DNA from: Sinorhizobium numidicum
Lineage (GTDB): Bacteria > Pseudomonadota > Alphaproteobacteria > Rhizobiales > Rhizobiaceae
Assembly: GCF_029892045.1 (NCBI RefSeq)
Contig: NZ_CP120368.1
Coordinates: forward strand, 618,001 to 682,000
DNA length: 64,000 nt
Reading direction: 5' to 3'
The first letter of the stretch is position 1, and the number at the start of each line of letters is the position of its first letter. Shown here piece after piece: positions 1 to 64,000 of this stretch. The position numbers and the translations under genes were made by a program. The notes beneath the pieces are model-generated. The model ran no database searches and was not told the origin of the DNA. It was given only the letters and a program-made list of their open reading frames with translations.

Positions 1-1
1 G

Positions 2-721
2 GCCTGGAACTGGGTAAGGGCGGAAGCTATCTGCGGCTTCATTACTAAAGGAACGACACCTCACGCGTCTCAGTTGCAATCGGGGACTGGCGATGTGCCC
101 TTCATCAAGGTCTACAACCTCACTTTTGATGGCAGCCTAAATTTCACTGTGGAGCCGACTTTCGTCTCTCGATCCACGCATGAAGGATTCCTCGCCCGGT
201 CGAGGGTGCTGCCCAATGATGTGCTAATGAACATCGTTGGGCCGCCTCTTGGTAAAGTAAGTATTGTGCCCAGCGATGCACCTGAATGGAACATTAACCA
301 AGCAATTGCCGTGTTCCGCACAATACCATCTGTGTCAGCCGCGTTTCTAGCGAAATGGCTACTTGCCGACGACCTAGTTCAATGGGGGGTTTCGCGTTCC
401 AAGGCTACAGCTGGTCAAAGCAACCTGACACTTGCTATCTGCCGTGACCTTCCTATACCTCTTTGCTCACTCAGGGAACAACAGCAGATTACCCGTCGTA
501 TTGATACGGCTTTCACGTGGATCGACCGCCTTGCCTCCGAAGCAACCAACGCCCACAAGCTGATTGACCATCTCGACCAAGCCGTGCTCGTCAAAGCCTT
601 CCGTGGCGAACTCATACCGCAAGATCCGGACGACGAACCGGCCAGCGTTCTCCTTGACCGGATCAGGGCAGAGCGTGGCGCGGCCCCAAAGGGCAATCAG
701 GGGCGGACCAAGCAATCATGA
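2..721 (+). CDS. hsdS: Type I restriction specificity subunit HsdS, 5'-truncated by window edge
   Basis: The specificity subunit of a type I restriction-modification enzyme recognises the target DNA for the HsdM/HsdR complex. The frame is open to the window edge, so the first target-recognition domain is missing. What remains starts with a W-x-G-TTP region typical of the start of a recognition domain, continues through GDVPFIKVYN, and ends with the conserved dimerisation helix region RDLPIPLCSLREQQQITRRID followed by LVKAFRGELIPQDPDDEPAS, the usual HsdS C-terminus. A TTG at 74 could be read as a start but is internal to the domain, so I treat the gene as partial. HsdM and HsdR are presumably to the left. 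Its stop overlaps the next gene in an ATGA. Confidence 0.9.
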   Translation, partial: AWNWVRAEAICGFITKGTTPHASQLQSGTGDVPFIKVYNLTFDGSLNFTVEPTFVSRSTHEGFLARSRVLPNDVLMNIVGPPLGKVSIVPSDAPEWNINQAIAVFRTIPSVSAAFLAKWLLADDLVQWGVSRSKATAGQSNLTLAICRDLPIPLCSLREQQQITRRIDTAFTWIDRLASEATNAHKLIDHLDQAVLVKAFRGELIPQDPDDEPASVLLDRIRAERGAAPKGNQGRTKQS

Positions 722-1077
722 CTGTCTACGAAAGCACTTTGACCCCCGGCAACTTCACGCTCCGGGGCACATGGCCGCACATCTACATCACCCCGTTTCT
801 GAAGCTGCTCCCTGCTGACGTGTTCGGTGGAACAACGAAATACGACCGTGCGCCGAGGTCTGTCCGACTAGATTTTGGGCCCCTCTGTACGGACACGTTC
901 GTACCGACGAACAAAAAGGGCAAGCCGCGCTATTTCTTTCAGGATCGCCTCTTCGTCCGCGAATTCTTCGTCAGGACCGGCGCGAAGCCGGGCGATACCG
1001 TGGTGTTCGAGCAAGTGACGCCCTATCATTTCCGGCTGTCCCTCAGGACGGTCGGAGGCAAGCTCATCACGGCGTGA
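718..1077 (+). CDS. Hypothetical protein translationally coupled to hsdS
   Basis: This 119-residue protein starts on an ATGA overlap with the hsdS stop, so the two are probably co-translated. The C-terminal half (REFFVRTGAKPGDTVVFEQ, then YHFRLSL) has the alternating beta pattern and 'G-x-x-PGD' turn seen in small pseudobarrel DNA-binding folds such as the B3/EcoRII-N type. That is a resemblance by eye, not an identification. There is no signal peptide or membrane segment. The coupling suggests a role with the restriction system, perhaps DNA binding or regulation, but function is not known. Confidence 0.6.
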   Translation: MTVYESTLTPGNFTLRGTWPHIYITPFLKLLPADVFGGTTKYDRAPRSVRLDFGPLCTDTFVPTNKKGKPRYFFQDRLFVREFFVRTGAKPGDTVVFEQVTPYHFRLSLRTVGGKLITA

Positions 1078-1338
1078 GAAGAGAGGACGACGAAACTCGC
1101 TGCCGATTGGAATGACGGGAACGCCAACATGATCACCAATGATCAGCGGCTGGGAAAACTGCCTCCGCGATCACCGGGGATCGTTCCGCCTACATGACGA
1201 CACCCAGACCTTTCCGCACGGCCACATTAGCTTTCCAAATCCGGTCGTCGTCTGCATCGATACCACTGGCGGCTCACCTTTCCCCACGCTAGAAATCGTT
1301 CTCTACTATCGGTTGGGGCGGCATCGGAGGGAAGGGCT

Positions 1339-1971
1339 GTGCGCACTTTGTTTGGCGTGAGACTATGGGTGGCGTTCTGGGTCCTGGCATTGGGTCTTGT
1401 CTTGACAAGCCCCGGCCTCGCCCAGGAACTAGCACCCACGGCCAGACCAGCAGAAACCGCAGAGGAACTCACTTTCCTCGCTGTGATCAACAACTACGCA
1501 CAAATTGTCGGGGGTGCCGTCGCTGCAGCTGCCGCAATCCTCGGACTTCCCCTTCTGTTGCAGAACTACCGTAAGACGAGAGCAGAGATCGAGAGGATCG
1601 AGCTGGAGTCGGCCCAGATAAGGGCGGGATTGACCACACGTGTGTTGCCTGAGGATAAATCAGCTGAAGCATTCAATCTCAATATCGAGGGTGACAGCAA
1701 TGCCGTTCAGATCACCGCTGATCCACGGTTATCAGGTCCGCTCATTCTGCTGGTGGATGTCTTCATCGGCTTTTTCTACTACCAGCTAGCGAGTCTGGCT
1801 GTGTCAATCCTGCCGATCTATCCGCTGGACAACGCTATCCACATCGCAGTCTTCGCGGTGGTCTTCATCCCGATATTCCGCGCAGCTCGGAACCTTAAGA
1901 GAGACTGGGGACCTCTGGCTTTCACGAGTGTCAAAGCCGTACAGGCAGAAACTCGCGCCCCCTCCGATTAG
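1339..1971 (+). CDS. Hypothetical inner-membrane protein with signal peptide
   Basis: 210 residues. The start is GTG at 1339, with a GGAGGGAAGG stretch just upstream. Residues 1-28 look like a signal peptide (WVAFWVLALGLVLTS, then a PGLAQ cleavage-like site). A hydrophobic segment follows at about 55-75 (GGAVAAAAAILGLPLLL), then a charged helix (RKTRAEIERIELESAQI), and two more hydrophobic segments at about 135-185. It has the layout of a small accessory membrane protein. I recognise no family. It lies in the island between the restriction cluster and the serine recombinase. Confidence 0.6.
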   Translation: MRTLFGVRLWVAFWVLALGLVLTSPGLAQELAPTARPAETAEELTFLAVINNYAQIVGGAVAAAAAILGLPLLLQNYRKTRAEIERIELESAQIRAGLTTRVLPEDKSAEAFNLNIEGDSNAVQITADPRLSGPLILLVDVFIGFFYYQLASLAVSILPIYPLDNAIHIAVFAVVFIPIFRAARNLKRDWGPLAFTSVKAVQAETRAPSD

Positions 1972-2415
1972 CCTCCGCCGGAATATTTGATACAAATTTC
2001 TGAGCGGGCGATCGGAATAGCGGCAAGCGCGAATTCCCCCCTCTCCCCGCCCTTGGTCCTTAATGAGATGCGCGTTTTTTTATCGGCTTGACCTTTGTTG
2101 AATGCGTGTCGGGCTCTTGGACAGAGTCCGCGACAGCAGCTTGCCCGCGCTTCAGACGTGGAACGGCAAGGAGGGAGGCGGCGGCTTGCAGCCGGTCAAT
2201 AGTGCCATTAGGCCCTGCCCTAAACGCCTCGCTTAACCTGACGTAGGATCAGTGAAGCGATTGAAGTCGCTCTCGACTAGAACTGTCCAGATGAGTAGGG
2301 GCCAATGGACGTCCGCCTCATGCTGCGATGATGTGTCCAAAAGACTACCTATTGACTTTTGGACACGATTGACTCACAAGCCTAGATGCTAATGGACACA
2401 TCGGGGGCTGATAAC
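1972..2415. other. Gene-free stretch upstream of the serine recombinase
   Basis: About 440 bases with no credible reading frame. It holds the inverted repeat described separately at 2333-2366 and scattered TGGAC/GTCC half-sites (2284-2289, 2306-2312, 2393-2399). Such half-sites are what a resolvase binding region would contain. No promoter can be assigned with confidence. Confidence 0.5.
2333..2366. promoter_or_regulatory. Inverted repeat, possible resolvase binding site or operator
   Basis: A perfect 11-bp inverted repeat, GTGTCCAAAAG (2333-2343) and CTTTTGGACAC (2356-2366), is separated by 12 bp and sits 50 bp before the serine recombinase start. Tn3-family resolvase subsites are inverted 12-bp half-sites beginning TGTC, and the arms here begin (G)TGTC. 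The 34-bp overall span fits a subsite. A further TGGACACA lies at 2393-2400. Binding by the adjacent recombinase is an inference. Confidence 0.5.
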
Positions 2416-2982
2416 ATGCAAGTTGGATACGCGAGGACATCAACGGAAGAGCAGGTCGCCGGGCTGGAGGCCCAGGTGCGAGACTTAGAAGCTGGCGGGT
2501 GCGATCGCGTCTACCGGGAGCAGGTATCGGCACTAGGGGACCGACCTGAACTGGAGGACGCACTGTCGTTCCTTCGCTCAGGCGATACGCTTGTCATCAC
2601 GAAGATTGACCGCCTTGCTCGAAACACGCGCACGCTTGGGGATATCGTTGATGATCTTCACAGGCGTGGGGTTGGCCTAAAGGTTCTGCAATTCGGCAAG
2701 GAGACGCTCGACACCACTGGTGCCTACGGTCGGCTGATGCTGAACATGTTTGCCGCATTCGCCGAGTTCGAGCGCGATCTGATGAAAGAGCGGCAGAAGG
2801 AAGGGATCGCCAAGGCCAAGGCCGAGCGGAAATACAAGGGCAGGAAACCAACCGCCCGAGCCAAGGCCGGAGAAGCGATCGAACTCTTCCGACAAGGAAG
2901 ATCGGTCTCCGAGATAGCTAAAGCGGTTGGCATCGGGCGTGGTTCCGTGTACCGCGCTCTGGAAGCTGCGGGCCTGAAGTAG
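2416..2982 (+). CDS. Serine recombinase (resolvase/invertase family)
   Basis: 188 residues. It belongs to the small serine recombinases, which cut and rejoin DNA at short inverted sites through a 5'-phosphoserine link. The N-terminus QVGYARTSTEEQ holds the expected catalytic serine region. It is followed by DRLARNTRTLGDIVDDL, the mobile-helix region MLNMFAAFAEFERDLMKER, and a C-terminal helix-turn-helix (GRSVSEIAKAVGIGRGSVYR). I chose ATG 2416 over ATG 2386 because family members begin just before the GYARxST motif and GGGGG lies at the right distance upstream. It probably acts on the inverted repeat just upstream and may resolve or invert part of the island. Confidence 0.93.
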   Translation: MQVGYARTSTEEQVAGLEAQVRDLEAGGCDRVYREQVSALGDRPELEDALSFLRSGDTLVITKIDRLARNTRTLGDIVDDLHRRGVGLKVLQFGKETLDTTGAYGRLMLNMFAAFAEFERDLMKERQKEGIAKAKAERKYKGRKPTARAKAGEAIELFRQGRSVSEIAKAVGIGRGSVYRALEAAGLK

Positions 2983-3060
2983 CCCTCGCTCTCACCGTGA
3001 CACTTAGGAGGCCGCTGGGGGCGCTGTGAGCGTTACCGAGCCTTCGCATGTCTGTCGGCG

Positions 3061-3090
3061 CCCCGCTGCCTGGAAGTGCGGGGTGGCTAT
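3061..3090 (+). terminator. Possible terminator after the serine recombinase
   Basis: CCCCGC (3061-3066) can pair with GCGGGG (3078-3083), with an 11-nt loop, followed by TGGCTATTTT. The T tract is short, so termination efficiency is uncertain. Confidence 0.35.
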
Positions 3091-3113
3091 TTTGACGAAT
3101 TGGAACTCTATGG

Positions 3114-4424
3114 ATGGATAAGGTCGCACCTATCTTTGACGTACCGGACGACGAGGTCGAGGAACGGGATCGTCCCTTCAACGCCTTTCGGTTCGCTGCG
3201 TCCGAGAACGCCAAGGCCATTGTGACGGAAGTCATTGGTTTGCTTTTGAACTACGAAGCCTATTTCGGGCTCAAGAAGAACAAGCGACGTGCGAAAGACC
3301 AGGAGACGTTCGACCTCACCGTCGACGCCATCCTATCCGACCTCATGCATCACCATCTCGTCGGAGAGGACGGAAGCATTTACGTCACCCGCTCCAACCG
3401 AGTCTTGGGCACGAAGAGCCGCTACCGACCACGCGCGTACAGCAAAATGTTCCCGTACATCCTGGACCTCCTGGCGAAGCCGGAAATGGGCTTTGTCGTG
3501 CAGGATGTGGCACCTGCGATCGAGGGGCTGGCGCGGTCGACGGTAGTCCGAGCGGGACAGCGACTCTTGTCGCGGATCGATGAAGGTGAAATCGGATTGG
3601 ATGATCTAGGCGAGCATCCGCATGGCGAGACGATTATCCTGAAACGCACCAAGGACGTTGACGACTACTGGGATGATGGCGGTTGGCAGGAGTATCAGGA
3701 CACTGCAGTAACCGACCAGTTCCGCCTGGAACTCGACCACATTAACCAGTGGCTGGCTTCGGCGGACTTGAGGTTCGAGAACACAGGCATCCCGTGGCCC
3801 CAAACGACATTCCACATCGGGGATCGGCAACTGCGTCGCGTCTTCACCCAGGGACGTTTCGACAGCGGCGGCAGATTGTTCGGCGGCTTTTGGCAGCGCC
3901 TCCGTAAGCATGAGCGGCGACAGGGGCTATGGATCAGCGGTGAGAAGGCCGTCGAACTGGATTACGGGCAGGTTGGTCCACGTATCGTGTATGCCCTGTC
4001 CGGGCAGAAGCCGCCCACAGACGATCTGTACCACCTCTGGGGCTACACTCAGCAGAGGGATGGCATTAAGCGCGTGATGAGTGCCATGATCTTCGCCTCC
4101 GATCGGCTGGACAGATTTCCAAAGGGCACCCGCAAGCTGTTCAGAAGGAGCGATAACATCGGCGAAGTGGTCGAAGCGATTGAGGCAAAGCATCCGCTGA
4201 TCAAGGATAGTTTTCATCGCGGCCTCGGACATGAAACCCAGTTCGTCGAAAGCCAGATCATGGTCGAAGTAATTCTTACTCTCAAGGCAGAAGGTATCGT
4301 GGCTCTGCCAATCCATGACGCAGTGATGGTCCCAGCTACCAAGGCCTCCACCGCAACCGAGGTCATGCTCTCCACTTTCCATAGGCACACAGGGGTGGAG
4401 GGGATTGTTACGGAGGAGGCATGA
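3114..4424 (+). CDS. Protein with family-A polymerase-like palm motifs, function unknown
   Basis: 436 residues. The C-terminal 170 residues contain, in order and spacing, motifs like those of single-subunit (family A) polymerases. A motif-A-like VELDYGQVGPRIVYALSG has its Asp at 283. A motif-B-like RDGIKRVMSAMIFAS has R315 and K319. A motif-C-like LPIHDAVMVP has H401-D402. Family A DNA polymerases have DYSQIELR and HDE at these places; T7-type RNA polymerases have KRxVM and HDSF. The N-terminal 270 residues are unrecognised and show no 3'-5' exonuclease motifs. At 436 residues it is short for a full polymerase. Similar rhizobial proteins exist as hypothetical island genes (general memory, not searched). 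It may be a primer-polymerase, a template-independent transferase or a replication protein of the island. Start ATG 3114 has only a weak ribosome site. Confidence 0.7.
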   Translation: MDKVAPIFDVPDDEVEERDRPFNAFRFAASENAKAIVTEVIGLLLNYEAYFGLKKNKRRAKDQETFDLTVDAILSDLMHHHLVGEDGSIYVTRSNRVLGTKSRYRPRAYSKMFPYILDLLAKPEMGFVVQDVAPAIEGLARSTVVRAGQRLLSRIDEGEIGLDDLGEHPHGETIILKRTKDVDDYWDDGGWQEYQDTAVTDQFRLELDHINQWLASADLRFENTGIPWPQTTFHIGDRQLRRVFTQGRFDSGGRLFGGFWQRLRKHERRQGLWISGEKAVELDYGQVGPRIVYALSGQKPPTDDLYHLWGYTQQRDGIKRVMSAMIFASDRLDRFPKGTRKLFRRSDNIGEVVEAIEAKHPLIKDSFHRGLGHETQFVESQIMVEVILTLKAEGIVALPIHDAVMVPATKASTATEVMLSTFHRHTGVEGIVTEEA

Positions 4425-4526
4425 GAAGAGGTCTCTAACCTCTCCTTCCTTCTCTTCATCATGGTCGGGTGGAACCTCTCCAACTACCTATGAGGAACCT
4501 ACCACTCACCTTAGAGGGACTCGAGA

Positions 4527-5228
4527 TTGGAAACAAACTGGACAAGAAAACGCGGGAGACGGGACGAGGTAAAGGCCCGGGCAGCCGAGCCCAGCCAAAT
4601 GTTCTCCCGGTGTCGCGTGATCGGCTGCAGCAAGCCCGCTCGTGCTGGAACGGGCGACGGTCTGGACACGCGGTTCTGTCGTTCCCATGCGGATCACTAC
4701 GCCCGGCATGGTAGCCCCTACAAGCCCTCCTATACCGCTCAAGAGATCGGCCCATATCGCAAGGCGGCCATGGAGTGGCTGAAGGCGAACGAAGGCGATC
4801 TGTGGGTCCGCAATGCTATTGACCGCGTGAGGACACTGTACGAGACCGCAGGGCCTCACGTAGAGGCGTTCCGGCTGCGCGGGTTGTCTCCAGAGGCTCG
4901 CGCCAAGGCAGCCTGGGCGAGGCTGAGAAAGGCCAACGTGGACCCGCGCCGGGTGGTTGTAGCGTGGCTCGCTATAGAGACGATCGTTCGTGATGATCCA
5001 CAATCGGACACGAAGGCCGAATACAAGCGTGTTCAGGCCGCGAAGCTCATTCACAAAATGGCTTCCGGGACGCATAAAAAATGGGGCGATGGACCAGACG
5101 CTAAGCAGCTTCACGTGTATCCGAGATCACGCGGGAAAGTGCTGAGGCACATGGGCCGAGATGCCGAGAAAGCCTGTGAGCTTCTGGTGCAGCATTTGGA
5201 GCCCCGGTTCCATCGCGCAACTACCTAA
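4527..5228 (+). CDS. Hypothetical protein with Cys/His zinc-finger-like motif
   Basis: 233 residues. It follows the polymerase-like gene by about 100 bp on the same strand. Residues 29-57 hold C-x4-C-x16-C-x2-H, with another His and RHGSPYKP after it. This pattern resembles the small zinc-binding segment in some phage HNH-like proteins, but no HNH catalytic motif is evident. The remainder is helical, basic and soluble (EARAKAAWARLRKANVDPRR). The start is TTG 4527 after AGAGGG; ATG 4599, just before the first Cys, is the alternative. The shared orientation suggests it may work with the upstream protein, for example in DNA binding. Function unknown. Confidence 0.6.
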   Translation: METNWTRKRGRRDEVKARAAEPSQMFSRCRVIGCSKPARAGTGDGLDTRFCRSHADHYARHGSPYKPSYTAQEIGPYRKAAMEWLKANEGDLWVRNAIDRVRTLYETAGPHVEAFRLRGLSPEARAKAAWARLRKANVDPRRVVVAWLAIETIVRDDPQSDTKAEYKRVQAAKLIHKMASGTHKKWGDGPDAKQLHVYPRSRGKVLRHMGRDAEKACELLVQHLEPRFHRATT

Positions 5229-5610
5229 TGCCTCGTTCGCACCCGCTGAAGTCTTTGGCAATCAGCGTGTGCTCTTTATGACGCCCAGGCATTACCTACG
5301 AGGCACGCCAGAAGAGGCGTTCCGAAGACGACCGCCAGGTACGGACTTGTCGATCACACAGCGACATGACGCTCCATCCAATATCGCACTGGCGGTAAAT
5401 GGCACTCGCGCTTTGTCGTTCAGGTCGAGCCTTGAACGCCATTTGCAAGAGCAAGTATGGGGACGCCCTGCCTAACAAAATCCTGAAGCGGGATCATCTC
5501 CAAAAGCGGATTAAATACAAATAAACCAATCGCTTAGAGACAAGAATACCCCTTGCCTCATCTATCCGACAACCTTAGCCTGTCAGTGTGTCAACTGTAG
5601 GAGGCAAAGC
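5229..5610. other. Gene-free stretch before the first tyrosine recombinase
   Basis: About 380 bases. No frame here shows a credible start and composition. An A/T-rich segment (about 5510-5560) and an AGGAGG ribosome site at 5599-5605 precede the next gene. A promoter is probably here but cannot be located reliably. Confidence 0.4.
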
Positions 5611-6651
5611 ATGGCGGTCAGGGAACGCGGGAAAGGCTATCAGGTAGACTTCGCCGTAGCAGGGGTAAGATATAGACCACCGATCTTTGCCTCTGCCGAA
5701 GACGCAATCAAATGGGAAGCTGAAGCTCGGGCCGCTGTTAGGCTTGGAAGGACGTTGCCGAGCCTTCCGACATTCATTGAGGGTTTGCAGGAGAGCAGCA
5801 TCGGACACGCTCTGAAGCAAGCGAAGGAGAAACGGTGGGCGTACAAGAGGGGCTCTTCAAGGACCGTCTGTAATGCCGAGAAGTTTGCGGAATGGGTCGG
5901 CAAGAAGGAAAAAGTCTCCATCGCGCTATCCGAGGATAAAATACACGAGTTCGTCCGCTACCTCATCAATAAGCGGAAGGTTTGCGGATCGACAGTGAAC
6001 CGGTATCTCTCGGCTATCTCGGTCCTGATCGAACACGCGAGGGTGGAGCGGCCCGAACTTCCTTACCAGAGCAAAGGGAAGACACGACAACGGTTCTTTA
6101 CTGACGAAGAAGTTGACCTTGTCATTCAAACCCTCTCGCTTTGGGGCAAAAGTCGCGAAAGGGACCTGTTCATCTTCCTCGTGGATACCGGAGCGCGCCC
6201 TTACGCCGAAGCTTGCGCACTCCGATGGGAGAACGTCGGCAATCGTAGAGTAACTTTCGTGGGTACTAAGAACGGCGACGACCGGACACTGCCTCTGACA
6301 ACCCGCGCATGGGAAGCGGTGCAGCGCCAGCGAAGCGGGGCACAGCGCCAACTCGAAGGGCCCTGGTTTGATATTGCCGATTGGCAGATGGTGGAGGTCT
6401 GGCGGAACATACGGGCGCATATCCCGGCATTGAAGGACACCGTCGTCTACACAGCCCGTCACACCTGTGCATCTAGGCAGGTAATAGATGGCATAGACCT
6501 TTTGCGGGTCATGAAGTGGATGGGCCATCGATCGTACCAAACGACACTCGGCTATGCCCATCTTGCTCCAGATCATCTAATGGAAAACCTTCGCGTACTA
6601 GAAGGCCGTGGATCGAATAGGTTGATGGAGATCAATCGCAGAAACGACTAG
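5611..6651 (+). CDS. Tyrosine recombinase/phage-type integrase
   Basis: 346 residues, with a good AGGAGG site upstream. The N-terminal part has an Arm-type DNA-binding look (RGKGYQVDFAVAGVRYRPP). The core-binding domain is at about 70-150. The catalytic domain shows the first Arg in DTGARPYAEACALRW, the H-x-x-R box in YTARHTCASR, and WMGHRSYQTTLGYAHLAP with the final His and the Tyr nucleophile. All expected catalytic residues are present, so it is probably active. It runs head-on into the second integrase: the two stop codons share the palindrome CTAG. It may mediate a different excision or a multimer-resolution step from the tRNA-Thr integrase. Confidence 0.92.
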   Translation: MAVRERGKGYQVDFAVAGVRYRPPIFASAEDAIKWEAEARAAVRLGRTLPSLPTFIEGLQESSIGHALKQAKEKRWAYKRGSSRTVCNAEKFAEWVGKKEKVSIALSEDKIHEFVRYLINKRKVCGSTVNRYLSAISVLIEHARVERPELPYQSKGKTRQRFFTDEEVDLVIQTLSLWGKSRERDLFIFLVDTGARPYAEACALRWENVGNRRVTFVGTKNGDDRTLPLTTRAWEAVQRQRSGAQRQLEGPWFDIADWQMVEVWRNIRAHIPALKDTVVYTARHTCASRQVIDGIDLLRVMKWMGHRSYQTTLGYAHLAPDHLMENLRVLEGRGSNRLMEINRRND

Positions 6652-8183
6652 TCCGCCCGCGTTTTGGCTTTCACATCATATTTCGGGAGCTTGAGAATTT
6701 CACGATACAGCGCTTTCATGGTGTTCTCGCCGTAGTCAGAACTTGCACTGCCATCTTCGTGACCCTGTATGGCGTCCATGTATCGAGGCGCAATATCGAC
6801 ATCTCGCGCGACCGTTTTGAAGCGGTGCCGCCATGCGTGATTGGGCTGCACACGCCTGTCGGTAATCTTTGCAACATCCCTAACCCAATCACTCACTTTA
6901 CCCCGAACGCTTGCTGCCTGAGTGTGCCCAGGCTTTCTTTTGCGGTCGTTCGGAATGTAGAAGAGCGGACCTTGCGGTCTCGATTGGACGAACTCTATCA
7001 ACCCCAGTTCAACCAGGTGGGGATGGATTGGCACCATCCGATATAGGCCCGTTTTGACCGAGCCGGCTTCCGGCGTGATCTTGAGAAACGGGATGCCGTA
7101 TTCCTCTGAAAAATCCTCCCGCCTCAACTGCGTGATTTCCCCGGCTCTTGCTCCCGTATAGGCGCAAATCCACGGAACCCATCGACAGGCCAACTTATTG
7201 AGCTCTGACATCTGACCGAGAGAGGATGGATCCCCTAGGGCACACGCCAGAATGACCTTGGCCTCCGCATCTGTGAAGCTCTTGGGTCGTTCTTTGATGG
7301 CCTTCGGGACGGAGACTTTGATGTTCGCCGTGGGGTCAGCTTTGATACGAGATTTCGCGAGCCCAACTCGGAAGATGATCCGGATTGCAGCGAGATATTT
7401 GCCGTTGACTGTTTTGGCAGACAAGCCCCGTTCGTGTCGCAGCATGTCGCAATATTCCGACACATTCAGCCCGGTTACCGTCTCTGCGTTCTCATGCCCT
7501 AGGTGCTTTTTGAAGTCTTTGATCTTCTGCAGGAAGTCCGCTGGCGTTCCCTGTGCGCCATTGTCGGCTAGGTGATCGCGCTCCCATAGCTTGAACAAAT
7601 CTGTGAGCGTTACGGCTTTGGCCTTCGTACCCCTTGGCTTCAGAGGGGGAAAGCGATTGGCATTGGGGTCTGGACTGTAGTTGCCCTCGGCTTTCTTAAC
7701 TTGCTGTGCCGCCGCTAGGAGAAGTGTTTGATGCACCTGCTGGATGAGGCGCTCGCGGCTCTCGTGATCGGTTACGGTGTCTTCGCTCAGAAGAAGTTCA
7801 TCTACGCTCGGACCGTACCATTGTTCCCAGTTTCCATCAGCTGCGACCCGCTCGGCCAGCGATATGATGTTTCGCCACAGTTGCGGGCTACCGGGCTCGT
7901 CATCAAACTTCTCGATAATTTTCCGGTAGACCTTGCCGCTCAACGCAACGATCTGTTTCTGAGACAGTGGTTCCGGTCTGGTCCTAAGCAACCTCCAATG
8001 TTTCGTGACCTGCTGTTCCTTAGCGGAGAACAGCTCTTTGGCGGCTGCTGGCTCTTTGGTTCCCAGCGAAATTTTTATCTCACGCTTTCCGATGGCACCC
8101 ACCAAATCGGCAGGGACGCGCATTCGAAAATAGTAGACACCGGTCTTAGGATGTTTGAACGGGCGGGGCATGTGCAGAACCAT
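6648..8183 (-). CDS. Tyrosine recombinase adjoining tRNA-Thr (island integrase)
   Basis: 511 residues, reading away from tRNA-Thr, the usual layout for the integrase of an island in a tRNA 3' end. The N-terminus (HMPRPFKHPKTGVYYFRMRV) matches the domain at the front of many large alphaproteobacterial integrases. Catalytic residues are visible in CAYTGARAGEITQLRRED, NHAWRHRFKTVARD and IQGHEDGSASSDYG. ATG 8183 is preferred over GTG 8192 because GAGGTGG lies 8 bases upstream of it. That ribosome site lies inside a small hairpin (see findings). It probably integrates and excises the island whose end is at 8263. Confidence 0.92.
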   Translation of the reverse strand: MVLHMPRPFKHPKTGVYYFRMRVPADLVGAIGKREIKISLGTKEPAAAKELFSAKEQQVTKHWRLLRTRPEPLSQKQIVALSGKVYRKIIEKFDDEPGSPQLWRNIISLAERVAADGNWEQWYGPSVDELLLSEDTVTDHESRERLIQQVHQTLLLAAAQQVKKAEGNYSPDPNANRFPPLKPRGTKAKAVTLTDLFKLWERDHLADNGAQGTPADFLQKIKDFKKHLGHENAETVTGLNVSEYCDMLRHERGLSAKTVNGKYLAAIRIIFRVGLAKSRIKADPTANIKVSVPKAIKERPKSFTDAEAKVILACALGDPSSLGQMSELNKLACRWVPWICAYTGARAGEITQLRREDFSEEYGIPFLKITPEAGSVKTGLYRMVPIHPHLVELGLIEFVQSRPQGPLFYIPNDRKRKPGHTQAASVRGKVSDWVRDVAKITDRRVQPNHAWRHRFKTVARDVDIAPRYMDAIQGHEDGSASSDYGENTMKALYREILKLPKYDVKAKTRAD

Positions 8184-8262
8184 TGTGGCCACCTCTGTGT
8201 ACCACCGAGGTGCTTACAAATCCTTGAAAACAGCTAGTTATTTGATTTCCAGATAGGAAAAC

Positions 8263-8337
8263 TGGTGCTGCTAGAGAGATTTGAACTCTCGGCCTCTCCC
8301 TTACCAAGGGAGTGCTCTACCCCTGAGCTATAGCAGC
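8263..8337 (-). tRNA. tRNA-Thr (anticodon GGT), island attachment site
   Basis: Read on the minus strand it starts GCTGCTATAGCTCAGGGGTAG, has anticodon stem CTCCC/GGGAG around loop TTGGTAA (anticodon GGT), a T arm with GTTCAAATC, and acceptor TAGCAGC plus A and encoded CCA (8263-8265). All arms pair. The island integrase begins 80 bp beyond its 3' end, so the 3' part of this tRNA is the likely att core. I saw no second copy of its 3' end in positions 1-8262, so the other end of the island is outside the window. Confidence 0.95.
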
Positions 8338-8604
8338 GTCCGGCGGCGGTTTTTCACAAGCCGCATCAGGCGAGGCGCCTATTGCCATAGCTTGAGGGAG
8401 AGCGCAAGCCGCATTTCCAAGTTTTTGGCCGGACCGAGATCATGAGGATTTCCGCTGAGCCAAGCCAAAGGCATAAAGCTGATCGATTCCAATGCGTTGA
8501 AAGCGGGAAGCGAGGGAAAACCGCACCGATTTTTCCTTTGCCCGTTTAAACAGAAATCGCCGTGCCGCTTTCGAATATCCGTCTTTTGCGCTAAGGCATT
8601 GCGC

Positions 8605-8817
8605 ATGCAAGACGATGACGACAAGCAGCGTGCGCGGGGTCCGGAAAGGGGCGCGGAGCGCAGCAGCAAACAGGCCGAGGCGAGAAAGTCGCGCTTGGCC
8701 AAGAACCTGCGCGACAACCTCCAGCGCCGAAAGCAGCAGATGCGCGCGCGCCGTGCCGGCGCCGCCGACGAGACATCCGGACTGCCTGCCGCAAAAACGG
8801 ACGAATCGGAAGATTAG
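8605..8817 (+). CDS. Small conserved basic protein upstream of murA
   Basis: 70 residues, highly charged (EARKSRLAKNLRDNLQRRKQQ). Short proteins with this KSRLAKNLRDNLxRRK core precede murA in related rhizobia, which I recall as conserved hypothetical proteins. ATG 8605 opens the acidic start MQDDDDK; the upstream part of the frame lacks coding character. There are no membrane segments. It may bind nucleic acid, but nothing in the sequence proves this. Confidence 0.6.
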   Translation: MQDDDDKQRARGPERGAERSSKQAEARKSRLAKNLRDNLQRRKQQMRARRAGAADETSGLPAAKTDESED

Positions 8818-9004
8818 ACAGCGGCGGGGATGGAGGTTGCGAAGCCTCTGTCTACCATTCCCACAGACCGGCAATTTCAAGGCACTTCTAATTTCATGGC
8901 ATCTCCACTAAGAGACGCCCCCTAGCACCACTGAATTTGGCACCACCGAATTTGGCAACATCGTATTTTTTGGAAAGGCGGGCACGGCCCGTTCGAGAGG
9001 TCTC

Positions 9005-10297
9005 ATGGATCGCATCAGGATTGTAGGCGGAAATGAACTTCACGGGGTCATCCCCATTTCCGGCGCGAAGAACGCCGCTTTGCCGCTGATGATCGCGTCG
9101 CTCTTGACCGACGATACGCTGACGCTGGAAAACGTGCCGCATCTCGCCGACGTCGAGCAACTGATCCGCATTCTCGGCAATCATGGCGCCGATATTTCCG
9201 TCAATGGCCGGCGCGAGCGCCAGAGCGAAAGCTATGCCCGCACCATTCATTTTACCAGTCGCAACATCGTCGATACGACGGCGCCCTATGAGCTCGTCTC
9301 CAAAATGCGTGCGAGCTTCTGGGTCATCGGACCCCTGCTTGCCCGCGAAGGCAAGGCGCGCGTGTCGCTGCCGGGCGGCTGCGCCATCGGCACAAGGCCC
9401 GTCGATCTCTTCATCGAAGGGCTGACGGCGCTTGGCGCCAACATCGAAATCGACGGCGGTTACGTCAATGCGACGGCGCCACAAGGCGGGCTCATCGGTG
9501 CGCGCTATCAGTTTCCGAAGGTTTCGGTGGGGGCGACGCATGTGCTGATGATGGCGGCGACGCTGGCCAACGGCACGACGATGCTCGGCAACGCGGCGCG
9601 CGAGCCCGAGGTTGCTGACCTCGCCAAGTGCCTGAACGCCATGGGCGCCAAGATCACCGGGCAGGGCACCAGCACGATCACCATCGAGGGGGTACACTCG
9701 CTTTCGGGCGCGCGCCACCGCGTACTGCCCGACCGCATCGAGACGGGCACCTACGCCATGGCCGTCGCGATGGCCGGCGGCGATGTCATCCTCGAGGATA
9801 CGGACGCTGCCCTTCTCGATACGGCACTCGAAGCGATCCGCCGCGCCGGTGCCGAGATCAGCCAGACGAACAGCGGCATCCGCGTCGTTCGCAACGGTGC
9901 CGGCATCAAGCCGGTCGATATCGTTACCGACCCGTTCCCCGGATTCCCTACCGATCTCCAGGCCCAGTTCATGGGACTGATGACCAAGTCGGAGGGCACC
10001 TCCCACATCACCGAAACGATCTTCGAAAACCGTTTCATGCATGTGCAGGAACTGGCGCGCCTCGGTGCCAAGATCTCGCTCTCCGGCCAGACGGCGAAGA
10101 TCGAGGGCGTCAGCCGACTGAAGGGCGCCCCCGTGATGGCGACCGACCTGCGCGCTTCGGTTTCCCTGGTCATCGCCGGACTTGCGGCCGAGGGCGAAAC
10201 CATGGTCTCGCGTGTCTATCACCTTGATCGCGGCTTCGAGCGGCTCGAAGAGAAACTCACGCGCTGCGGTGCCCATGTGGAACGCGTCAGCGACTGA
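9005..10297 (+). CDS. murA: UDP-N-acetylglucosamine 1-carboxyvinyltransferase
   Basis: 430 residues, full length. MurA transfers enolpyruvate from phosphoenolpyruvate to UDP-GlcNAc, the first committed step of peptidoglycan synthesis in the cytoplasm. The N-terminus has the substrate-binding K-N pair ([11 protein letters not shown], Lys22-Asn23). The active-site loop [11 protein letters not shown] places the catalytic Cys at 126. [11 protein letters not shown] and [11 protein letters not shown] are further family signatures. It is followed by the DUF2948 gene and hisD in the order usual for rhizobia. Normal in every respect, with core-genome base composition. Confidence 0.98.
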
Positions 10298-10376
10298 TTC
10301 ATCGCCGGTCCGCACCTGATACCGTTGCGGTTTCAGGCGCGACGTCCTATGTCCTTGGCGGTCACAGCGCAATATT

Positions 10377-10847
10377 ATGGCCGCGAAGCAAACAGGGATG
10401 GATCGCATGGATGCTCTGAAACTGCTGGCACTCGACGAGGAAGACCTTGGTGTCGTTTCCGCTCATGTGCAGGACGCAGTCTTCAAGGTGGCCGGCATTC
10501 TCTATGATGCCCGCCACAGGCACTTTTCCCTGGTGATCAATCGCTTCGTCTGGGAAAAGGCGGAAGGCAAGCGCCGCAACTTCGAGCGGCGGCGAGCCGT
10601 GCTCCTGTTCAAATGCGTTACCGCCGTGCGCTCGCTGGGCTTCGACCGCAATGACATGGACGCGGTGCTCGATCTCCTCGCGCTCCGCTTCTCGGTCAAG
10701 GGGGATGGACCGGAGGGAACGATCGAACTCGTGCTCGCCGGCGAGGCATCCATCGCACTCGATGTGGAATGCATCGAGGCGCAGCTTACCGATACCGGCG
10801 GCGCGTGGGAAACCGCGTTCAAGCCGCGCCATCCCGAAGGTGCGTGA
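10377..10847 (+). CDS. DUF2948 family protein
   Basis: 156 residues. Conserved in alphaproteobacteria between murA and hisD, function not established. Typical features are the LALDEEDLGVVSAHVQDAV start, FKVAGILYDARHRHFSLVINRF, and the end EAQLTDTGGAWETAFKPRHP. ATG 10377 is used; ATG 10398 (MDRMDALKLL) is a possible shorter start. It ends 35 bp before the chosen hisD start. A GTG at 10844 overlaps its stop and may allow translational coupling into the hisD frame. Confidence 0.85.
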   Translation: MAAKQTGMDRMDALKLLALDEEDLGVVSAHVQDAVFKVAGILYDARHRHFSLVINRFVWEKAEGKRRNFERRRAVLLFKCVTAVRSLGFDRNDMDAVLDLLALRFSVKGDGPEGTIELVLAGEASIALDVECIEAQLTDTGGAWETAFKPRHPEGA

Positions 10848-10882
10848 GCGCACAACCAGCTATCACCAAAAGGATCGTCCCA

Positions 10883-12187
10883 TTGGCAATCAGGCTGAAC
10901 TATCTCGACAGCAGCTTCGAACGTGAGTTCGCCGCGTTCTTGACAACCAAGCGGGAAGTTTCGGAAGACGTCAACGCCGCCGTACGCGCCATCATCGAAG
11001 ACGTTCGGGCGCGCGGCGACGCAGCGCTCGCCGATTATTCCGCCCGTTTCGATGGCATCGATTTCGGGACGACGGGCATGGCCGTCACCGCCGCGGAAAT
11101 CGATGCGGCGATCCAAGCGGTGGCGCCGGAAGTCCTCGGCGCTCTAAAGGTTGCAGCGACCCGGATCGAAGCCCATCACCGCCGCCAATTGCCGAAGGAC
11201 GACATCTACGAAGACGCGATGGGGGTGGGCCTCGGTTCGCGCTGGACGGCAATCGACGCAGTCGGGCTTTATGTTCCCGGTGGTACGGCAAGCTATCCAA
11301 GCTCGGTTCTGATGAACGCCCTGCCGGCGAAGGTGGCTGGCGTCGCGCGCATCGTCATGGTCGTGCCGGCAAGCGGGGGCGCGATCAATCCCGCCGTGCT
11401 TGCGGCTGCGCGCCTCGCCGGTGTCGAGGAAATCTATCGTGTCGGCGGCGCGCAGGCCATCGCAGCACTTGCTTACGGCACCGGGACGATTGCACCGGTA
11501 GCGAAGATCATCGGCCCAGGCAACGCCTACGTCGCTGCCGCCAAGCGGCAGGTCTTCGGCGTGGTCGGGATCGACATGATTGCCGGCCCATCCGAGGTTT
11601 TGGTGATTGCCGACCGCGACAACGATCCCGATTGGATCTCCGCCGATCTGCTCGCGCAGGCCGAACATGACGCCGGCGCCCAGGCGATCCTGATCACCGA
11701 CGATGCCGCGTTCGGAGAGGCGGTCGAAACGGCGATCGAGCGGCAGCTGAAAACGCTTCCCCGCGCCGAGACGGCGACTGCGAGCTGGCGCGATTTCGGG
11801 GCGGTCATCGTCGTTCCGGATCTGGAGGATGCGGTGCCGCTTGCCAACCGCATCGCGGCGGAACACCTTGAGCTGGCGCTTGCGGATCCGGACATGATGG
11901 TCCCGAAGATCCGCAATGCCGGCGCGATCTTCATCGGCCGCCACACGCCCGAGGTCATCGGCGATTATGTCGGCGGTTCCAACCACGTCTTGCCGACGGC
12001 CAGGTCGGCACGCTTCTCCTCCGGCCTTGGCGTGCTCGACTATATGAAGCGGACCTCGATCCTGCGGCTCGGCCCGGAACAGTTGCGCATGCTTGGCCCC
12101 GCGGCGATCGCATTGGCGCAATCGGAAGGGCTCGAGGCTCATGCTCGCTCCGTCGCTATCCGCCTCAACCTCGGAGGAGAGGGATGA
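10883..12187 (+). CDS. hisD: Histidinol dehydrogenase
   Basis: 434 residues. HisD oxidises L-histidinol to L-histidine in two NAD-dependent, zinc-requiring steps, the end of histidine biosynthesis. Signatures include [50 protein letters not shown] with [12 protein letters not shown], and [18 protein letters not shown] with the metal-binding Gln/His. The start is TTG 10883 with AAAGGA nine bases upstream, giving a family-like N-terminus ([12 protein letters not shown]). The open frame reaches 10769, but the extra part has no family character. It overlaps the next gene by ATGA. Confidence 0.96.
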
Positions 12188-12660
12188 AGGCCGATCGCAA
12201 CCTGCGGCTCTGCGACGTCGTGCTGGACGAGACGATCGGCCGCTCGACGCCGGACGTTGAGCATGAGCGTGCGGTTGCGATCTTCGACCTTCTCGAGGAG
12301 AACCTGTTCGAGCCCGTCGGCCATCCCGGCGGACCTTATCGGCTCAACCTGTCGCTGGTCGACGCAAAGCTCGTCTTCTCGATTTCGACCGACGGAGGCG
12401 CCGACGTCGCCACCCACATTCTGTCGCTGACACCCTTTCGCCGGATAGTGAAGGACTATTTCATGATCTGCGAGAGCTATTATGAGGCGATCCGATCGGC
12501 GACGCCGAGCCAGATCGAGGCGATCGACATGGGGCGCCGCGGAATTCACAACGAGGGCTCGCAAACGCTGATGGATCGGCTGTCCGGCAAGATCAGACTG
12601 GATTTCGACACGGCGCGCCGGCTCTTCACGCTCGTCTGCGTGCTCTACTGGCGCGGCTGA
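12184..12660 (+). CDS. UPF0262 family protein
   Basis: 158 residues, starting on the ATGA overlap with hisD. The whole length matches the rhizobial UPF0262 family ([56 protein letters not shown]). Function unknown; no signal peptide or membrane segment. Position and spacing make it part of the hisD transcript, with the phosphatase gene 11 bp downstream. Confidence 0.9.
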
Positions 12661-12670
12661 CGGGGACGAC

Positions 12671-13138
12671 ATGATCGGGACCGCCTCGCTGCAATCAAAG
12701 ACGCCCCGCTCGATTCTCTTCATGTGCGGGATGAACGCCATCCGCTCCCCGATGGCCGAGGCGCTCGCCAAGGCGGTATTGCCGAAAGGGACCTATGTCG
12801 CCTCCGCCGGCGTTCGGCACGGCGAGCGCGATCCCTTTGTCGACGTGGTCCTCGATGAGGTAGGCCTGACGATCGGCCGCCATCAGCCGCGCACGCTCGA
12901 GGAGCTAGAAGACGATTACTTCGACATCATCGTAACGCTGGCGCCGGAGGCTCACCACGTGGCGCTTGAGTTGACCCGCTCCATGGCCGTCGATGTCGTT
13001 TATTGGCCGACGCCCGATCCGACGGTCGCGACCGGTACGCGAGAGCAGATCGTCGCGGCCTATCGAGCGGTGCGCGATCATCTGGCGACGCTGATCGCCA
13101 ACCGGCTGGTCGCCGATGGCCGACGCAAGGGCGGCTGA
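12671..13138 (+). CDS. Low-molecular-weight phosphotyrosine phosphatase family protein
   Basis: 155 residues. The phosphate-binding loop C-x5-R is present as CGMNAIRSPMAEAL, the usual form for the alphaproteobacterial branch of this arsenate-reductase/LMW-phosphatase fold. The general acid Asp is likely in YWPTPDPT near residue 117. It probably dephosphorylates protein tyrosine or a small phosphoester, but the substrate is not known. It sits in the conserved hisD-UPF0262-phosphatase-infA order. Confidence 0.9.
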   Translation: MIGTASLQSKTPRSILFMCGMNAIRSPMAEALAKAVLPKGTYVASAGVRHGERDPFVDVVLDEVGLTIGRHQPRTLEELEDDYFDIIVTLAPEAHHVALELTRSMAVDVVYWPTPDPTVATGTREQIVAAYRAVRDHLATLIANRLVADGRRKGG

Positions 13139-13354
13139 CCGGATGAGAGGCTTCCGCCGGTAAAGTGTGTCGCTCGGGCACGTTGAATGCCGCTGCGGTC
13201 CGCTCCTGTTCCGGGCAGCGCGTAGTCAGTCGGCAGAATTCGGAAAAAGCGCAGTCAAGGCGGTTCACAAAGACGTGGCGATTGTGTAGTTTCCGGCAAA
13301 TTTTTCGGGATGCGTGGCGCATCCGCGAATGAACACGAGAAAGAACAATCCCGC

Positions 13355-13573
13355 ATGGCGAAAGAAGAAGTCCTCGAATTTCCGGGCGTGGTCACCGAAT
13401 TGCTCCCCAACGCGACGTTTCGCGTGAAGCTCGAAAATGAGCACGAGATCATCGCTCACACGGCAGGCCGTATGCGCAAGAACCGCATCCGCGTTCTTGC
13501 CGGCGACAAGGTGCTCGTCGAAATGACCCCCTACGACCTGACGAAGGGCCGCATCACCTACCGCTTCAAATAG
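13355..13573 (+). CDS. infA: Translation initiation factor IF-1
   Basis: 72 residues, the standard length. IF-1 binds the 30S A site during initiation. The single OB-fold domain is complete ([52 protein letters not shown]). The open frame begins at 13310, but ATG 13355 (MAKEE) is the family start. The 216 bp before it have no other gene and should contain its promoter. Confidence 0.98.
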
Positions 13574-13622
13574 GCCCCGGCGACGGCAGGCTGGCCAAAC
13601 CCGGGATTGACGGCTCGCTTTA

Positions 13623-14243
13623 ATGGCAGTGACCCAAAAATTGATACTGGCGTCCGGATCGCCGCGTCGTGTCGAGCTTCTGGCGCAGGCGGGCATCGAG
13701 CCCGCGCGCCTGTTGCCGATGGACCTCGACGAGACGCCGAAGCGTTCGGAGCATCCGCGCTCTCTGGCGCGCCGCCTCTCCGCCGAAAAGGCAAAGGCGG
13801 CATTGGCTGCGATCAAGGGGGAGCCCGGCTGGGACGGGAGCTATATTCTGGCCGCTGACACGGTCGTTTGCGTCGGCCGCCGCATTCTGCCGAAGCCGGA
13901 ACTGGTCAGCGAGGCCTCAAGCGCCTTGCACCTTCTGTCCGGCCGCAGCCATCGCGTCTACACGGGGATTTGCCTGGTCACGCCGGACCGCACGCTTCGC
14001 CAGAAGGTCGTGGACACGAAGGTGCGTTTCAAACGCCTCTCCAGCCTCGATATCGAGAGCTATCTCGCTTCCGGCCAATGGCGCGGCAAGGCGGGAGCCT
14101 ATGGTATTCAGGGGATTGCCGGAAGTTTCGTCATCAAGATCGTCGGATCCTACACGAATGTGGTAGGCTTGCCGCTCTATGAAACGGTCAATCTGCTCAT
14201 CGGTGAGGGATATGACGTGCACAATCGCTGGCTGGAAGGCTGA
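13623..14243 (+). CDS. maf: Maf family nucleoside triphosphate pyrophosphatase
   Basis: 206 residues. Maf proteins hydrolyse non-canonical or modified NTPs to the monophosphate and are linked to septum control. The family start [19 protein letters not shown] is present, as are the catalytic-region AADTVV and the [12 protein letters not shown] motif near the C-terminus. It lies between infA and yacG as in many rhizobia and ends 6 bp before the yacG start, so the two are probably co-transcribed. Confidence 0.96.
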
Positions 14244-14249
14244 AGGAAA

Positions 14250-14462
14250 GTGAGCGGCGAAGACAAGAAAAGCCGTTCGAATGTCGAGCCTCTGCGCCCG
14301 ACGCGCCCCTGCCCGGAATGCGGTCGCCCGTCGGTGCGCGAGCATTATCCGTTCTGCTCCGTGCGCTGCCGCAACGTCGACCTCAACCGCTGGCTTTCCG
14401 GCTCCTATGCGATCCCTGTCGCCGACGACGAGTCGCAAGCAGACGATGACGACGATCGTTAG
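14250..14462 (+). CDS. yacG: YacG-type zinc-binding protein (DNA gyrase inhibitor family)
   Basis: 70 residues, start GTG 14250. YacG proteins carry a four-Cys zinc site and are described as binding and inhibiting gyrase GyrB in E. coli. Here the zinc ligands are CPECGRPS and [15 protein letters not shown]. The C-terminus is acidic ([12 protein letters not shown]). It lies 6 bp after maf. Confidence 0.94.
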
Positions 14463-14671
14463 AGGATCCCGAGTTCGTTCGATCGAAGGACGAGGGCGAA
14501 AGCGCTGAGCAGCCTGCGCTTCACCCCTCGGCTTGCATCTGCGAGGATAAACCGACCTCGTCTCCGACCCGCGGCCTCCGTGATCGTCCAGGCGATCCTG
14601 CTGAATCCGTTTGCTTTTCGGGGCTTTTCCGCCGCCAGCTAAATTCCTTCGAAAAAGAGTCATTTTGGTGC

Positions 14672-14699
14672 TGGACACCGCCGAGCAAGATGTTATAAC
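14672..14699 (+). promoter_or_regulatory. Likely sigma-70-type promoter of tRNA-Phe
   Basis: TGGACA (14672-14677) and TATAAC (14694-14699) with a 16-bp spacer form a good -35/-10 pair about 70 bp upstream of the tRNA. The surrounding 308-bp gap (14463-14770) holds no gene. Confidence 0.6.
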
Positions 14700-14770
14700 C
14701 CCGCTCGCTTCCGGGGCGAACCAAGCGCCCCGACGATTTCTCAGAGAAATCGTTGCTCTCAAAAGCAGAT

Positions 14771-14846
14771 GCCCGGATAGCTCAGTTGGTAGAGCAGCGG
14801 ATTGAAAATCCGCGTGTCGGTGGTTCAAATCCGCCTCCGGGCACCA
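14771..14846 (+). tRNA. tRNA-Phe (anticodon GAA), integration site of the 14.9 kb element
   Basis: 76 nt including encoded CCA. Acceptor GCCCGGA pairs with TCCGGGC, the D arm is GCTCAGTTGGTAGAGC, the anticodon loop is TTGAAAA (anticodon GAA), and the T arm contains GTTCAAATC. The part from 14798 to its end, plus two more bases, is repeated exactly at 29690-29740. The tRNA stays intact because the element supplied an identical 3' part. Confidence 0.97.
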
Positions 14847-14848
14847 TT
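14798..14848. repeat. Left attachment repeat (attL) in tRNA-Phe
   Basis: 51 bp identical to 29690-29740. It runs from the 5' arm of the anticodon stem through the T arm, acceptor and CCA, plus TT beyond. The flanks diverge at both ends (base before C14798 and base after T14848), which fixes the repeat length. Confidence 0.93.
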
Positions 14849-14865
14849 TTTCTCTCAATAAAATC

Positions 14866-14899
14866 AGCGGCTTATCGCAAGATGGGCCGCTTTTGTTTT
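14866..14899 (+). terminator. Rho-independent terminator after tRNA-Phe
   Basis: AGCGGC (14866-14871) pairs with GCCGCT (14886-14891), followed by TTTGTTTT. It lies 20 bp beyond the tRNA, now inside the element. Confidence 0.65.
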
Positions 14900-15164
14900 G
14901 ATATTTTATGTTGCATGCCGCTTTCAGAAATTCCCGCGCATTTCCAATGGGTTCCTAAAAATGCCCGCCAACCCTTGCGACACGAACTGCGACATGAAAT
15001 GCGCCACAAATCCTGTTTTGTTCCGGCACCTTAAAGCGCGCCTAGAATGGCTGCCTGGCCTCGCAAATTTCATCAATTTCACGCGCAGCATTCAAGGCAA
15101 GGTGGCGTCATAGTCGCGTCGTGCGCTATCCAGTGCGAGGAAGAGGCACTTCGGAGGACATGGG

Positions 15165-15476
15165 ATGACGAAGCGGACGCGGCACCCGACCCAAAAGGAA
15201 TTCACGCCCGGCCATGGGAGCATCAAAGGGGGTCGGGACGAGGTTTCCGATAGCCCCGCCGCCAATCACGAGCAGATTGCAAAAGCTCGCCGTATGGACG
15301 AAACATGCCCTGAGTTAGCGGATTTCATACGGGCGCTCGCTCGTTACGCTGCGCGGCGCGACCATAACGAGCTCTTGGGATCAGAGCCAGCGGGCAGACA
15401 GGAAAAAGACGGTGCCCCAGAGAAACGGGGCCGTATGCGCGCGGTGCTTAGGCGCCCGCAATCGTCGGGCGAGTGA
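15165..15476 (+). CDS. Orphan BrnA-like small protein (N-terminal motif only)
   Basis: 103 residues. The segment QKEFTPGHGSIKGGRDEVSD followed by SPAANHEQIAKARRMDETCP resembles the N-terminal region of BrnA-type antitoxins (D-W-x-E-V-x-D-x-P-E, then A-R-P and LP). The C-terminal ribbon-helix-helix part of BrnA is absent, and the end is a basic low-complexity tail. A second copy of the same motif lies at 16361-16561 on the opposite strand. No BrnT-like toxin is nearby. Start ATG 15165 is preceded by GGGATG only. It may be a decayed antitoxin or an independent small family. Confidence 0.5.
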   Translation: MTKRTRHPTQKEFTPGHGSIKGGRDEVSDSPAANHEQIAKARRMDETCPELADFIRALARYAARRDHNELLGSEPAGRQEKDGAPEKRGRMRAVLRRPQSSGE

Positions 15477-15481
15477 AAATG

Positions 15482-15516
15482 AAAAGCCGCTTGCCCGGCA
15501 CAGCAAACGGCTTTTT
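15482..15516. terminator. Bidirectional rho-independent terminator
   Basis: AAAAGCCG (15482-15489) and CGGCTTTT (15508-15515) form a perfect 8-bp stem with A and T tracts on both sides. It lies between the rightward gene ending at 15476 and the leftward gene remnant ending at 15532, so it can serve both. Confidence 0.8.
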
Positions 15517-15531
15517 CATCAGTCGGCGTGA

Positions 15532-16001
15532 TCAGTCGCGAAGCAGCGGGCGCGATGCAACAACTGCTCGTACCGCCTCAAATGCGGAGTTGCTCACATC
15601 GTCGGACAGGCCTGCATCGGCGATCCCCTCGAACACCAAACCCGATCGGGCCAGGGAGCCATGCCAATCTCCGGGAGCCACTTCCATGCTCATAGCGTGG
15701 TCGAGGATTTCCACCATCTTTACGTTGATCGCGTCAAGCAGGAGCTCAATCTGCTCGCCGCCCCCGTTCAGGGCTTTGTCGCCGATGCAGGCAGGCGAAT
15801 TCAGCGTAGCGCGGAGGGCCTCTCGCGCGGCACGGAAAGCGGTCCAAACCGTCTTTGCCTCGTCGGCGAAAGGAGGGAGAAATCAAGGCCACTGATCATA
15901 GCGAAGCCTTCGGTGGTTTGATAATCGGCGGCTAGCGGCCGATACGCAGGTAAGGCATTGATGTCTTCCAGGGGAGCTTTTGGATCAACGTGGGCATTCA
16001 T
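15532..16001 (-). pseudogene. Decayed hypothetical gene with two frameshifts
   Basis: Minus-strand reading starts at 16001 with NAHVDPKAPLEDINALPAYR and continues to DFS near 15870. It then must change frame to read PPFADEAKTVWTAFRAAREA and LRATLNSP, and change again near 15795 to read CIGDKALNGGGEQIELLLDA, INVKMVEILDHAM and on to SNSAFEAVRAVVASRPLLRD. Each piece ends soon after the switch point if read straight on. Together they make one helical protein of about 155 residues. Two single-base losses explain it. I do not recognise the family. Confidence 0.55.
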
Positions 16002-16084
16002 GAAATAGTCATCCTCTCTGTTTCAACACCTGGGGTCGTCGGCTAAGCCGAAGTGATCAGGTATGTTTACGCTAGGAATAACCT

Positions 16085-16291
16085 ATGAATAATGCAACCG
16101 AGAGCGTTAGAAAAAACCTTGGAGGACGACCAAGGGTGGATAGCGAACAACTGAATGTCCGCCTGCATCGTGCCGAGATCGACGCGATCGATGCATATGC
16201 GGCAACCCAAGACGACACACCGAGCCGCACGAAAGCGGTGCGGAGTATCATTCGAGCATGGCTTATTGATCACGGCTATTTGCCGAAGTAG
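16085..16291 (+). CDS. Small ribbon-helix-helix type DNA-binding protein
   Basis: 68 residues. After a short basic N-terminus with GGRPRVDSEQLNVRLHRAEI, the pattern beta strand (LNVRLHRAEID), helix (AIDAYAATQ), turn, and helix (SRTKAVRSIIRAWLIDHGYL) is the CopG/MetJ-like fold. These proteins are usually repressors or antitoxins binding DNA as dimers. No toxin gene is adjacent in the same direction. The C-terminal SIIRAWLIDHGYLP is close to the end of the 35258-35446 protein. Confidence 0.7.
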   Translation: MNNATESVRKNLGGRPRVDSEQLNVRLHRAEIDAIDAYAATQDDTPSRTKAVRSIIRAWLIDHGYLPK

Positions 16292-16360
16292 CGCAAGCGC
16301 CCTGGCAGGTTTTTCTAAAACGAGATCATCGACCAGCGCGATAGTCGGTCGGTTGTTCTT

Positions 16361-16561
16361 TCATTTGGCGCCCTCGTCCTGCTTGCCGCCGCGCGCCCGC
16401 TTGATGCTTGCGGCAAGATCGGGGAAGACCTCGGCAAAGGGGCGAGCCTGCGCAAGCTGCTCGGGGGTCGCCTCGGGGCTGTCGGACACTTCGTCCCAAT
16501 CGGCTTTGGTATAGCCTCGGCCGGGGACGAATTCCTTTTGAATGGGGTGCTTCTTCGCCAT
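16361..16561 (-). CDS. Second orphan BrnA-like small protein
   Basis: 66 residues, start ATG 16561. It reads AKKHPIQKEFVPGRGYTKAD, then WDEVSDSPEATPEQLAQARP and FAEVFPDLAASIKRAR. This is the N-terminal pattern of BrnA antitoxins (W-D-E-V-S-D-x-P, A-R-P-F, P-x-L) without the C-terminal DNA-binding region. It is a clear paralogue of the product of 15165-15476, better conserved and less extended. It may be a free-standing regulator or the remains of toxin-antitoxin genes. Confidence 0.6.
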   Translation of the reverse strand: MAKKHPIQKEFVPGRGYTKADWDEVSDSPEATPEQLAQARPFAEVFPDLAASIKRARGGKQDEGAK

Positions 16562-16954
16562 AGGAAGGCTTTCCTTTCTGCCGCGCTTGCGCGGCGCATG
16601 CCGATTACCGAAATCCCCTCGCTTCCGAGGCGGGCCAAGACAACCGCGATGGTTCCGTCTTCCCCTTTGCGCGCAGCGCAGCCGCCTCTTCCTGCTGCCG
16701 GGCGACAGCCTCGGGATCGATCTCGTCGCCGCTGCCCTATGCCCGGCGCTTCTATGCGAATGAGGGGCGGTATGCGCAGTCAAGATATGCTCCGTTTGCT
16801 GAAATTGCTACGCAACCGACAATAGCGCGTATTTCTTCCATGCAATTTACAAGGTGCAGGATTTCCGGTTGGAAATTTTCCAACGCAGGAAAACCTATGG
16901 TTTAAATTAATTACAGATCGAGTACATAAGGGCTATCGGCTGATTGGGGTTGGC
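16562..16954. other. Gene-free stretch with a palindrome upstream of the beta/sce7726 cassette
   Basis: About 390 bases without a credible gene. The last 110 bases are A/T-richer than their surroundings and contain the TTGGAAA-T-TTTCCAA palindrome described separately, so the promoter of the 16955 gene is likely here. Confidence 0.45.
16869..16883. promoter_or_regulatory. 15-bp palindrome, possible operator
   Basis: TTGGAAA (16869-16875), one central T, TTTCCAA (16877-16883). It is perfect, and lies 72 bp upstream of the membrane-protein gene that opens the beta/sce7726 cassette. The size and symmetry fit a dimeric repressor site; the RHH protein at 16085 is one possible binder. Confidence 0.45.
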
Positions 16955-17350
16955 ATGGGGAAATCTATTGATGAAGATTGGGTCAAGAATGGCCTGTTGG
17001 TTTTCGGTGCGCTGGGTACGCTTGTTGGTATCGGAGGCTGGCTCACCCAAGACCTAACCCTCCTGCTAGCGTTCGTGGCCGGAGCTGGCTGGACACTCGC
17101 GGTCCCGCTGCTGGTGATTGTCGGACGCAATTCCCGGGAACTTTCCGATCTGCGAAGGGAGATAGCCACTACGCGCGAAGCGAGCGAAGCAGAGGCGCGT
17201 GACCTTCGGCAGCAGATATCAGAATGGCGCACCATCGCGACGCAGGACAGCGAAAGCCTCAATCGGTTTGTTAGCCGGGCGGTCGAGATGCCGATTGTCC
17301 ACCCGCGCAGGGCGGGCGTGCTTGCAGTCGATCCGGAAGGAGAAGAGTAG
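16955..17350 (+). CDS. Small membrane protein with coiled coil, first gene of cassette
   Basis: 131 residues. Two adjacent hydrophobic helices (GLLVFGALGTLVGIGGWL and LLLAFVAGAGWTLAVPLLVI, about 13-58) form a hairpin. A long charged helix likely to be a coiled coil follows (SRELSDLRREIATTREASEA, then ARDLRQQISEW). The last 30 residues are soluble. It ends 2 bp before the beta-family gene, so the two are co-transcribed. A membrane hairpin plus coiled coil next to a putative defence pair could be a membrane effector or sensor; this is inference. Confidence 0.7.
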   Translation: MGKSIDEDWVKNGLLVFGALGTLVGIGGWLTQDLTLLLAFVAGAGWTLAVPLLVIVGRNSRELSDLRREIATTREASEAEARDLRQQISEWRTIATQDSESLNRFVSRAVEMPIVHPRRAGVLAVDPEGEE

Positions 17351-17352
17351 GA

Positions 17353-18411
17353 ATGACCGTCGATTTTGATGCCTATCGTTACTATCCCTCCCTGCGCACG
17401 CGGCTTTGGGAAATGCGTGGCTATAAGGAACTTGGCGAACCGGAAAAAGATAAGCTTCTGCCGATTATTGTGCTGGCGAGCCACGGCCGGACAAAGGGCA
17501 TTGCAGACGTAGGCGCAAAAGTCGAAGAAGTCTTGGAAGGTCGCCCGAGGATCATCGATCTTGAGCAGAGCCCCATCTACTCTTGCGACGAGTGCGTAGC
17601 CCTCAGCAATCCCGATAAAGGCTTTGCTGCTTGGCGAAAGTTCGTAGGGAGCCAAGCCAACATTGTGCCAACCGCGCTTTTGCCTTCGGATGGCCCTCTG
17701 CGCGACATCGTACGACAGGTAATGCTGCTTGAGCACGTTAGCGGCCAGGTCGTGGTCCGATCGCGGTCTCCTCAGAGCGATCTACCTATCCTGTCAGCGA
17801 TCATGAGCGCCGTAGATGCCGTAGACAATTTGTTGCTGGTCCTCGATTTCGGATACGTCCGATCTCGGGTCAAGGCGCGAACTATCGAAGCAGCAAACGT
17901 GATCAATGCGCTCCGCGAGATTGATGACGCTGCTCGTATCGTCGTGATGGGCTCAAGTTATCCCAGGTCCGCAGCCGCTTACGACGACAGCGCGGCGGTG
18001 TTGGAAATTGAGGAGCGCGCTATGCATGCCGCCTTGGGCGGCGACGCAGTTGCGATCTACGGTGATTTTGCGTCTATCCACCCGGAACCCATGGAGCCCG
18101 TACAGTCGCGCTTTGTTCCCCGAGTAGATTATGCACTGCCCGATGCATGGGTCTTTCGACGGGTCCGGGCCGATCAAGGTGGCTATGAACAGTGCGCTCG
18201 CAGGATCACACAACTCGTGGATTGGGACCCCTCCCTCGTCGAAGCAGGGGTTTGGGGGGCCGAGAAGATCAGCGCGGCAGCTAGAGGCGACCTTACGTCA
18301 ATGAACACGCCCGGCCCATGGATTGCTGCTCGCGTCAATATGCATCTATGGCAGCAAATCCATTATCGAGATGGCGCAGTTACAGTCGAGGACGCCGATA
18401 TCTTTGGTTAG
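17353..18411 (+). CDS. Beta family protein (T4 beta-protein-like)
   Basis: 352 residues. The start YRYYPSLRTRLWEMRGYKEL, then KDKLLPIIVLASHG, and the end PWIAARVNMHLWQQIHYRDG, are the pattern of the 'beta family' (named from a phage T4 protein), whose function is not established. The protein looks like a soluble alpha/beta barrel (repeated strands such as NLLLVLDFGY, ARIVVMGSSYP). Relatives occur next to sce7726-like proteins, as here: the following gene converges and overlaps by 4 bp. I infer a two- or three-gene module with the upstream membrane protein, possibly anti-phage. Confidence 0.75.
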   Translation: MTVDFDAYRYYPSLRTRLWEMRGYKELGEPEKDKLLPIIVLASHGRTKGIADVGAKVEEVLEGRPRIIDLEQSPIYSCDECVALSNPDKGFAAWRKFVGSQANIVPTALLPSDGPLRDIVRQVMLLEHVSGQVVVRSRSPQSDLPILSAIMSAVDAVDNLLLVLDFGYVRSRVKARTIEAANVINALREIDDAARIVVMGSSYPRSAAAYDDSAAVLEIEERAMHAALGGDAVAIYGDFASIHPEPMEPVQSRFVPRVDYALPDAWVFRRVRADQGGYEQCARRITQLVDWDPSLVEAGVWGAEKISAAARGDLTSMNTPGPWIAARVNMHLWQQIHYRDGAVTVEDADIFG

Positions 18412-19178
18412 CCCATTCTGCGAGGCCGTACGGCCAGGGCAAGTGATGCCAGGTCGGCGGCATCGGAAACGTCGGGAGAGCGGCGCTCGATGACAGCGGG
18501 GCGTCCTTCATTCCACGCCGGGCGCCGAAGGAGCGGCAAGGCTGTAAGCGTTCCATGCTGCTTCCGCGCATCGGCGAACTCTTCGAATGGTCGCCGATAG
18601 CGCGTCTTAACCGCCGCCAAGGCGGCGCGACGCACATCAGCTAGCGGAAGCGTGCGAACCCGCGCTTCTAAGGTAAAGCGATCGCGGGCACCATCCGAAT
18701 TGGCAGCAAACTTGCTAGCGAGCCTATACAAGTCATCGGCACGCATTTGAGCGATGGCGGTTTCGATACTCATGCTCCGAAGATGAGGTTTCCGGACCAT
18801 TCTCGCCTTGGGAAGATCAGCCTCGATCTGGTCCACCGCCACCACGCCGACTGCCTCGGGCGTGCATTCGAGGACTTCGTCGAGGTGTCGGGCGCCGGTC
18901 ACGATGACGATCCCTTCGAACGCCTTTTGGTAGGCCTCAAGCTGGCCCATAAGGCGGGAGGTCTTGTCCCCGTCGGACTTGATCTCAAATCCTACCAAAT
19001 GGCCATTTGCCAGCACGATATCAGCTCGGCGAGCCATGAAGGCGACCGGCATTTCGCTGATAACAACGGTGTCGTCGTAAACGCGCCCATCCGCGAACAA
19101 AGCGTCGATGAGGGCCGCTTTGATCTCGGGTTCCCGCAACCTCGCTGTGGCAGAAATTGAATTGGTGCCGTTGTCCAT
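18408..19178 (-). CDS. sce7726 family protein, PD-(D/E)XK nuclease-like
   Basis: 256 residues. The N-terminal half has E42, RRADIVLANG (D53) and GFEIKSDGDKTSRLMGQLEA (E65-x-K67), which fits a PD-(D/E)XK nuclease core. The sequence matches what I recall of the sce7726 family. The C-terminal half is helical with no motif I know. It converges on the beta-family gene with a 4-bp stop overlap, a layout that keeps the two linked but independently expressed. A DNA-cutting role is inferred from the motif. Confidence 0.75.
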   Translation of the reverse strand: MDNGTNSISATARLREPEIKAALIDALFADGRVYDDTVVISEMPVAFMARRADIVLANGHLVGFEIKSDGDKTSRLMGQLEAYQKAFEGIVIVTGARHLDEVLECTPEAVGVVAVDQIEADLPKARMVRKPHLRSMSIETAIAQMRADDLYRLASKFAANSDGARDRFTLEARVRTLPLADVRRAALAAVKTRYRRPFEEFADARKQHGTLTALPLLRRPAWNEGRPAVIERRSPDVSDAADLASLALAVRPRRMG

Positions 19179-19274
19179 GCCGGTGTCCCTACACCTTTTG
19201 TGGCGCGCTCCGAAGCAAATTCTCTTACCGCAACACTTTCGAGACCGTTATCGGCGAATTGCCAGATTTAACGA

Positions 19275-19742
19275 TCAATGCTGACCACGGACTATGTCGT
19301 CATCGGTCAACCCCATTGCAATGATAGCCAGGGCCCTGTCCCGAGCTCGATACGCAGTGGGGCGGCTCCATCCTCTTCGCTCGATAGCCTGACCAAAGGT
19401 CATCCCCTTTGTCAACCTGGCACGCACCCAATGCTTGAGCACGCGCGCCGGGCCGGACTGATCCGCGAGATACCTCGCCTGCCACCACAGCGCCCGCTCA
19501 AGCTGCGAGACGCGGGCGGGCGGTATTGCCCGCCGCATCGGCCAGGCTTCGAGATCGGGAATGGGAGGCCACCCTTCGAAGTCCCGGTCGGTCAAGATCA
19601 TCGCGAGGTCCGGCATCGCGGAGCGGACGCGCGCCGGGCCTATGGGACCGGCGCTGCGATTGGCCCACCGTACTGCTTCGAGCAACTCATCGCCAACCAG
19701 CTTAGGCGTCCACATGCCATAATCGATATCATGAACCGGCAA
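19275..19742 (-). CDS. Phage-type hypothetical protein (possibly DUF6362-like)
   Basis: 155 residues. It has a W-x-P-x-x-V-x-x-x-L start (MWTPKLVGDELLEAVRWANR), conserved tryptophans and a C-terminal sigma-like or helix-turn-helix region (MTFGQAIERRGWSRPTAYRA, then LAIIAMGLTDDD). This is the look of DUF6362-type proteins of alphaproteobacterial prophages. The start is TTG 19742 with GAGGA seven bases upstream; ATG 19715 is the alternative. It probably binds DNA. Function unknown. Confidence 0.6.
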   Translation of the reverse strand: MPVHDIDYGMWTPKLVGDELLEAVRWANRSAGPIGPARVRSAMPDLAMILTDRDFEGWPPIPDLEAWPMRRAIPPARVSQLERALWWQARYLADQSGPARVLKHWVRARLTKGMTFGQAIERRGWSRPTAYRARDRALAIIAMGLTDDDIVRGQH

Positions 19743-19812
19743 GATCGTCCTCTGATGAAAATTGAAGCGTGACAGATCGATGTCACGCTAAGTCACGGTC
19801 GGAGCAATTTTG

Positions 19813-20148
19813 TTACGATGAAGTGTCACGCTCAAACGGCTGCGGTGGTCCTCGCGAGAGCTTCAATTCAACCGGAGCTCCAGGTCCCTGGCGACGCACC
19901 ATCAGGTAGCCAAGTGCGCCCAAGCGATCGAGGCAATGCGAAGCCGTCGGCGCCGTTGTTCCGGCGGTGGCGGCGATCTCCGTCAATCTTGCCCGGTAGC
20001 TACCCCGCTTTGAGTGCGCAGCGACAGCGTGAGCGATGCGAAAGGCCGCGTTAGTCACCGAAGGATCGCGCCGCACACGCTCAAGCCACAAATCGGGGGG
20101 CAGGACCTCTTTCGCACCCGCAACAGCGGCGGCAACGACAGCGCTCAT
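19813..20148 (-). CDS. Winged helix-turn-helix DNA-binding protein
   Basis: 111 residues, start ATG 20148 with AAAGGA upstream (the open frame reaches 20226). The centre holds a helix-turn-helix of the MarR/replication-initiator kind (YRARLTEIAATAGTTAPTAS, then HCLDRLGALGYLMVRRQGPG). The N-terminus LPPDLWLERVRRDPSVTNAA looks like that of phage replication or regulatory proteins. It may be a regulator of the element. Confidence 0.65.
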   Translation of the reverse strand: MSAVVAAAVAGAKEVLPPDLWLERVRRDPSVTNAAFRIAHAVAAHSKRGSYRARLTEIAATAGTTAPTASHCLDRLGALGYLMVRRQGPGAPVELKLSRGPPQPFERDTSS

Positions 20149-20512
20149 GGGCGATCCTTTCTCTTGTTTGGAGATTATTCGATGAGACCGGAAATATGTC
20201 GCTGAACTCACCACAATGCTAGGCATTTATCGAATTTTATGCGGCCAGAACCCAACCCAACCGCGTTTTTGAGAAGTTGAAAAACACTCAAAAGTCGGGG
20301 GGCCGCGCTCCCGCGCCCTATAGGGAGCCGAAAAGGTACCTGTTGCCGCAAGCGCCGATCTGATCTCACCCGGATCGAAATTGTCAGATGTTCGAAGATT
20401 AACTTGTGGACAAATGCAGATGCATTCGAACGGAGAAGCCGTCTGACTTTCCTCAACCCAGCGGCCAATAGATCATCGCGAGATCGACAACAGAAACGGT
20501 AGTAACCCGCTG

Positions 20513-21118
20513 ATGATGCCTGACGTAAAATGGCTTGATGCCCTTAAACTGCCGACCAAGATCATGGGCGGCTTGTTCGCCTTCTTCGTGATTGCGCTGG
20601 TTTTCCACTGGTTTGGCTTTGTCAATCTCACAGATTTTGGTGCGGTGGTCTTCTCAGCGTTCGTTCTCGCCGCCCTATTGTTCGGCTGCCTTTTTCTGTT
20701 TTCTGCTGGGGATGTCGTTCGACTTTGGCTCGCTGAGCGATCCGATCGCAGGCGACAAGAGAGCGCCGCCTCTGCTGCGAAAGCCGAGGAGATCGCCAAG
20801 GCCGATGCTGCCAAGAAACGCATCTTGGACAACTTGGATCATCTGACGAGCAAAGAACTGCAATATCTCGCGACCGCACTGAGAAAAGGCGAACGCTCCT
20901 TTTTGGCATATGTTCACGATGGTGATATCGCGAATATGCTGATGAAGCATTTGATAGGGACACCCGGCGGGGAGCACCATCAAGACTACTATCCCTTCAC
21001 CATTACGGATTTCGTCTGGGAGGAGCTCCTCAATCGCAAGGAAGAGTTTCTCGCGCGAAACGACAAAAACGAGCAGCTACAACGAAACATTCGTCGTGGG
21101 CCGGGCGGTCGCCGGTAA
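20513..21118 (+). CDS. SieB-like superinfection exclusion protein
   Basis: 201 residues. The N-terminus WLDALKLPTKIMGGLFAFFV, then two transmembrane segments (about 17-40 and 44-67), a charged linker, and a soluble domain with LTSKELQYLATALRKGERSF and YYPFTITDFVWEELLN, fit the superinfection exclusion protein B family of prophages. SieB stops lytic growth of related phages in lysogens. It stands alone on the plus strand between leftward phage genes, as expected for a gene expressed in the integrated state. About 280 bp upstream hold no gene. Confidence 0.8.
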   Translation: MMPDVKWLDALKLPTKIMGGLFAFFVIALVFHWFGFVNLTDFGAVVFSAFVLAALLFGCLFLFSAGDVVRLWLAERSDRRRQESAASAAKAEEIAKADAAKKRILDNLDHLTSKELQYLATALRKGERSFLAYVHDGDIANMLMKHLIGTPGGEHHQDYYPFTITDFVWEELLNRKEEFLARNDKNEQLQRNIRRGPGGRR

Positions 21119-21138
21119 GATGCAGCCCTTTGCTGCTT

Positions 21139-21525
21139 TCATCGTTCGAACCGAACAACATTATTCTGCGAACTGTCGAGCGAGCTCCTCTCTTTCCGGA
21201 CACGTAACCGGGCAACAATGTCGCCGTGGCTTGCTCCTTCCTCGATCAGCTTGAGGGCTTCCGCTTCTCGACCGCGAACGGCGGGGTCCGACAGGATCAG
21301 GCGGGCGAGCCGGAGGGCCGCGAGCGCTCCTTCCTCAAATGCCGTGCCGTAGACCATTGCTGCGGCGGCTTCGCCCTCAAGCAGGCCAAGACGCTGCGCC
21401 GCATCGTAGACACCGCGCTGCATCCACGGTCGCCGCGCCTGCTCAGTGACGAGGCGGGACGCATCTGCCCCGCCTCGCCGAATGAGACTGTCGATGATCA
21501 AATCGAACAAGCGATCTGTAGCCAT
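21139..21525 (-). CDS. Hypothetical protein after the tape-measure gene
   Basis: 128 residues, starting at the last base of the tape-measure stop (TGATG overlap), so it is the last gene of the leftward operon. It is helical and soluble (WMQRGVYDAAQRLGLLEGEA, ALKLIEEGASHGDIVARLRV), with a possible helix-turn-helix near the end (ASHGDIVARLRVRKERSSL). I do not recognise it. Confidence 0.6.
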   Translation of the reverse strand: MATDRLFDLIIDSLIRRGGADASRLVTEQARRPWMQRGVYDAAQRLGLLEGEAAAAMVYGTAFEEGALAALRLARLILSDPAVRGREAEALKLIEEGASHGDIVARLRVRKERSSLDSSQNNVVRFER

Positions 21526-23861
21526 CAGCGCGCCGGAAAGTCAGCGTGCGCGCCCCGGAGGAGACTGTCGATCTCGTCCCTGACCAAATCACGAGCCCGG
21601 CGCGCCGCTTCCATTGGGTCGCTGACACCGTTGATGTTGAATGGTCCGATTGTGATCGGGCCGCTCAATCCGGCTTTACTCGCGGGGGTGATCGTTCCGG
21701 CCGACTTCGGGGTGAAGACTTCTGGCTCCTTCTCGCCGACGAGGAACGACCCGCCCGGCCACACCGGCCCGCCGCGAGCGCGGTGACCGGATACGGCAGG
21801 CTTGGCAGCCGCATTGTCGGTTGCGGGCCCAGGACCCTCGACGCCGCCGGCCCAGGTCGGAAGGTAGCCCCGGACCTTGTTGACGGCGTTGATAGCGGAA
21901 TTTGCGATCGCGGCGCCGATCTGCGCACCGATGCCAGCCGCCCAATCGACCAAGCCGGTGAACACTGACTTGATTGCCTCGATCATCCGCGTCGCTGCAT
22001 CGTGCCCAGCCCGCTCCCATGCGGCCTTTTGATCCTCGGATAGCACCTCCTGCTCGAAGAACGATCCGATCCATCCGGCGAAGTCGCTGATCGCCTGGGA
22101 GGCCTTCCCCCATCCAGACGCGATGGCCTCCCCGACGGGACGAAGCCATTCGAGGTAAGGCTTGGCCGCCTCGATCGCGGGGGCGAACTGCTCACCGAGC
22201 GCACGCGCGACGCCGCTGACCACGGAGGAGGTGCGGTCCCAATACTTCCACAGGAGCGCCCCTGCTCCAGCAACGGCTGCGACGCCGAGCGCGATCAGCC
22301 CCCACGCAGGAGCGGAGATCGTAGCGAGCGCGGCCCCCACGGCCGATAGAGCCCCGCTGATTGCGGAGACGCCGGGGACGGCAAGGGCCATCCCTTTAAG
22401 CGCGTCCACCGCTGCGTTAAGGCCGGTGTACCGAATGCCGCTCATAGCCGCGAGGGACGACTGCAAGGCAACCATCCCCCGAGCGCCGCGTGTTGCTGCG
22501 ATCGCCGCCCGGCCGACGGTGTTGAAGCCGAGGGCCAGCATCGAGAGGGCGCCGCCTCGGCCAATCAAACCGACAAACGTCAACCCGGCGGTCGCGATCT
22601 TGAAGCCGACGACCGCCGCTGTGGCTGCGATCACATTCCTCGTCAGGTCCGGGTGCGCCTGGGCGAAGCTCGTAATCCCATCAACGATCGGTGCGAGCCG
22701 GTCCATCAGATCATTGAGCGCCGGGATCAGGGCCGCACCGATGACGATCTTCAATGCCGACAGGCGATTGTTGAAGACCTGCACCGCGTTCTCAAAAGTC
22801 TTGGACCGGACCGCAAATTCGCGGAAGGACGACCCGGCGAACTTCGCTTGATTATCCACGAGCCCGATGCTCTTGCGCAAAAGATCGATGTTCGTCAGGA
22901 GCGGACCGAGCGCCCTCGCCTCATTGCCGAACAGATCAGACGAAATCGCCGCCTGCGTCTCTTTCGGGAGCTTGCTGATCCGCTCAAGGACATCGATCGT
23001 CGTCGCGACCGCATCCTTCTGCATCGCCTTAGCGACCTTCTTCGCGTTCAGACCGAGCTTCTTAAAGGCGGCATCCTGCCTGTCTGTAGCGCTTTCCCCG
23101 CGAGTTAGCGCCTGCGCCATGTTGCGGAAGGAGGTTGCTGCGACATCAGTCTCCGCACCCGCCGAGATCATCGCGGACGCGAAGGCCGAGACCTGTGTCG
23201 CAGTAAAGCCGAACTGCTTCGACTGCGCGCCGACGCGACGCACAACATCGAGGATTTCAGCGGCCGAGGATGCCTGCGCATTGGACAGGTGGTTCATGCT
23301 GTCCGTGAGCAGGACCGCCTCGTCGATCGTCAGACCGAGGCCGGTCATCAGCTTGGCGATCGCGTCGCCAGCCTGATCGGCGCTGATATCGAAGGCAACG
23401 CCGACCTTGGCGGCAGCCTCCGTGAATTTGATTAGATCGTCCCCGGCGATGCCTGCCTGACCGGCGGCGGCGGCGATCTGCGCCAGGCCGTTGACCGACA
23501 TGGGCACGGTCTTCGACAGGTCCATAAGGGCCTGCTGGAACTCTTTGAACGCCTTCGGGGTCGGAAAATCGACGACCTTTTTGACATCGGCCATCGCGCT
23601 TTCAAAGGCCATCGCTTCGCGCACAGGCCCGGCGATCGCGCCCTTCAAGGCGAAGAAGCCCGCAGCGGCGTCGAACAGGGAGCCGCGCGCGTTATCCAGC
23701 GCGCGATTGTTCCGCTCGATGGCCGCGCCGAGACGCGAGCCGAAGCTGCCGCTCGCAGCCCTATTCAGCCCGAGCAGGCCGCTTGCAGCCTTGCGCGCCG
23801 GGCCGCTGACCTGATCGATCAGGCGAACGACGAGGGATGAAGTGAGAGTGCGACCGGCCAT
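21525..23861 (-). CDS. Phage tail tape-measure protein, TP901 type
   Basis: 778 residues. Tape-measure proteins set tail length and help DNA passage. The TP901-type core is clear: FESAMADVKKVVDFPTPKAF, LAQIAAAAGQAGIAGDDLIK, and ATQVSAFASAMISAGAETDV with MAQALTRGESATDRQDAAFK. A central hydrophobic stretch (about 400-540) and the common C-terminal turn ARGGPVWPGGSFLVGEKEPE follow. It starts at ATG 23861 with AAGGAG upstream. It is the only recognisable virion gene in the element, and its frame is intact over 2.3 kb, which suggests it is still under selection. Confidence 0.92.
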   Translation of the reverse strand: MAGRTLTSSLVVRLIDQVSGPARKAASGLLGLNRAASGSFGSRLGAAIERNNRALDNARGSLFDAAAGFFALKGAIAGPVREAMAFESAMADVKKVVDFPTPKAFKEFQQALMDLSKTVPMSVNGLAQIAAAAGQAGIAGDDLIKFTEAAAKVGVAFDISADQAGDAIAKLMTGLGLTIDEAVLLTDSMNHLSNAQASSAAEILDVVRRVGAQSKQFGFTATQVSAFASAMISAGAETDVAATSFRNMAQALTRGESATDRQDAAFKKLGLNAKKVAKAMQKDAVATTIDVLERISKLPKETQAAISSDLFGNEARALGPLLTNIDLLRKSIGLVDNQAKFAGSSFREFAVRSKTFENAVQVFNNRLSALKIVIGAALIPALNDLMDRLAPIVDGITSFAQAHPDLTRNVIAATAAVVGFKIATAGLTFVGLIGRGGALSMLALGFNTVGRAAIAATRGARGMVALQSSLAAMSGIRYTGLNAAVDALKGMALAVPGVSAISGALSAVGAALATISAPAWGLIALGVAAVAGAGALLWKYWDRTSSVVSGVARALGEQFAPAIEAAKPYLEWLRPVGEAIASGWGKASQAISDFAGWIGSFFEQEVLSEDQKAAWERAGHDAATRMIEAIKSVFTGLVDWAAGIGAQIGAAIANSAINAVNKVRGYLPTWAGGVEGPGPATDNAAAKPAVSGHRARGGPVWPGGSFLVGEKEPEVFTPKSAGTITPASKAGLSGPITIGPFNINGVSDPMEAARRARDLVRDEIDSLLRGAHADFPAR

Positions 23862-23865
23862 GCCG

Positions 23866-24137
23866 TCAGCTCCTTATTGCTTTGCCGATCCGCTGCGCCT
23901 GCGCGTGCATACGCAGGAGCAGGCTGATCGGTGTTTTGCGGCATTCGGGGAAAGGCGTGTGCAGAAGGTGGGCGACCTCAGCGACTATCCTGTCGCCGCG
24001 ATCGCGCCACAGCAACACGACCGAGATCAGCCCACCGACGCCGCCGCGCGCAAAATTGCGCGTGCTGCGTCTTCTGCAAGAAGCGTGTGCTGATCGAGGA
24101 ACCGGCCGATGTCGGCGATCGTTTGCGGGGTCAGCAT
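23866..24137 (-). CDS. Possible tail-assembly chaperone made by -1 frameshifting
   Basis: A short frame starts at ATG 24137 (LTPQTIADIGRFLDQHTLLA) and stops at 24027 after 36 residues. The -1 frame across the same region is open and reads on as GLISVVLLWRDRGDRIVAEV, AHLLHTPFPECRKTPISLLL to a stop at 23866, 5 bp before the tape-measure start. Overlapping frames joined by -1 frameshift directly before the tape-measure gene are the hallmark of tail-assembly chaperones. The product would be about 90 residues, shorter than usual, and no classic slippery heptamer is seen, so the two frames could be separate genes. Confidence 0.4.
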
Positions 24138-24140
24138 GGC

Positions 24141-25151
24141 TCAACCTCCCATCACGAGGGCATTGTCGAGGCCAATGTCGTGACGCGACCGCCAAGCGGG
24201 CGACGTTTCGACGACCTCAAGGACGGCGCGCGGATCAGCGTCGGCGCGGCGCGGGATCACCTGGCCGATCGCGGCGGCGGCAGTGATCGTCGTCTCTTCC
24301 AGCCGCTCGGCCGCGAGGCGGTCGGCGGCGAGCTTCCCGAGTGCGGCGTCGCGCTCGTCGTCGCTCATTGCGTTTTCTGGCTCGATCGTGCCAGCTAGGG
24401 CAAGTGCCTGCTCGGTGATGACATCCCGCATCGCCCAAACCAGTGTCTCCGCAATGCGCGGCCCGGCCTTGGAATTGACGAAACCGAGTGCCCGGTCGAG
24501 CCTGATCGGCGACACCTCGCGGGCGGTGAAGCTGATCGAGGGGCGGCCCCTCTCGGCGATCGCGTCGATCTCGCGGACGATAGACTTGCGAACGTCCGCA
24601 AGCGGGAGCGGCGCATATTCGACCGCAGCAAGCCGCTCTTCGATTTCGGCGATCTCTTCCCGAACGCGCTCAACATCCTTCAGGAAGTCGCTCGTCTTCA
24701 GCTTCGCGGCGGGCGCGTCTTCGAGCCTGGCCTTGGCCCGCATAGCTTCATTGAGCCACTGCACGGTAGCATCAACGACGGCGAACGCCTGAAACGCTTC
24801 TGACGCCCGGTCGAGGCGAGGCTTGAGCCGTTCCGCGATGTCGAGCTCGGCCTTTGCGAGGAGCGGCGTGACGAGGTCTTCGTCAGTCGCGCCGGAGATC
24901 AGTGCACGCAGCTTGTCGGTCGGATAGTTCGCAAGGTTGACCGTGCCCGTCCGAATGCGCTGTCCGGCATTCCGGGCATCGCGTTCGATGGCATCCCTAC
25001 GCGCCCATCCGGCTTCGAGGTCGTTGTTTGCCGCCTTCACGGCGGCAGCGGCGGCGTCCCGCGCCTCGTCGAGCGCGATTGCTTTTGCGCGCGCCTTCTT
25101 CGGCAGGAAATTAATATGAACGTCGGAAAATACGGGCAATCGAGCCTCCAT
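24141..25151 (-). CDS. Hypothetical helical phage-operon protein
   Basis: 336 residues, Ala/Glu/Arg-rich and strongly helical, with probable coiled coil at about 20-65 (KKARAKAIALDEARDAAAAA) and 150-185 (FLKDVERVREEIAEIEERLA). There is no signal peptide or membrane segment. It ends 3 bp before the next start, so it belongs to the leftward operon. Position before the chaperone-like frames and tape measure suggests a structural or scaffold role, but I recognise no family. Confidence 0.65.
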   Translation of the reverse strand: MEARLPVFSDVHINFLPKKARAKAIALDEARDAAAAAVKAANNDLEAGWARRDAIERDARNAGQRIRTGTVNLANYPTDKLRALISGATDEDLVTPLLAKAELDIAERLKPRLDRASEAFQAFAVVDATVQWLNEAMRAKARLEDAPAAKLKTSDFLKDVERVREEIAEIEERLAAVEYAPLPLADVRKSIVREIDAIAERGRPSISFTAREVSPIRLDRALGFVNSKAGPRIAETLVWAMRDVITEQALALAGTIEPENAMSDDERDAALGKLAADRLAAERLEETTITAAAAIGQVIPRRADADPRAVLEVVETSPAWRSRHDIGLDNALVMGG

Positions 25152-25246
25152 CTGAGATAATTGAGCAAATATTACCGTTCAGATGGACGCCGCTCTACGA
25201 ATGAAATCTGCACAAATCTGCAAATCGGCAAAGCAACGGCCGGAGA

Positions 25247-25573
25247 TTATCTCCGGCCACGTAAGTTGATTGCGTCGAGATAGTACCTTCCCCCTATTCG
25301 GACGCCGGACCCTCCCGCCTTGATCTTTCTGACGACCGTACCCGGATCAGTGCGCACTATGACGGCGGCTTCTTTCGGAGCGAGCCAGCGGCGCGAGCCG
25401 TCGGGAAGTCGCTCATCAAGATCGACGGTCGTCGGGTCGATCGGGCCCAGTTCGGGTAGAAGGTCGAGCTGCTTGGGCGCGGCGGCGTCGCCGCCCGCCC
25501 TACGCGCGAGTTCGGCGAGGGCAGCGGTGGCAAGCTCCGCGAGATCGGCTGTCGGTAAAGCTTCGAGTTCAGA
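25247..25573 (-). CDS. Small protein with excisionase-type helix-turn-helix
   Basis: 108 residues, start ATG 25573, overlapping the previous stop by 5 bp. The N-terminus is Ala/Leu-rich and acidic. The C-terminus (RRWLAPKEAAVIVRTDPGTV followed by GVRIGGRYYLDAINLRGR) is a MerR/excisionase-like winged helix. It could be a small terminase-like or recombination directionality protein of the element. Confidence 0.6.
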   Translation of the reverse strand, partial: SELEALPTADLAELATAALAELARRAGGDAAAPKQLDLLPELGPIDPTTVDLDERLPDGSRRWLAPKEAAVIVRTDPGTVVRKIKAGGSGVRIGGRYYLDAINLRGRR

Positions 25574-25823
25574 CTGCATGGCGGACCTCGAAAATCTTGT
25601 GCGAGCCATCGAACCGCGACCGGATCACACCCGTCGCTTCGACTTCTCGAACGAGGTCGCGAACGTCGTGCCTGCCGATGCGCAGGCGCTCGGCGAGCGC
25701 CCGCGACCCGATACGGGCGTGTCCTTCCGCGCCGATTTCGCTCAATATTTCGAAGCCGACCTGTAACGCGCGAAGGGAGATGCCGGACGCGATCAGAGCT
25801 TCCGCGATTTGCCGCTTCGTCAT
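25569..25823 (-). CDS. Winged helix-turn-helix protein
   Basis: 84 residues, start ATG 25823 with CGGAGGG upstream and an ATGA overlap with the preceding stop. The sequence (IGSRALAERLRIGRHDVRDL, VREVEATGVIRSRFDG) is a compact winged helix domain of the MarR/Rrf2 type with no other domain. Probably a regulator or DNA-binding subunit used by the element. Confidence 0.6.
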   Translation of the reverse strand: MTKRQIAEALIASGISLRALQVGFEILSEIGAEGHARIGSRALAERLRIGRHDVRDLVREVEATGVIRSRFDGSHKIFEVRHAV

Positions 25824-26815
25824 CGAGCGGCCCTCCGATTTTCCGAGGCGCGCGGGGCGGCCTCAGAGCCGCCCGGAAGCGCGCCGGTCTGGCTGGACGC
25901 GAGGGCGAGAGCGACCCGCCGCGTTATCCTGTCTCGTAAGGAGATGAAGGACTGAACGACCCTTTCGAAATCCGGGCAGGTCGTGTATTTTTCCGCGTGT
26001 ACTAATTTCTTATTGATCCGGTCGCGTCCCGCCGAGGATGTGGCCGGTTTCTTTTTCCCGTCGATCAGATTGACGGCGGCTCGGGCCTTGCGCGGCCTTA
26101 TCGGCCGCTTGCCCGCCGCCGAATTCGAGGTTGGCAAAGTCGCGTCCCCCCTATTTCTCTTACCGTGGGCCCGCGAGATTGACACGTCGCCGATTGTCCC
26201 ATCTTCGATCCAGCGGCGGATCGTCCTGATGGACTTACCGTGCACCTTCGCCAATTCTTCGAGAGCTTCCCTCTTCGCCTTTTCATCAGCGCGTCTCTCG
26301 TCCATGCTGCGCGAACGGGCGCGCCGCTTCCGATCAGCCCGTCGCCTCCTGTCCTCATCCTTTAAGAAGGCCGTGTATTCGTCGTCGCTGAGGTCACGGG
26401 CGCCGATCATCGTAAGCCCGAGCCACTGCCGCTCTTCGAGGCCGACGCCCAACAGCCGGGCGACATCCTGGCTGCTCATCGCGTAGGAACCAGCCCCGAG
26501 TTCAATAAGCTCCTCAACCGTGAAGTTTGGAAAGGCGTTAGCTGTGAAGCGGGCCGCGACCAATCGGTTTCCACGTTGCTCCCACATCAATGTGAAAAGC
26601 AGCGCTCGCACATATGGCTTGGCTACAGCGCGAGGAACTTTCTCTCCCCCGAAGCGGGAATTCACCACAGCAATAATATCGTTGACACGGCGGCGCGCGA
26701 GCTGCTGCCGCCGATACGCACCTTTCGCGACTGTGACCTCGGACATCGCATCATCGAGCGAGCGCTCTGCCCGCGCTATGCGATCCTTTGCCTTCAAGAG
26801 TGCGTCAGTCCTCAT
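25820..26815 (-). CDS. Hypothetical DNA-binding protein of the element
   Basis: 331 residues. The N-terminal third is helical (AKDRIARAERSLDDAMSEVT). The middle has a basic stretch (DRRRRADRKRRARSRSMDER) followed by a helix-turn-helix (LAKVHGKSIRTIRRWIEDGT). The C-terminus is basic and poorly ordered. Overlaps of 11 bp at the start and ATGA at the end place it in a tight operon. It may be a replication or terminase-like protein, but no nuclease or ATPase motif is visible. Confidence 0.6.
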   Translation of the reverse strand: MRTDALLKAKDRIARAERSLDDAMSEVTVAKGAYRRQQLARRRVNDIIAVVNSRFGGEKVPRAVAKPYVRALLFTLMWEQRGNRLVAARFTANAFPNFTVEELIELGAGSYAMSSQDVARLLGVGLEERQWLGLTMIGARDLSDDEYTAFLKDEDRRRRADRKRRARSRSMDERRADEKAKREALEELAKVHGKSIRTIRRWIEDGTIGDVSISRAHGKRNRGDATLPTSNSAAGKRPIRPRKARAAVNLIDGKKKPATSSAGRDRINKKLVHAEKYTTCPDFERVVQSFISLRDRITRRVALALASSQTGALPGGSEAAPRASENRRAAR

Positions 26816-27119
26816 CGCCGCCCTCCATCAGCTTGATGCGGACGATCCGGGCCTCGATGGCGGCTTTCAGGTCGGCCACGTCTTGCCGAGCCGTTTCCCG
26901 TTCGACGCCTAGGGCGGCAAGTTCGGTTACGCGCTTGTTGAGCCAACCCTGCACGCCGGGCGACCGACCGGCAATGATCGCACGGGCTGCACGCTCGATC
27001 TCGCGGCTATTGCGGGCCGACGGAAACGGCACCGGGCCACCCCCGGGGGCGCCGAGCTCGTAGTGCAAAACCCAAGGATCGCGAAGCTCTTCGAAAGTGA
27101 AATTCCGGGCAGCGCTCAT
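26805..27119 (-). CDS. Hypothetical protein of the leftward operon
   Basis: 104 residues, start ATG 27119 on an ATGA overlap (open frame reaches 27149). It reads FTFEELRDPWVLHYELGAPG and then a helical C-terminus (GVERETARQDVADLKAAIEA). No family recognised. Confidence 0.6.
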   Translation of the reverse strand: MSAARNFTFEELRDPWVLHYELGAPGGGPVPFPSARNSREIERAARAIIAGRSPGVQGWLNKRVTELAALGVERETARQDVADLKAAIEARIVRIKLMEGGDED

Positions 27120-27391
27120 TCCGTAACCCTCCCGCACTTCGAGCACCATAGCCGCCGCCCCGCCAAGGCGGGCGGCAGGGCGACAGAAGCCTTATGGCCG
27201 CAGACGCAGCGGACTATCCGCGTAATCTTTGCCTGCGCCTCGGCGAGCTCCTCGCGGAGGCTCGCCTTCGATTGCCGCAACTTCGGCGGCGTCAAGCCGC
27301 CGGGGAGGCCGTAATCTGCGAGGTTGTCGGAGCCCTGGCGAGCACTCCGGTCGCGATCGGCAGCGCCACTCCAATTCATCCGCTTCGTCAT
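27116..27391 (-). CDS. Small zinc-ribbon protein
   Basis: 91 residues, start ATG 27391 on an ATGA overlap with the preceding gene. A helix (ASLREELAEAQAKITRIV) is followed by a zinc ribbon, CVCGHKASVALPPALAG then LWCSKCGRVTE (C-x-C ... C-x2-C). It may bind DNA or RNA. No family recognised. Confidence 0.6.
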   Translation of the reverse strand: MTKRMNWSGAADRDRSARQGSDNLADYGLPGGLTPPKLRQSKASLREELAEAQAKITRIVRCVCGHKASVALPPALAGRRLWCSKCGRVTE

Positions 27392-27594
27392 GCGGCGCCT
27401 GCCTGAGGGTTGCCGTGTTTGAAGAATGCCCGGAGCTCCTCGCGATCTGCCACCCATCTGCCGCCTACTTTCCGGGCCGGGATATGGCCGGCCTCAAGAA
27501 GTGCAAACGTCTGCCGACGCGTTCGGTTGATTTCAGTGGCGATCCGGTCAGCGCCCCAAACGAGCGATGCCTCTTTCTCCGTATGCGCCTGCAT
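27388..27594 (-). CDS. Excisionase-like helix-turn-helix protein, first gene of leftward operon
   Basis: 68 residues, start ATG 27594 with AAAGGAG six bases upstream. The helix-turn-helix (GADRIATEINRTRRQTFALL, EAGHIPARKVGGRWVADREE) is the standard MerR/excisionase-like form that controls excision or early transcription. It starts the operon that runs by overlaps to 21139, next to a palindrome at 27615-27634. Confidence 0.75.
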   Translation of the reverse strand: MQAHTEKEASLVWGADRIATEINRTRRQTFALLEAGHIPARKVGGRWVADREELRAFFKHGNPQAGAA

Positions 27595-27614
27595 CGATAT
27601 CTCCTTTGATGTTG

Positions 27615-27634
27615 CGGTAATTTGAAATTTACCG
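27615..27634. promoter_or_regulatory. Operator-like palindrome between divergent genes
   Basis: CGGTAA (27615-27620) and TTACCG (27629-27634) flank TTTGAAAT. A related GGTAATTATCGG follows at 27642-27653. It sits between the leftward operon (start 27594) and the rightward gene at 27725, the place for a genetic switch. Confidence 0.5.
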
Positions 27635-27724
27635 TAACGCTAGGTAATTATCGGAACGCATCGAAATCAACCGGCAAAAGTTCCATATGCAATCGTGCAC
27701 GGAATTAGAATAACGGGGGCGGCT

Positions 27725-28375
27725 ATGTATATGATTTCATTGGATTGGCGGCGACCGTCGGATGGGGTGGAAGTTGTACCCGCAAACACATTGCTGCCCG
27801 ACATTCTAGGGGACGCACAACTGGTCAGGGCGAAGACCGATCGAAAATCTTTGATCCCTTTCCGAGTAAAAAGTCTTGAAGACCCGATGGCCTTGCGCCT
27901 CGTCAACGCGCGGAATATCGACGCACTTGCATCATTTACATCGCGGTTCGGTATGCCCGCGCCGCCCGACTACAAGGCTGATCGTGAGTGGATGCTTGTC
28001 CCGCTCTTAGAAAGCCTGCGGGAGGAACTCGAAGAAGGCCTACAACTAACGAACGCCGATGAAGACAGCGGGCGAGCCCTTTGGGCCGAGCGATATCTCC
28101 GCAACGTCTCATTCTATCCGGCATTCGAACACTCAGAAGATGCGAAGAGGCAGAAGTTGGTTTTTAAACCGTCTTCGCTTGCTGATCTGATGTTTTGTGA
28201 GGTCGCCTTTGCGCTCGAAGCGGGCGCGAAGTTGCGACACTGCGAGCATTGCGGATCTGTGTTCTTGACCGGGCATCTCACCGGACGCCGTGCCAGCGCC
28301 GTCTATTGCTCTGACCGCTGCCGGGTTGCTGCGCTCCGAGCCAAGAATTCAGCCAGTGCAAAACCTAAGAGATGA
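27725..28375 (+). CDS. Hypothetical protein with C-terminal four-Cys zinc motif
   Basis: 216 residues from ATG 27725, chosen over GTG 27695 because GGGGGCGG precedes it. The first 150 residues are unrecognised. The end has C-x2-C ... C-x3-C (CEHCGSVFLTGHLTGRR, then YCSDRCR) and a basic tail (RAKNSASAKPKR). This arrangement is seen in CGNR-type and other stress-linked zinc proteins, but N-terminal similarity is not clear. It reads toward the integrase, 10 bp upstream of it. Confidence 0.6.
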   Translation: MYMISLDWRRPSDGVEVVPANTLLPDILGDAQLVRAKTDRKSLIPFRVKSLEDPMALRLVNARNIDALASFTSRFGMPAPPDYKADREWMLVPLLESLREELEEGLQLTNADEDSGRALWAERYLRNVSFYPAFEHSEDAKRQKLVFKPSSLADLMFCEVAFALEAGAKLRHCEHCGSVFLTGHLTGRRASAVYCSDRCRVAALRAKNSASAKPKR

Positions 28376-28385
28376 GGCGTCTGAC

Positions 28386-29626
28386 ATGTCGGTAAGGAAG
28401 CGAGAATGGACGACTGCGAAAGGTGAGGAAAAATCCGCCTGGATTGTTGATTACTTCGACACGAAGGGCGTCCGGCGGCTCAAGACCTTCGCAAAAAAGA
28501 AAGATGCAGATCAGTTCGCAGCGACAGCGAAAATCGAGGTACGTGAAGGCACTCACGTTGCAGACCGCGACAGCTCCACTGTGAAACAGGCGGGAAAATT
28601 TTGGATTTCGAGCGGGGAGGCGGCTGGTCTTGAGCGCGCGACTATCGAGCAGCGAAAACAGCACCTTAAATTCCACATTGAACCGCTCATCGGGACGCCC
28701 TCCTTTCCCGCCTCAATGTCCCGGCGATCCGCGATTTCGAGGACCGGCTGCGCGCTGACGGCCGCAGCCCGGCGATGGTCAAAAAGGTGCTGGGGTCCCT
28801 AGGCTCTATACTTGCCGACGCGCAGGAAAGAGGACTGGTGACGCGTAATCCAGTTCGGGACATTCGCGGCGCCCGTCGGAAGGGGAAAGAGCGCGCGGCG
28901 GAAAAGCGAGCGAAGGGCAAGCTCAAGATCGGTGTCGATGTTCCGACGCCTGCCGAAGTCCGCTCGATCATCAACGAACTTGCCGGACGATGGCGTCCAT
29001 TGATCTTAGCTGCGATCTTCACCGGCCTGCGCTCATCCGAGCTTCGCGGCCTCCGGTGGGCTGATGTCGATCTCAACACGCTCGAAATCCACGTGACGCA
29101 GCGCGCAGATCGCTACGATGACATCGGGCGTCCGAAATCAGGGGCAGGGGAGCGCAAGGTGCCGTTGCCACCGCTCGTCGCCAATGCCCTGCGGGAATGG
29201 AAGCTGATATGCCCCCGCAGGGATATAGGACGGATCGATGATGCCGGGAATGCGATTACGGAGTTGCATTTCGTTTTCCCAAACGGTTTCGGGAATACCG
29301 AGAGCCACGCCAACATCGTCAATCGCGGCCTTATCCCTCCCCAAATCGCTGCCGGGCTTACGGTCGATACCGGCAAGGTCGATAAGGACGGCGATCCGAT
29401 CCTCAAGGCGAAGTACACCGGCCTTCATGCCCTCCGGCATTTTTACGCCTCGTGGTGCATCAACCGGCACGAAGACGGTGGTCTCGGCCTACCGCCGAAA
29501 GTCGTTCAAGAACGTCTCGGACACTCGTCCATCACCATGACCCTCGACACGTATGGCCACCTGTTTCCAAAGGGCGATGACGGTTCTGCACTGGCGGCGG
29601 CGGAGGCAATCTTGATGGGGGGTTAA
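28386..29626 (+). pseudogene. Tyrosine integrase with one-base frameshift
   Basis: The N-terminal part (SVRKREWTTAKGEEKSAWIV to HIEPLIGTP, frame of 28386) and the C-terminal part (LLSRLNVPAIRDFEDRLRAD onward, frame of 28775) join perfectly if one C is restored in the CCC run at 28698-28700. Catalytic residues are intact after the shift: Arg in IFTGLRSSELRGLRW, HALRHFYASW, and LGHSSITMTLDTYGHLFP with the Tyr nucleophile. It ends 64 bp before attR, as expected for the element's integrase. As read, the first frame ends at 28802 (139 residues from 28386), so no full enzyme is made, unless the base is a sequencing error or is bypassed. Confidence 0.88.
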
Positions 29627-29689
29627 TTTTGGACTGCGACATGGTTGCGTCATGGAGGCGAAAAGACCAATACTTTCAAGACATGATCT

Positions 29690-29740
29690 CGGATTGAAAA
29701 TCCGCGTGTCGGTGGTTCAAATCCGCCTCCGGGCACCATT
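29690..29740. repeat. Right attachment repeat (attR)
   Basis: 51 bp identical to 14798-14848: the tRNA-Phe 3' part with CCA and two more bases. The 5' half of the tRNA is absent here, so this is not a gene. Confidence 0.93.
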
Positions 29741-29910
29741 CTACAAATTAGCGCTTGCTCACCGAATACAATTTCCTGCCGTGTCGCTCGCACGCCTTGC
29801 GACCGAAGGCTGTTTATTGGGCTGGCGTGAACGCGATTTTTCGATCACAAATAAGAAAATATGTTGGGGACGCCGATCCGAATTGATTGGCGAAGGGCAA
29901 GGGGTTTGGA

Positions 29911-31014
29911 ATGAAGTTCCGCGTCTCTGACGGGGCACGATTTTTCCTGCTTGGTCAACGGAAGACGGTTTTTGTTGAATCGTCGCAACAGATTTTTGAA
30001 GTCGACGATCTCACGGCCTACCTGACGTGCACGCTCGCCGAGGCCACGTCGTTTCAACAATTGGAAGCCGATCTGACGGGACGTGGCATCAGCCCGAGGG
30101 GCGCGCGCTCGTTCATCAAAGAATATCTTCTCTATTGGTCGCGCCAGCAATTGCTGGACATTGTCCTCGATCGGGAGGATGGAGCGCCCCTTCATAGGCA
30201 AGTGCTCGATCTCGCAGGGACGGCGGTGTCGGTGGCCTATCATGATCAAGGATTGCTCGACCTCGTTCTGCCTGTCTTCGATCATCAGGCATCGCAAGAC
30301 CTTCGGCCCTCGATTTCCTACGAAGTGGCGCGCTTCGGGGACCGGGCGTGCATCATCAGGAACCGCTCCGGAGGGACGATCGTCACTGCGGCAGAAGCGG
30401 CACCGACTCTGAAGGCATCGCTGACGGACGATGTTCTTGCAAACGTCGGGACGAATGTTGCCCTTCATGCGGCCCTTCTGGTGAAGAAATCGAATGGCCT
30501 TCTGCTTTGCGGCGCGCCCGGCGCCGGCAAGACGACGCTCGCTCTGGCGCTTCTCGAAAGAGGCTTTGCTTGCGGCGGCGATGACATCGCGTTGATGAGC
30601 GCGGATGGCTTGCTGCGGGGGGTGCCCTTTGCGCCGGCGCTGAAGCGAGGTTCATGGAACCTCTTTGCGGGCCTCCAGGATGCCATCATGGCCTGTCCGA
30701 TACACCGCCGCCTGGACAATAAAAATGTGCGATATCTCGCGCCGGTCCGGTATGCACCGCGCGAGACGGTTCCGCTCGGAACTATCGTTCTCATCCGCCG
30801 CCGGAAAAAGGGCCCGGCCGTGATTTCAGATGTCGAGCCGGCGCGGGTCCTGTCGGAGCTGCTTTCGGGCGCCTTCACGCCGGCGGGCCGTCTGAGTTTG
30901 ATGCAATTCCAAAGCTTGTTGCATGCTATTTCTGGTGCTCGCACAATCGAGCTTACCTTTTCGCGGCTCGATGAGGCCGTCGAGGTGCTGAGTCGATATC
31001 ATGACGGGAAATAG
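29911..31014 (+). CDS. PqqD-like domain fused to HPr-kinase-like P-loop kinase
   Basis: 367 residues from ATG 29911 (AAGGGG upstream; TTG 29887 rejected). Residues 1-85 look like a PqqD/peptide-chaperone domain (GARFFLLGQRKTVFVESSQQ, then TAYLTCTLAEATSFQQLEAD). The second half is an HPr-kinase-like domain with a Walker A GAPGAGKTTLALALLERGF (G201-T209) and a Walker-B-like GGDDIALM. Such kinases are known in RiPP (lasso peptide) and 'HPr-rel-A' systems, where they phosphorylate peptides. It overlaps the nucleotidyltransferase gene by 14 bp, suggesting a shared pathway. The substrate is not known. Confidence 0.75.
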   Translation: MKFRVSDGARFFLLGQRKTVFVESSQQIFEVDDLTAYLTCTLAEATSFQQLEADLTGRGISPRGARSFIKEYLLYWSRQQLLDIVLDREDGAPLHRQVLDLAGTAVSVAYHDQGLLDLVLPVFDHQASQDLRPSISYEVARFGDRACIIRNRSGGTIVTAAEAAPTLKASLTDDVLANVGTNVALHAALLVKKSNGLLLCGAPGAGKTTLALALLERGFACGGDDIALMSADGLLRGVPFAPALKRGSWNLFAGLQDAIMACPIHRRLDNKNVRYLAPVRYAPRETVPLGTIVLIRRRKKGPAVISDVEPARVLSELLSGAFTPAGRLSLMQFQSLLHAISGARTIELTFSRLDEAVEVLSRYHDGK

Positions 31015-32089
31015 CTACCGAAATCTTCTGGCCCTTGCGTCCTGTCTCGATGGCAAACCCCCTAAGGAGATAAATTGGGATGAACTGATAGCGCTGGCGA
31101 ACAACAGCCTGACGATCTCATTCCTTGCTCTCGCGACAGCTAAATTTCCAGAAACGGTCGGCGTGCCCGAGGACGTCCGGAAATACCTGGCCGTGCTTTA
31201 TGAGAGAAATACGCAGCGCAATTTGAGGCTGAAGACGCAGCTGAAAGAAGCGGTCAATTGCCTTAATCGGGTCGACATCGAGCCGATCGTCATCAAGGGC
31301 ACGGCAATTCTCCTGGCCCGGGCACCGAGCGAGATCGGTGCCCGAATACTGACCGACCTGGATATTCTCGTTCGTCCCGCGGACATGCCCGGAGCTATCA
31401 CAGCGCTTCAGAGCATCGGATATGAAATCCAGTTCACCGCTGGCGACGGCTCATGGCCGGGAAATCCAAAATTTCATCTGCCGGCCGTGCTGGTGCGCCC
31501 AACGGATGTCGGGAGCATCGACCTTCAATGCCGCCCGAAAGGTCCCATCTCCTTCAGCGATATCGAACGGCTATACCGCCACAGCAGCCGCACGGCCGTT
31601 GATGGCGGTGTTGTGCATATCCCGTCGGCTTTAGCGCAGATCGTCTTCCTGATACTGCATGATCAGTTTCAGGACGGCGATTATTGGCGAGGTCTGGTGG
31701 ACCTACGCCATCTTTTCGACATTGCGAACATCGTCCGGTCGAACGACGTTAGGTGGGAGACGCTAAGGTCGCTGTTTGCAGATGGTTATGAAAGAAACGC
31801 CGCGGATACGCAAATTCTGACGGCTGCCACTTTGTTCCGTATCGACAATGCGACCAAACTGACATTCGGCAAGCTGCCGCATCTACAGCTTGCCCGGCGG
31901 AAGATGCAAATCGAAAGACAATACCTCGCCGTGCCTTTGACGCTTTTGACGCTTCTGACGGAAGTGGCGCACTATTCATCCTGGGACCGCTATGGCGGCG
32001 AGCCTTACCCCTCCCGATGGCAGGAGGCGAAGCGGAAAGCCCGTGAGTTGCGCCGCATTTTTCGGCCAAAGCCTTTGGGCAAGGTATAG
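31001..32089 (+). CDS. Nucleotidyltransferase family protein (NTP_transf_5-like)
   Basis: 362 residues, overlapping the kinase gene by 14 bp. The core VIKGTAILLARAPSEIGARI followed by TDLDILVRPADMPGAI has the paired Asp residues (D119, D121) of the nucleotidyltransferase fold. Family members of this type accompany HPr-kinase-like proteins in RiPP and polysaccharide clusters. The C-terminal half is helical. It probably adds a nucleotide to, or modifies, the same product as the kinase. Confidence 0.75.
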   Translation: MTGNSYRNLLALASCLDGKPPKEINWDELIALANNSLTISFLALATAKFPETVGVPEDVRKYLAVLYERNTQRNLRLKTQLKEAVNCLNRVDIEPIVIKGTAILLARAPSEIGARILTDLDILVRPADMPGAITALQSIGYEIQFTAGDGSWPGNPKFHLPAVLVRPTDVGSIDLQCRPKGPISFSDIERLYRHSSRTAVDGGVVHIPSALAQIVFLILHDQFQDGDYWRGLVDLRHLFDIANIVRSNDVRWETLRSLFADGYERNAADTQILTAATLFRIDNATKLTFGKLPHLQLARRKMQIERQYLAVPLTLLTLLTEVAHYSSWDRYGGEPYPSRWQEAKRKARELRRIFRPKPLGKV

Positions 32090-32298
32090 AATTGGCCGTG
32101 AAAGCGCGCAGGAATTTCACTGTAACGCCTGCTAACGTGTTGAAATTTATTTGCAGTTTGCAACTAATGATTTCGGATTAATCCGAAATTATCGCGAGCT
32201 AAGTCTGGAGATTGGAAGTAAACAAGATAAATTCAGTGTCTATTGTGTAAATATTATTGTATTACTAATAAAAGACGCAACGCGAAGGAGAGGCGTGG
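32090..32298. other. A/T-rich promoter region of the Tat small-protein gene
   Basis: About 210 bases, A/T-rich (notably 32150-32275), with the 20-bp palindrome described separately. A separate promoter for the gene at 32299 is likely, so it need not be co-transcribed with the kinase. Confidence 0.5.
32170..32189. promoter_or_regulatory. Perfect 20-bp palindrome, operator-like
   Basis: ATTTCGGATTAATCCGAAAT is its own reverse complement and lies 110 bp upstream of the Tat small-protein gene. Length and symmetry match a dimeric regulator site; none of the neighbouring genes is an obvious regulator. Confidence 0.55.
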
Positions 32299-32598
32299 AT
32301 GTCCGAGATGCCAAACGAGCTGCCGTCACGGAGCGAGGAAGATCGGCGAGAATTTTTGAAAAGCTGTGGCCGATTCGCGATCGTGACGCCGCCCGCCGTC
32401 ACCATGCTGCTTTCCACCAGCCTCACATCCAATGCGATTGCCGCTTCCGGAGGCGGTGGCAAAACTAAGGGTAATAATGGCTGGGGCAACGGCGCTAGCC
32501 CCAACAATCCCGGCAGTTCGCATGGCAACGGCGTGTCGCAGGGCGGTTCCGGCGCGGGACAGTCGCAAAGCGGCTCCAAGACCAACGGGGTTCGGTAA
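32299..32598 (+). CDS. Small Tat-exported Gly/Asn/Ser-rich protein
   Basis: 99 residues with a strong AAGGAGAGG ribosome site. The N-terminus EDRREFLKSCGRFAIV, then TMLLSTSLTSNAIA, is a twin-arginine signal (RR-x-F-L-K, hydrophobic run, A-x-A end). The mature part is about 50 residues of Gly, Asn and Ser (KTKGNNGWGNGASPNNPGSS). It has no catalytic motif. It could be a peptide precursor, a scaffold, or a cell-envelope protein acted on by the upstream kinase and nucleotidyltransferase. This link is inference from proximity. Confidence 0.7.
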   Translation: MSEMPNELPSRSEEDRREFLKSCGRFAIVTPPAVTMLLSTSLTSNAIAASGGGGKTKGNNGWGNGASPNNPGSSHGNGVSQGGSGAGQSQSGSKTNGVR

Positions 32599-32662
32599 GC
32601 CAGCCTGCGTAAGATTTTTTTGCCGTTCCGATGGAAAAGTTATTCGCTCGTCCTCTTGCGCC

Positions 32663-32742
32663 GTGGGTCTTTTCAGACGCGCGGCGCCTTCACCTTTTGG
32701 ATGCCGTTACTGCATGATTCCTCAAATCGGTTCTGATTAAGG
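32663..32742. repeat. Degenerate copy (D) of the palindromic intergenic repeat
   Basis: It contains GTCTTTTCAGACGC (first hairpin), then TACTGCATGATTCCTCAAAT and CGGTTCTGATTAAGGA, which match the end of copy A (58229-58333) in reverse. The parts are rearranged relative to copies A and B. It sits between convergent genes, next to a GGAAGGGG/CCCCTTCC hairpin (32741-32763). Confidence 0.65.
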
Positions 32743-32763
32743 AAGGGGTGCGCCTCCCCTTCC
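32741..32763. terminator. Hairpin between convergent genes
   Basis: GGAAGGGG (32741-32748) and CCCCTTCC (32756-32763) form a perfect 8-bp stem with a 7-nt loop. No T tract follows, so it may slow polymerase or protect mRNA ends rather than terminate by itself. Confidence 0.45.
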
Positions 32764-32804
32764 CGCAGGGGAAATGGAGACTCCTCGTTACTGCTCCAGG
32801 AGGC

Positions 32805-34145
32805 TCAGATCACGACGGTGCTGACGATGTCGCTCTCGCAGAAGACCAGATTCGGCGAGTAGCCTTCCGCAAGAAATGATTGCCGATCCTCACCGGCGAC
32901 GACAAAGACCGCTGTCCGCAGGATTTCGTCCGGGGAGAGATCGGGGTCGTGGCTGACGACGGCAATATCTTGGCGGAGGCCGAGTTCTCGCAGGAGCCCT
33001 TCCAGCGAAGCGTGACTGTCGACGCCATGCAGCACCAGCCGATGAATCTCGGCTGCGGCATTCGTCGACCAGGCAAGGGTTTGCACCGCGACCATGAGCG
33101 GCAGCGATCCCTTCAGCTGCTGGGCAACCGGATGATGCTCGAATCCGGCAAGCGCCAGTCGCGAGAAGATTTCATACGCCTTGATATAGTCTTTCTTCGC
33201 CGCCCACATGCGCATCGCAACGGCCATGCGGACGCATGTGAACTGTTTGATGAGCTTGTCATGTGCCTGTCGCCGATCGGGCGTCAGCCGCACGGCACCG
33301 TGTTTGGCTCCGACGTGCAGGAAATATTCCAATCCACCCCTGTACCGATCCCACGCGGTCAGCAGTTCGTCGTGGCCCGCCTGCGGGCGATCACGGGCGA
33401 TCTTCGACTGAATGACCTGGCGATAGAAGGGTTTCTTCAGGAAGGCGACGCCGCCTTGCACCATGTAATGGGCGAGATTCGCGAACGCCCAATAGGCGAA
33501 GTGGCGAGGCAGCCAGGCCGAGCGGAGCGTTGCCGTCCGGTAAATGCCGATTTCCGGAAAGATATGCCGCTCGACCATGAAGGCGAACAGCCGCTCGAAC
33601 GCATCCTTGTCGAATTTGACGTCGGCGTCGACGTTGTAGAACAGCTCGGTATCTCTGCCCTCGACCTCGTTGTGGATGTACCAGGGTGCAAAGCAGGCGG
33701 AAATCTCCGGGTTTAGATCGAGATAACGAATCGCCTCCAGGAGGCCGTCGATGGCCAGCATGTCGTCGTCGGCGAGGTAGACGGCGTATTCGCCCCGCGC
33801 ATGGCGGAAGGCGCTCGCCAGATTTGGCTCGGCGCCGTGGTTTTCCGCGCGTCGAAAGTAGCGGATGGGCAGCCCCTTGCCGACAAAGGTGTCGACGGTC
33901 TCGCGGGTGTTATCGGTGGAGGCGTTGTCCGAGACGACAATCTCATAGCGGTAGGGGATCTTGTAAAGATCGACAAAATAGCCGAGCGCCTTCTCGAGAA
34001 ACGGTGCCCGATTGTATGTCGGTATGCAGATGCTGAGCTTGATTTGATCCACCCGGTTGCTCCTTATGATCTCGGCTCGTGCAGTGTCCGCTGCACAAGC
34101 GGGCTCGGCCTGAGACTGTTCTGCAAGGTCGTCGCTCAACGACAA
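32805..34145 (-). CDS. Family 2 glycosyltransferase
   Basis: 446 residues. The GT-A fold start is clear (KLSICIPTYNRAPFLEKALG), with VVSDNASTDNTRETVDTFV and the Asp motif YLADDDMLAIDGLLEAI. It probably transfers a sugar from a nucleotide-sugar donor to a polysaccharide or lipid acceptor; donor and acceptor are unknown. The 150-residue C-terminal region (from about 290) is unrecognised and may bind partners. It stands alone on the minus strand. The N-terminus includes a 35-residue extension before the fold. Confidence 0.9.
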   Translation of the reverse strand: MSLSDDLAEQSQAEPACAADTARAEIIRSNRVDQIKLSICIPTYNRAPFLEKALGYFVDLYKIPYRYEIVVSDNASTDNTRETVDTFVGKGLPIRYFRRAENHGAEPNLASAFRHARGEYAVYLADDDMLAIDGLLEAIRYLDLNPEISACFAPWYIHNEVEGRDTELFYNVDADVKFDKDAFERLFAFMVERHIFPEIGIYRTATLRSAWLPRHFAYWAFANLAHYMVQGGVAFLKKPFYRQVIQSKIARDRPQAGHDELLTAWDRYRGGLEYFLHVGAKHGAVRLTPDRRQAHDKLIKQFTCVRMAVAMRMWAAKKDYIKAYEIFSRLALAGFEHHPVAQQLKGSLPLMVAVQTLAWSTNAAAEIHRLVLHGVDSHASLEGLLRELGLRQDIAVVSHDPDLSPDEILRTAVFVVAGEDRQSFLAEGYSPNLVFCESDIVSTVVI

Positions 34146-34501
34146 CTATGGCGACGTTCGCATTCCGGAATGCAGGCTTCGGCTTGCGTCCGACGAGATT
34201 ATCCGGAGATCAGACGGAGCACAGCTATTCGACTTTGATCTTGCGCGAGGCTTGATCCGTCGAAGTATTTCGGTTGCCGCGAGACGCCGGCCATCGGCAC
34301 GTTTTTGAGCCCAACCCCGGCAAGTCGACCGGGCAAGCGAGCCCGAGCGGATGAGGCTGGGCTACCTACGGCCGGGCTACTCCCTATTGGCAGGATGATT
34401 TCTTAGCCGATTTGTTACAAAATCCTTGACGTCCGATGAGGCGGGCCGGACTTCCGCGTCAGCCCGGACGTTGCATTCGTCCATTCCTGGGAGCTGAGGG
34501 G
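34146..34501. other. Gene-free stretch after the glycosyltransferase start
   Basis: About 350 bases. Nothing beyond promoter-like A/T patches is visible; ATTTGTTACAAAATCCTTGA at about 34412-34431 could belong to a promoter for the small gene at 34502. Confidence 0.35.
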
Positions 34502-34588
34502 AATGACGGAACATATGATGAAGGTATTGATAAGCATCATGGCCGCGCTTTCGCTCGGCTCGTTGATGTTTCTATTCGCCATTCTCTA
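34502..34588 (+). CDS. 28-residue membrane peptide
   Basis: The frame MTEHMMKVLISIMAALSLGS then LMFLFAIL and stop is a single hydrophobic helix after a short polar start. GAGGGGA lies directly upstream of the ATG, an unusually good ribosome site for a chance frame. No family is recognised. Too small for ordinary gene finding. Confidence 0.5.
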
Positions 34589-34640
34589 ACTGCCGGACCG
34601 GCAGCCGCCTCAGAGCGGATCGCCGGGGTGCTTTGCACGC

Positions 34641-34682
34641 GCTCTGCGTCTCTCAGACGCACAGAGCTCGCGATAGCTTTGG
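34641..34682. repeat. Partial copy (E) of the palindromic intergenic repeat
   Basis: CTGCGTCTCTCAGACGCACA then CTCGCGATAGCTTTGG matches the first hairpin and the following TCGCTGTAGCACTTT segment of copies A and B; the rest is missing. The GCGTCT/AGACGC stem could act as a terminator for the 34502 gene. Confidence 0.55.
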
Positions 34683-34695
34683 CCATTCCAGATGA

Positions 34696-35157
34696 TCAAG
34701 TTTCCGACACGTCGATCCATTCGGCTCCGGTCAGCTCAGCCATGCGCGCCGGGCTGATATGCACGGCGGCATTGGTTGCGCCGGCGGCGGGAACGACCAC
34801 GTCATAGGTCTTAAGGCATTCGTCCAAGTAGATGCTGTGCGGTTTGGCAAGGCCGAAAGGGCAGACGCCACCGACCGGGTGCCCCGTCTCCGCCTCGACT
34901 TCTTCGAAGCCGAGCATGCGCGCCTTGGTGCCGAAGCGGGCCTTGTATTTCTTGTTGTCGAGGCGGGCGTCGCCACGGGTGACGATCAGGATGACATCAT
35001 CGCCCACTCTGAGCGCCAGGGTTTTGGCAATCTGGGCCGGTTCGACGCCATGACCTTCGGCAGCGAGCGCGACCGTCGCGGTGCTTTGCTCGAGTTCAAT
35101 GACATTGATGTCCGGGGCGTGGTGGGAAAAAAACTGCTTGACGGAGGCGAGGCTCAT
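34696..35157 (-). CDS. YbaK/EbsC-type aminoacyl-tRNA deacylase
   Basis: 153 residues, start ATG 35157 (open frame reaches 35280). YbaK-fold proteins clear mischarged tRNAs such as Cys-tRNA-Pro. The family pattern is present: PAQIAKTLALRVGDDVILIV, KARFGTKARMLGFEEVEAET, GHPVGGVCPFGLAKPHSIYL and PAAGATNAAVHISPARM. Probably a stand-alone editing factor in the cytoplasm; which aminoacyl-tRNA it clears cannot be told. Confidence 0.9.
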   Translation of the reverse strand: MSLASVKQFFSHHAPDINVIELEQSTATVALAAEGHGVEPAQIAKTLALRVGDDVILIVTRGDARLDNKKYKARFGTKARMLGFEEVEAETGHPVGGVCPFGLAKPHSIYLDECLKTYDVVVPAAGATNAAVHISPARMAELTGAEWIDVSET

Positions 35158-35257
35158 TTCGGGCGATCTATGCTGTAAATTGCTCGTTGTGAACGGACGG
35201 AATGCGCTGCCGGCGCGCTGCAGTTTCAGCGGCGTCGCGTCCGGATGGCGCAACGTT

Positions 35258-35446
35258 TCAATCGTCATTCGAGGCGTCAAGTTCTTCGGGGCGCAGGCCT
35301 TCCTGTTGCGGCGGCAGGTAGCCGTGGCTTGCGAACCAGTTTTCCAGAATCGTGGAAATCGCCTGTTCGCGTGTCAATGTGCCCGGATGATCGGTGATGA
35401 AGGACTTAAGCGCCGTCTCGATCTTTTCGGCATAGCGTTCGGTCAT
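35258..35446 (-). CDS. Small helical protein, possibly RHH-like
   Basis: 62 residues, start ATG 35446 with GGAGG upstream. The helical segment TREQAISTILENWFASHGYL resembles the C-terminal helix of the RHH protein at 16085, but no N-terminal strand is seen. Ends acidic. Role unknown. Confidence 0.6.
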   Translation of the reverse strand: MTERYAEKIETALKSFITDHPGTLTREQAISTILENWFASHGYLPPQQEGLRPEELDASNDD

Positions 35447-35519
35447 CTTTGCCTCCGCTCGTTCATTGCAGTGGTCGGCCCGCGCATAGTGCGCGGACCG
35501 TCTAAAAGGGTACCGCCAT

Positions 35520-35774
35520 TCAGGCTTGTTTGACGATGCGAATGAGCACCAGGAGGATGATCGCACCGATCGTCGAGTGAACGATCGCGGAAAGAATGCC
35601 GCTGCCGATGCTGATGCCGATCGCCGGGAAGAGAAAGCCGGCAATGAGGGCACCGACAATGCCGACGACGATGTTGCCGATCAATCCGAAGCCGAAGCCG
35701 CTGACGATCAGGCCTGCAAGCCAGCCCGCAACGGCGCCGACGATCAGAAATACCAGAATGCTTTCAATACCCAT
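35520..35774 (-). CDS. GlsB/YeaQ/YmgE family stress-response membrane protein
   Basis: 84 residues, start ATG 35774. Three short membrane segments (ILVFLIVGAVAGWLAGLIVS, GFGLIGNIVVGIVGALIAGF, and SAIVHSTIGAIILLVLIRIV) with Gly-zipper character are typical of the transglycosylase-associated/GlsB family, which is induced by stress. It has the exact family length. Confidence 0.92.
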   Translation of the reverse strand: MGIESILVFLIVGAVAGWLAGLIVSGFGFGLIGNIVVGIVGALIAGFLFPAIGISIGSGILSAIVHSTIGAIILLVLIRIVKQA

Positions 35775-35972
35775 GAACGGTTCTCTCCATTGTACCCCCA
35801 AGGAAAGATAGATCATGAAATCAGATAGCGGGCAATTCGATCACACAACGATTTTTGACCGGAGTCACACGGCAGATGCCGTTGAAAAACAGCGCGATCT
35901 TTCTCCAACGTGGTAATTGCCGGAGGTGCGGAGCGCGAAATGTTCCCTTTTCTTCGCGCCCCGGAACGCGGT

Positions 35973-37265
35973 TCAGACGATGCCGCCGCCACCGCCGCTG
36001 ACTGCCGGGCGCTCCGCCGCCACTTTCATGCGGTAGCCGCTGGTGCGATAGGTCGCGACCGGCGCGATGGCGCCGCCGTTTTCGAAGCGTGCCATCGCGA
36101 GGATCGGCTCGACATCGGTTCGGAAAGCGACTTTCAGCGTTTCCGAGGCCATCAGCGCATCGTTTTCCTGCTGATAACCCTCGAGTGCCCTGCGATCGAC
36201 GAGGAGCGCCTGGGCATAGGCGCGGCCGACTTCCATGGCGCTCGTCATCAGGCTCTCGATCGGGTCCGTCACATTGTGACTCTGATCGAGCATATGGGCT
36301 GGATTGAAGCCGTCGGCGGCCCGCACCTCGGCATCGACGAGTTCGTTGAACACCAGGAACAGGCGATAGGGATCGATCGATCCGGTATCGAGATCGTCGT
36401 CGCCATATTTCGAATCGTTGAAATGGAAGCCGCCGAGCTTCTTGAACTGGATCAGCCGAGCGACGATCATCTCGATATTGACGTTCGGGGCATGGTGGCC
36501 GAGATCGACGAGGCAAAAGGCTTTTGGGCCGAGCTCCTGTGCGATCAGATAATTCGTGCCCCAATCCTGCACCACCGTCGAATAGAAGGCGGGCTCGTAC
36601 ATCTTGTGCTCGGTGAAGAGCCGCCAGTCGTCGGGAAGCGCCGCATAGACCGCCTTCATCGCGTCGAGATAGCGCTCGAAAGCCCTTGTGAAATTGCTCT
36701 GCCCCGGAAAGTTGGAGCCGTCGCCGATCCAGACCGTCAGCGCCTTCGAGCCGAGTTCCTTTCCGATCTCGATACACTCGAGATTGTGCTCGACCGCCTG
36801 GCGCCGTGTCGCCGCATCGGTGTGCGAGAGCGAGCCGAACTTATAGGAGTGCGCCTGACCAGGGGTATCGGAGAAAGTATTGGAGTTCATCGCGTCGAAG
36901 CCGAGTCCGAGCGCTGTGCCCTTTTCCCTCAATGCCTTGAGATCGGAGACCTTGTCCCAGGGAATATGCAGCGAAACGGTCGGGGTCGCGCGCGTTAGCT
37001 GCTGAATGACCGAGCAATCTTCGAGCTTGTCGAAGATGCTGCGTGGCTCGCCCAGGCCCGGAAAGCGCGCAAAGCGCGTGCCGCCGGTGCCGACCCCCCA
37101 GGAGGGAACGGCAACGCCATAGGCGGCGACCCTCTGCTTGACGGCGTCAATGTCAATTCCCCGGCGCGCCAGACGCTCGCCGAGACTTTCGTAGTCGCGG
37201 CGCAATACATCCCGACGGTTTGCATTTTCGGCCTCGACAACGGATGTGCTGATCATTTCGGTCAT
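35973..37265 (-). CDS. rhaI: L-rhamnose isomerase, rhizobial type
   Basis: 430 residues, start ATG 37265. RhaI converts L-rhamnose to L-rhamnulose. The TIM-barrel metal-binding segments are visible (LTVWIGDGSNFPGQSNFTRA, DWRLFTEHKMYEPAFYSTVV, CLVDLGHHAPNVNIEMIVAR, GGFHFNDSKYGDDDLDTGSI). It follows rhaD by 13 bp on the same strand and is thus in the same transcript. The length equals that of the rhizobial family, distinct from the E. coli RhaA type. Confidence 0.93.
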   Translation of the reverse strand: MTEMISTSVVEAENANRRDVLRRDYESLGERLARRGIDIDAVKQRVAAYGVAVPSWGVGTGGTRFARFPGLGEPRSIFDKLEDCSVIQQLTRATPTVSLHIPWDKVSDLKALREKGTALGLGFDAMNSNTFSDTPGQAHSYKFGSLSHTDAATRRQAVEHNLECIEIGKELGSKALTVWIGDGSNFPGQSNFTRAFERYLDAMKAVYAALPDDWRLFTEHKMYEPAFYSTVVQDWGTNYLIAQELGPKAFCLVDLGHHAPNVNIEMIVARLIQFKKLGGFHFNDSKYGDDDLDTGSIDPYRLFLVFNELVDAEVRAADGFNPAHMLDQSHNVTDPIESLMTSAMEVGRAYAQALLVDRRALEGYQQENDALMASETLKVAFRTDVEPILAMARFENGGAIAPVATYRTSGYRMKVAAERPAVSGGGGGIV

Positions 37266-37278
37266 GGCAGCCTCCCAA

Positions 37279-39378
37279 TCAACGGGTGAAGGACTGGGCG
37301 TTGCCCGCGTCGACGTTGACGATGTTGCCGGTCGATTTCGCCGACATGTCGGAGGCGAGGAAGTAGACCGCCTCGGCAATATCTTCGGGGAAGACGCTGA
37401 GCTTCAACATGGAGCGTTCACGGTAATGCGCCTCCAGTTCGTCGACGTCCATCTTGTAGGCGGCAGCGCGCTGCTCCTTCCACTCGCCACTCCAGATCTT
37501 GGAGCCGCGCAAGACTGCGTCGGGATTGACCACATTGACGCGGATCTGCGCCGATGCGCCTTCGAGCGCCAGGCAGCGTGCAAGGTGAATCTCGGCCGCC
37601 TTGGCCGTGCAATAGGCCGAAGCGCCGGGCGAGGCGGCAAGACCATTCTTGGAGGCGACGAAGACGATGTTGCCGCCGGCCTTCTGGCTGCGGAAGATAC
37701 GGAAAGCTTCGCGCGAAACCAGGAAATAGCCGGTCGCGAGAATATCCATGTTCTTGTTCCAGAGCGTGAGCGTCGTATCCTCGACGGCTGCCGACGAAGC
37801 GAGTCCTGCGTTGGAGACGAGAATGTCGAGCCCGCCGAAGGCGAGCAACGTGTCGCCGAAGCCACTTTCGACGGCCGCCTCGCTGGTCACATTCATATTG
37901 ACGGAGCGGACGAAGTCTTTGCCGTAACGCCCGGCGAGTTCCCCCCGAGCGGCCTCGAGTGCCGTTTCGTCGATATCGGCGAGAACGACGCAGGCGCCTT
38001 CCTGCATCAAACGGTCGGCCGTCGCCTTGCCGATGCCGCCGGCGCCGCCGGTCACGAGCGCAATGCGTCCGGCGAGGCTCTTCGGCTTCGGCATCCGCTG
38101 GAGCTTGGCCTCTTCGAGGAGCCAATACTCGATGTCGAAGGCTTCCTGTTCGGGCAGGCCGACATAGGTCGAGACGCCGGAGGCGCCGCGCATCACGTTG
38201 ATTGCATTGACGTAGAATTCACCCGAAATCCGGGCGGTCGCCTTGTCCTTGGCAAAGGTGATCATTCCGACACCTGGGATCAGGTAGACGACCGCATTCG
38301 GGTCGCGCATCGCCGGGCTGTCGGCGTGCTGGCAGCGCTCGTAATAGCCTGCGTAATCGGCGCGGTAGGCGGCGATCGCCGCCGGAAGTCCGGCAAGCGT
38401 CTGTTCGACGTCCGGCTGCGCCGGGTCGAAATCGATGACCAGGGGCCGGATTTTCGTCCGCAAGAAATGGTCCGGGCAGCTCGTTCCGAGCGCCGCCAAC
38501 GGCTTCAGCTCTTTGGAGGTTACGAAGTCCAGCACTGCCTGGCTGTCGTCGAAATGGCCAACCTTCTTCTCGTCGGCGCTGATCAGGCCACGGATTATCG
38601 GCATCAGCCGCTTGGCGATGGCGACACGCTCGGACGCTTCGAGTACGGGCTTCACCGGACCGCCGAAAGCCGGCGCCGTGTTCTCGGCTTCGAACCATGC
38701 GATCGCCCGATTGATGATCTCGATCGTCGTCTCATAGGCCTCTTTGGCCGTATCGCCCCAGGTAAAGAGGCCGTGGCTTTCGAGCACGACGCCGCGCGCC
38801 TTGGGGTTTTCGAGGCAGAACTTTTCGAGCCAGAGCCCGAGTTCGTAGCCCGGCCGCTTCCATGGCAGCCAGCCAATCTCGTCGCCGAAAATCTTCTGGG
38901 TGAGTTCGCGGCTGTTTTTCGATGCGGCAATCGCGATGATCGCATCCGGATGCATGTGGTCGACGTGAGCCTTCGGCACATAGGCATGCAGGGGCGTATC
39001 GATCGAGGCGGCGCGCGGATTGAGGTTGAACGTGCAATGCGGCAGATAGCCGACCATCTCGTCTTCGAATTCGACGCCGCGATAGATGCCTTTCAAGGCG
39101 TTGAGCTTGTCCATATAGAGGGTGGCAAAGCCGTCCATCTTGATGGTGCCGACGTCGCCGCCCGATCCCTTGACCCAAAGGACTTCCACGGTCTCGCCGG
39201 TAAGCGGATCCTTTTGCATCACCTTCGCGGAAGTGTTGCCGCCGCCATAATTGGTGATGCGCTTGTCCGACCCGAGGAGATTTGACCGATAAAGAAGCCG
39301 CTCCGGCTCGCTCATCCCTGCCGGCTTGGCCTCATCCCAGAGATTGGCCAGGCGTGCGCCCTGTTGCTTGTCGAGCAT
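37279..39378 (-). CDS. rhaD: Bifunctional rhamnulose-1-phosphate aldolase/short-chain dehydrogenase
   Basis: 699 residues, start ATG 39378 with GGGAGGAAATCGAG upstream. The N-terminal class II aldolase domain (NYGGGNTSAKVMQKDPLTGE, YVPKAHVDHMHPDAIIAIAA, ESHGLFTWGDTAKEAYE) cleaves rhamnulose-1-phosphate to dihydroxyacetone phosphate and lactaldehyde. The C-terminal SDR domain (ALVTGGAGGIGKATADRLMQ, Tyr/Lys in YCTAKAAE) should oxidise the lactaldehyde. The fusion is normal for rhizobia. The first gene after the divergent operator region. Confidence 0.95.
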   Translation of the reverse strand: MLDKQQGARLANLWDEAKPAGMSEPERLLYRSNLLGSDKRITNYGGGNTSAKVMQKDPLTGETVEVLWVKGSGGDVGTIKMDGFATLYMDKLNALKGIYRGVEFEDEMVGYLPHCTFNLNPRAASIDTPLHAYVPKAHVDHMHPDAIIAIAASKNSRELTQKIFGDEIGWLPWKRPGYELGLWLEKFCLENPKARGVVLESHGLFTWGDTAKEAYETTIEIINRAIAWFEAENTAPAFGGPVKPVLEASERVAIAKRLMPIIRGLISADEKKVGHFDDSQAVLDFVTSKELKPLAALGTSCPDHFLRTKIRPLVIDFDPAQPDVEQTLAGLPAAIAAYRADYAGYYERCQHADSPAMRDPNAVVYLIPGVGMITFAKDKATARISGEFYVNAINVMRGASGVSTYVGLPEQEAFDIEYWLLEEAKLQRMPKPKSLAGRIALVTGGAGGIGKATADRLMQEGACVVLADIDETALEAARGELAGRYGKDFVRSVNMNVTSEAAVESGFGDTLLAFGGLDILVSNAGLASSAAVEDTTLTLWNKNMDILATGYFLVSREAFRIFRSQKAGGNIVFVASKNGLAASPGASAYCTAKAAEIHLARCLALEGASAQIRVNVVNPDAVLRGSKIWSGEWKEQRAAAYKMDVDELEAHYRERSMLKLSVFPEDIAEAVYFLASDMSAKSTGNIVNVDAGNAQSFTR

Positions 39379-39428
39379 CTCGATTTCCTCCCGGTCAGAT
39401 GTCCGCTGGCGCTCAGGCCGCGGCGATA

Positions 39429-39535
39429 TGATTGACATCAGATCACACGGTGGCTGCGCAAATGTCAATCAAAAACGATCAAAAACATTCATATTGCGGC
39501 GCACAATGAAAAATTATGATCGATGCTGATTGACA
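39429..39535. promoter_or_regulatory. RhaR operator region between rhaD and rhaR
   Basis: TGATTGACAT (39429-39438) is repeated inverted as ATGTCAATCA (39462-39471) and again direct as TGATTGACA (39527-39535). Between them ATCAAAAAC occurs twice with a 10-bp period (39468-39476, 39478-39486). TTGACA inside these repeats is also a plausible -35 box. This is the only gap between the divergent rhaDI and rhaR genes, so the DeoR-type repressor RhaR probably binds here. Confidence 0.7.
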
Positions 39536-39577
39536 ATGCTCGGGACTGATGGAAGCATGCAGGCATCGGAGGAGCGC

Positions 39578-40390
39578 ATGCACGAGAAAGAAAGACATAG
39601 GGTCATCCTGTCGGCCGTACAGGAAAAACCGGTCGTAACCGTGCCCGAACTCGTCGAGCTCACCGGCAGCTCGGAGGCGACGATCCGCCGTGATGTCGCG
39701 GCATTGCATGTGCAGAAGCGCCTGCGCCGGGTGCGCGGCGGCGCCGAGGCGATCAATCCGCCGCAATTCGTCGGGCTCGCCGGCCGCCCCTTCAGCGTGA
39801 ATGAAGGTCTGCATGCGCGAGAGAAGCAGGCGATCGCCCGGGAGGCGGTGGCGCTTTGCAAGGACGGCGAGCCGATCATTATCAATGGCGGCACGACGAC
39901 CTTCCAGATGGTGCATTTCCTGGCGAACCGGCGGATGCAGGTCTTCACCAATTCCTTCCCGATCGCCGAGCACCTGCTTAAGCACTCGAAGAATACGGTG
40001 ATGCTTTCGGGAGGCACGATTTACCGCGAGCAGAACATCATCTTGAGCCCGTTCGATAATGACGTGACGCGCAACTTCTATGCGCGGCGCATGTTCATGG
40101 GCGCCCAGGGGCTCGGACCGCTCGGCCTGATGGAGGCCGATCCGCTGCTGATCCAGGCCGAGCAGAAGCTGATCGACCAGGCCGACGAACTCGTCGTGCT
40201 CGTCGATTCCTCGAAATTTCACAAGCGTTCGAGCCTCATTCTCTGCGGGCTCAAGCGCATCGCCACGGTGATCACGGATTCGGGTATCGAGGACAGGCAT
40301 GCCTCGATGCTCGAAAGTGCCGGCGTCAATCTCGTCATCGCCAATGCGAGGCCGACGATAGACGCGGAAAATGCTTCGACATCCGCCTGA
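39578..40390 (+). CDS. rhaR: DeoR family repressor of the rhamnose locus
   Basis: 270 residues, start ATG 39578 with GGAGGAGC upstream (the open frame reaches 39530). The DeoR pattern is complete: N-terminal helix-turn-helix (VPELVELTGSSEATIRRDVA) and sugar-phosphate sensor domain (INGGTTTFQMVHFL, TVMLSGGTIYREQNIILSPF, VVLVDSSKFHKRSSLILCGL). It is divergent from rhaDI and upstream of rhaS on the same strand. It should respond to a rhamnose intermediate. Confidence 0.92.
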   Translation: MHEKERHRVILSAVQEKPVVTVPELVELTGSSEATIRRDVAALHVQKRLRRVRGGAEAINPPQFVGLAGRPFSVNEGLHAREKQAIAREAVALCKDGEPIIINGGTTTFQMVHFLANRRMQVFTNSFPIAEHLLKHSKNTVMLSGGTIYREQNIILSPFDNDVTRNFYARRMFMGAQGLGPLGLMEADPLLIQAEQKLIDQADELVVLVDSSKFHKRSSLILCGLKRIATVITDSGIEDRHASMLESAGVNLVIANARPTIDAENASTSA

Positions 40391-40517
40391 TGCGGATGGG
40401 GAGAGGGGAGTAGAGTCGGCCTTCCCGGGCGGGAGCCCACAAGAAGGTCGCTGAAAGCACAGGCGGGCCGGACGATGCATCCACTCCGGATACACGGGCC
40501 CAAGGGAGGAGAAAGTC

Positions 40518-41507
40518 ATGAAAATTCTGAAATCACTGATGGTCACGGCGGCAGTCGCGGTTGCGCTGATGGCCAATGCCGCTCACGCGGAAAACAAGAA
40601 AATCGCGCTCGTCGTCAAGGCGCTCGGTATCGGCTTCTTCGAAGCCGCCAACAAGGGTGCGCAGGAGGCGGCGAAGGAACTCGGCGATGTCGATGTCATT
40701 TATACCGGTCCGACGACCACGACTGCCGAGGGCCAGATTGAGGTCATCAACTCGCTGATTGCCCAGAAGGTCGACGCGATCGCCGTCTCCGCCAACGACA
40801 CCGACGCCCTCGTGCCGGCCCTCAAGAAGGCGATGGATCGCGGCATCAAGGTTATTTCCTGGGATTCGGGCGTCGCCAAGGAAGGGCGGCTGATGCACCT
40901 CAACCCGTCGTCTAGCCCGCTGATCGGCAACATGATCATCAAGCTCGCTGCGGATCATCTGCCCGAGGGTGGTGATGTCGCCGTGCTCTCGGCTTCCGCA
41001 ACGGCCACCAACCAGAATACCTGGATCGCGGAGATGAAGAAGGTCCAGGGCAACTACAAGGGCATCAATGTCGTTGCCACCGTCTACGGCGACGATCTTG
41101 CCGACAAGTCCTATCGCGAGACGCAAGGCCTCATCCAGTCCTATCCGAACTTGAAGGCGATCATCGCGCCGACCTCTGTCGGCATCGTCGCAGCGGCGCA
41201 GGCGGTTACGGACGCCGGCAAGATCGGTCAGATCAACGTCACGGGCCTTGGCCTTCCGTCCGAAATGGCTGGCCATGTGAAGTCCGGCGCATCGAAGTCC
41301 TTCGCCATCTGGAACCCGATCGACCTCGGCTACTCGGCAACGATGATCGCCTATGACCTCATCAACGGTGCCGAAGCCAAGCCCGGCGCGGAATTGAAGA
41401 TGGGCCGCATGGGGACCGTCAAGCTCGACGAGAACAATGAGGGCGCCATGGCCGACCCGTTCGTCTATGATGCCTCTAACGTCGAGGAATTCGCGAAGAT
41501 CTTCTGA
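40518..41507 (+). CDS. rhaS: Rhamnose ABC transporter substrate-binding protein
   Basis: 329 residues with a Sec signal peptide (ILKSLMVTAAVAVALMANAA then HA cleavage) and the periplasmic sugar-binding type 1 fold (KIALVVKALGIGFFEAANKG, QKVDAIAVSANDTDALVPAL, MDRGIKVISWDSGV). It binds rhamnose in the periplasm for RhaTPQ. AGGAGG-like GGGAGGAGAA precedes the ATG. A 295-bp gap with a RIME-like repeat separates it from rhaT. Confidence 0.93.
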   Translation: MKILKSLMVTAAVAVALMANAAHAENKKIALVVKALGIGFFEAANKGAQEAAKELGDVDVIYTGPTTTTAEGQIEVINSLIAQKVDAIAVSANDTDALVPALKKAMDRGIKVISWDSGVAKEGRLMHLNPSSSPLIGNMIIKLAADHLPEGGDVAVLSASATATNQNTWIAEMKKVQGNYKGINVVATVYGDDLADKSYRETQGLIQSYPNLKAIIAPTSVGIVAAAQAVTDAGKIGQINVTGLGLPSEMAGHVKSGASKSFAIWNPIDLGYSATMIAYDLINGAEAKPGAELKMGRMGTVKLDENNEGAMADPFVYDASNVEEFAKIF

Positions 41508-41528
41508 TCGGCGCATGTGGTGGGCAAA

Positions 41529-41692
41529 TTGCCCCTCATCCAGCCTGCCGGCCCACCTTCTCCCCGTAGAGATGGGGAGAAGGGAAATGCGGCGACGCCT
41601 TCGTCCCGCAAAGAGGTTGCTGCCAATGACGGCCGACCATCGGGGCGGATTCCCTCTCCACGCGAACGGGGAGAGGGCCAGGGTGAGGGGCG
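41529..41692. repeat. RIME-like intergenic repeat within the rha operon
   Basis: It opens with GCCCCTCATCCAGCCTGCCG, then CTTCTCCCCGTAGAGATGGG, and closes with CTCTCCACGCGAACGGGGAG and GGGTGAGGGGC. The outer parts (CCCCTCATCC and GGGTGAGGGG) can pair, and each inner part forms its own hairpin. This is the pattern of the Rhizobium intergenic mosaic elements. It lies in the gap between rhaS and rhaT. Confidence 0.8.
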
Positions 41693-41802
41693 GTTCGCCT
41701 CGACGGGCGGCTCACCTCGAAGAAGGCACAGCCGACCGCCGCCTTATAGAAACGACTGACTTGGTGGACTGTCTTTTGTTACAGGATACGATCACATCGC
41801 GG

Positions 41803-43310
<1,508 letters not shown>

Positions 43311-43314
<4 letters not shown>

Positions 43315-44291
43315 TGGCGAAGCTTCTGAAGAATCGAGAAATCCTGCTGGTCGCGGCGATCCTTGTGCTCGTCGCTCTCATCGCGCTGCGCTTCCCCGCA
43401 TTCGTAGCACCGGCAAACCTCGCCCGCGTTTACAACGACACGTCCATCCTGATTATTCTCGCTCTTGGGCAGATGGCGGTGATCCTGACCCGCTGCATCG
43501 ATCTGTCGATGGCGGCCAATCTTGCGCTTTGCGGCATGGTCGCGGCCATGCTGAATGCTGCGTTTCCCGGTCTGCCGGTTCCGCTCATCATCCTTGTCGT
43601 CATGGCGCTCGGCGGCATTCTCGGCATGATCAACGGCGCGCTCGTCTGGAAGCTCGACATTCCGCCGATCGTCGTCACGCTCGGAACGCTGACGATCTAT
43701 CGCGGCCTGATCTTCCTTTTGACGGACGGCAAGTGGATCAACGCGCATGAGATGAGCGACGCTTTCAAGGCGCTGCCGCGTTTTGAACTGGCCGGTGCGC
43801 CGGTGCTTTCGTGGCTGTCGCTGCTGACGATCGCGCTGATGTTCATGATCATGAGCCGCACGCCGCTCGGTCGCGCCTTCTATGCGGTCGGCGGCAATCC
43901 GCATGCGGCCGTCTACACCGGCATCGATGTCGGCCGCACGCGCTTTTTCGCCTATTGCCTCTCGGGCACTTTGGCCGGGCTGTCGGGCTATCTCTGGGTT
44001 TCGCGCTACGCCGTCGCCTATGTGGATATCGCCGCGGGCTTCGAGCTCGATATCATCGCGGCTTGCGTGATCGGCGGCATTTCGATCGCCGGCGGCATCG
44101 GTTCGGTGGCGGGAGCCATCCTCGGCGCTCTTTTCCTCGGCGTGATCAAGAACGCGCTGCCGGTCATCAACATCTCGCCCTTTGCGCAGATGGCGATTTC
44201 CGGAACGGTTATCATCATCGCGGTTGCGGTGAATGCCCGCGCCGAACGCCGCAAGGGCAGGGTCATTCTCAGAAAGGCGGAGGCTGTCTGA
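43311..44291 (+). CDS. rhaP: Rhamnose ABC transporter permease
   Basis: 326 residues with about eight to ten membrane helices. It is an RbsC-type permease (ILALGQMAVILTRCIDLSMA, and GGISIAGGIGSVAGAILGAL near the end). It starts on the rhaT stop overlap and ends in a TGATG overlap with rhaQ. With RhaQ it forms the membrane pore. Confidence 0.93.
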
Positions 44292-45295
44292 TGGCGGACG
44301 CTCAACTCTCTCCTCGCAACATTCCCGATCGCTTGCAGGGACGCGGTGCGCGCATCCTCAAAAGCTGGGAATGTCTGCTCCTGGTCGTGGCGGCCGCCGT
44401 CTTCCTCGGCAATTCGCTGGCCTCTCCCTATTTTCTCGATCCATGGAATCTCTCCGACGCCACCTTCAACTTCACCGAAAAGGCGATGATCGCCTTCGCC
44501 ATGGCGCTCGTCATCATTTCCGGTGAGATCGATCTTTCGGTGGCATCGATCATCGCGCTCGCCTCCACCGCCATGGGCTATGCGGTACAATTCGGCTTCG
44601 ACACGCCGGCGCTTGTCGCCATCGGTCTTGGCGTCGGCCTCGTCTGTGGCGCCGTCAACGGATTGCTGATCACCGGTCTCGGACTGCCGTCGATCGTCGT
44701 GACGATCGGCACCATGAGTCTGTTTCGCGGGCTGTCCTTCATCGTTCTCGGCGACCAGGCCTTTACAGGCTATCCCGAAAGCTTCGCCTGGTTCGGCCAG
44801 GGCTATGTCTGGTGGGTCTTCTCCTTCGAGTTCACGCTGTTCGTGCTGCTCGCCGTCATCTACGGCGTAGTGCTTCACAAGACGAACTTCGGACGCGCCG
44901 TCTATGCCATCGGCAACAACCCGACGGCGGCGCTGTTCTCAGGCGTTCGCGTGGCGCGGATCAAGTTCACGCTCTTCCTGCTCACTGGGCTGATGGCAGG
45001 ACTGGCATCGATCTGCCTCACCTCCCGTCTCGGCTCCACGCGTCCATCGATCGCGCTCGGCTGGGAACTGGAAGTCGTCACCATGGTGGTACTCGGCGGC
45101 GTCAGCATTCTCGGTGGTTCCGGCACCATACCCGGCGTTGTGCTGGCGGCGCTGATCATGGGCATGGTCACCTTCGGCTTCGGCCTGCTCAATGTTCCGG
45201 GCATCGTCATGTCGATTTTCATCGGCCTCTTGCTGATCTCGGTCATCGCCTTGCCGATCCTGTGGCGGCGCGCCCGCCGTCGCCTTGCGCATTGA
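44291..45295 (+). CDS. rhaQ: Rhamnose ABC transporter second permease
   Basis: 334 residues, start ATG 44291, one base overlap with rhaP. Same family as RhaP ([40 protein letters not shown]), the two permeases being typical for rhizobial rha loci. It ends in an Arg-rich cytoplasmic tail. Confidence 0.93.
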
Positions 45296-45303
45296 GGTTC
45301 ACT

Positions 45304-45618
45304 ATGGAGAAATACGCGTTTCGCATGCGGCTCAATCCAGGCAAGGCCGCTGAATATCAAGCACGCCATAATGCGATCTGGCCCGAATTGGTCGTCCTGC
45401 TCAAGGAAGCCGGCATCTCCGACTATTCGATCCATCTCGACGAAGAAACCAACCTGCTTTTCGGCGTGCTCTGGCGGACGGACACGCACAGGATGGCGGA
45501 GCTTCGCTCAGATCCCGTGATGCGGAAATGGTGGGCCTACATGGCCGATCTCATGGAGACCCACACGGATAACGAGCCCGTGGCTGTACCGCTTAAGACC
45601 GTCTTTCATCTGAGCTGA
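45304..45618 (+). CDS. rhaU: L-rhamnose mutarotase
   Basis: 104 residues, start ATG 45304. It interconverts alpha and beta anomers of rhamnose. The family pattern is complete: [20 protein letters not shown], then [20 protein letters not shown], and [14 protein letters not shown]. In S. meliloti-type loci it is needed for growth on rhamnose along with the transporter. Confidence 0.93.
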
Positions 45619-45620
45619 CG

Positions 45621-47015
45621 ATGAGGACCGTTGCTGTCATCGACATCGGCAAGACGAACGCCAAAGTCGCACTGGTCGATCTCGACCGGTTCGAGGAAAT
45701 CGCCGTGCGCAGGACGGCAAACAGCGTCGTCGATAGCGGACTTTATCCGCATTTCGACACCGAGCGCCTTTGGCGCTTCATCCTCGCCAGTCTCGCCGCG
45801 CTCAATCGCGAGCAGCGGGTGGACGCGATTTCGGTTACGACCCATGGCGCGACCGCCGTGCTGCTCGATGAAGCGGGCGAACTCGCACTGCCCGTTCTCG
45901 ATTATGAGTTCGCCGGGCCGGATGCGCTGGCAGATGAATATGGCAAGGTCCGCGCACCCTTCTGCGAAACCGGTTCGGCAAGACTGCCGATGGGCCTAAA
46001 TGTCGGGGCCCAGCTCTTCTGGCAGCAGCGCATGTTTCCGGAGCATTTCTCGAGAGTCGCGACGATCCTGACCTATGCGCAATATTGGTCCTATCGCTTG
46101 ACCGGCGTGCGGGCCTGCGAACTGACGTCGCTCGGCTGCCATACCGACCTCTGGAATCCGAAAGCCGCAACATTTTCGACGATGGTCGATGTACAGGGCT
46201 GGGGCCATCTCTTTGCACCCGTGCGCAAGGCAGGCGACGTGCTTGGCGGATTGTTGCCGCCCTTGGCGGAGGAGACGGGCCTGCCGCCGGGATTGCCGGT
46301 CCATTGCGGCATTCACGATTCCAACGCCTCGTTGCTGCCGCACCTCCTGACGCGCCCCGCGCCGTTTTCGGTCGTCTCGACCGGGACCTGGGTCGTCATC
46401 CTGGCCGTGGGCAGCGATGCGGTCGATCTTGATGAGACCCGCGACACGCTGATCAATGTCAGCGCGCTCGGCGATCCGGTGCCCTCCGCCCGCTTCATGG
46501 GGGGCCGCGCCTTTTCGATGCTCTTAGGCGACAATCCGCCGGCGGCTTCGCCCGAGGCCGAAGCGCGCGTTGTCGCGGCAGCACACATGCTGCTGCCGTC
46601 GGTTCCGGGCGGCTCCGGTCCCTTTCCAGCGGCACAACCGCGTTGGACAACGGACGAAGAAAAGCTGAAGCCTGCCGAGCGGCTCGCCGCCGTTTCGTTT
46701 CATCTCGCCTTGATGACCGCGACCTGTCTCGATCTCATAGGTGCGAGGGGAGAGATCGTTGTCGAAGGGCCCTTCGCGACGAATGACGCCTACTTGCGGA
46801 TGCTTCTAGCCGCGACCGGACGGCCGGTCCTCGCCAACAGGCTGAGTACCACCGGCACAAGTCTCGGGGCGGCCTGCCTCGTTACGGGAGCCCGCATCAG
46901 AACGGGTGCGGAGGCCTTTACCGAAGCAGTGCCGAAAACCTATCTCGATTATGCAGGCGACTGGCGCAGGTTGACCGCGGAGCATGTGCAATGCGGTGTC
47001 GGTTCCGAATGCTGA
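45621..47015 (+). CDS. rhaK: Rhamnose kinase (FGGY family)
   Basis: 464 residues, start ATG 45621, 2 bp after rhaU. The FGGY pattern is present: VIDIGKTNAKVALVDLDRFE phosphate-binding start, VTTHGATAVLLDEAGELALP, and GGRAFSMLLGDNPPAASPEA. In rhizobia RhaK is required both for transport activity and for kinase function. Ends before the repeat copy B. Confidence 0.92.
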   Translation: MRTVAVIDIGKTNAKVALVDLDRFEEIAVRRTANSVVDSGLYPHFDTERLWRFILASLAALNREQRVDAISVTTHGATAVLLDEAGELALPVLDYEFAGPDALADEYGKVRAPFCETGSARLPMGLNVGAQLFWQQRMFPEHFSRVATILTYAQYWSYRLTGVRACELTSLGCHTDLWNPKAATFSTMVDVQGWGHLFAPVRKAGDVLGGLLPPLAEETGLPPGLPVHCGIHDSNASLLPHLLTRPAPFSVVSTGTWVVILAVGSDAVDLDETRDTLINVSALGDPVPSARFMGGRAFSMLLGDNPPAASPEAEARVVAAAHMLLPSVPGGSGPFPAAQPRWTTDEEKLKPAERLAAVSFHLALMTATCLDLIGARGEIVVEGPFATNDAYLRMLLAATGRPVLANRLSTTGTSLGAACLVTGARIRTGAEAFTEAVPKTYLDYAGDWRRLTAEHVQCGVGSEC

Positions 47016-47037
47016 TCGGTCGATTGACGAAGTAGAG

Positions 47038-47144
47038 CTACTGCATGTTTCGTTAAATCGGAACCGATTTTAAGGACAAAGACATGCAGCAATTAAAAGT
47101 GCTACAGCGACCTTGTACGTCTGAAAAGACGCATGGCGCTGTAG
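47038..47144. repeat. Palindromic intergenic repeat, copy B
   Basis: The reverse complement of this segment matches copy A (58229-58333) nearly throughout (ACAGCGCC..GCGTCTTTTCAGACG, GTAGCACTTT-AATTGCTGCAT, AAACATGCAGTAG). It contains two strong hairpins: GCGTCTTTTCAGACG and the CTGCATG...CATGCAG pair. It follows rhaK. Confidence 0.8.
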
Positions 47145-47767
47145 TGGAGCTTTGCAGAGACTGGGCGCGGTAACGGCGCCTTAGAATATGTTTCTGTTCT
47201 CTGCGCGGCTATGATCGAGATTTATGACGATGGATATTGCCGTCATTGCCAGGATCGCGGTAATGGCGGCGCCGATTCCAAGAACAATCATTGTTCATTT
47301 CCCGTGAGCGCATCTTCATGATGTCGCCCTGTGCCTACGATGGTGCAGTTCGCGCGCTTTGCGCCCATTTGACTTTCGCTTCGATACAGGGCGCCAAGTA
47401 GAACTGCAATTCTAAACTCTTGTGAGTGAAAACCTGTTCCTTCGACGTGAATAAGTAGTGCAAAAACAGCAGTGAGTGACGTCCTGGTTGAATTTTAGCG
47501 ATTCCGATTACGCGCCAGGGAGCGTTAACCTTCAAGCAAGGAATTAACCATAAACATGGTCCAACACGTCGGAATGGGAAGTTTCAGGTTCCCCTCAAGG
47601 CATGATGCCGCCCCGCCGTACCGGTTCCGGTCCGGTATCTATTCTTCATCGAAATTACTTGCGGAATGGACGATACCAGACGCTCAGGCGCGCTGATCTC
47701 ATCGATCGGGCGTGACCGGCCACGGCCCCGTGATGGGCCAAATCTTCCCTCAGGCAAGTTTACGCAT
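47145..47767. other. Gap between the rhamnose locus and che operon
   Basis: About 620 bases. It holds the small membrane-peptide frame at 47181-47291 on the minus strand and probably the che operon promoter. No sigma-70 or class II flagellar promoter could be fixed by eye. Confidence 0.5.
47181..47291 (-). CDS. 36-residue membrane peptide
   Basis: The minus-strand frame MIVLGIGAAITAILAMTAIS then IVINLDHSRAENRNIF is one hydrophobic helix followed by a polar tail. GGGAAATGAAC precedes the ATG. Single-helix peptides of this kind are common in rhizobia and are missed by gene finders. No family assigned. Confidence 0.45.
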   Translation of the reverse strand: MIVLGIGAAITAILAMTAISIVINLDHSRAENRNIF

Positions 47768-47851
47768 TACAGCGCCGCGCGTCGGTTCAGGCGTGCAAAG
47801 TCCGCTGTAACACTTTGAATTGCTGCATAGTTTTAAGGAGTTATGCAGTAG
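47768..47851. repeat. Palindromic intergenic repeat, copy C
   Basis: TACAGCGCC, then ACACTTTGAATTGCTGCATA and TTATGCAGTAG, in the same orientation as copy A but lacking the central ACCGGCTCCGATTT part. It ends 14 bp before the icpA start. Confidence 0.75.
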
Positions 47852-47864
47852 CCCGGGGATCAGC

Positions 47865-49475
47865 GTGAAGCAGGAAGCGTCAGAACAGGCAAGAAGCAGC
47901 CAGGCGGGCAGTCTGCTCGAACGCCTGCGCTTTGCCGGCCTCGACGAGGATGCCTGCGCGCTCCTGCGCGACCACAGGCAAGCGCTTTCGCCGCGCATCG
48001 ATGCTGCTCTTCGTGACCTTTTCCATCGGCTACAGACCAATCCGGATGCCGCTCGTCACTTCGATAGCGATCGCCAGCTCGATCGCCTGCATGATCTTCA
48101 GTCGTCGCATTGGAACGTACTGACCGACGCTCGCTTCGATGGGCTTTACGCCGAGCGCGTGAAAGTGCTCGCCGACACGGAGGGCCGCATAGGCCTTGAT
48201 CCGCGGTGGCAGATCGCAAGCCATGCGGTCGTCCTGGAGCACCTGCTTGTAGGCGCGATCGAGGATGCCTGGCCCAGGTCCATGCTTTCCTTTGGCAAGG
48301 CTCGCAGAAAGGAACTCTGCGATCTTGTTGCGGCTCTTGTTCGCACGGCCTTTGTCGATGCGGAGATTGCCGTTTCGCTGCGTTTCAATGCCGCGCGACA
48401 CCAGTACCAGCGCCAGCTTCTGGAGCAGCGCAAGGACGACGAGACGGAAGTCACGGCTCTTTTCGCGGATGTCCTGCGGGCGCTCGCTGAGGGCGGGTTG
48501 GGTGTTCGTCTCCCGGAAGATGCGCCGGATGCCTATCGGCCGATCGTTGCCGGTTTCAACGCCGCGTTGGATCGGATCCAAGAGGCCCTTATTTCGGCGG
48601 CCGAGCGCGCCCGAGCGGCCGAAACGATCGTTTCCGACCTGTGCGGCCGCGCGACCGAATTTTCGGGCAAAGCCGCGGTCGATGCCGAGACCCTTTGCGA
48701 CCGGGCTGCCGCGCTTGAAGCCGTGACCGGCCGTATGCGCATCGGATCGGCCCGGATCGGCGAGACCGAGGCGAAGGCGAGTGAAACGCGCATTGCCGTC
48801 GAACGGAGTGGCGAGATCGCCGGCCAGGCAATTTCGGCCATGGCTGACATCGAAGCATCGGCGGAAAAGATCGGCCAAATCATCGGCGTGATCGATGAGA
48901 TCGCCTTTCAGACCAATCTTCTGGCTCTCAATGCCGGAATCGAAGCCGCGCGCGCCGGCGACAGCGGCCGCGGTTTTGCCGTGGTGGCTCAGGAAGTTCG
49001 CGCACTCGCGCAGCGTTCCGGGGAAGCGGCGCGCGAGATCAAACAGCTCGTGACGGGAACAAAGGCCCAGGTTGAGGCGGGCGTGAAGATCGTCGGCCGG
49101 ACCCAGGACGCGATCGGCAGCATCGTCGAACAGGTGATTTCGATCAATGCGGCGGTTTCGGGCATTGCCCGGGAAGCGGAAGGTCAGGTGAACGACCTGG
49201 CTGCGGTCGCCTCGGAGATCGGCGGCGTCTCACAAGCGATTGAGCAAAGTGCAGCGCTGGCGAACACCGCGCTCGCCTCCTCGGATGATCTTCACGGCGT
49301 CATCCTGGAACTGGGGCAGACGATCCGGCGATTCCGATTCGAGCGTCAGATGGGATTGTCGCCGTCATCCGCCTCGTCCCCCGCTTTGCCGCCGCAGGTG
49401 CAAGAAGAGGAATCGTCGATGCTCTTCGACGATGACCTCGCCTCCGAGCGGCACCATGCCGGATGGCGGCGCTAG
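47865..49475 (+). CDS. icpA: Soluble chemoreceptor IcpA with globin-like sensor domain
   Basis: 536 residues from GTG 47865 (GGGGAT upstream; a TTG at 47820 would lie in a repeat). Residues 20-170 fit a globin-coupled sensor ([20 protein letters not shown], then [16 protein letters not shown]). The C-terminal signalling domain is a standard methyl-accepting module with the hairpin tip [20 protein letters not shown] followed by [20 protein letters not shown]. There are no membrane segments. The usual heme-ligand His before RIGL is Glu106 here, so heme binding is doubtful. First gene of the che operon. Confidence 0.93.
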
Positions 49476-49512
49476 GTTCAGGGCAAGTCGATGAAGCAGG
49501 CGAGGGAAAAAA

Positions 49513-49806
49513 ATGGCCAGCAGGAACACCGCTCAAGAAACGCTCAAGCTCGCTCCGGTGCTTGATCTGAACGAAGCGACGGCGCTGCACGAGAAGCTCC
49601 TGGCGCTGAAGGGCGGCGCGGTTTCGATCGATGCCTCCGCCGTCGAGCGGATCGGGGCGCTCTGTGTTCAGGTTCTGGTCGCCGGCGCAAGAAGTTGGGA
49701 AGAGGACCAATTGTCTTTCACCTTTGCCAAGGTGTCGGACGCTTTCGTTAAAACGACACAGCTCATCGGCGTGGATGTCGATCCCCTGATGGCAAAGGAG
49801 ATTTGA
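49513..49806 (+). CDS. cheS: CheS, STAS-domain chemotaxis protein
   Basis: 97 residues. It is a single STAS-like domain (LKLAPVLDLNEATALHEKLL, VSIDASAVERIGALCVQVLV). In S. meliloti CheS helps CheA bind and drain CheY1-phosphate. It sits between icpA and cheY1, as known from that organism, 3 bp before cheY1. Confidence 0.92.
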   Translation: MASRNTAQETLKLAPVLDLNEATALHEKLLALKGGAVSIDASAVERIGALCVQVLVAGARSWEEDQLSFTFAKVSDAFVKTTQLIGVDVDPLMAKEI

Positions 49807-49809
49807 GAA

Positions 49810-50175
49810 ATGAAGAAGAGAGTTCTGACTGTCGACGACTCCCGGACGATCCGGAACATGCTTCTCGTCACGCTCAACAATGCCGGATTCGAGACGATCC
49901 AGGCCGAGGACGGCGTCGAAGGCCTTGAAGTACTCGAAGCGGCCAATCCGGACGTGATCGTCACCGATATCAATATGCCGCGGCTCGACGGCTTCGGCTT
50001 CATCGAGGGCGTGCGCAAGAACGACCGCTATCGCGCCGTGCCCATTCTGGTGCTGACGACGGAGAGCGATGCGGAAAAGAAGAACCGTGCACGACAGGCA
50101 GGCGCTACCGGCTGGATCGTAAAACCGTTCGACCCGACCAAGCTTATCGATGCCATCGAACGTGTAACGGCCTGA
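49810..50175 (+). CDS. cheY1: Chemotaxis response regulator CheY1 (phosphate sink)
   Basis: 121 residues. A single receiver domain: acidic pocket in LTVDDSRTIRNMLL, phospho-acceptor Asp in VIVTDINMPRLDGFGFIE, Thr in ILVLTTESD and Lys in GWIVKPFDP. In S. meliloti the CheY1 protein drains phosphate from CheY2 by way of CheA. It is followed by cheA after 20 bp. Confidence 0.95.
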   Translation: MKKRVLTVDDSRTIRNMLLVTLNNAGFETIQAEDGVEGLEVLEAANPDVIVTDINMPRLDGFGFIEGVRKNDRYRAVPILVLTTESDAEKKNRARQAGATGWIVKPFDPTKLIDAIERVTA

Positions 50176-50195
50176 GATCCGGGGACAGCCATCCA

Positions 50196-52484
50196 ATGGA
50201 TATGAACGAAATCAAAGAGATCTTCTTCCAGGAATGCGAGGAGCAACTCGCGGAACTGGAGACGGGTCTCCTGAAGCTCAATGACGGCGATCGCGACCCG
50301 GAAACGGTGAACGCCGTATTTCGCGCGGTCCACTCCATCAAGGGTGGCGCCGGCGCGTTTGGGCTGGATGACCTCGTCTCGTTCGCACATGTGTTCGAGA
50401 CGACACTTGATTGCGTTCGGTCCAACAAGCTGGAGCCCAACCAGGATGTTCTGAAGGTCATGCTGAGGTCTGCGGACGTGCTCGCCGATCTCACGAATGC
50501 CGCCCGCGATGGCGGTACCGTCGACGAGGCCCGCAGTCGCCAGTTGATCAAGGAGCTTGAGGCTCTCGCCAACGGCGAATCGCCGCAGGCGGCCGCTGCC
50601 GAGCCCGCTCCGAAAGCGGCGCCGGTCGTCGCAACAATGCCCGCGCCCGCAGCGAACGATGAAGGCTTCCAGCCCGTTGCCTTCTCGTTTGACGATTTCG
50701 AGACCGAGGAACCGGCCGCTTGCGACCTTCCGGCCTACGACATCGTCTTCAAGCCGAAATCCGACCTTTACTCCAAGGGAAACGACGCGACGCTCTTGCT
50801 GCGGGATCTGTCGCGCCTCGGCCAAATGAGCATCCATTGCGATATGGACGGCTTGCCGACGCTTGATCGCATGAACCCGGAGGCCGCCTACTTTACCTGG
50901 AAGGTTTCGCTGAAGACCGACAAGGGCGAAGAAGCGATCCGCTCTGTGTTCGAGTTCGCCGAGTGGGACTGCGACCTCGATGTGACGCTCGCAGGAGATA
51001 CTCCTGTCGCGACCGACGAACTGCCGATGCAGCCCGTTCCTTTCGATCTCTCCATGCTCGATGAAGGGGCCCAAGCGCCAACCAGTGCGGCCCAGGATCA
51101 GATCGCCGCACAAGAGCGTGACGCGAGGGATGCAGCTGTGTCGGCTGCGGAAACTGCAAGCAATGTATTGCAGATGGCGCAGACGGCTGCGCGCCCGCCG
51201 GCCGAGGCCGGGAGAAACGCGACGACCGCATCTTCTGCCGCGCAGACTGCCGCTGCCCAGCAGGCCGCCTCCGCCGCGACCCCGACAATCCGCGTGGACC
51301 TCGATCGCGTCGACCGGTTGATCAACCTCGTCGGCGAACTCGTGATCAATCAGGCGATGCTGTCGCAGAGCGTGATCGAGAACGACACCAACGGCACATC
51401 GTCGATCAATATGGGTCTCGAAGAGCTGCAGCAGCTCACTCGCGAGATTCAGGACAGCGTGATGGCAATCCGCGCTCAGCCGGTGAAGCCCGTCTTCCAG
51501 CGCATGTCCCGCATCGTCCGGGAAATTGCCGACATGACCGGCAAGTCCGTTCGCCTCGTTACCGAGGGCGAGAATACGGAAGTGGACAAGACGGTCATCG
51601 ACAAGCTCGCGGAACCGCTGACGCATATGATCCGCAACGCGGTGGACCACGGGCTCGAAACGCCCGAAAAACGTCTCGCCGCCGGCAAGAGCGCCGAGGG
51701 AACCGTCCGGCTGACGGCCAAGCATCGTTCCGGCCGCATCGTCATCGAGCTTGCCGACGACGGCGCCGGCATCAATCGCGAGAAGGTGCGGCAGAAGGCG
51801 ATCGACAATGATCTCATCGCCGCCGACGCAAATCTTTCGGACGAGGAAATCGACAATCTGATCTTCCACGCCGGCTTCTCGACCGCGGACAAGATCTCCG
51901 ACATTTCCGGTCGCGGCGTCGGCATGGACGTCGTCAAGCGTTCGATCCAGGCGCTGGGCGGTCGCATCAACATCTCGTCGAAGCCGGGTCACGGCTCGAT
52001 CTTCACGATGAGCCTACCGCTGACGCTCGCGGTTCTCGACGGCATGGTGGTGACGGTCGCGAACCAGACGCTCGTCGTGCCGTTGACGGCAATCGTAGAA
52101 ACACTTCAGCCGGAGGCTTCCGCGATCCACAGCTTCGGCGCCAGCCAGCGCCTGATCTCGATTCGCAATTCCTTCTGCCCGTTGGTCGATGTCGGCCGCA
52201 TCCTGAACTTCCGCGGGATACAGGCCAATCCCGTCGACGGCGTGGCCCTGCTCGTCGAATCCGAAGGCGGCGGACAGCGCGCCTTGATGGTGGACGCGAT
52301 CCAGGGCCAGCGCCAGGTCGTGATCAAGAGCCTCGAGGCGAACTACACGCACGTTCCCGGCATCGCCGCAGCAACGATTCTCGGCGACGGGCGCGTAGCG
52401 CTCATCCTCGATGTCGATGCCATCGTCTCCGCATCGCGCGGACAGTCCCTGAAACCTGAAATATCACTTGCCGCAGCCGGATGA
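50196..52484 (+). CDS. cheA: Chemotaxis histidine kinase CheA
   Basis: 762 residues. The domains in order are P1 with phospho-His46 (RAVHSIKGGAGAFGL), a P2-like region at about 180-275, a Pro/Ala-rich linker, P3 dimerisation, the P4 ATPase (MIRNAVDHGLETPEKRLAAG N box, VIELADDGAGINREKVRQKA, ISGRGVGMDVVKRSIQALGG, SIFTMSLPLTLAVLDGMVV) and the P5 CheW-like domain at the end. It receives signals from IcpA and the other receptors and phosphorylates the CheY proteins and CheB. Confidence 0.97.
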   Translation: MDMNEIKEIFFQECEEQLAELETGLLKLNDGDRDPETVNAVFRAVHSIKGGAGAFGLDDLVSFAHVFETTLDCVRSNKLEPNQDVLKVMLRSADVLADLTNAARDGGTVDEARSRQLIKELEALANGESPQAAAAEPAPKAAPVVATMPAPAANDEGFQPVAFSFDDFETEEPAACDLPAYDIVFKPKSDLYSKGNDATLLLRDLSRLGQMSIHCDMDGLPTLDRMNPEAAYFTWKVSLKTDKGEEAIRSVFEFAEWDCDLDVTLAGDTPVATDELPMQPVPFDLSMLDEGAQAPTSAAQDQIAAQERDARDAAVSAAETASNVLQMAQTAARPPAEAGRNATTASSAAQTAAAQQAASAATPTIRVDLDRVDRLINLVGELVINQAMLSQSVIENDTNGTSSINMGLEELQQLTREIQDSVMAIRAQPVKPVFQRMSRIVREIADMTGKSVRLVTEGENTEVDKTVIDKLAEPLTHMIRNAVDHGLETPEKRLAAGKSAEGTVRLTAKHRSGRIVIELADDGAGINREKVRQKAIDNDLIAADANLSDEEIDNLIFHAGFSTADKISDISGRGVGMDVVKRSIQALGGRINISSKPGHGSIFTMSLPLTLAVLDGMVVTVANQTLVVPLTAIVETLQPEASAIHSFGASQRLISIRNSFCPLVDVGRILNFRGIQANPVDGVALLVESEGGGQRALMVDAIQGQRQVVIKSLEANYTHVPGIAAATILGDGRVALILDVDAIVSASRGQSLKPEISLAAAG

Positions 52485-52489
52485 CGATC

Positions 52490-52957
52490 ATGAGCAATGC
52501 CGCAAAAAATCTGACGACTGGCGCCCGGGAGCTTATCGCTTTCCGGGTCGGCAATCAGGAGTTCTGCGTGAACATCATGTCCGTGCGCGAAATCCGCGGC
52601 TGGGCGCCGGCAACGCCGATGCCCCATGCACCGCCCTTTGTGCTCGGCGTCATCAACTTGCGCGGCGCGGTGCTGCCGATTGTCGATCTCTCGGCACGGC
52701 TCGGCATGACGCCGGCCGAGCCGACGGTTCGGCACGTCATCATCGTCGCGCAGGTGAAGAACCAGGTGGTCGGGCTGCTGGTAGACGCCGTTTCCGATAT
52801 CCTGACGGTCTCGGATGAAGAGATCCAGCCCACGCCCGACATCTTGTCCGACTTCGAGAAGAGTTTCGCGCGCGGCGTGCTCGCGATCGGTGGTCGCATG
52901 ATCTGCCTGATCGAACTCGATGCGGTCTTTCCCCGCGAGGAGAGGGAAGCTGCATGA
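52490..52957 (+). CDS. cheW: CheW coupling protein
   Basis: 155 residues. CheW links receptors to CheA. It consists of one CheW domain (ELIAFRVGNQEFCVNIMSVR, LGVINLRGAVLPIVDLSARL, VGLLVDAVSDILTVSDEEIQ). ATG 52490 is used; ATG 52481, which overlaps the cheA stop as ATGA, would add three residues. In S. meliloti nomenclature this is cheW1. It overlaps cheR by 4 bp. Confidence 0.95.
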   Translation: MSNAAKNLTTGARELIAFRVGNQEFCVNIMSVREIRGWAPATPMPHAPPFVLGVINLRGAVLPIVDLSARLGMTPAEPTVRHVIIVAQVKNQVVGLLVDAVSDILTVSDEEIQPTPDILSDFEKSFARGVLAIGGRMICLIELDAVFPREEREAA

Positions 52958-53862
52958 AAGCCCATGCCATTCTCGAACAAAGACAATCTCCCGACGAATG
53001 TCTCGCAAGCGGCGAATATCCGCTGACGCGTCGCGACCTTAGCGAAATCGCCGCGATGATCTATGCGGATGCCGGAATCTACCTCAACGAATCCAAGGCG
53101 TCGCTCGTCTACTCGCGGCTGTCGAAGCATATCCGCAATCTCGGGCTAAGAGGGTTCCGCGACTATTGCCAGCTCGTCGCCTCTCCCGCAGGTGCGGCGG
53201 CCCGCCGCGATATGCTCTCGCATCTGACGACCAATTTCACCCGCTTCTTTCGCGAGAACCACCATTTCGAACACCTGAAGACGGATGTATTGCCGGGGCT
53301 GATTGCCCGGGCGAAAAACGGCGGGCGCGTTCGCATCTGGTCGGCAGCCTGTTCGGATGGGCAGGAGCCGTATTCTATTGCACTCACGGTCCTCTCGCTG
53401 TTGCCGAATGCCAGCGACTACGACTTCCGCATCCTTGCGACCGATATCGATCCGAAGATACTCGCGCTGGCGCGGACAGGCGCCTATGACGCGACGGCAC
53501 TCGAGACTGTGAACCCCGCAATGAGGAAGCAATGGTTCAGCGAGGTCAATGTCGGCGGGCGCGTCAAATGGCAGGTCGATGAGCGTGTGAAGCGGCTAAT
53601 TACCTTCAACGAGCTCAACCTGATGGCGCAATGGCCGCTCAAGGGACCGTTCGACGTGATCTTCTGCCGCAACGTCGTGATCTATTTCGACGAGCCGACG
53701 CAGATGAAGATTTGGTCGCGCTTTGCCGGCGTGCTCGACACCAGTGGACATCTCTATATCGGCCATTCGGAGCGTGTATCCGGAGACGCCAAGTCGCATT
53801 TTGACAATATCGGCATCACCACCTATCGCCATACCGGCAAGTTTCACGGAGCTCGGGCATGA
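52954..53862 (+). CDS. cheR: Chemotaxis methyltransferase CheR
   Basis: 302 residues. The CheR N-terminal helical domain and the SAM-dependent core are complete ([80 protein letters not shown]). It methylates receptor glutamates to adapt signalling. Overlaps cheW and cheB in ATGA pairs. Confidence 0.97.
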
Positions 53863-54908
53863 CCGTTCCCGCACGTGTTCTCGTCGTCGACGACTCCGCC
53901 ACCATGCGCGGGCTGATCTCCGCTGTGCTCAACGCCGATCCGGACGTGAAGGTCGTCGGCCAGGCGGCCGACGCGGTCGAAGCGCGCCAGGCCATCAAGC
54001 AGCTCGATCCCGATGTGGTGACGCTTGATATCGAAATGCCGAACATGAACGGACTCGAATTTCTCGATAAGATCATGCGTCTGCGGCCGATGCCGGTCAT
54101 CATGGTTTCGACGCTGACCCACAAAGGCGCGGAAGCGACGATCGCCGCCCTTGAAATCGGCGCCTTCGATTGTGTCGGCAAGCCGCAACCAGGCGAGCCG
54201 AACCCGTTCGGCGATCTGGTCGACAAGGTGAAGGCGGCCGCCCGTTCGCAGCGAAAGTCCATCATTACCAGCAACAAGGCCGCAGCGCCGGCCGCGCCTG
54301 CCGTTTCCGAATACCGGGCCGGACGCAAGATCATCGCCATCGGTGCTTCGACTGGGGGGGTCGAGGCCCTGATCACTGTGCTGCAGAAATTTCCGGCCAA
54401 TTGCCCGCCGACAGTGATCACGCAGCACATGCCGCACACTTTCACCAGGAGCTTTGCCGAGCGGCTGAACCGCCTTTGCGCTCCGACCGTGCAGGAGGCA
54501 ACCGATGGTGCGCGCCTGGAGATCGGCAAAGTCTATCTCGCACCCGGCGGCGAACGGCATCTTCAGATCGCCAATGCCTCGGCGCCGTGCTGCCGGCTTA
54601 TCGATCGCGATCCGGTCAATGGACATCGGCCCTCGGTCGACGTGCTGTTCGACTCGGTTGCCGAGCTCGCGGGCCGCAACGCGATCGGTGTCATCTTGAC
54701 CGGCATGGGCCGCGACGGTGCCGCCGGTCTTCTCAAAATGCGGCATGCCGGAGCACGCACTTTCGGACAAAACGAAAAAACCTGTGTCGTCTACGGCATG
54801 CCGCGAGTTGCCTATGAATTGGGTGCCGTCGAAACGCAGCTCCCCCTCGGATCGATCGGGGACGAGATACTGAAGACGGCGGCAGCCCGGAAAGAAGGAA
54901 GCGAATAA
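53859..54908 (+). CDS. cheB: Chemotaxis methylesterase CheB
   Basis: 349 residues: an N-terminal receiver ([10 protein letters not shown], phospho-Asp in [17 protein letters not shown]) and a C-terminal methylesterase with the Ser-His-Asp triad in [28 protein letters not shown] and [15 protein letters not shown]. It removes methyl groups, and deamidates glutamine, on receptors. It shares one base with cheY2. Confidence 0.97.
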
Positions 54909-55297
54909 TGTCCCTCGCCGAAAAAATAAAAGTTCTGATCGTCGACGATCAGGTCACGAGCCGCTTGCTCTTGGGCGATGCCTTGCAGCAGCTTGGCTTC
55001 AAGCAGATCACCGCCGCCGGCGACGGGGAGCAGGGCATGAAGATCATGGCTCAAAACCCTCATCATCTGGTCATCTCGGACTTCAACATGCCGAAGATGG
55101 ACGGGTTGGGACTGTTGCAGGCGGTGCGCGCCAACCCTGCGACGAAAAAAGCGGCGTTCATCATCCTGACGGCGCAGGGCGATCGCGCGCTGGTACAGAA
55201 GGCGGCGGCACTTGGCGCCAACAACGTTCTCGCCAAGCCGTTCACGATCGAGAAGATGAAGGCTGCCATCGAGGCCGTATTCGGGGCGCTGAAATGA
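54908..55297 (+). CDS. cheY2: Chemotaxis response regulator CheY2 (motor-speed control)
   Basis: 129 residues, one receiver domain: [20 protein letters not shown], phospho-Asp in [17 protein letters not shown], Thr in FIILTAQGD and Lys in [11 protein letters not shown]. In S. meliloti CheY2-P slows the flagellar motor. ATGA overlap with cheD. Confidence 0.96.
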
Positions 55298-55848
55298 TCA
55301 CTGAAGCTGCCGGCAGGCGCGTGCATGTCATTCAGGGCGAGTTCAAGGTCGTCAACGATCCCGATATCGTTCTCTCGACCATTCTCGGCTCCTGCGTGGC
55401 TGCCTGCATGCGCGACCCGGTAACCGGCGTCGGCGGCATGAATCACTTCCTGTTGCCCGGCTCCGCGACGTCACCGTCCTCGGGCGGGGACGCCACCCGT
55501 TATGGCGTGCACCTGATGGAGCTCCTTATCAACGGCTTGCTCAAGCAGGGTGCGCGCCGTGATCGGCTGGAGGCGAAGATCTTCGGTGGCGCCAGGACGA
55601 TTGCGCGGTTCTCGAATGTCGGGGAGCAGAATGCAGCCTTCGCGCGCCAGTTTCTCATGGACGAGGGCATCCGCATCGTCGGCGAGAGCACCGGCGGCGA
55701 GCACGGGCGCAAGCTCGAATATTGGCCTTCCTCCGGGCGTGCCCGCCAATATGCTCTGACCGGCGTCGAAGCGCAGCGCGCGATCCAGATGGATCAGCGG
55801 CCAGCACCCGCGCCGAAGCCGATGGAAAGTTCCATCGAATTCTTCTGA
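55294..55848 (+). CDS. cheD: Chemoreceptor glutamine deamidase CheD
   Basis: 184 residues. The Cys-His pair of CheD is present ([20 protein letters not shown], then MNHFLLPG), with [20 protein letters not shown] following. It converts receptor glutamines to glutamate. Confidence 0.95.
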
Positions 55849-55917
55849 TCGTGCCCGGCCGCAGGTCGGCTTACGGTACTTCTCTAAATTCGCCCGCAAA
55901 CCACGTGAGAACAGACG

Positions 55918-56310
55918 ATGCAAACCGATTATCTGAGCCATATGCCTCACGTGGAGGAATCCTTGCCGGCCGTACTGATGCGCATCGTTACCGAACTCCA
56001 TGATGTCGCCTATCTCATCGAGCGTATCGAGCCGCAGCTTTGGAACGATCACGGTGCAGCCGCGCCGGACACGGCTGACAAGATGATGGTGCTCCAGGGT
56101 ATCGACCTTGCGGTGCAGAAAATGCGTGGGCTTGCCGAATTCATCGATACGATCACCGCCTCGATCCCGGATACGTGGCTCGTGGACGTTACGACCGCCG
56201 TCAACTTAGTCAAACTGGCCGATATGAAGAAAGCGCTCGGCAACGGCATGCTCCGCCACGGACACTCGCAGCCGCTGACGAAAGCCTCCGGCGATTTCGA
56301 GGCATTCTGA
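55918..56310 (+). CDS. cheT: CheT, chemotaxis operon protein
   Basis: 130 residues, helical (RIVTELHDVAYLIERIEPQL, AVQKMRGLAEFIDTITASIP). It matches the position and size of CheT, the last gene of the rhizobial che operon, required for normal chemotaxis in S. meliloti; its molecular role is little known. Start ATG 55918; ATG 55942 (MPHVEES) is possible. It lacks the CheZ catalytic pattern that I could recognise. Confidence 0.85.
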   Translation: MQTDYLSHMPHVEESLPAVLMRIVTELHDVAYLIERIEPQLWNDHGAAAPDTADKMMVLQGIDLAVQKMRGLAEFIDTITASIPDTWLVDVTTAVNLVKLADMKKALGNGMLRHGHSQPLTKASGDFEAF

Positions 56311-56495
56311 CACTCGCCTCGGCATCGCTTCCGTTTCGTCAACTTCGCGCAAGTTTCGCCGCCTAGCTTCGCTTTCGGGGCTGGTAGATTCGCGCGTAGT
56401 GGACTGAGGGCACGTCGAACCCAGCAAACCCGAATGTTGAATTTGCGCGGGCGCCAGCGGATGGCTGTCCTCGCGATACTGGGTGCGAAAACAGA

Positions 56496-58172
56496 ATGAA
56501 TCTGTTCGATCAATTTTCGACGCTTACGAAAAATCTGAGCAATCTCGGGCAGGGCAAGCTGATTGCGCTTGCGATCGCCGGCATTGTCGCGGTCGGCTTC
56601 ATTCTCGGAGCCGGTATCTACGTCAACAGACCCTCCTATGAGACGCTCTATGTCGGCCTTGAGCGCAGTGATGTCACCCAGATCAGTATTGCGCTTGCCG
56701 AAGCCAATATCGATTTTAACGTCGGTTCGGATGGCGGCAGCATTCAGGTGCCCGTCGGCATGACCGGCAAAGCCCGCCTGCTGCTTGCCGAGCGCGGCTT
56801 GCCGAGCAGCTCCAACGCCGGCTACGAACTTTTCGACAATGTCGGCTCCCTCGGCCTCACCTCATTCATGCAGGAAGTGACGCGCGTTCGCGCGCTCGAG
56901 GGCGAAATCGCCCGCACGATCCAGCAAATCTCCGGCATTGCTGCTGCGCGCGTCCACATCGTCATGCCGGAACGCGGAAGCTTCCGCAAAGCCGACCAGA
57001 CGCCGACCGCATCGGTCATGATCCGCGCCAGCGCCACGGTCGGCCGCAACGCCGCCTCCTCGATCCGCCATCTGGTCGCGTCGTCGGTGCCCGGGCTCGA
57101 TGTCGACGACGTCACCATTCTCGATTCGACCGGCCAACTCCTCGCTTCCGGCGACGACCCGGCAAGCAGCGCTCTCAATCAGTCGCTCGGCGTCATTCAG
57201 AATGTTCAGACCGATCTCGAAAAGAAGATCGACAATGCGCTTGCGCCGTTCCTCGGCATGGACAATTTCCGCACCAGCGTCACGGCGCAGCTCAACACCG
57301 ATGCACAGCAGATCCAGGAAACCGTCTTCGACCCGGAGTCACGGGTCGAACGCTCGACGCGCGTGACCAAGGAAGAGCAGAAGTCCAGCCAGCAGCAGCC
57401 GGACAATGCCGCGACCGTGCAACAGAACGTGCCCCAGGCAGCGCCGCGTGGCGGAGCCGGGCCGCAATCGAGCGACGAGGCGGCGAAGAAGGAAGAGCAG
57501 ACCAATTACGAGATCAACAGCAAAACGATCGCCACGGTCAAGAACAGCTATTCCATCGAGCGGCTCTCGGTTGCGGTCGTCGTCAACCGCGGCCGCCTTG
57601 CGGCCATGGTCGGGGAGCCCGTCGATCAAGCGAAGATCGACGCCTATCTCCAGGAAATGCAGAAGATCGTCGCAACTGCCGCTGGCGTCGATGCGAGCCG
57701 TGGCGATGTCGTGACGCTGAACGCGATGGATTTCGTGGAGACGCAGCTCCTCGATCAGCCGGTCGCCGGTCCCGGCGTCATGGAAATGCTGACACGCAAT
57801 CTCGGCGGAATCATCAACTCGCTGGCCTTCGTTGCGGTCGCCTTCCTCGTCGTCTGGATGGGTGTGCGGCCGTTGGCTCGCCAGCTGGGTTTCGGCGGCG
57901 CGGCAGGTCAGCTCGAAGGCGAGGCTGCCGGTCTCGAACTGCCCGACTTCTCTCCGGTCGGCGCCAGCACCGGAGGCGCACTCATGGAAGGCTTCGGCTC
58001 GGATTTCGGTTTCGACAGCACGGACGACCTGCTCAATCTCGGCGGCGACAGCGGCAATTTCAATCGACGCGTCAAAGAGGGACCGGAGCGGCGCCTTGCG
58101 CGCATGGTGGAGATCAGCGAGGAGCGCGCGGCGAAGATCCTGCGCAAATGGTCCCTCGACCGCGCCGCCTGA
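56496..58172 (+). CDS. fliF: Flagellar MS-ring protein FliF
   Basis: 558 residues. The first membrane segment is at about 25-45 (IALAIAGIVAVGFILGAGIY) and the second near 455-475 (IINSLAFVAVAFLVVWMGV). The ring-building periplasmic part has the family motifs YETLYVGLERSDVTQISIAL and VRALEGEIARTIQQISGIAA followed by RVHIVMPERGSFRKADQTPT. It forms the membrane ring on which FliG assembles. 185 bp separate it from cheT, room for its own promoter. Confidence 0.96.
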   Translation: MNLFDQFSTLTKNLSNLGQGKLIALAIAGIVAVGFILGAGIYVNRPSYETLYVGLERSDVTQISIALAEANIDFNVGSDGGSIQVPVGMTGKARLLLAERGLPSSSNAGYELFDNVGSLGLTSFMQEVTRVRALEGEIARTIQQISGIAAARVHIVMPERGSFRKADQTPTASVMIRASATVGRNAASSIRHLVASSVPGLDVDDVTILDSTGQLLASGDDPASSALNQSLGVIQNVQTDLEKKIDNALAPFLGMDNFRTSVTAQLNTDAQQIQETVFDPESRVERSTRVTKEEQKSSQQQPDNAATVQQNVPQAAPRGGAGPQSSDEAAKKEEQTNYEINSKTIATVKNSYSIERLSVAVVVNRGRLAAMVGEPVDQAKIDAYLQEMQKIVATAAGVDASRGDVVTLNAMDFVETQLLDQPVAGPGVMEMLTRNLGGIINSLAFVAVAFLVVWMGVRPLARQLGFGGAAGQLEGEAAGLELPDFSPVGASTGGALMEGFGSDFGFDSTDDLLNLGGDSGNFNRRVKEGPERRLARMVEISEERAAKILRKWSLDRAA

Positions 58173-58205
58173 CGAAAATCCTCCCAAGCAAAACTTCAAC
58201 AGCGA

Positions 58206-58228
58206 TCCCGCCCTCGAGGCGGGATTTC
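58206..58228 (+). terminator. Terminator after fliF
   Basis: TCCCGCC (58206-58212), loop CTCGA, GGCGGGA (58218-58224), followed by TTTCT. A perfect 7-bp stem. The U tract is short. Confidence 0.6.
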
Positions 58229-58333
58229 TACAGCGCCGTGCGTCTTTTCAGACGCACAAGGGTCGCCGTAGCACTTTGAATTGCTGCATGTTTTATCCTT
58301 AAACCGGCTCCGATTTGAGGAAACATGCAGTAG
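58229..58333. repeat. Palindromic intergenic repeat, copy A (reference copy)
   Basis: 105 bp: TACAGCGCCGTGCGTCTTTT, CAGACGCACAAGGGTCGCCG, TAGCACTTTGAATTGCTGCA, ending in AAACATGCAGTAG. Hairpins GTGCGTCTTTTCAGACGCAC and CTGCATG/CATGCAG. The best-preserved pair is with copy B in opposite orientation. Confidence 0.8.
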
Positions 58334-59175
58334 TTTGGCCGATTGCAGCGCGACACGCTTATAAGACAAGAGCGCGGTCGATCGTGCTCTGAGCCGCGTA
58401 TGCGGGCTGCCTGGTCGCCGTGAGCCTCAGGCTCCGCCCATCAACTAATCCGCAAGTTGTCGTACGCATCTGGAATATTACCAAGGTCTAAAGCTTGCTC
58501 ACCGGCAAGATCGGGAATCTGAATGAAGAATCCTCTACGCGCACCGGAGTCATGATCGAAACTTCGCTCGCGAAAATTTAATAAGAATTTAACTTTCTTA
58601 AACTCCGAGACGTCGACAACGCTTTGAGAGTTGTGTCGTCCGCTGGCCATTGTTTGCCGGTGGTGCAGTTGTTCTTAAATATAACCTTGATTTCCACAAC
58701 TATAATGTAGATCATAGAGTTTGTTAGTCGTTGTTTTGTTGTCGTCTAACTGCATCTGAACTGATGCATTTCGGCAACAGCCAGATGTCTAAAGTAAAAC
58801 CATGGCGCCGCCAAGTTCGAAAAAGTGGGCGCTCTTCAGGGCCTCGGAAGAGAAAAAAAACGCTGCCTCAGCCTTCCGCTTGCCGCGTTAGCACCATTGG
58901 GCAATCGGGAAAATGCTTGAAAATCAAACCTGTGCGTAAAAGCCGTCGACCCTGATCGGGATGCCTTCATCCGCGGAGCAGGACATGCGGTGACGTTTTC
59001 CAAGGGCAAATGCGGAAGTAAACGGCGCTAGGAGGGCGGTGTCATTTTAGGGGAGGCGATGTACAGTTTACCAGTTGATTCGATTCCTGATTTGCGAACG
59101 GTGGTAAAGCCGGCGGTGGCGGCGGTACGAGCGCAATTCCCAGGTCGTCGGATCCGACACGGGGGCTGAAAAATT
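58334..59175. other. Gap between fliF and visN
   Basis: About 840 bases. A minus-strand frame at 58441-58650 (69 residues, ASGRHNSQSVVDVSEFKKVK) and a basic plus-strand frame at 58731-58955 exist but show no convincing coding character. The stretch 58560-58740 is clearly A/T-richer than its surroundings. It should contain the visN promoter. Confidence 0.5.
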
Positions 59176-59904
59176 ATGGGCATTTCGCGGGCAGACGCAG
59201 TCTGGTCAGCTGCGTCGCGTATGTGTGGACGGGGAATTTCACGGGAACAGTTGATCCGAAGGCTCGGCGAAACCGCCGAGCGCAGCGGTCTCGGTAACGG
59301 GCTGGCGGCCCTGACGGAATATGTCGGAGCGGCGCATTATCTTCTTGCCCGTCATGATCTCTCTCAGCAAGGCGGGCTAGATTGTATCGTCTGCTCCGAT
59401 TGGCCGTTCGATATCGTCCGCCGCTTGTCGGGCATCATCAACGGACTCAACGCCAAGACGACCGAGCTGGAAAAGTGCCTGGGTGTCCTGCAGCCATGCT
59501 TCCTGACCATGCCAGATGACATCGACTTGCCGCGCAGCGTCAGCCGTAGCTACTGCGCCACCACATTCAACGTGGGGCGTTCGCGGTTCTCGTTGATGCT
59601 GTTGTTTCCCGAGGACGTAATCCTGTCCCAGGAGGGGTTGCGTGATGTCGCGCTGCTTGCGGGCTATATCGCCAGCCTGAAGGCCGGCGTCAATGTGCGG
59701 CATGATCGCGAGTTCGAATTGACCGAACGCGAGCTCGAGTGCCTGTTTTGGATCGCAGAAGGAAAGACGAGCGAGGAAATCGCCGTCATCCTGGGGATTT
59801 CTCGCAACACGATCAACAACTACATCACCAGCGTGATGCGAAAGACCGCAACGCGGACAAGATCGGAAGCGATCGCTCACGCCGTACGAAACAATCTGGT
59901 ATAG
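59176..59904 (+). CDS. visN: Flagellar master regulator subunit VisN (LuxR family)
   Basis: 242 residues. An N-terminal sensory domain is followed by a LuxR-type helix-turn-helix (LTERELECLFWIAEGKTSEE, IAVILGISRNTINNYITSVM). VisN with VisR forms the heteromeric top regulator that activates rem and the flagellar, motility and chemotaxis genes in rhizobia. Start ATG 59176 follows an A/T-rich upstream. It ends 11 bp before visR. Confidence 0.93.
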   Translation: MGISRADAVWSAASRMCGRGISREQLIRRLGETAERSGLGNGLAALTEYVGAAHYLLARHDLSQQGGLDCIVCSDWPFDIVRRLSGIINGLNAKTTELEKCLGVLQPCFLTMPDDIDLPRSVSRSYCATTFNVGRSRFSLMLLFPEDVILSQEGLRDVALLAGYIASLKAGVNVRHDREFELTERELECLFWIAEGKTSEEIAVILGISRNTINNYITSVMRKTATRTRSEAIAHAVRNNLV

Positions 59905-59915
59905 GAGCGGCGGCG

Positions 59916-60656
59916 ATGATGCATTTCGCGAGTGGAGGCCGTGCCGACGATGCCCAGACGGGCCGAAACGCCCGGGCGGCGCGCGCCGCGACCTTGGTGA
60001 CACGCCTCCAGGCGATGCAGCGGCAGATCAATGCCAGAAACTTTGCTGTCCTGCGCGTCAATGGACGCGGCACGCCGGTGACGCGCAAGCTCACCTGCGC
60101 TCTCAACAACTGGGGTGTCTCGTCCGAGCTGAACGCGCATGATCTCATAAAGGTTTACGGCGAGGAGTTGCTTGCGCATCTCGATCGTTCTCTGCTGCCG
60201 GTATTATGGGATGGACAGGGCGAGCACCAGGCGACCGACGTTTCCGGCTTCGGACCGTTCACACTCCGGTTGAACGGGCGAACGCTATCCTATTCGGGTA
60301 TAGCCTTTCCAATACGTCTCGGCGCTCAGGGCAACGGCTACGTGGTCTTCACCGGCAGCTATATCGACGCCTCGAGTGAGCAGATCATAGACTTGCACGT
60401 CGGCTGCGCGCATATCATGACCGATATGCTGGCAGCGGACGAAAAAAGGCTGTTCAAGGCCGAAACTCTCAGTGATCGGGAGATAGCCTGTCTGCAGATG
60501 GCCGGCGACGGTTATATCAGCGAGGAAATCGCCGAGAAAATGGGGCTTTCCGTCCACACCGTGAACGCCTATCTCGGCGCCGCGACGACGAAACTCGACT
60601 CCGTCAACCGCATCCAGGCGATCGCCAAGGCTATACGCCTCGGCTACATCAGCTGA
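59916..60656 (+). CDS. visR: Flagellar master regulator subunit VisR (LuxR family)
   Basis: 246 residues, start ATG 59916 with TAGGAGC upstream (the frame open from 59739 overlaps visN and is not used). The LuxR helix-turn-helix is at the C-terminus (LSDREIACLQMAGDGYISEE, IAEKMGLSVHTVNAYLGAAT). It works with VisN as above. Confidence 0.93.
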   Translation: MMHFASGGRADDAQTGRNARAARAATLVTRLQAMQRQINARNFAVLRVNGRGTPVTRKLTCALNNWGVSSELNAHDLIKVYGEELLAHLDRSLLPVLWDGQGEHQATDVSGFGPFTLRLNGRTLSYSGIAFPIRLGAQGNGYVVFTGSYIDASSEQIIDLHVGCAHIMTDMLAADEKRLFKAETLSDREIACLQMAGDGYISEEIAEKMGLSVHTVNAYLGAATTKLDSVNRIQAIAKAIRLGYIS

Positions 60657-60684
60657 GACTCGTGGTTGCTTCCAATAAGTCGAC

Positions 60685-60720
60685 GCGGGACGCGCCTGAG
60701 GCTGCGTCCCGCACTGTTTC
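60685..60720. terminator. Bidirectional terminator between visR and the flhB group
   Basis: GCGGGACGC (60685-60693) and GCGTCCCGC (60704-60712) form a perfect 9-bp stem with a 10-nt loop, followed by ACTGTTTC. It lies exactly between the convergent transcripts. Confidence 0.75.
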
Positions 60721-60727
60721 GGCTTAT

Positions 60728-61168
60728 TCAGCTTGCAAGCCGCAGCGGGTAGGATTTGACGAACTTCGCTTCCTCAAGGCTGCTGGCAAGAAAGGCCGTA
60801 TTCTCTTCCGGATCCGGTGAGGGGTGCTGAAAGTTGATATGGCTGATCTCAACGCCCGCGGTTTCCTTGGCGAGCACGAGGCGCGCATAGACGGTGACGC
60901 CGCGTGGCTTCAGTTCGAGGTCGAGAACGATTTCCGGGTGGCTATCCCAATCCAGATCGTAATTGCCGCCCAGTCCGAAATTCACCGTTCCCGGCAGGAA
61001 GTAGAGCTCGGCCGCCGATTCCACCAGATCGGCGAGGCTCGCATAGGACTCGAACCGCAGGAGCGCGATGAAATCCGCAGCATCGATGAGGCGTAGTTCC
61101 GTTGCTACCGGACGGATCGCCTCCGCCACTATCTGTTCGCGTTTTTCGGAGAATTCGGACTTTTTCAA
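60728..61168 (-). CDS. Conserved hypothetical protein between visR and flhB
   Basis: 146 residues, ending the flhB transcript (stop-start spacing 2 bp). The fold looks like a soluble alpha/beta protein (ESAAELYFLPGTVNFGLGGN, YDLDWDSHPEIVLDLELKPR, GVTVYARLVLAKETAGVEIS). It occupies the position of an uncharacterised ORF in the S. meliloti flagellar cluster, and is not a known flagellar protein. Confidence 0.8.
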   Translation of the reverse strand: MKKSEFSEKREQIVAEAIRPVATELRLIDAADFIALLRFESYASLADLVESAAELYFLPGTVNFGLGGNYDLDWDSHPEIVLDLELKPRGVTVYARLVLAKETAGVEISHINFQHPSPDPEENTAFLASSLEEAKFVKSYPLRLAS

Positions 61169-61170
61169 GA

Positions 61171-62253
61171 TTATGTCACCCGTTTTTGTTGCGGCTGAGC
61201 TGCATAGACCCGGTGAATGAGTTCGGCGACCGCCTTGTAAAACACCGGTGGAATCACACTATCCACCGAGACTTGTGCAAACATGGAGCGTGCCATTGGT
61301 GGATCCTCGAAGACGGGAATGCCATTTTTCTCGGCAATTTCGCGAATCTTCAGCGCGACGAGATCCTGTCCCATCGCCACGACGACGGGGGCGTCGCTTT
61401 CTTCCCGCACGTAGCGTAGTGCAACGGCGTAGTGCGTCGGATTGGCAATGACCAGGGTGGCGCGGGGCACGGAGGAAATCATGCGTTTGCGGGCACGATC
61501 GCGCTGCATCGACCGCAGCCGCGACTTGACGATCGGGTCGCCCTGCGACTGCTTGAGCTCCTCCTTTACCTCCTGCTTGGTCATCATCAGTTCCGTGTAC
61601 CAATGATGGCGGGTCCAGAAGAGATCGATGATCGCCAACAGGGCCGTCGCCAAGAGTACGACGATCAGGATCTGCTTGAGATCCGATGTCATTGTCGTGA
61701 AGATGGTCACCGGATCGGAGAACATCAGGTCGAGAGTGGCGAAATAGTCGTTCCATAGGACAAGGACGACGATGATCGAAACGACGATGATCTTGAACAG
61801 CGACTTGCCGAATTCCACCAGACCTTGGACGCCGAAGATACGCTTGAAACCCGCCGCCGGCGATATGCGGTTCATCTTGGGTTGGATGCGGTCGAGCACG
61901 GGTCGAGGCAGGTTCTGGAAGATCGAAGAACCGACACCAAAGACGATGAGGAGGATGAAGATCGGCACGAGCAGCGCTGCCGATTTCAGGATGATGTGCG
62001 AAATCAGCCCGACGGCGTCGGTCGCCGTTTCCAGGCGCCAGGCCTCCGGTTGTTCGAATACGTCCTTCAGCGCCTCGGCGATGCTGGCCGCGCCGTCCGC
62101 AAGAAAGAACACAACGAAGATATAAATCGCTAATGTCGAGGCGAAGATCGTCACTTCGCGGGAGAAAGGGACATTACCCTTGTCGGCCGCGTCGGATAGC
62201 TTCTTCTCCGACGGCGCCTCGGTTTTGCTGTCCTTATCCTGATCTTCCGACAT
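61171..62253 (-). CDS. flhB: Flagellar export gate protein FlhB
   Basis: 360 residues, start ATG 62253. The N-terminal pattern ([20 protein letters not shown]) and four membrane segments (about 33-215) are followed by the cytoplasmic domain with the self-cleavage motif NPTH ([14 protein letters not shown]). It switches secretion from rod/hook to filament substrates. The 167 bp to fliG hold no gene. Confidence 0.96.
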
Positions 62254-62420
62254 GAAACGGGAAAACTCCCCAGCCTGTGGCAATCGAGCGCGGGGCGATC
62301 AGGCGACCTGACGCGCGCTCTGCTTCTGTGGTGAACCCGGGCGGGCTCGCGCGCAAGGGCCGGGGGCCGGCAACGCAGCCGGTTCAACAGAAATTAGATG
62401 CTCATTGAGCAACGAAAGCT

Positions 62421-63452
62421 TCAGGCGGCTTCCGCTTCCTTGTCCTTGAGCTCCAGCTGGCCGCTTGCGGCAAGCCGGATAGCTTCCTGGGTAATCGACC
62501 GTCTTGCGATCGCGATGTCGCGCGGGTTGATTCCGGCGTCGCCAACCGCGAGGTCCGATTCGATCATGCGCCGCTGGCGGGCGCCGATCGAGGCAAGGAT
62601 CGATTCGCGCAGTTCCGGGGCCGAGCCCCTGAGAGCCATCGTGATGACATCCGTGGACACGTCGTTGAACAGTTGCACGCGGCTTCTTTGCGGCATGAAG
62701 AGAATGTCGTCGAACAGGAAGATCTTCGGCCGGACTTTCTTGACCGAATCGGTGCTGATCGTTTGGAGGGAGGCAAGCAGCGTGTCCACCTGTCCCTTTT
62801 CGAGTTCGTTCATCACTTCCGCGATCTTGGCCGGTCCGGGCGAATTGCGCTCCGCTTCCATGTCGCCGATCATCTGCATCACCCGCGCTTCGATGATGCC
62901 GGCCGCCTTCGGGCTGACATTCTTCATGTTGACCGCACGATTGAGAATGTCCGGCCGCTGCCTTTCCGATAGCTGCAGCAGCACCTTGGCGCCGAAACTG
63001 GACGGCATCATCGACAGGACATAGGCGATGGTCTGCGGATGCTCCCTGGCGAGCGACTGGGCGACCGCGACGGGATCGCAGTCCTGCAGCCGATCCCAGA
63101 TGCTCGCTTCGTAGGACTGGAAGGTGGCGCGGCGGCCGAGAAGGCCGTCGACTTCATCCGGGGTCAGGCCTTCTTCGAGAATACTCTCGATCGCCTTGGC
63201 GTTGTCCATCAGACCCGCGCCCTCGGTGAAAAGATCCTCGAACTCGTTGACGAGGGCCTCGAGCTCGTGGGGAGGAATCGCGCGTAGTGATTGCGCGGCT
63301 GCGATGATCGCCTGCAGCTCGCTCTGCGTGAAGAACTTCAACAGTTTCCCGGCCACTGACTTGCCCATGGCGAGCAGCACGGCTGCGGCCTTGTCCGTCT
63401 GGCTCAGCGGTCGTGCCAGCGCTTGTGCCTCGAAACTTTCGAAATCCATCAT
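62421..63452 (-). CDS. fliG: Flagellar motor switch protein FliG
   Basis: 343 residues. N-terminal (LSQTDKAAAVLLAMGKSVAG), middle (DCDPVAVAQSLAREHPQTIA) and C-terminal motor domain (VSTDVITMALRGSAPELRES) are all present. The charged torque helix contains SILASIGARQRRMIESDLAV. It lies on the MS ring and carries torque. The C-terminus is basic and rhizobial in style. Confidence 0.96.
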   Translation of the reverse strand: MMDFESFEAQALARPLSQTDKAAAVLLAMGKSVAGKLLKFFTQSELQAIIAAAQSLRAIPPHELEALVNEFEDLFTEGAGLMDNAKAIESILEEGLTPDEVDGLLGRRATFQSYEASIWDRLQDCDPVAVAQSLAREHPQTIAYVLSMMPSSFGAKVLLQLSERQRPDILNRAVNMKNVSPKAAGIIEARVMQMIGDMEAERNSPGPAKIAEVMNELEKGQVDTLLASLQTISTDSVKKVRPKIFLFDDILFMPQRSRVQLFNDVSTDVITMALRGSAPELRESILASIGARQRRMIESDLAVGDAGINPRDIAIARRSITQEAIRLAASGQLELKDKEAEAA

Positions 63453-63480
63453 GGATCCATTCCTCGCCCAATCATCGGGC

Positions 63481-63999
63481 CTATGACTTCTTGCCGCCCT
63501 TGATCTCGATGAGCTTGACGCCGAACCGGGTCACATCGCCCTCGAGAACTGTAATTTCGCCGCGGCCGATAATTCGGCCGTTGACCATGATTTCCACCGG
63601 CTCGCCAACCTTGCGGTCGAGCGCGATGGTTGCGCCTTCGCTCAGCCCCATCAGACCAGAAACCTGCATACGGCTGGTGCCGAGCACGATCTGGACATCG
63701 ATCGGGATGTCCATGATCAGGTCCATGTTGGCCGTCATGCCGCTTCCTGGAGCGATTTCGGCGGCCGTGTCCGCCACGGCAAAGTCGCCGCCGCCAAAGC
63801 CTGCGTCCGTGCCACCGACCAGGCCAGCGTCGGCGAAATCACCGCCGAAGCCGCTCGCGCCGATGTCGCCGAATGCGTTTGCGCTGTCTGCCGCACCGAA
63901 ATCACTGCCGAAATCGGCAGTCTGATCCAGGGGGTCGGTAGCTGCGAAATCCGCTCCGAAATCCGCCGGTCCGTTATCCTTCTTGAGAACGCCGCGCAG
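63481..63999 (-). CDS. fliN: Flagellar motor switch protein FliN, 5'-truncated by window end
   Basis: The C-terminal 95 residues are the standard FliN/SpoA domain ([58 protein letters not shown]). A long extension precedes it and runs open to the window end. It is rich in Asp, Phe, Gly and Ala with repeated DFG/DFA units ([21 protein letters not shown]). Rhizobial FliN is longer than the enteric form, so the extension is expected. FliM should follow outside the window. Confidence 0.93.
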
Positions 64000-64000
64000 A

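Follow-up and report, generated by a model that had tools for sequence, protein, structure and literature searches.

A predicted TV-Pol-type family-A polymerase in the recombination arm of a tRNA-Thr island of Sinorhizobium numidicum

Results

Genes at the locus

The window, meaning the whole 64,000-nucleotide stretch of S. numidicum DNA that was analysed (NZ_CP120368.1, positions 618,001 to 682,000), carried a polymerase-like gene at 3114..4424 on the forward strand; the list of open reading frames and the translation gave it an ATG start and a product of 436 aa (P0001). A small serine recombinase of the resolvase type (198 aa; 2386..2982, +; PF00239, E=3e-39, with HTH_7) was encoded directly upstream; the first-pass annotation of this DNA had noted a serine recombinase beside the gene. 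The repeat search revealed a perfect 34-nt dyad (11+12+11) at 2333..2366, 20 nt upstream of the recombinase ORF, which is a possible recombinase site. Similar TGTCC...GGACA dyads were found upstream of the recombinase at a few other loci (L012 and L027); when 49 upstream regions were scored against 60 shuffles, eight exceeded the highest shuffled score, and that of the nearest relative (L002) was not one of the eight. Downstream of the polymerase gene were a 233-aa protein with a putative zinc motif (C3H + RHG; 4527..5228, +), a tyrosine integrase of 346 aa (5611..6651, +; PF00589, E=2.8e-14) and, beside the attachment site, a 514-aa tyrosine-integrase-like protein with DUF6538 (6648..8192, -; PF20172, E=1.7e-18; PF00589 sub-threshold at 0.0062). 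No iterons or origin were seen near the polymerase gene in the three intergenic stretches searched. At the left end of the window, a 119-aa gene with no family match (718-1077, +) immediately followed the type I specificity gene.

The tRNA-Thr island

The tRNA/Rfam scan placed a tRNA-Thr (GGT), the integration site, at 8263..8337 on the reverse strand. A 34-bp perfect direct repeat at its 3' end (8255..8288) recurred at 8599-8632 of L115, 11.4 kb to the left of the window start, and the two copies bounded an island of 19.66 kb, in agreement with the earlier reading of the locus as an integrated element. The polymerase gene is located in the recombination-gene arm of this island. The cargo comprised a protein kinase, a UvrD-like helicase, a 467-aa protein, an S_4TM protein and type I restriction-modification genes. 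Within L115 9051-13904, the genes for the kinase, the helicase and the 467-aa protein formed one run with the S_4TM (SMODS-associated effector) gene on the opposite strand, possibly a defence cluster.

Both repeats were also present in a second species (G006), where they lay approximately 19.8 kb apart and the left one was matched over 28 nt. The right arm was shared between the two islands (window 2272-5287 at 90% and 5374-8429 at 97%), but the left part held other genes, with a type I restriction-modification set that differed from the window's and lay on the opposite strand. The polymerase thus moves together with the recombination genes rather than with the cargo. This association is not obligatory. 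In a third species (G019), the island at the same site (L163, L164) held a DUF6538 integrase-like gene, a small serine recombinase and HsdM with no TV-Pol, indicating that the polymerase is dispensable for this type of island. In G003 roughly 0.7 kb separated the left-flank sequence from the tRNA, the arrangement that an empty site would show; the comparison was informative in this genome only, the flank being too diverged in the others. When the window was compared with G006, the dN/dS of the polymerase gene was 0.13, showing that it is under purifying selection; the values were 0.10 for the serine recombinase, 0.10 and 0.12 for the integrases, 0.18 for the zinc-motif protein and 0.03 for murA.

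Flanking ORFs were clustered across 84 loci, namely the window and 83 others, of which 80 remained once duplicates were removed. A small serine recombinase was found within 4 kb of the polymerase in 34 of the 45 loci with flanks of at least 4 kb, upstream and co-directional in 32, and a member of the window's two integrase clusters occurred somewhere in the locus in 35/45. The clusters containing the window's HsdS and the two large ORFs that usually adjoin it, presumed to be HsdM and HsdR, were present in 11/45. The conserved neighbour set contained no helicase gene.

Conservation of the polymerase

P0001 was aligned with the products of 60 of the 84 loci, and identity to P0001 in this 61-sequence alignment reached down to 23%. 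The window's own copies were left out, as were L003 (the same polymerase as L021), L008, L009, L029 (split ORF), L082 and L083, four ORFs shorter than 390 aa (L047, L056, L061 and L077) and twelve near relatives of retained rows (L013, L015, L016, L019, L023, L028, L030, L031, L045, L059, L067 and L069); L004 and L068, which encode one polymerase, were both retained. Residues were counted in 194 sequences, of which 192 were distinct over their whole length and 189 over residues 160-430, with the same proportions. These sequences are the listed part of at least 608 homologues, and the units are sequences rather than independent events. L123, with a polymerase gene broken by an insertion, was excluded from the counts.

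The motifs proposed in the first-pass annotation stood where it had placed them. Motif A (residues 281-290; 3954..3983, +), within which LDYGQVGPR contains the predicted catalytic D283, retained this residue in 192/192 relatives; R315 and K319 of motif B (residues 315-327; 4056..4094, +) were each present in 191/192; and H401 and D402 of motif C (I400-H401-D402; 4311..4319, +) were kept in all 190 ungapped relatives. Between motifs A and B, a D-x-Y motif (D304-L-Y306; 4023..4031, +), whose equivalence was assigned by motif and not by hhalign, had an invariant D304 (192/192). Ahead of motif A, the segment GGRLFGGFWQ (residues 252-261; 3867..3896, +) contained R254, which like R242 was found in 192/192 relatives, while R248 was found in 132/192 and, within motif A, R290 in 185/192. 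The invariant columns of the 61-sequence alignment were R204, R242, G253, R254, G257, G258, W260, D283, D304, Y306, R315, K319, L398, H401 and D402.

Pfam gave no exonuclease and no other family for the polymerase at the cut-off, consistent with the earlier description of a 436-residue protein lacking exonuclease motifs, and no named family was returned by Pfam, NCBIfam, PADLOC or PDB sequence searches. None of the 61 family members matched PF00476 (Pol I) or PF00940 (T7-type RNAP) with E up to 10. All 61 matched phrog_4756, an unannotated phage protein family of unknown function to which vibriophage relatives such as ICP1 ORF100 also belong. Three UniProt entries among the homologues listed carried automatic names, two of them 'DNA-directed DNA polymerase family A palm' and one 'DNA-directed RNA po...'.

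Relationship to family-A DNA polymerases

The 61-sequence family profile was compared by hhalign with a profile of 17 family-A DNA polymerases (DNAPs; eight Pol I including that of the genome itself, T7 gp5 and eight phage enzymes). A local alignment of 195 columns was obtained (P=2.9e-5, Prob 73.6%), in which the Asp of motif A was matched by D283, the Arg and Lys of the O helix by R315 and K319, and the His-Asp of motif C by H401-D402; the motif-B Arg four residues ahead of the Lys was present in 17/17 DNAPs. The alignment bore out the A, B, C order of family-A-like motifs given in the first-pass annotation. The real score was 49.1, or 45.1 on the trimmed columns used with the shuffles, and none of 200 shuffled DNAP profiles came near it (best 22.4 for 100 column-shuffled and 33.0 for 100 block-shuffled profiles); the one reversed profile scored only 15.3. 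A diverse DNAP profile was required; hhalign comparisons with individual sequences of T7 or Pol I were uninformative. The family profile gave no significant match to a profile of T7-type RNA polymerases (RNAPs; P=0.025). This comparison was uninformative because the score between the DNAP and RNAP profiles, which represent known relatives, was just as poor (P=0.027, not significant). The hairpin Arg of the DNAPs was aligned by hhalign to R248, not to R242 or R254. Given the profile alignment and the invariance of the catalytic residues, we take family-A homology as established at the level of sequence, and a palm and fingers of the family-A type as supported.

Active-site positions

Active-site residues were counted in 192 family members, 17 DNAPs and seven phage RNAPs, with the T7 numbering checked; one RNAP (L129, an incomplete frame) gave gaps at motifs B and C. 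In the hhalign register, which is anchored here by D283 and R290, position 288 corresponds to the steric-gate Glu of Pol I (E710) and to G542 of T7 RNAP. The Glu was present in 17/17 DNAPs and in 0/192 family members, and the RNAPs had Gly in 7/7. The family had G (86), N (45), A (21), F (13), T (10), S (5), M (4), L (3), Y (2), C (1), H (1) and Q (1) at this position, so that 24/192 had a bulky residue there (F, M, L, Y, H or Q). Position 323, the place of Pol I F762, was Asn or Ser in 181/191 members and never Phe, compared with F 15, Y 1 and L 1 in the DNAPs and Met in 6/6 RNAPs. Position 327, the place of T7 Y639 and of Pol I Y766, was Phe in 174/191 members and Tyr in two, compared with Y 15 and F 2 in the DNAPs and Tyr in 6/6 RNAPs. 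Position 306 was Tyr in 192/192 members and in 7/7 RNAPs (Y571) and His in 17/17 DNAPs, an equivalence that rests on the D-x-H/Y pattern between motifs A and B, since hhalign leaves the D-x-H of the DNAPs in a gap. Two residues after R254, the family had Phe (180) or Tyr (12), the RNAPs Tyr (7/7) and the DNAPs Ser, Ala or Thr (17/17), a weak comparison that presumes R254 to be the hairpin Arg. Three of the five RNAP-like positions (288, 323 and 327) therefore follow the hhalign register, and two (306 and R254+2) follow motif matching unsupported by hhalign. The counterpart of T7 H784 and Pol I Q849 had no secure placement in the family. Aligned in this way, the order of motifs A, B and C is that of both T7-type RNAP and bacterial Pol I, and the predicted active site is a mixture of DNAP-like and T7-RNAP-like residues.

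The zinc-motif neighbour

The zinc-motif gene adjoined the polymerase gene in 36 of the 62 loci whose flank reached 1.2 kb or more, which makes its product a likely partner of the polymerase. It was downstream in 20 of these (by 62-252 nt) and upstream in 16, and seven of the 16 upstream genes overlapped the polymerase ORF by 4 nt. A recognisable partner was absent in the other 26 of the 62 testable loci, where a motif scan revealed none hidden. The loose zinc motif was found in 6 of 6,784 other ORFs, none of which adjoined the polymerase. The alignment kept 39 of 44 zinc-motif proteins, excluding two duplicates, two fragments and L064, which has a longer first Cys spacing and in which the four ligands were visible by eye. 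The four putative zinc ligands C29-C34-C51-H54 and the R60-H61-G62 that follows (4611..4712, +) were invariant in 39/39.

DnaG and PrimPol are described as gripping the template by a zinc-binding domain (PMC7581432), and it is a reasonable guess by this analogy that the zinc-motif protein holds the template. A zinc-chelating domain and, in the supplement, a 'C3RHD' are named in Iyer 2008 (PMC2579912); the 'C3RHD' domain may be the same as the zinc-motif protein.

Comparison with TV-Pols and CCPol

TV-Pols were described in 2008 by Iyer, Abhiman and Aravind as predicted primase-polymerases (PMC2579912). They have an RRM-like palm with two metal-binding Asp, fingers with an Asp and RxxxK, a bi-helical coiled-coil thumb and an absolutely conserved Arg in a beta-hairpin ahead of motif A; some are linked to a D5 helicase (PMC2579912). 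One subset, in alphaproteobacteria, has an uncharacterised all-helical N-terminal domain and a gamma-delta-type resolvase, lambda-type integrase or transposase as neighbour (PMC2579912). The 'new class' and 'new N-terminal domain' of the first-pass annotation are not supported in view of this description. On the described features that could be tested, P0001 fits a TV-Pol. Its 436 aa, with no nuclease match or known domain, fall within the shared range of 400-600 aa; D283 and D402 would be the two catalytic Asp on motifs A and C; and D304, R315 and K319 would supply the fingers Asp and RxxxK. The counterpart of the hairpin Arg may be R254 or R242, both invariant, or the less conserved R248 to which hhalign aligned it. 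An N-terminal extension, a small serine resolvase upstream, lambda-type integrases downstream in the window, mobile restriction-modification regions and occurrence in alphaproteobacteria are also shared. A D5 helicase, in contrast, was neither fused nor a conserved neighbour here.

CCPol is the TV-Pol of SCCmec. The CCPol-MP pair is reported to prime DNA, and CCPol without MP just to extend primers (PMC7581432, PMC10061031). The authors of the 2020 eLife paper were aware of no other TV-Pol that had been characterised biochemically (PMC7581432). The island described here resembles the CCPol-MP/PolA-SSB loci of SCCmec and Bacillota islands in that a family-A polymerase gene has, as neighbours, a small gene for a partner protein and genes for site-specific recombinases. 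However, the partner is an OB-fold SSB in CCPol-MP and a zinc-motif protein here, and CCPol-MP has a linked helicase and serine recombinases of the large type, whereas here no helicase is linked to the polymerase and the serine recombinase is of the small type. The OB-fold gene of PolA-SSB loci stands between polymerase and helicase; here the polymerase gene was followed by the zinc-motif gene and then an integrase.

The active sites differ as well. CCPol, which has counterparts of both E710 and F762, shows a preference for dNTPs and uses these alone for priming (PMC7581432), while the present family lacks the gate Glu. The gate residue is not the sole determinant, because in primed controls NTPs were incorporated as well by CCPol, which bears the Glu (PMC7581432). 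The nucleotide choice of the family may differ from that of CCPol, and rNTPs could be used for primers since the ribose-excluding Glu is missing. A search of open-licence papers on TV-Pol, C3RHD and phrog 4756 found none on ribose selection or a zinc partner in these proteins, a weak negative.

Discussion

The polymerase probably starts and copies the DNA of its island, judging from family and context. The best explanation, to which we give a probability of roughly 60%, is that it is an island TV-Pol: an exonuclease-free primase-polymerase with a family-A palm and fingers and an N-terminal extension, helped by the zinc-motif protein and perhaps tolerant of ribose. An integrase would release the island in circular form; primers would then be made de novo and extended by the polymerase, for which the zinc-motif protein would hold the template, so that the island is copied; and the resolvase-type recombinase would resolve multimers. 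Less firmly, the primers may contain rNTPs, or rNTPs together with dNTPs. More speculative is the proposal of a two-part primase-polymerase outside DnaG/AEP, in which a gate-less TV-Pol would start strands with rNTPs or a mixture, a C3H zinc subunit would hold the template, and the pair would drive the replication of proteobacterial islands. If this tentative proposal were true, the two-part enzyme would be intermediate in mechanism between Pol I and the T7-type RNA polymerases.

The missing gate Glu and the Tyr of D-x-Y, shared with all the phage RNAPs, could instead point to a single-subunit RNA polymerase or a pure RNA primase that uses only rNTPs to transcribe or prime the island. We regard this as unlikely, because the profile similarity is to DNA polymerases and not to RNAPs, and 436 aa, compared with 883 for T7 RNAP, are too few to include a promoter-binding N-domain of the T7 type. 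Moreover, the place of T7 Y639 is mostly Phe in the family, and the T7 Y639F mutant takes 2'-fluoro and 2'-amino nucleotides, its 2'-group selection being loosened (PMC4551944).

It is similarly improbable that the enzyme depends on primers and acts in repair or gap filling, for example by making the second strand after single-stranded transfer. The behaviour of CCPol without MP and the second-strand synthesis proposed for SCC (PMC7581432, PMC10061031) favor this role, but the dedicated zinc-motif neighbour and the family precedent of priming argue for a primase.

A part in island anti-phage defence, with the polymerase activity as sensor or effector, is very unlikely. The island does carry the kinase, the UvrD-like helicase, the S_4TM protein and the type I restriction-modification genes, the zinc-motif protein weakly matched the defence candidate PDC-S02 (E=8.8e-4, PADLOC), and Rice 2023 raises defence as possible for PolA-SSB pairs. 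The polymerase, however, matched no PADLOC model and moves with the recombination arm rather than the cargo.

We give equally little credence to a reverse-transcriptase-like or template-independent tailing enzyme, since reverse transcriptases carry a YxDD-type motif C instead of the I-H-D found here, and the Rfam search of window positions 1-9000 returned nothing at the cut-off besides the tRNA. Nothing else supported it beyond some addition to ends that CCPol-MP carries out in vitro in the absence of a template (PMC7581432). Among the functions offered by the first-pass annotation, the replication enzyme is thus the one best supported by family and context, and nothing specific was found for the reverse-transcriptase-like or tailing alternatives.

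The family to which the polymerase belongs is common, its members are small, and from its active-site residues a choice of nucleotides unlike that of CCPol is predicted. The family would allow a test of whether one family-A enzyme can prime and polymerise while lacking selection against ribose, as has been proposed for the common ancestor of Pol I and T7 RNA polymerase (PMC2579912). The polymerase gene was single-copy in this genome and was found in 8/100 relatives and 11/200 genomes of the phylum, with the own genome counted in both; the closest homologue among the matches listed was from Sinorhizobium medicae (94% identity), and the homologues formed at least 608 clusters at 90% identity. 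A pattern-based scan of species genomes gave 72 loci, mostly in alphaproteobacteria as judged by genome title, with a minority in beta- and gammaproteobacteria, Desulfovibrio-type bacteria, two Nitrospira and one planctomycete. Homologues were also present in three plasmid records, two IMG/VR records and 51 phage records, the last all from Vibrio phages and 22-25% identical. Two vibriophage proteins of unknown function, ICP1 ORF100 (L165 550-2217) and the product of L166 982-2625, were approximately 21% identical; both retained the catalytic Asp, Arg, Lys and His-Asp residues, and the gate Glu was absent from both.
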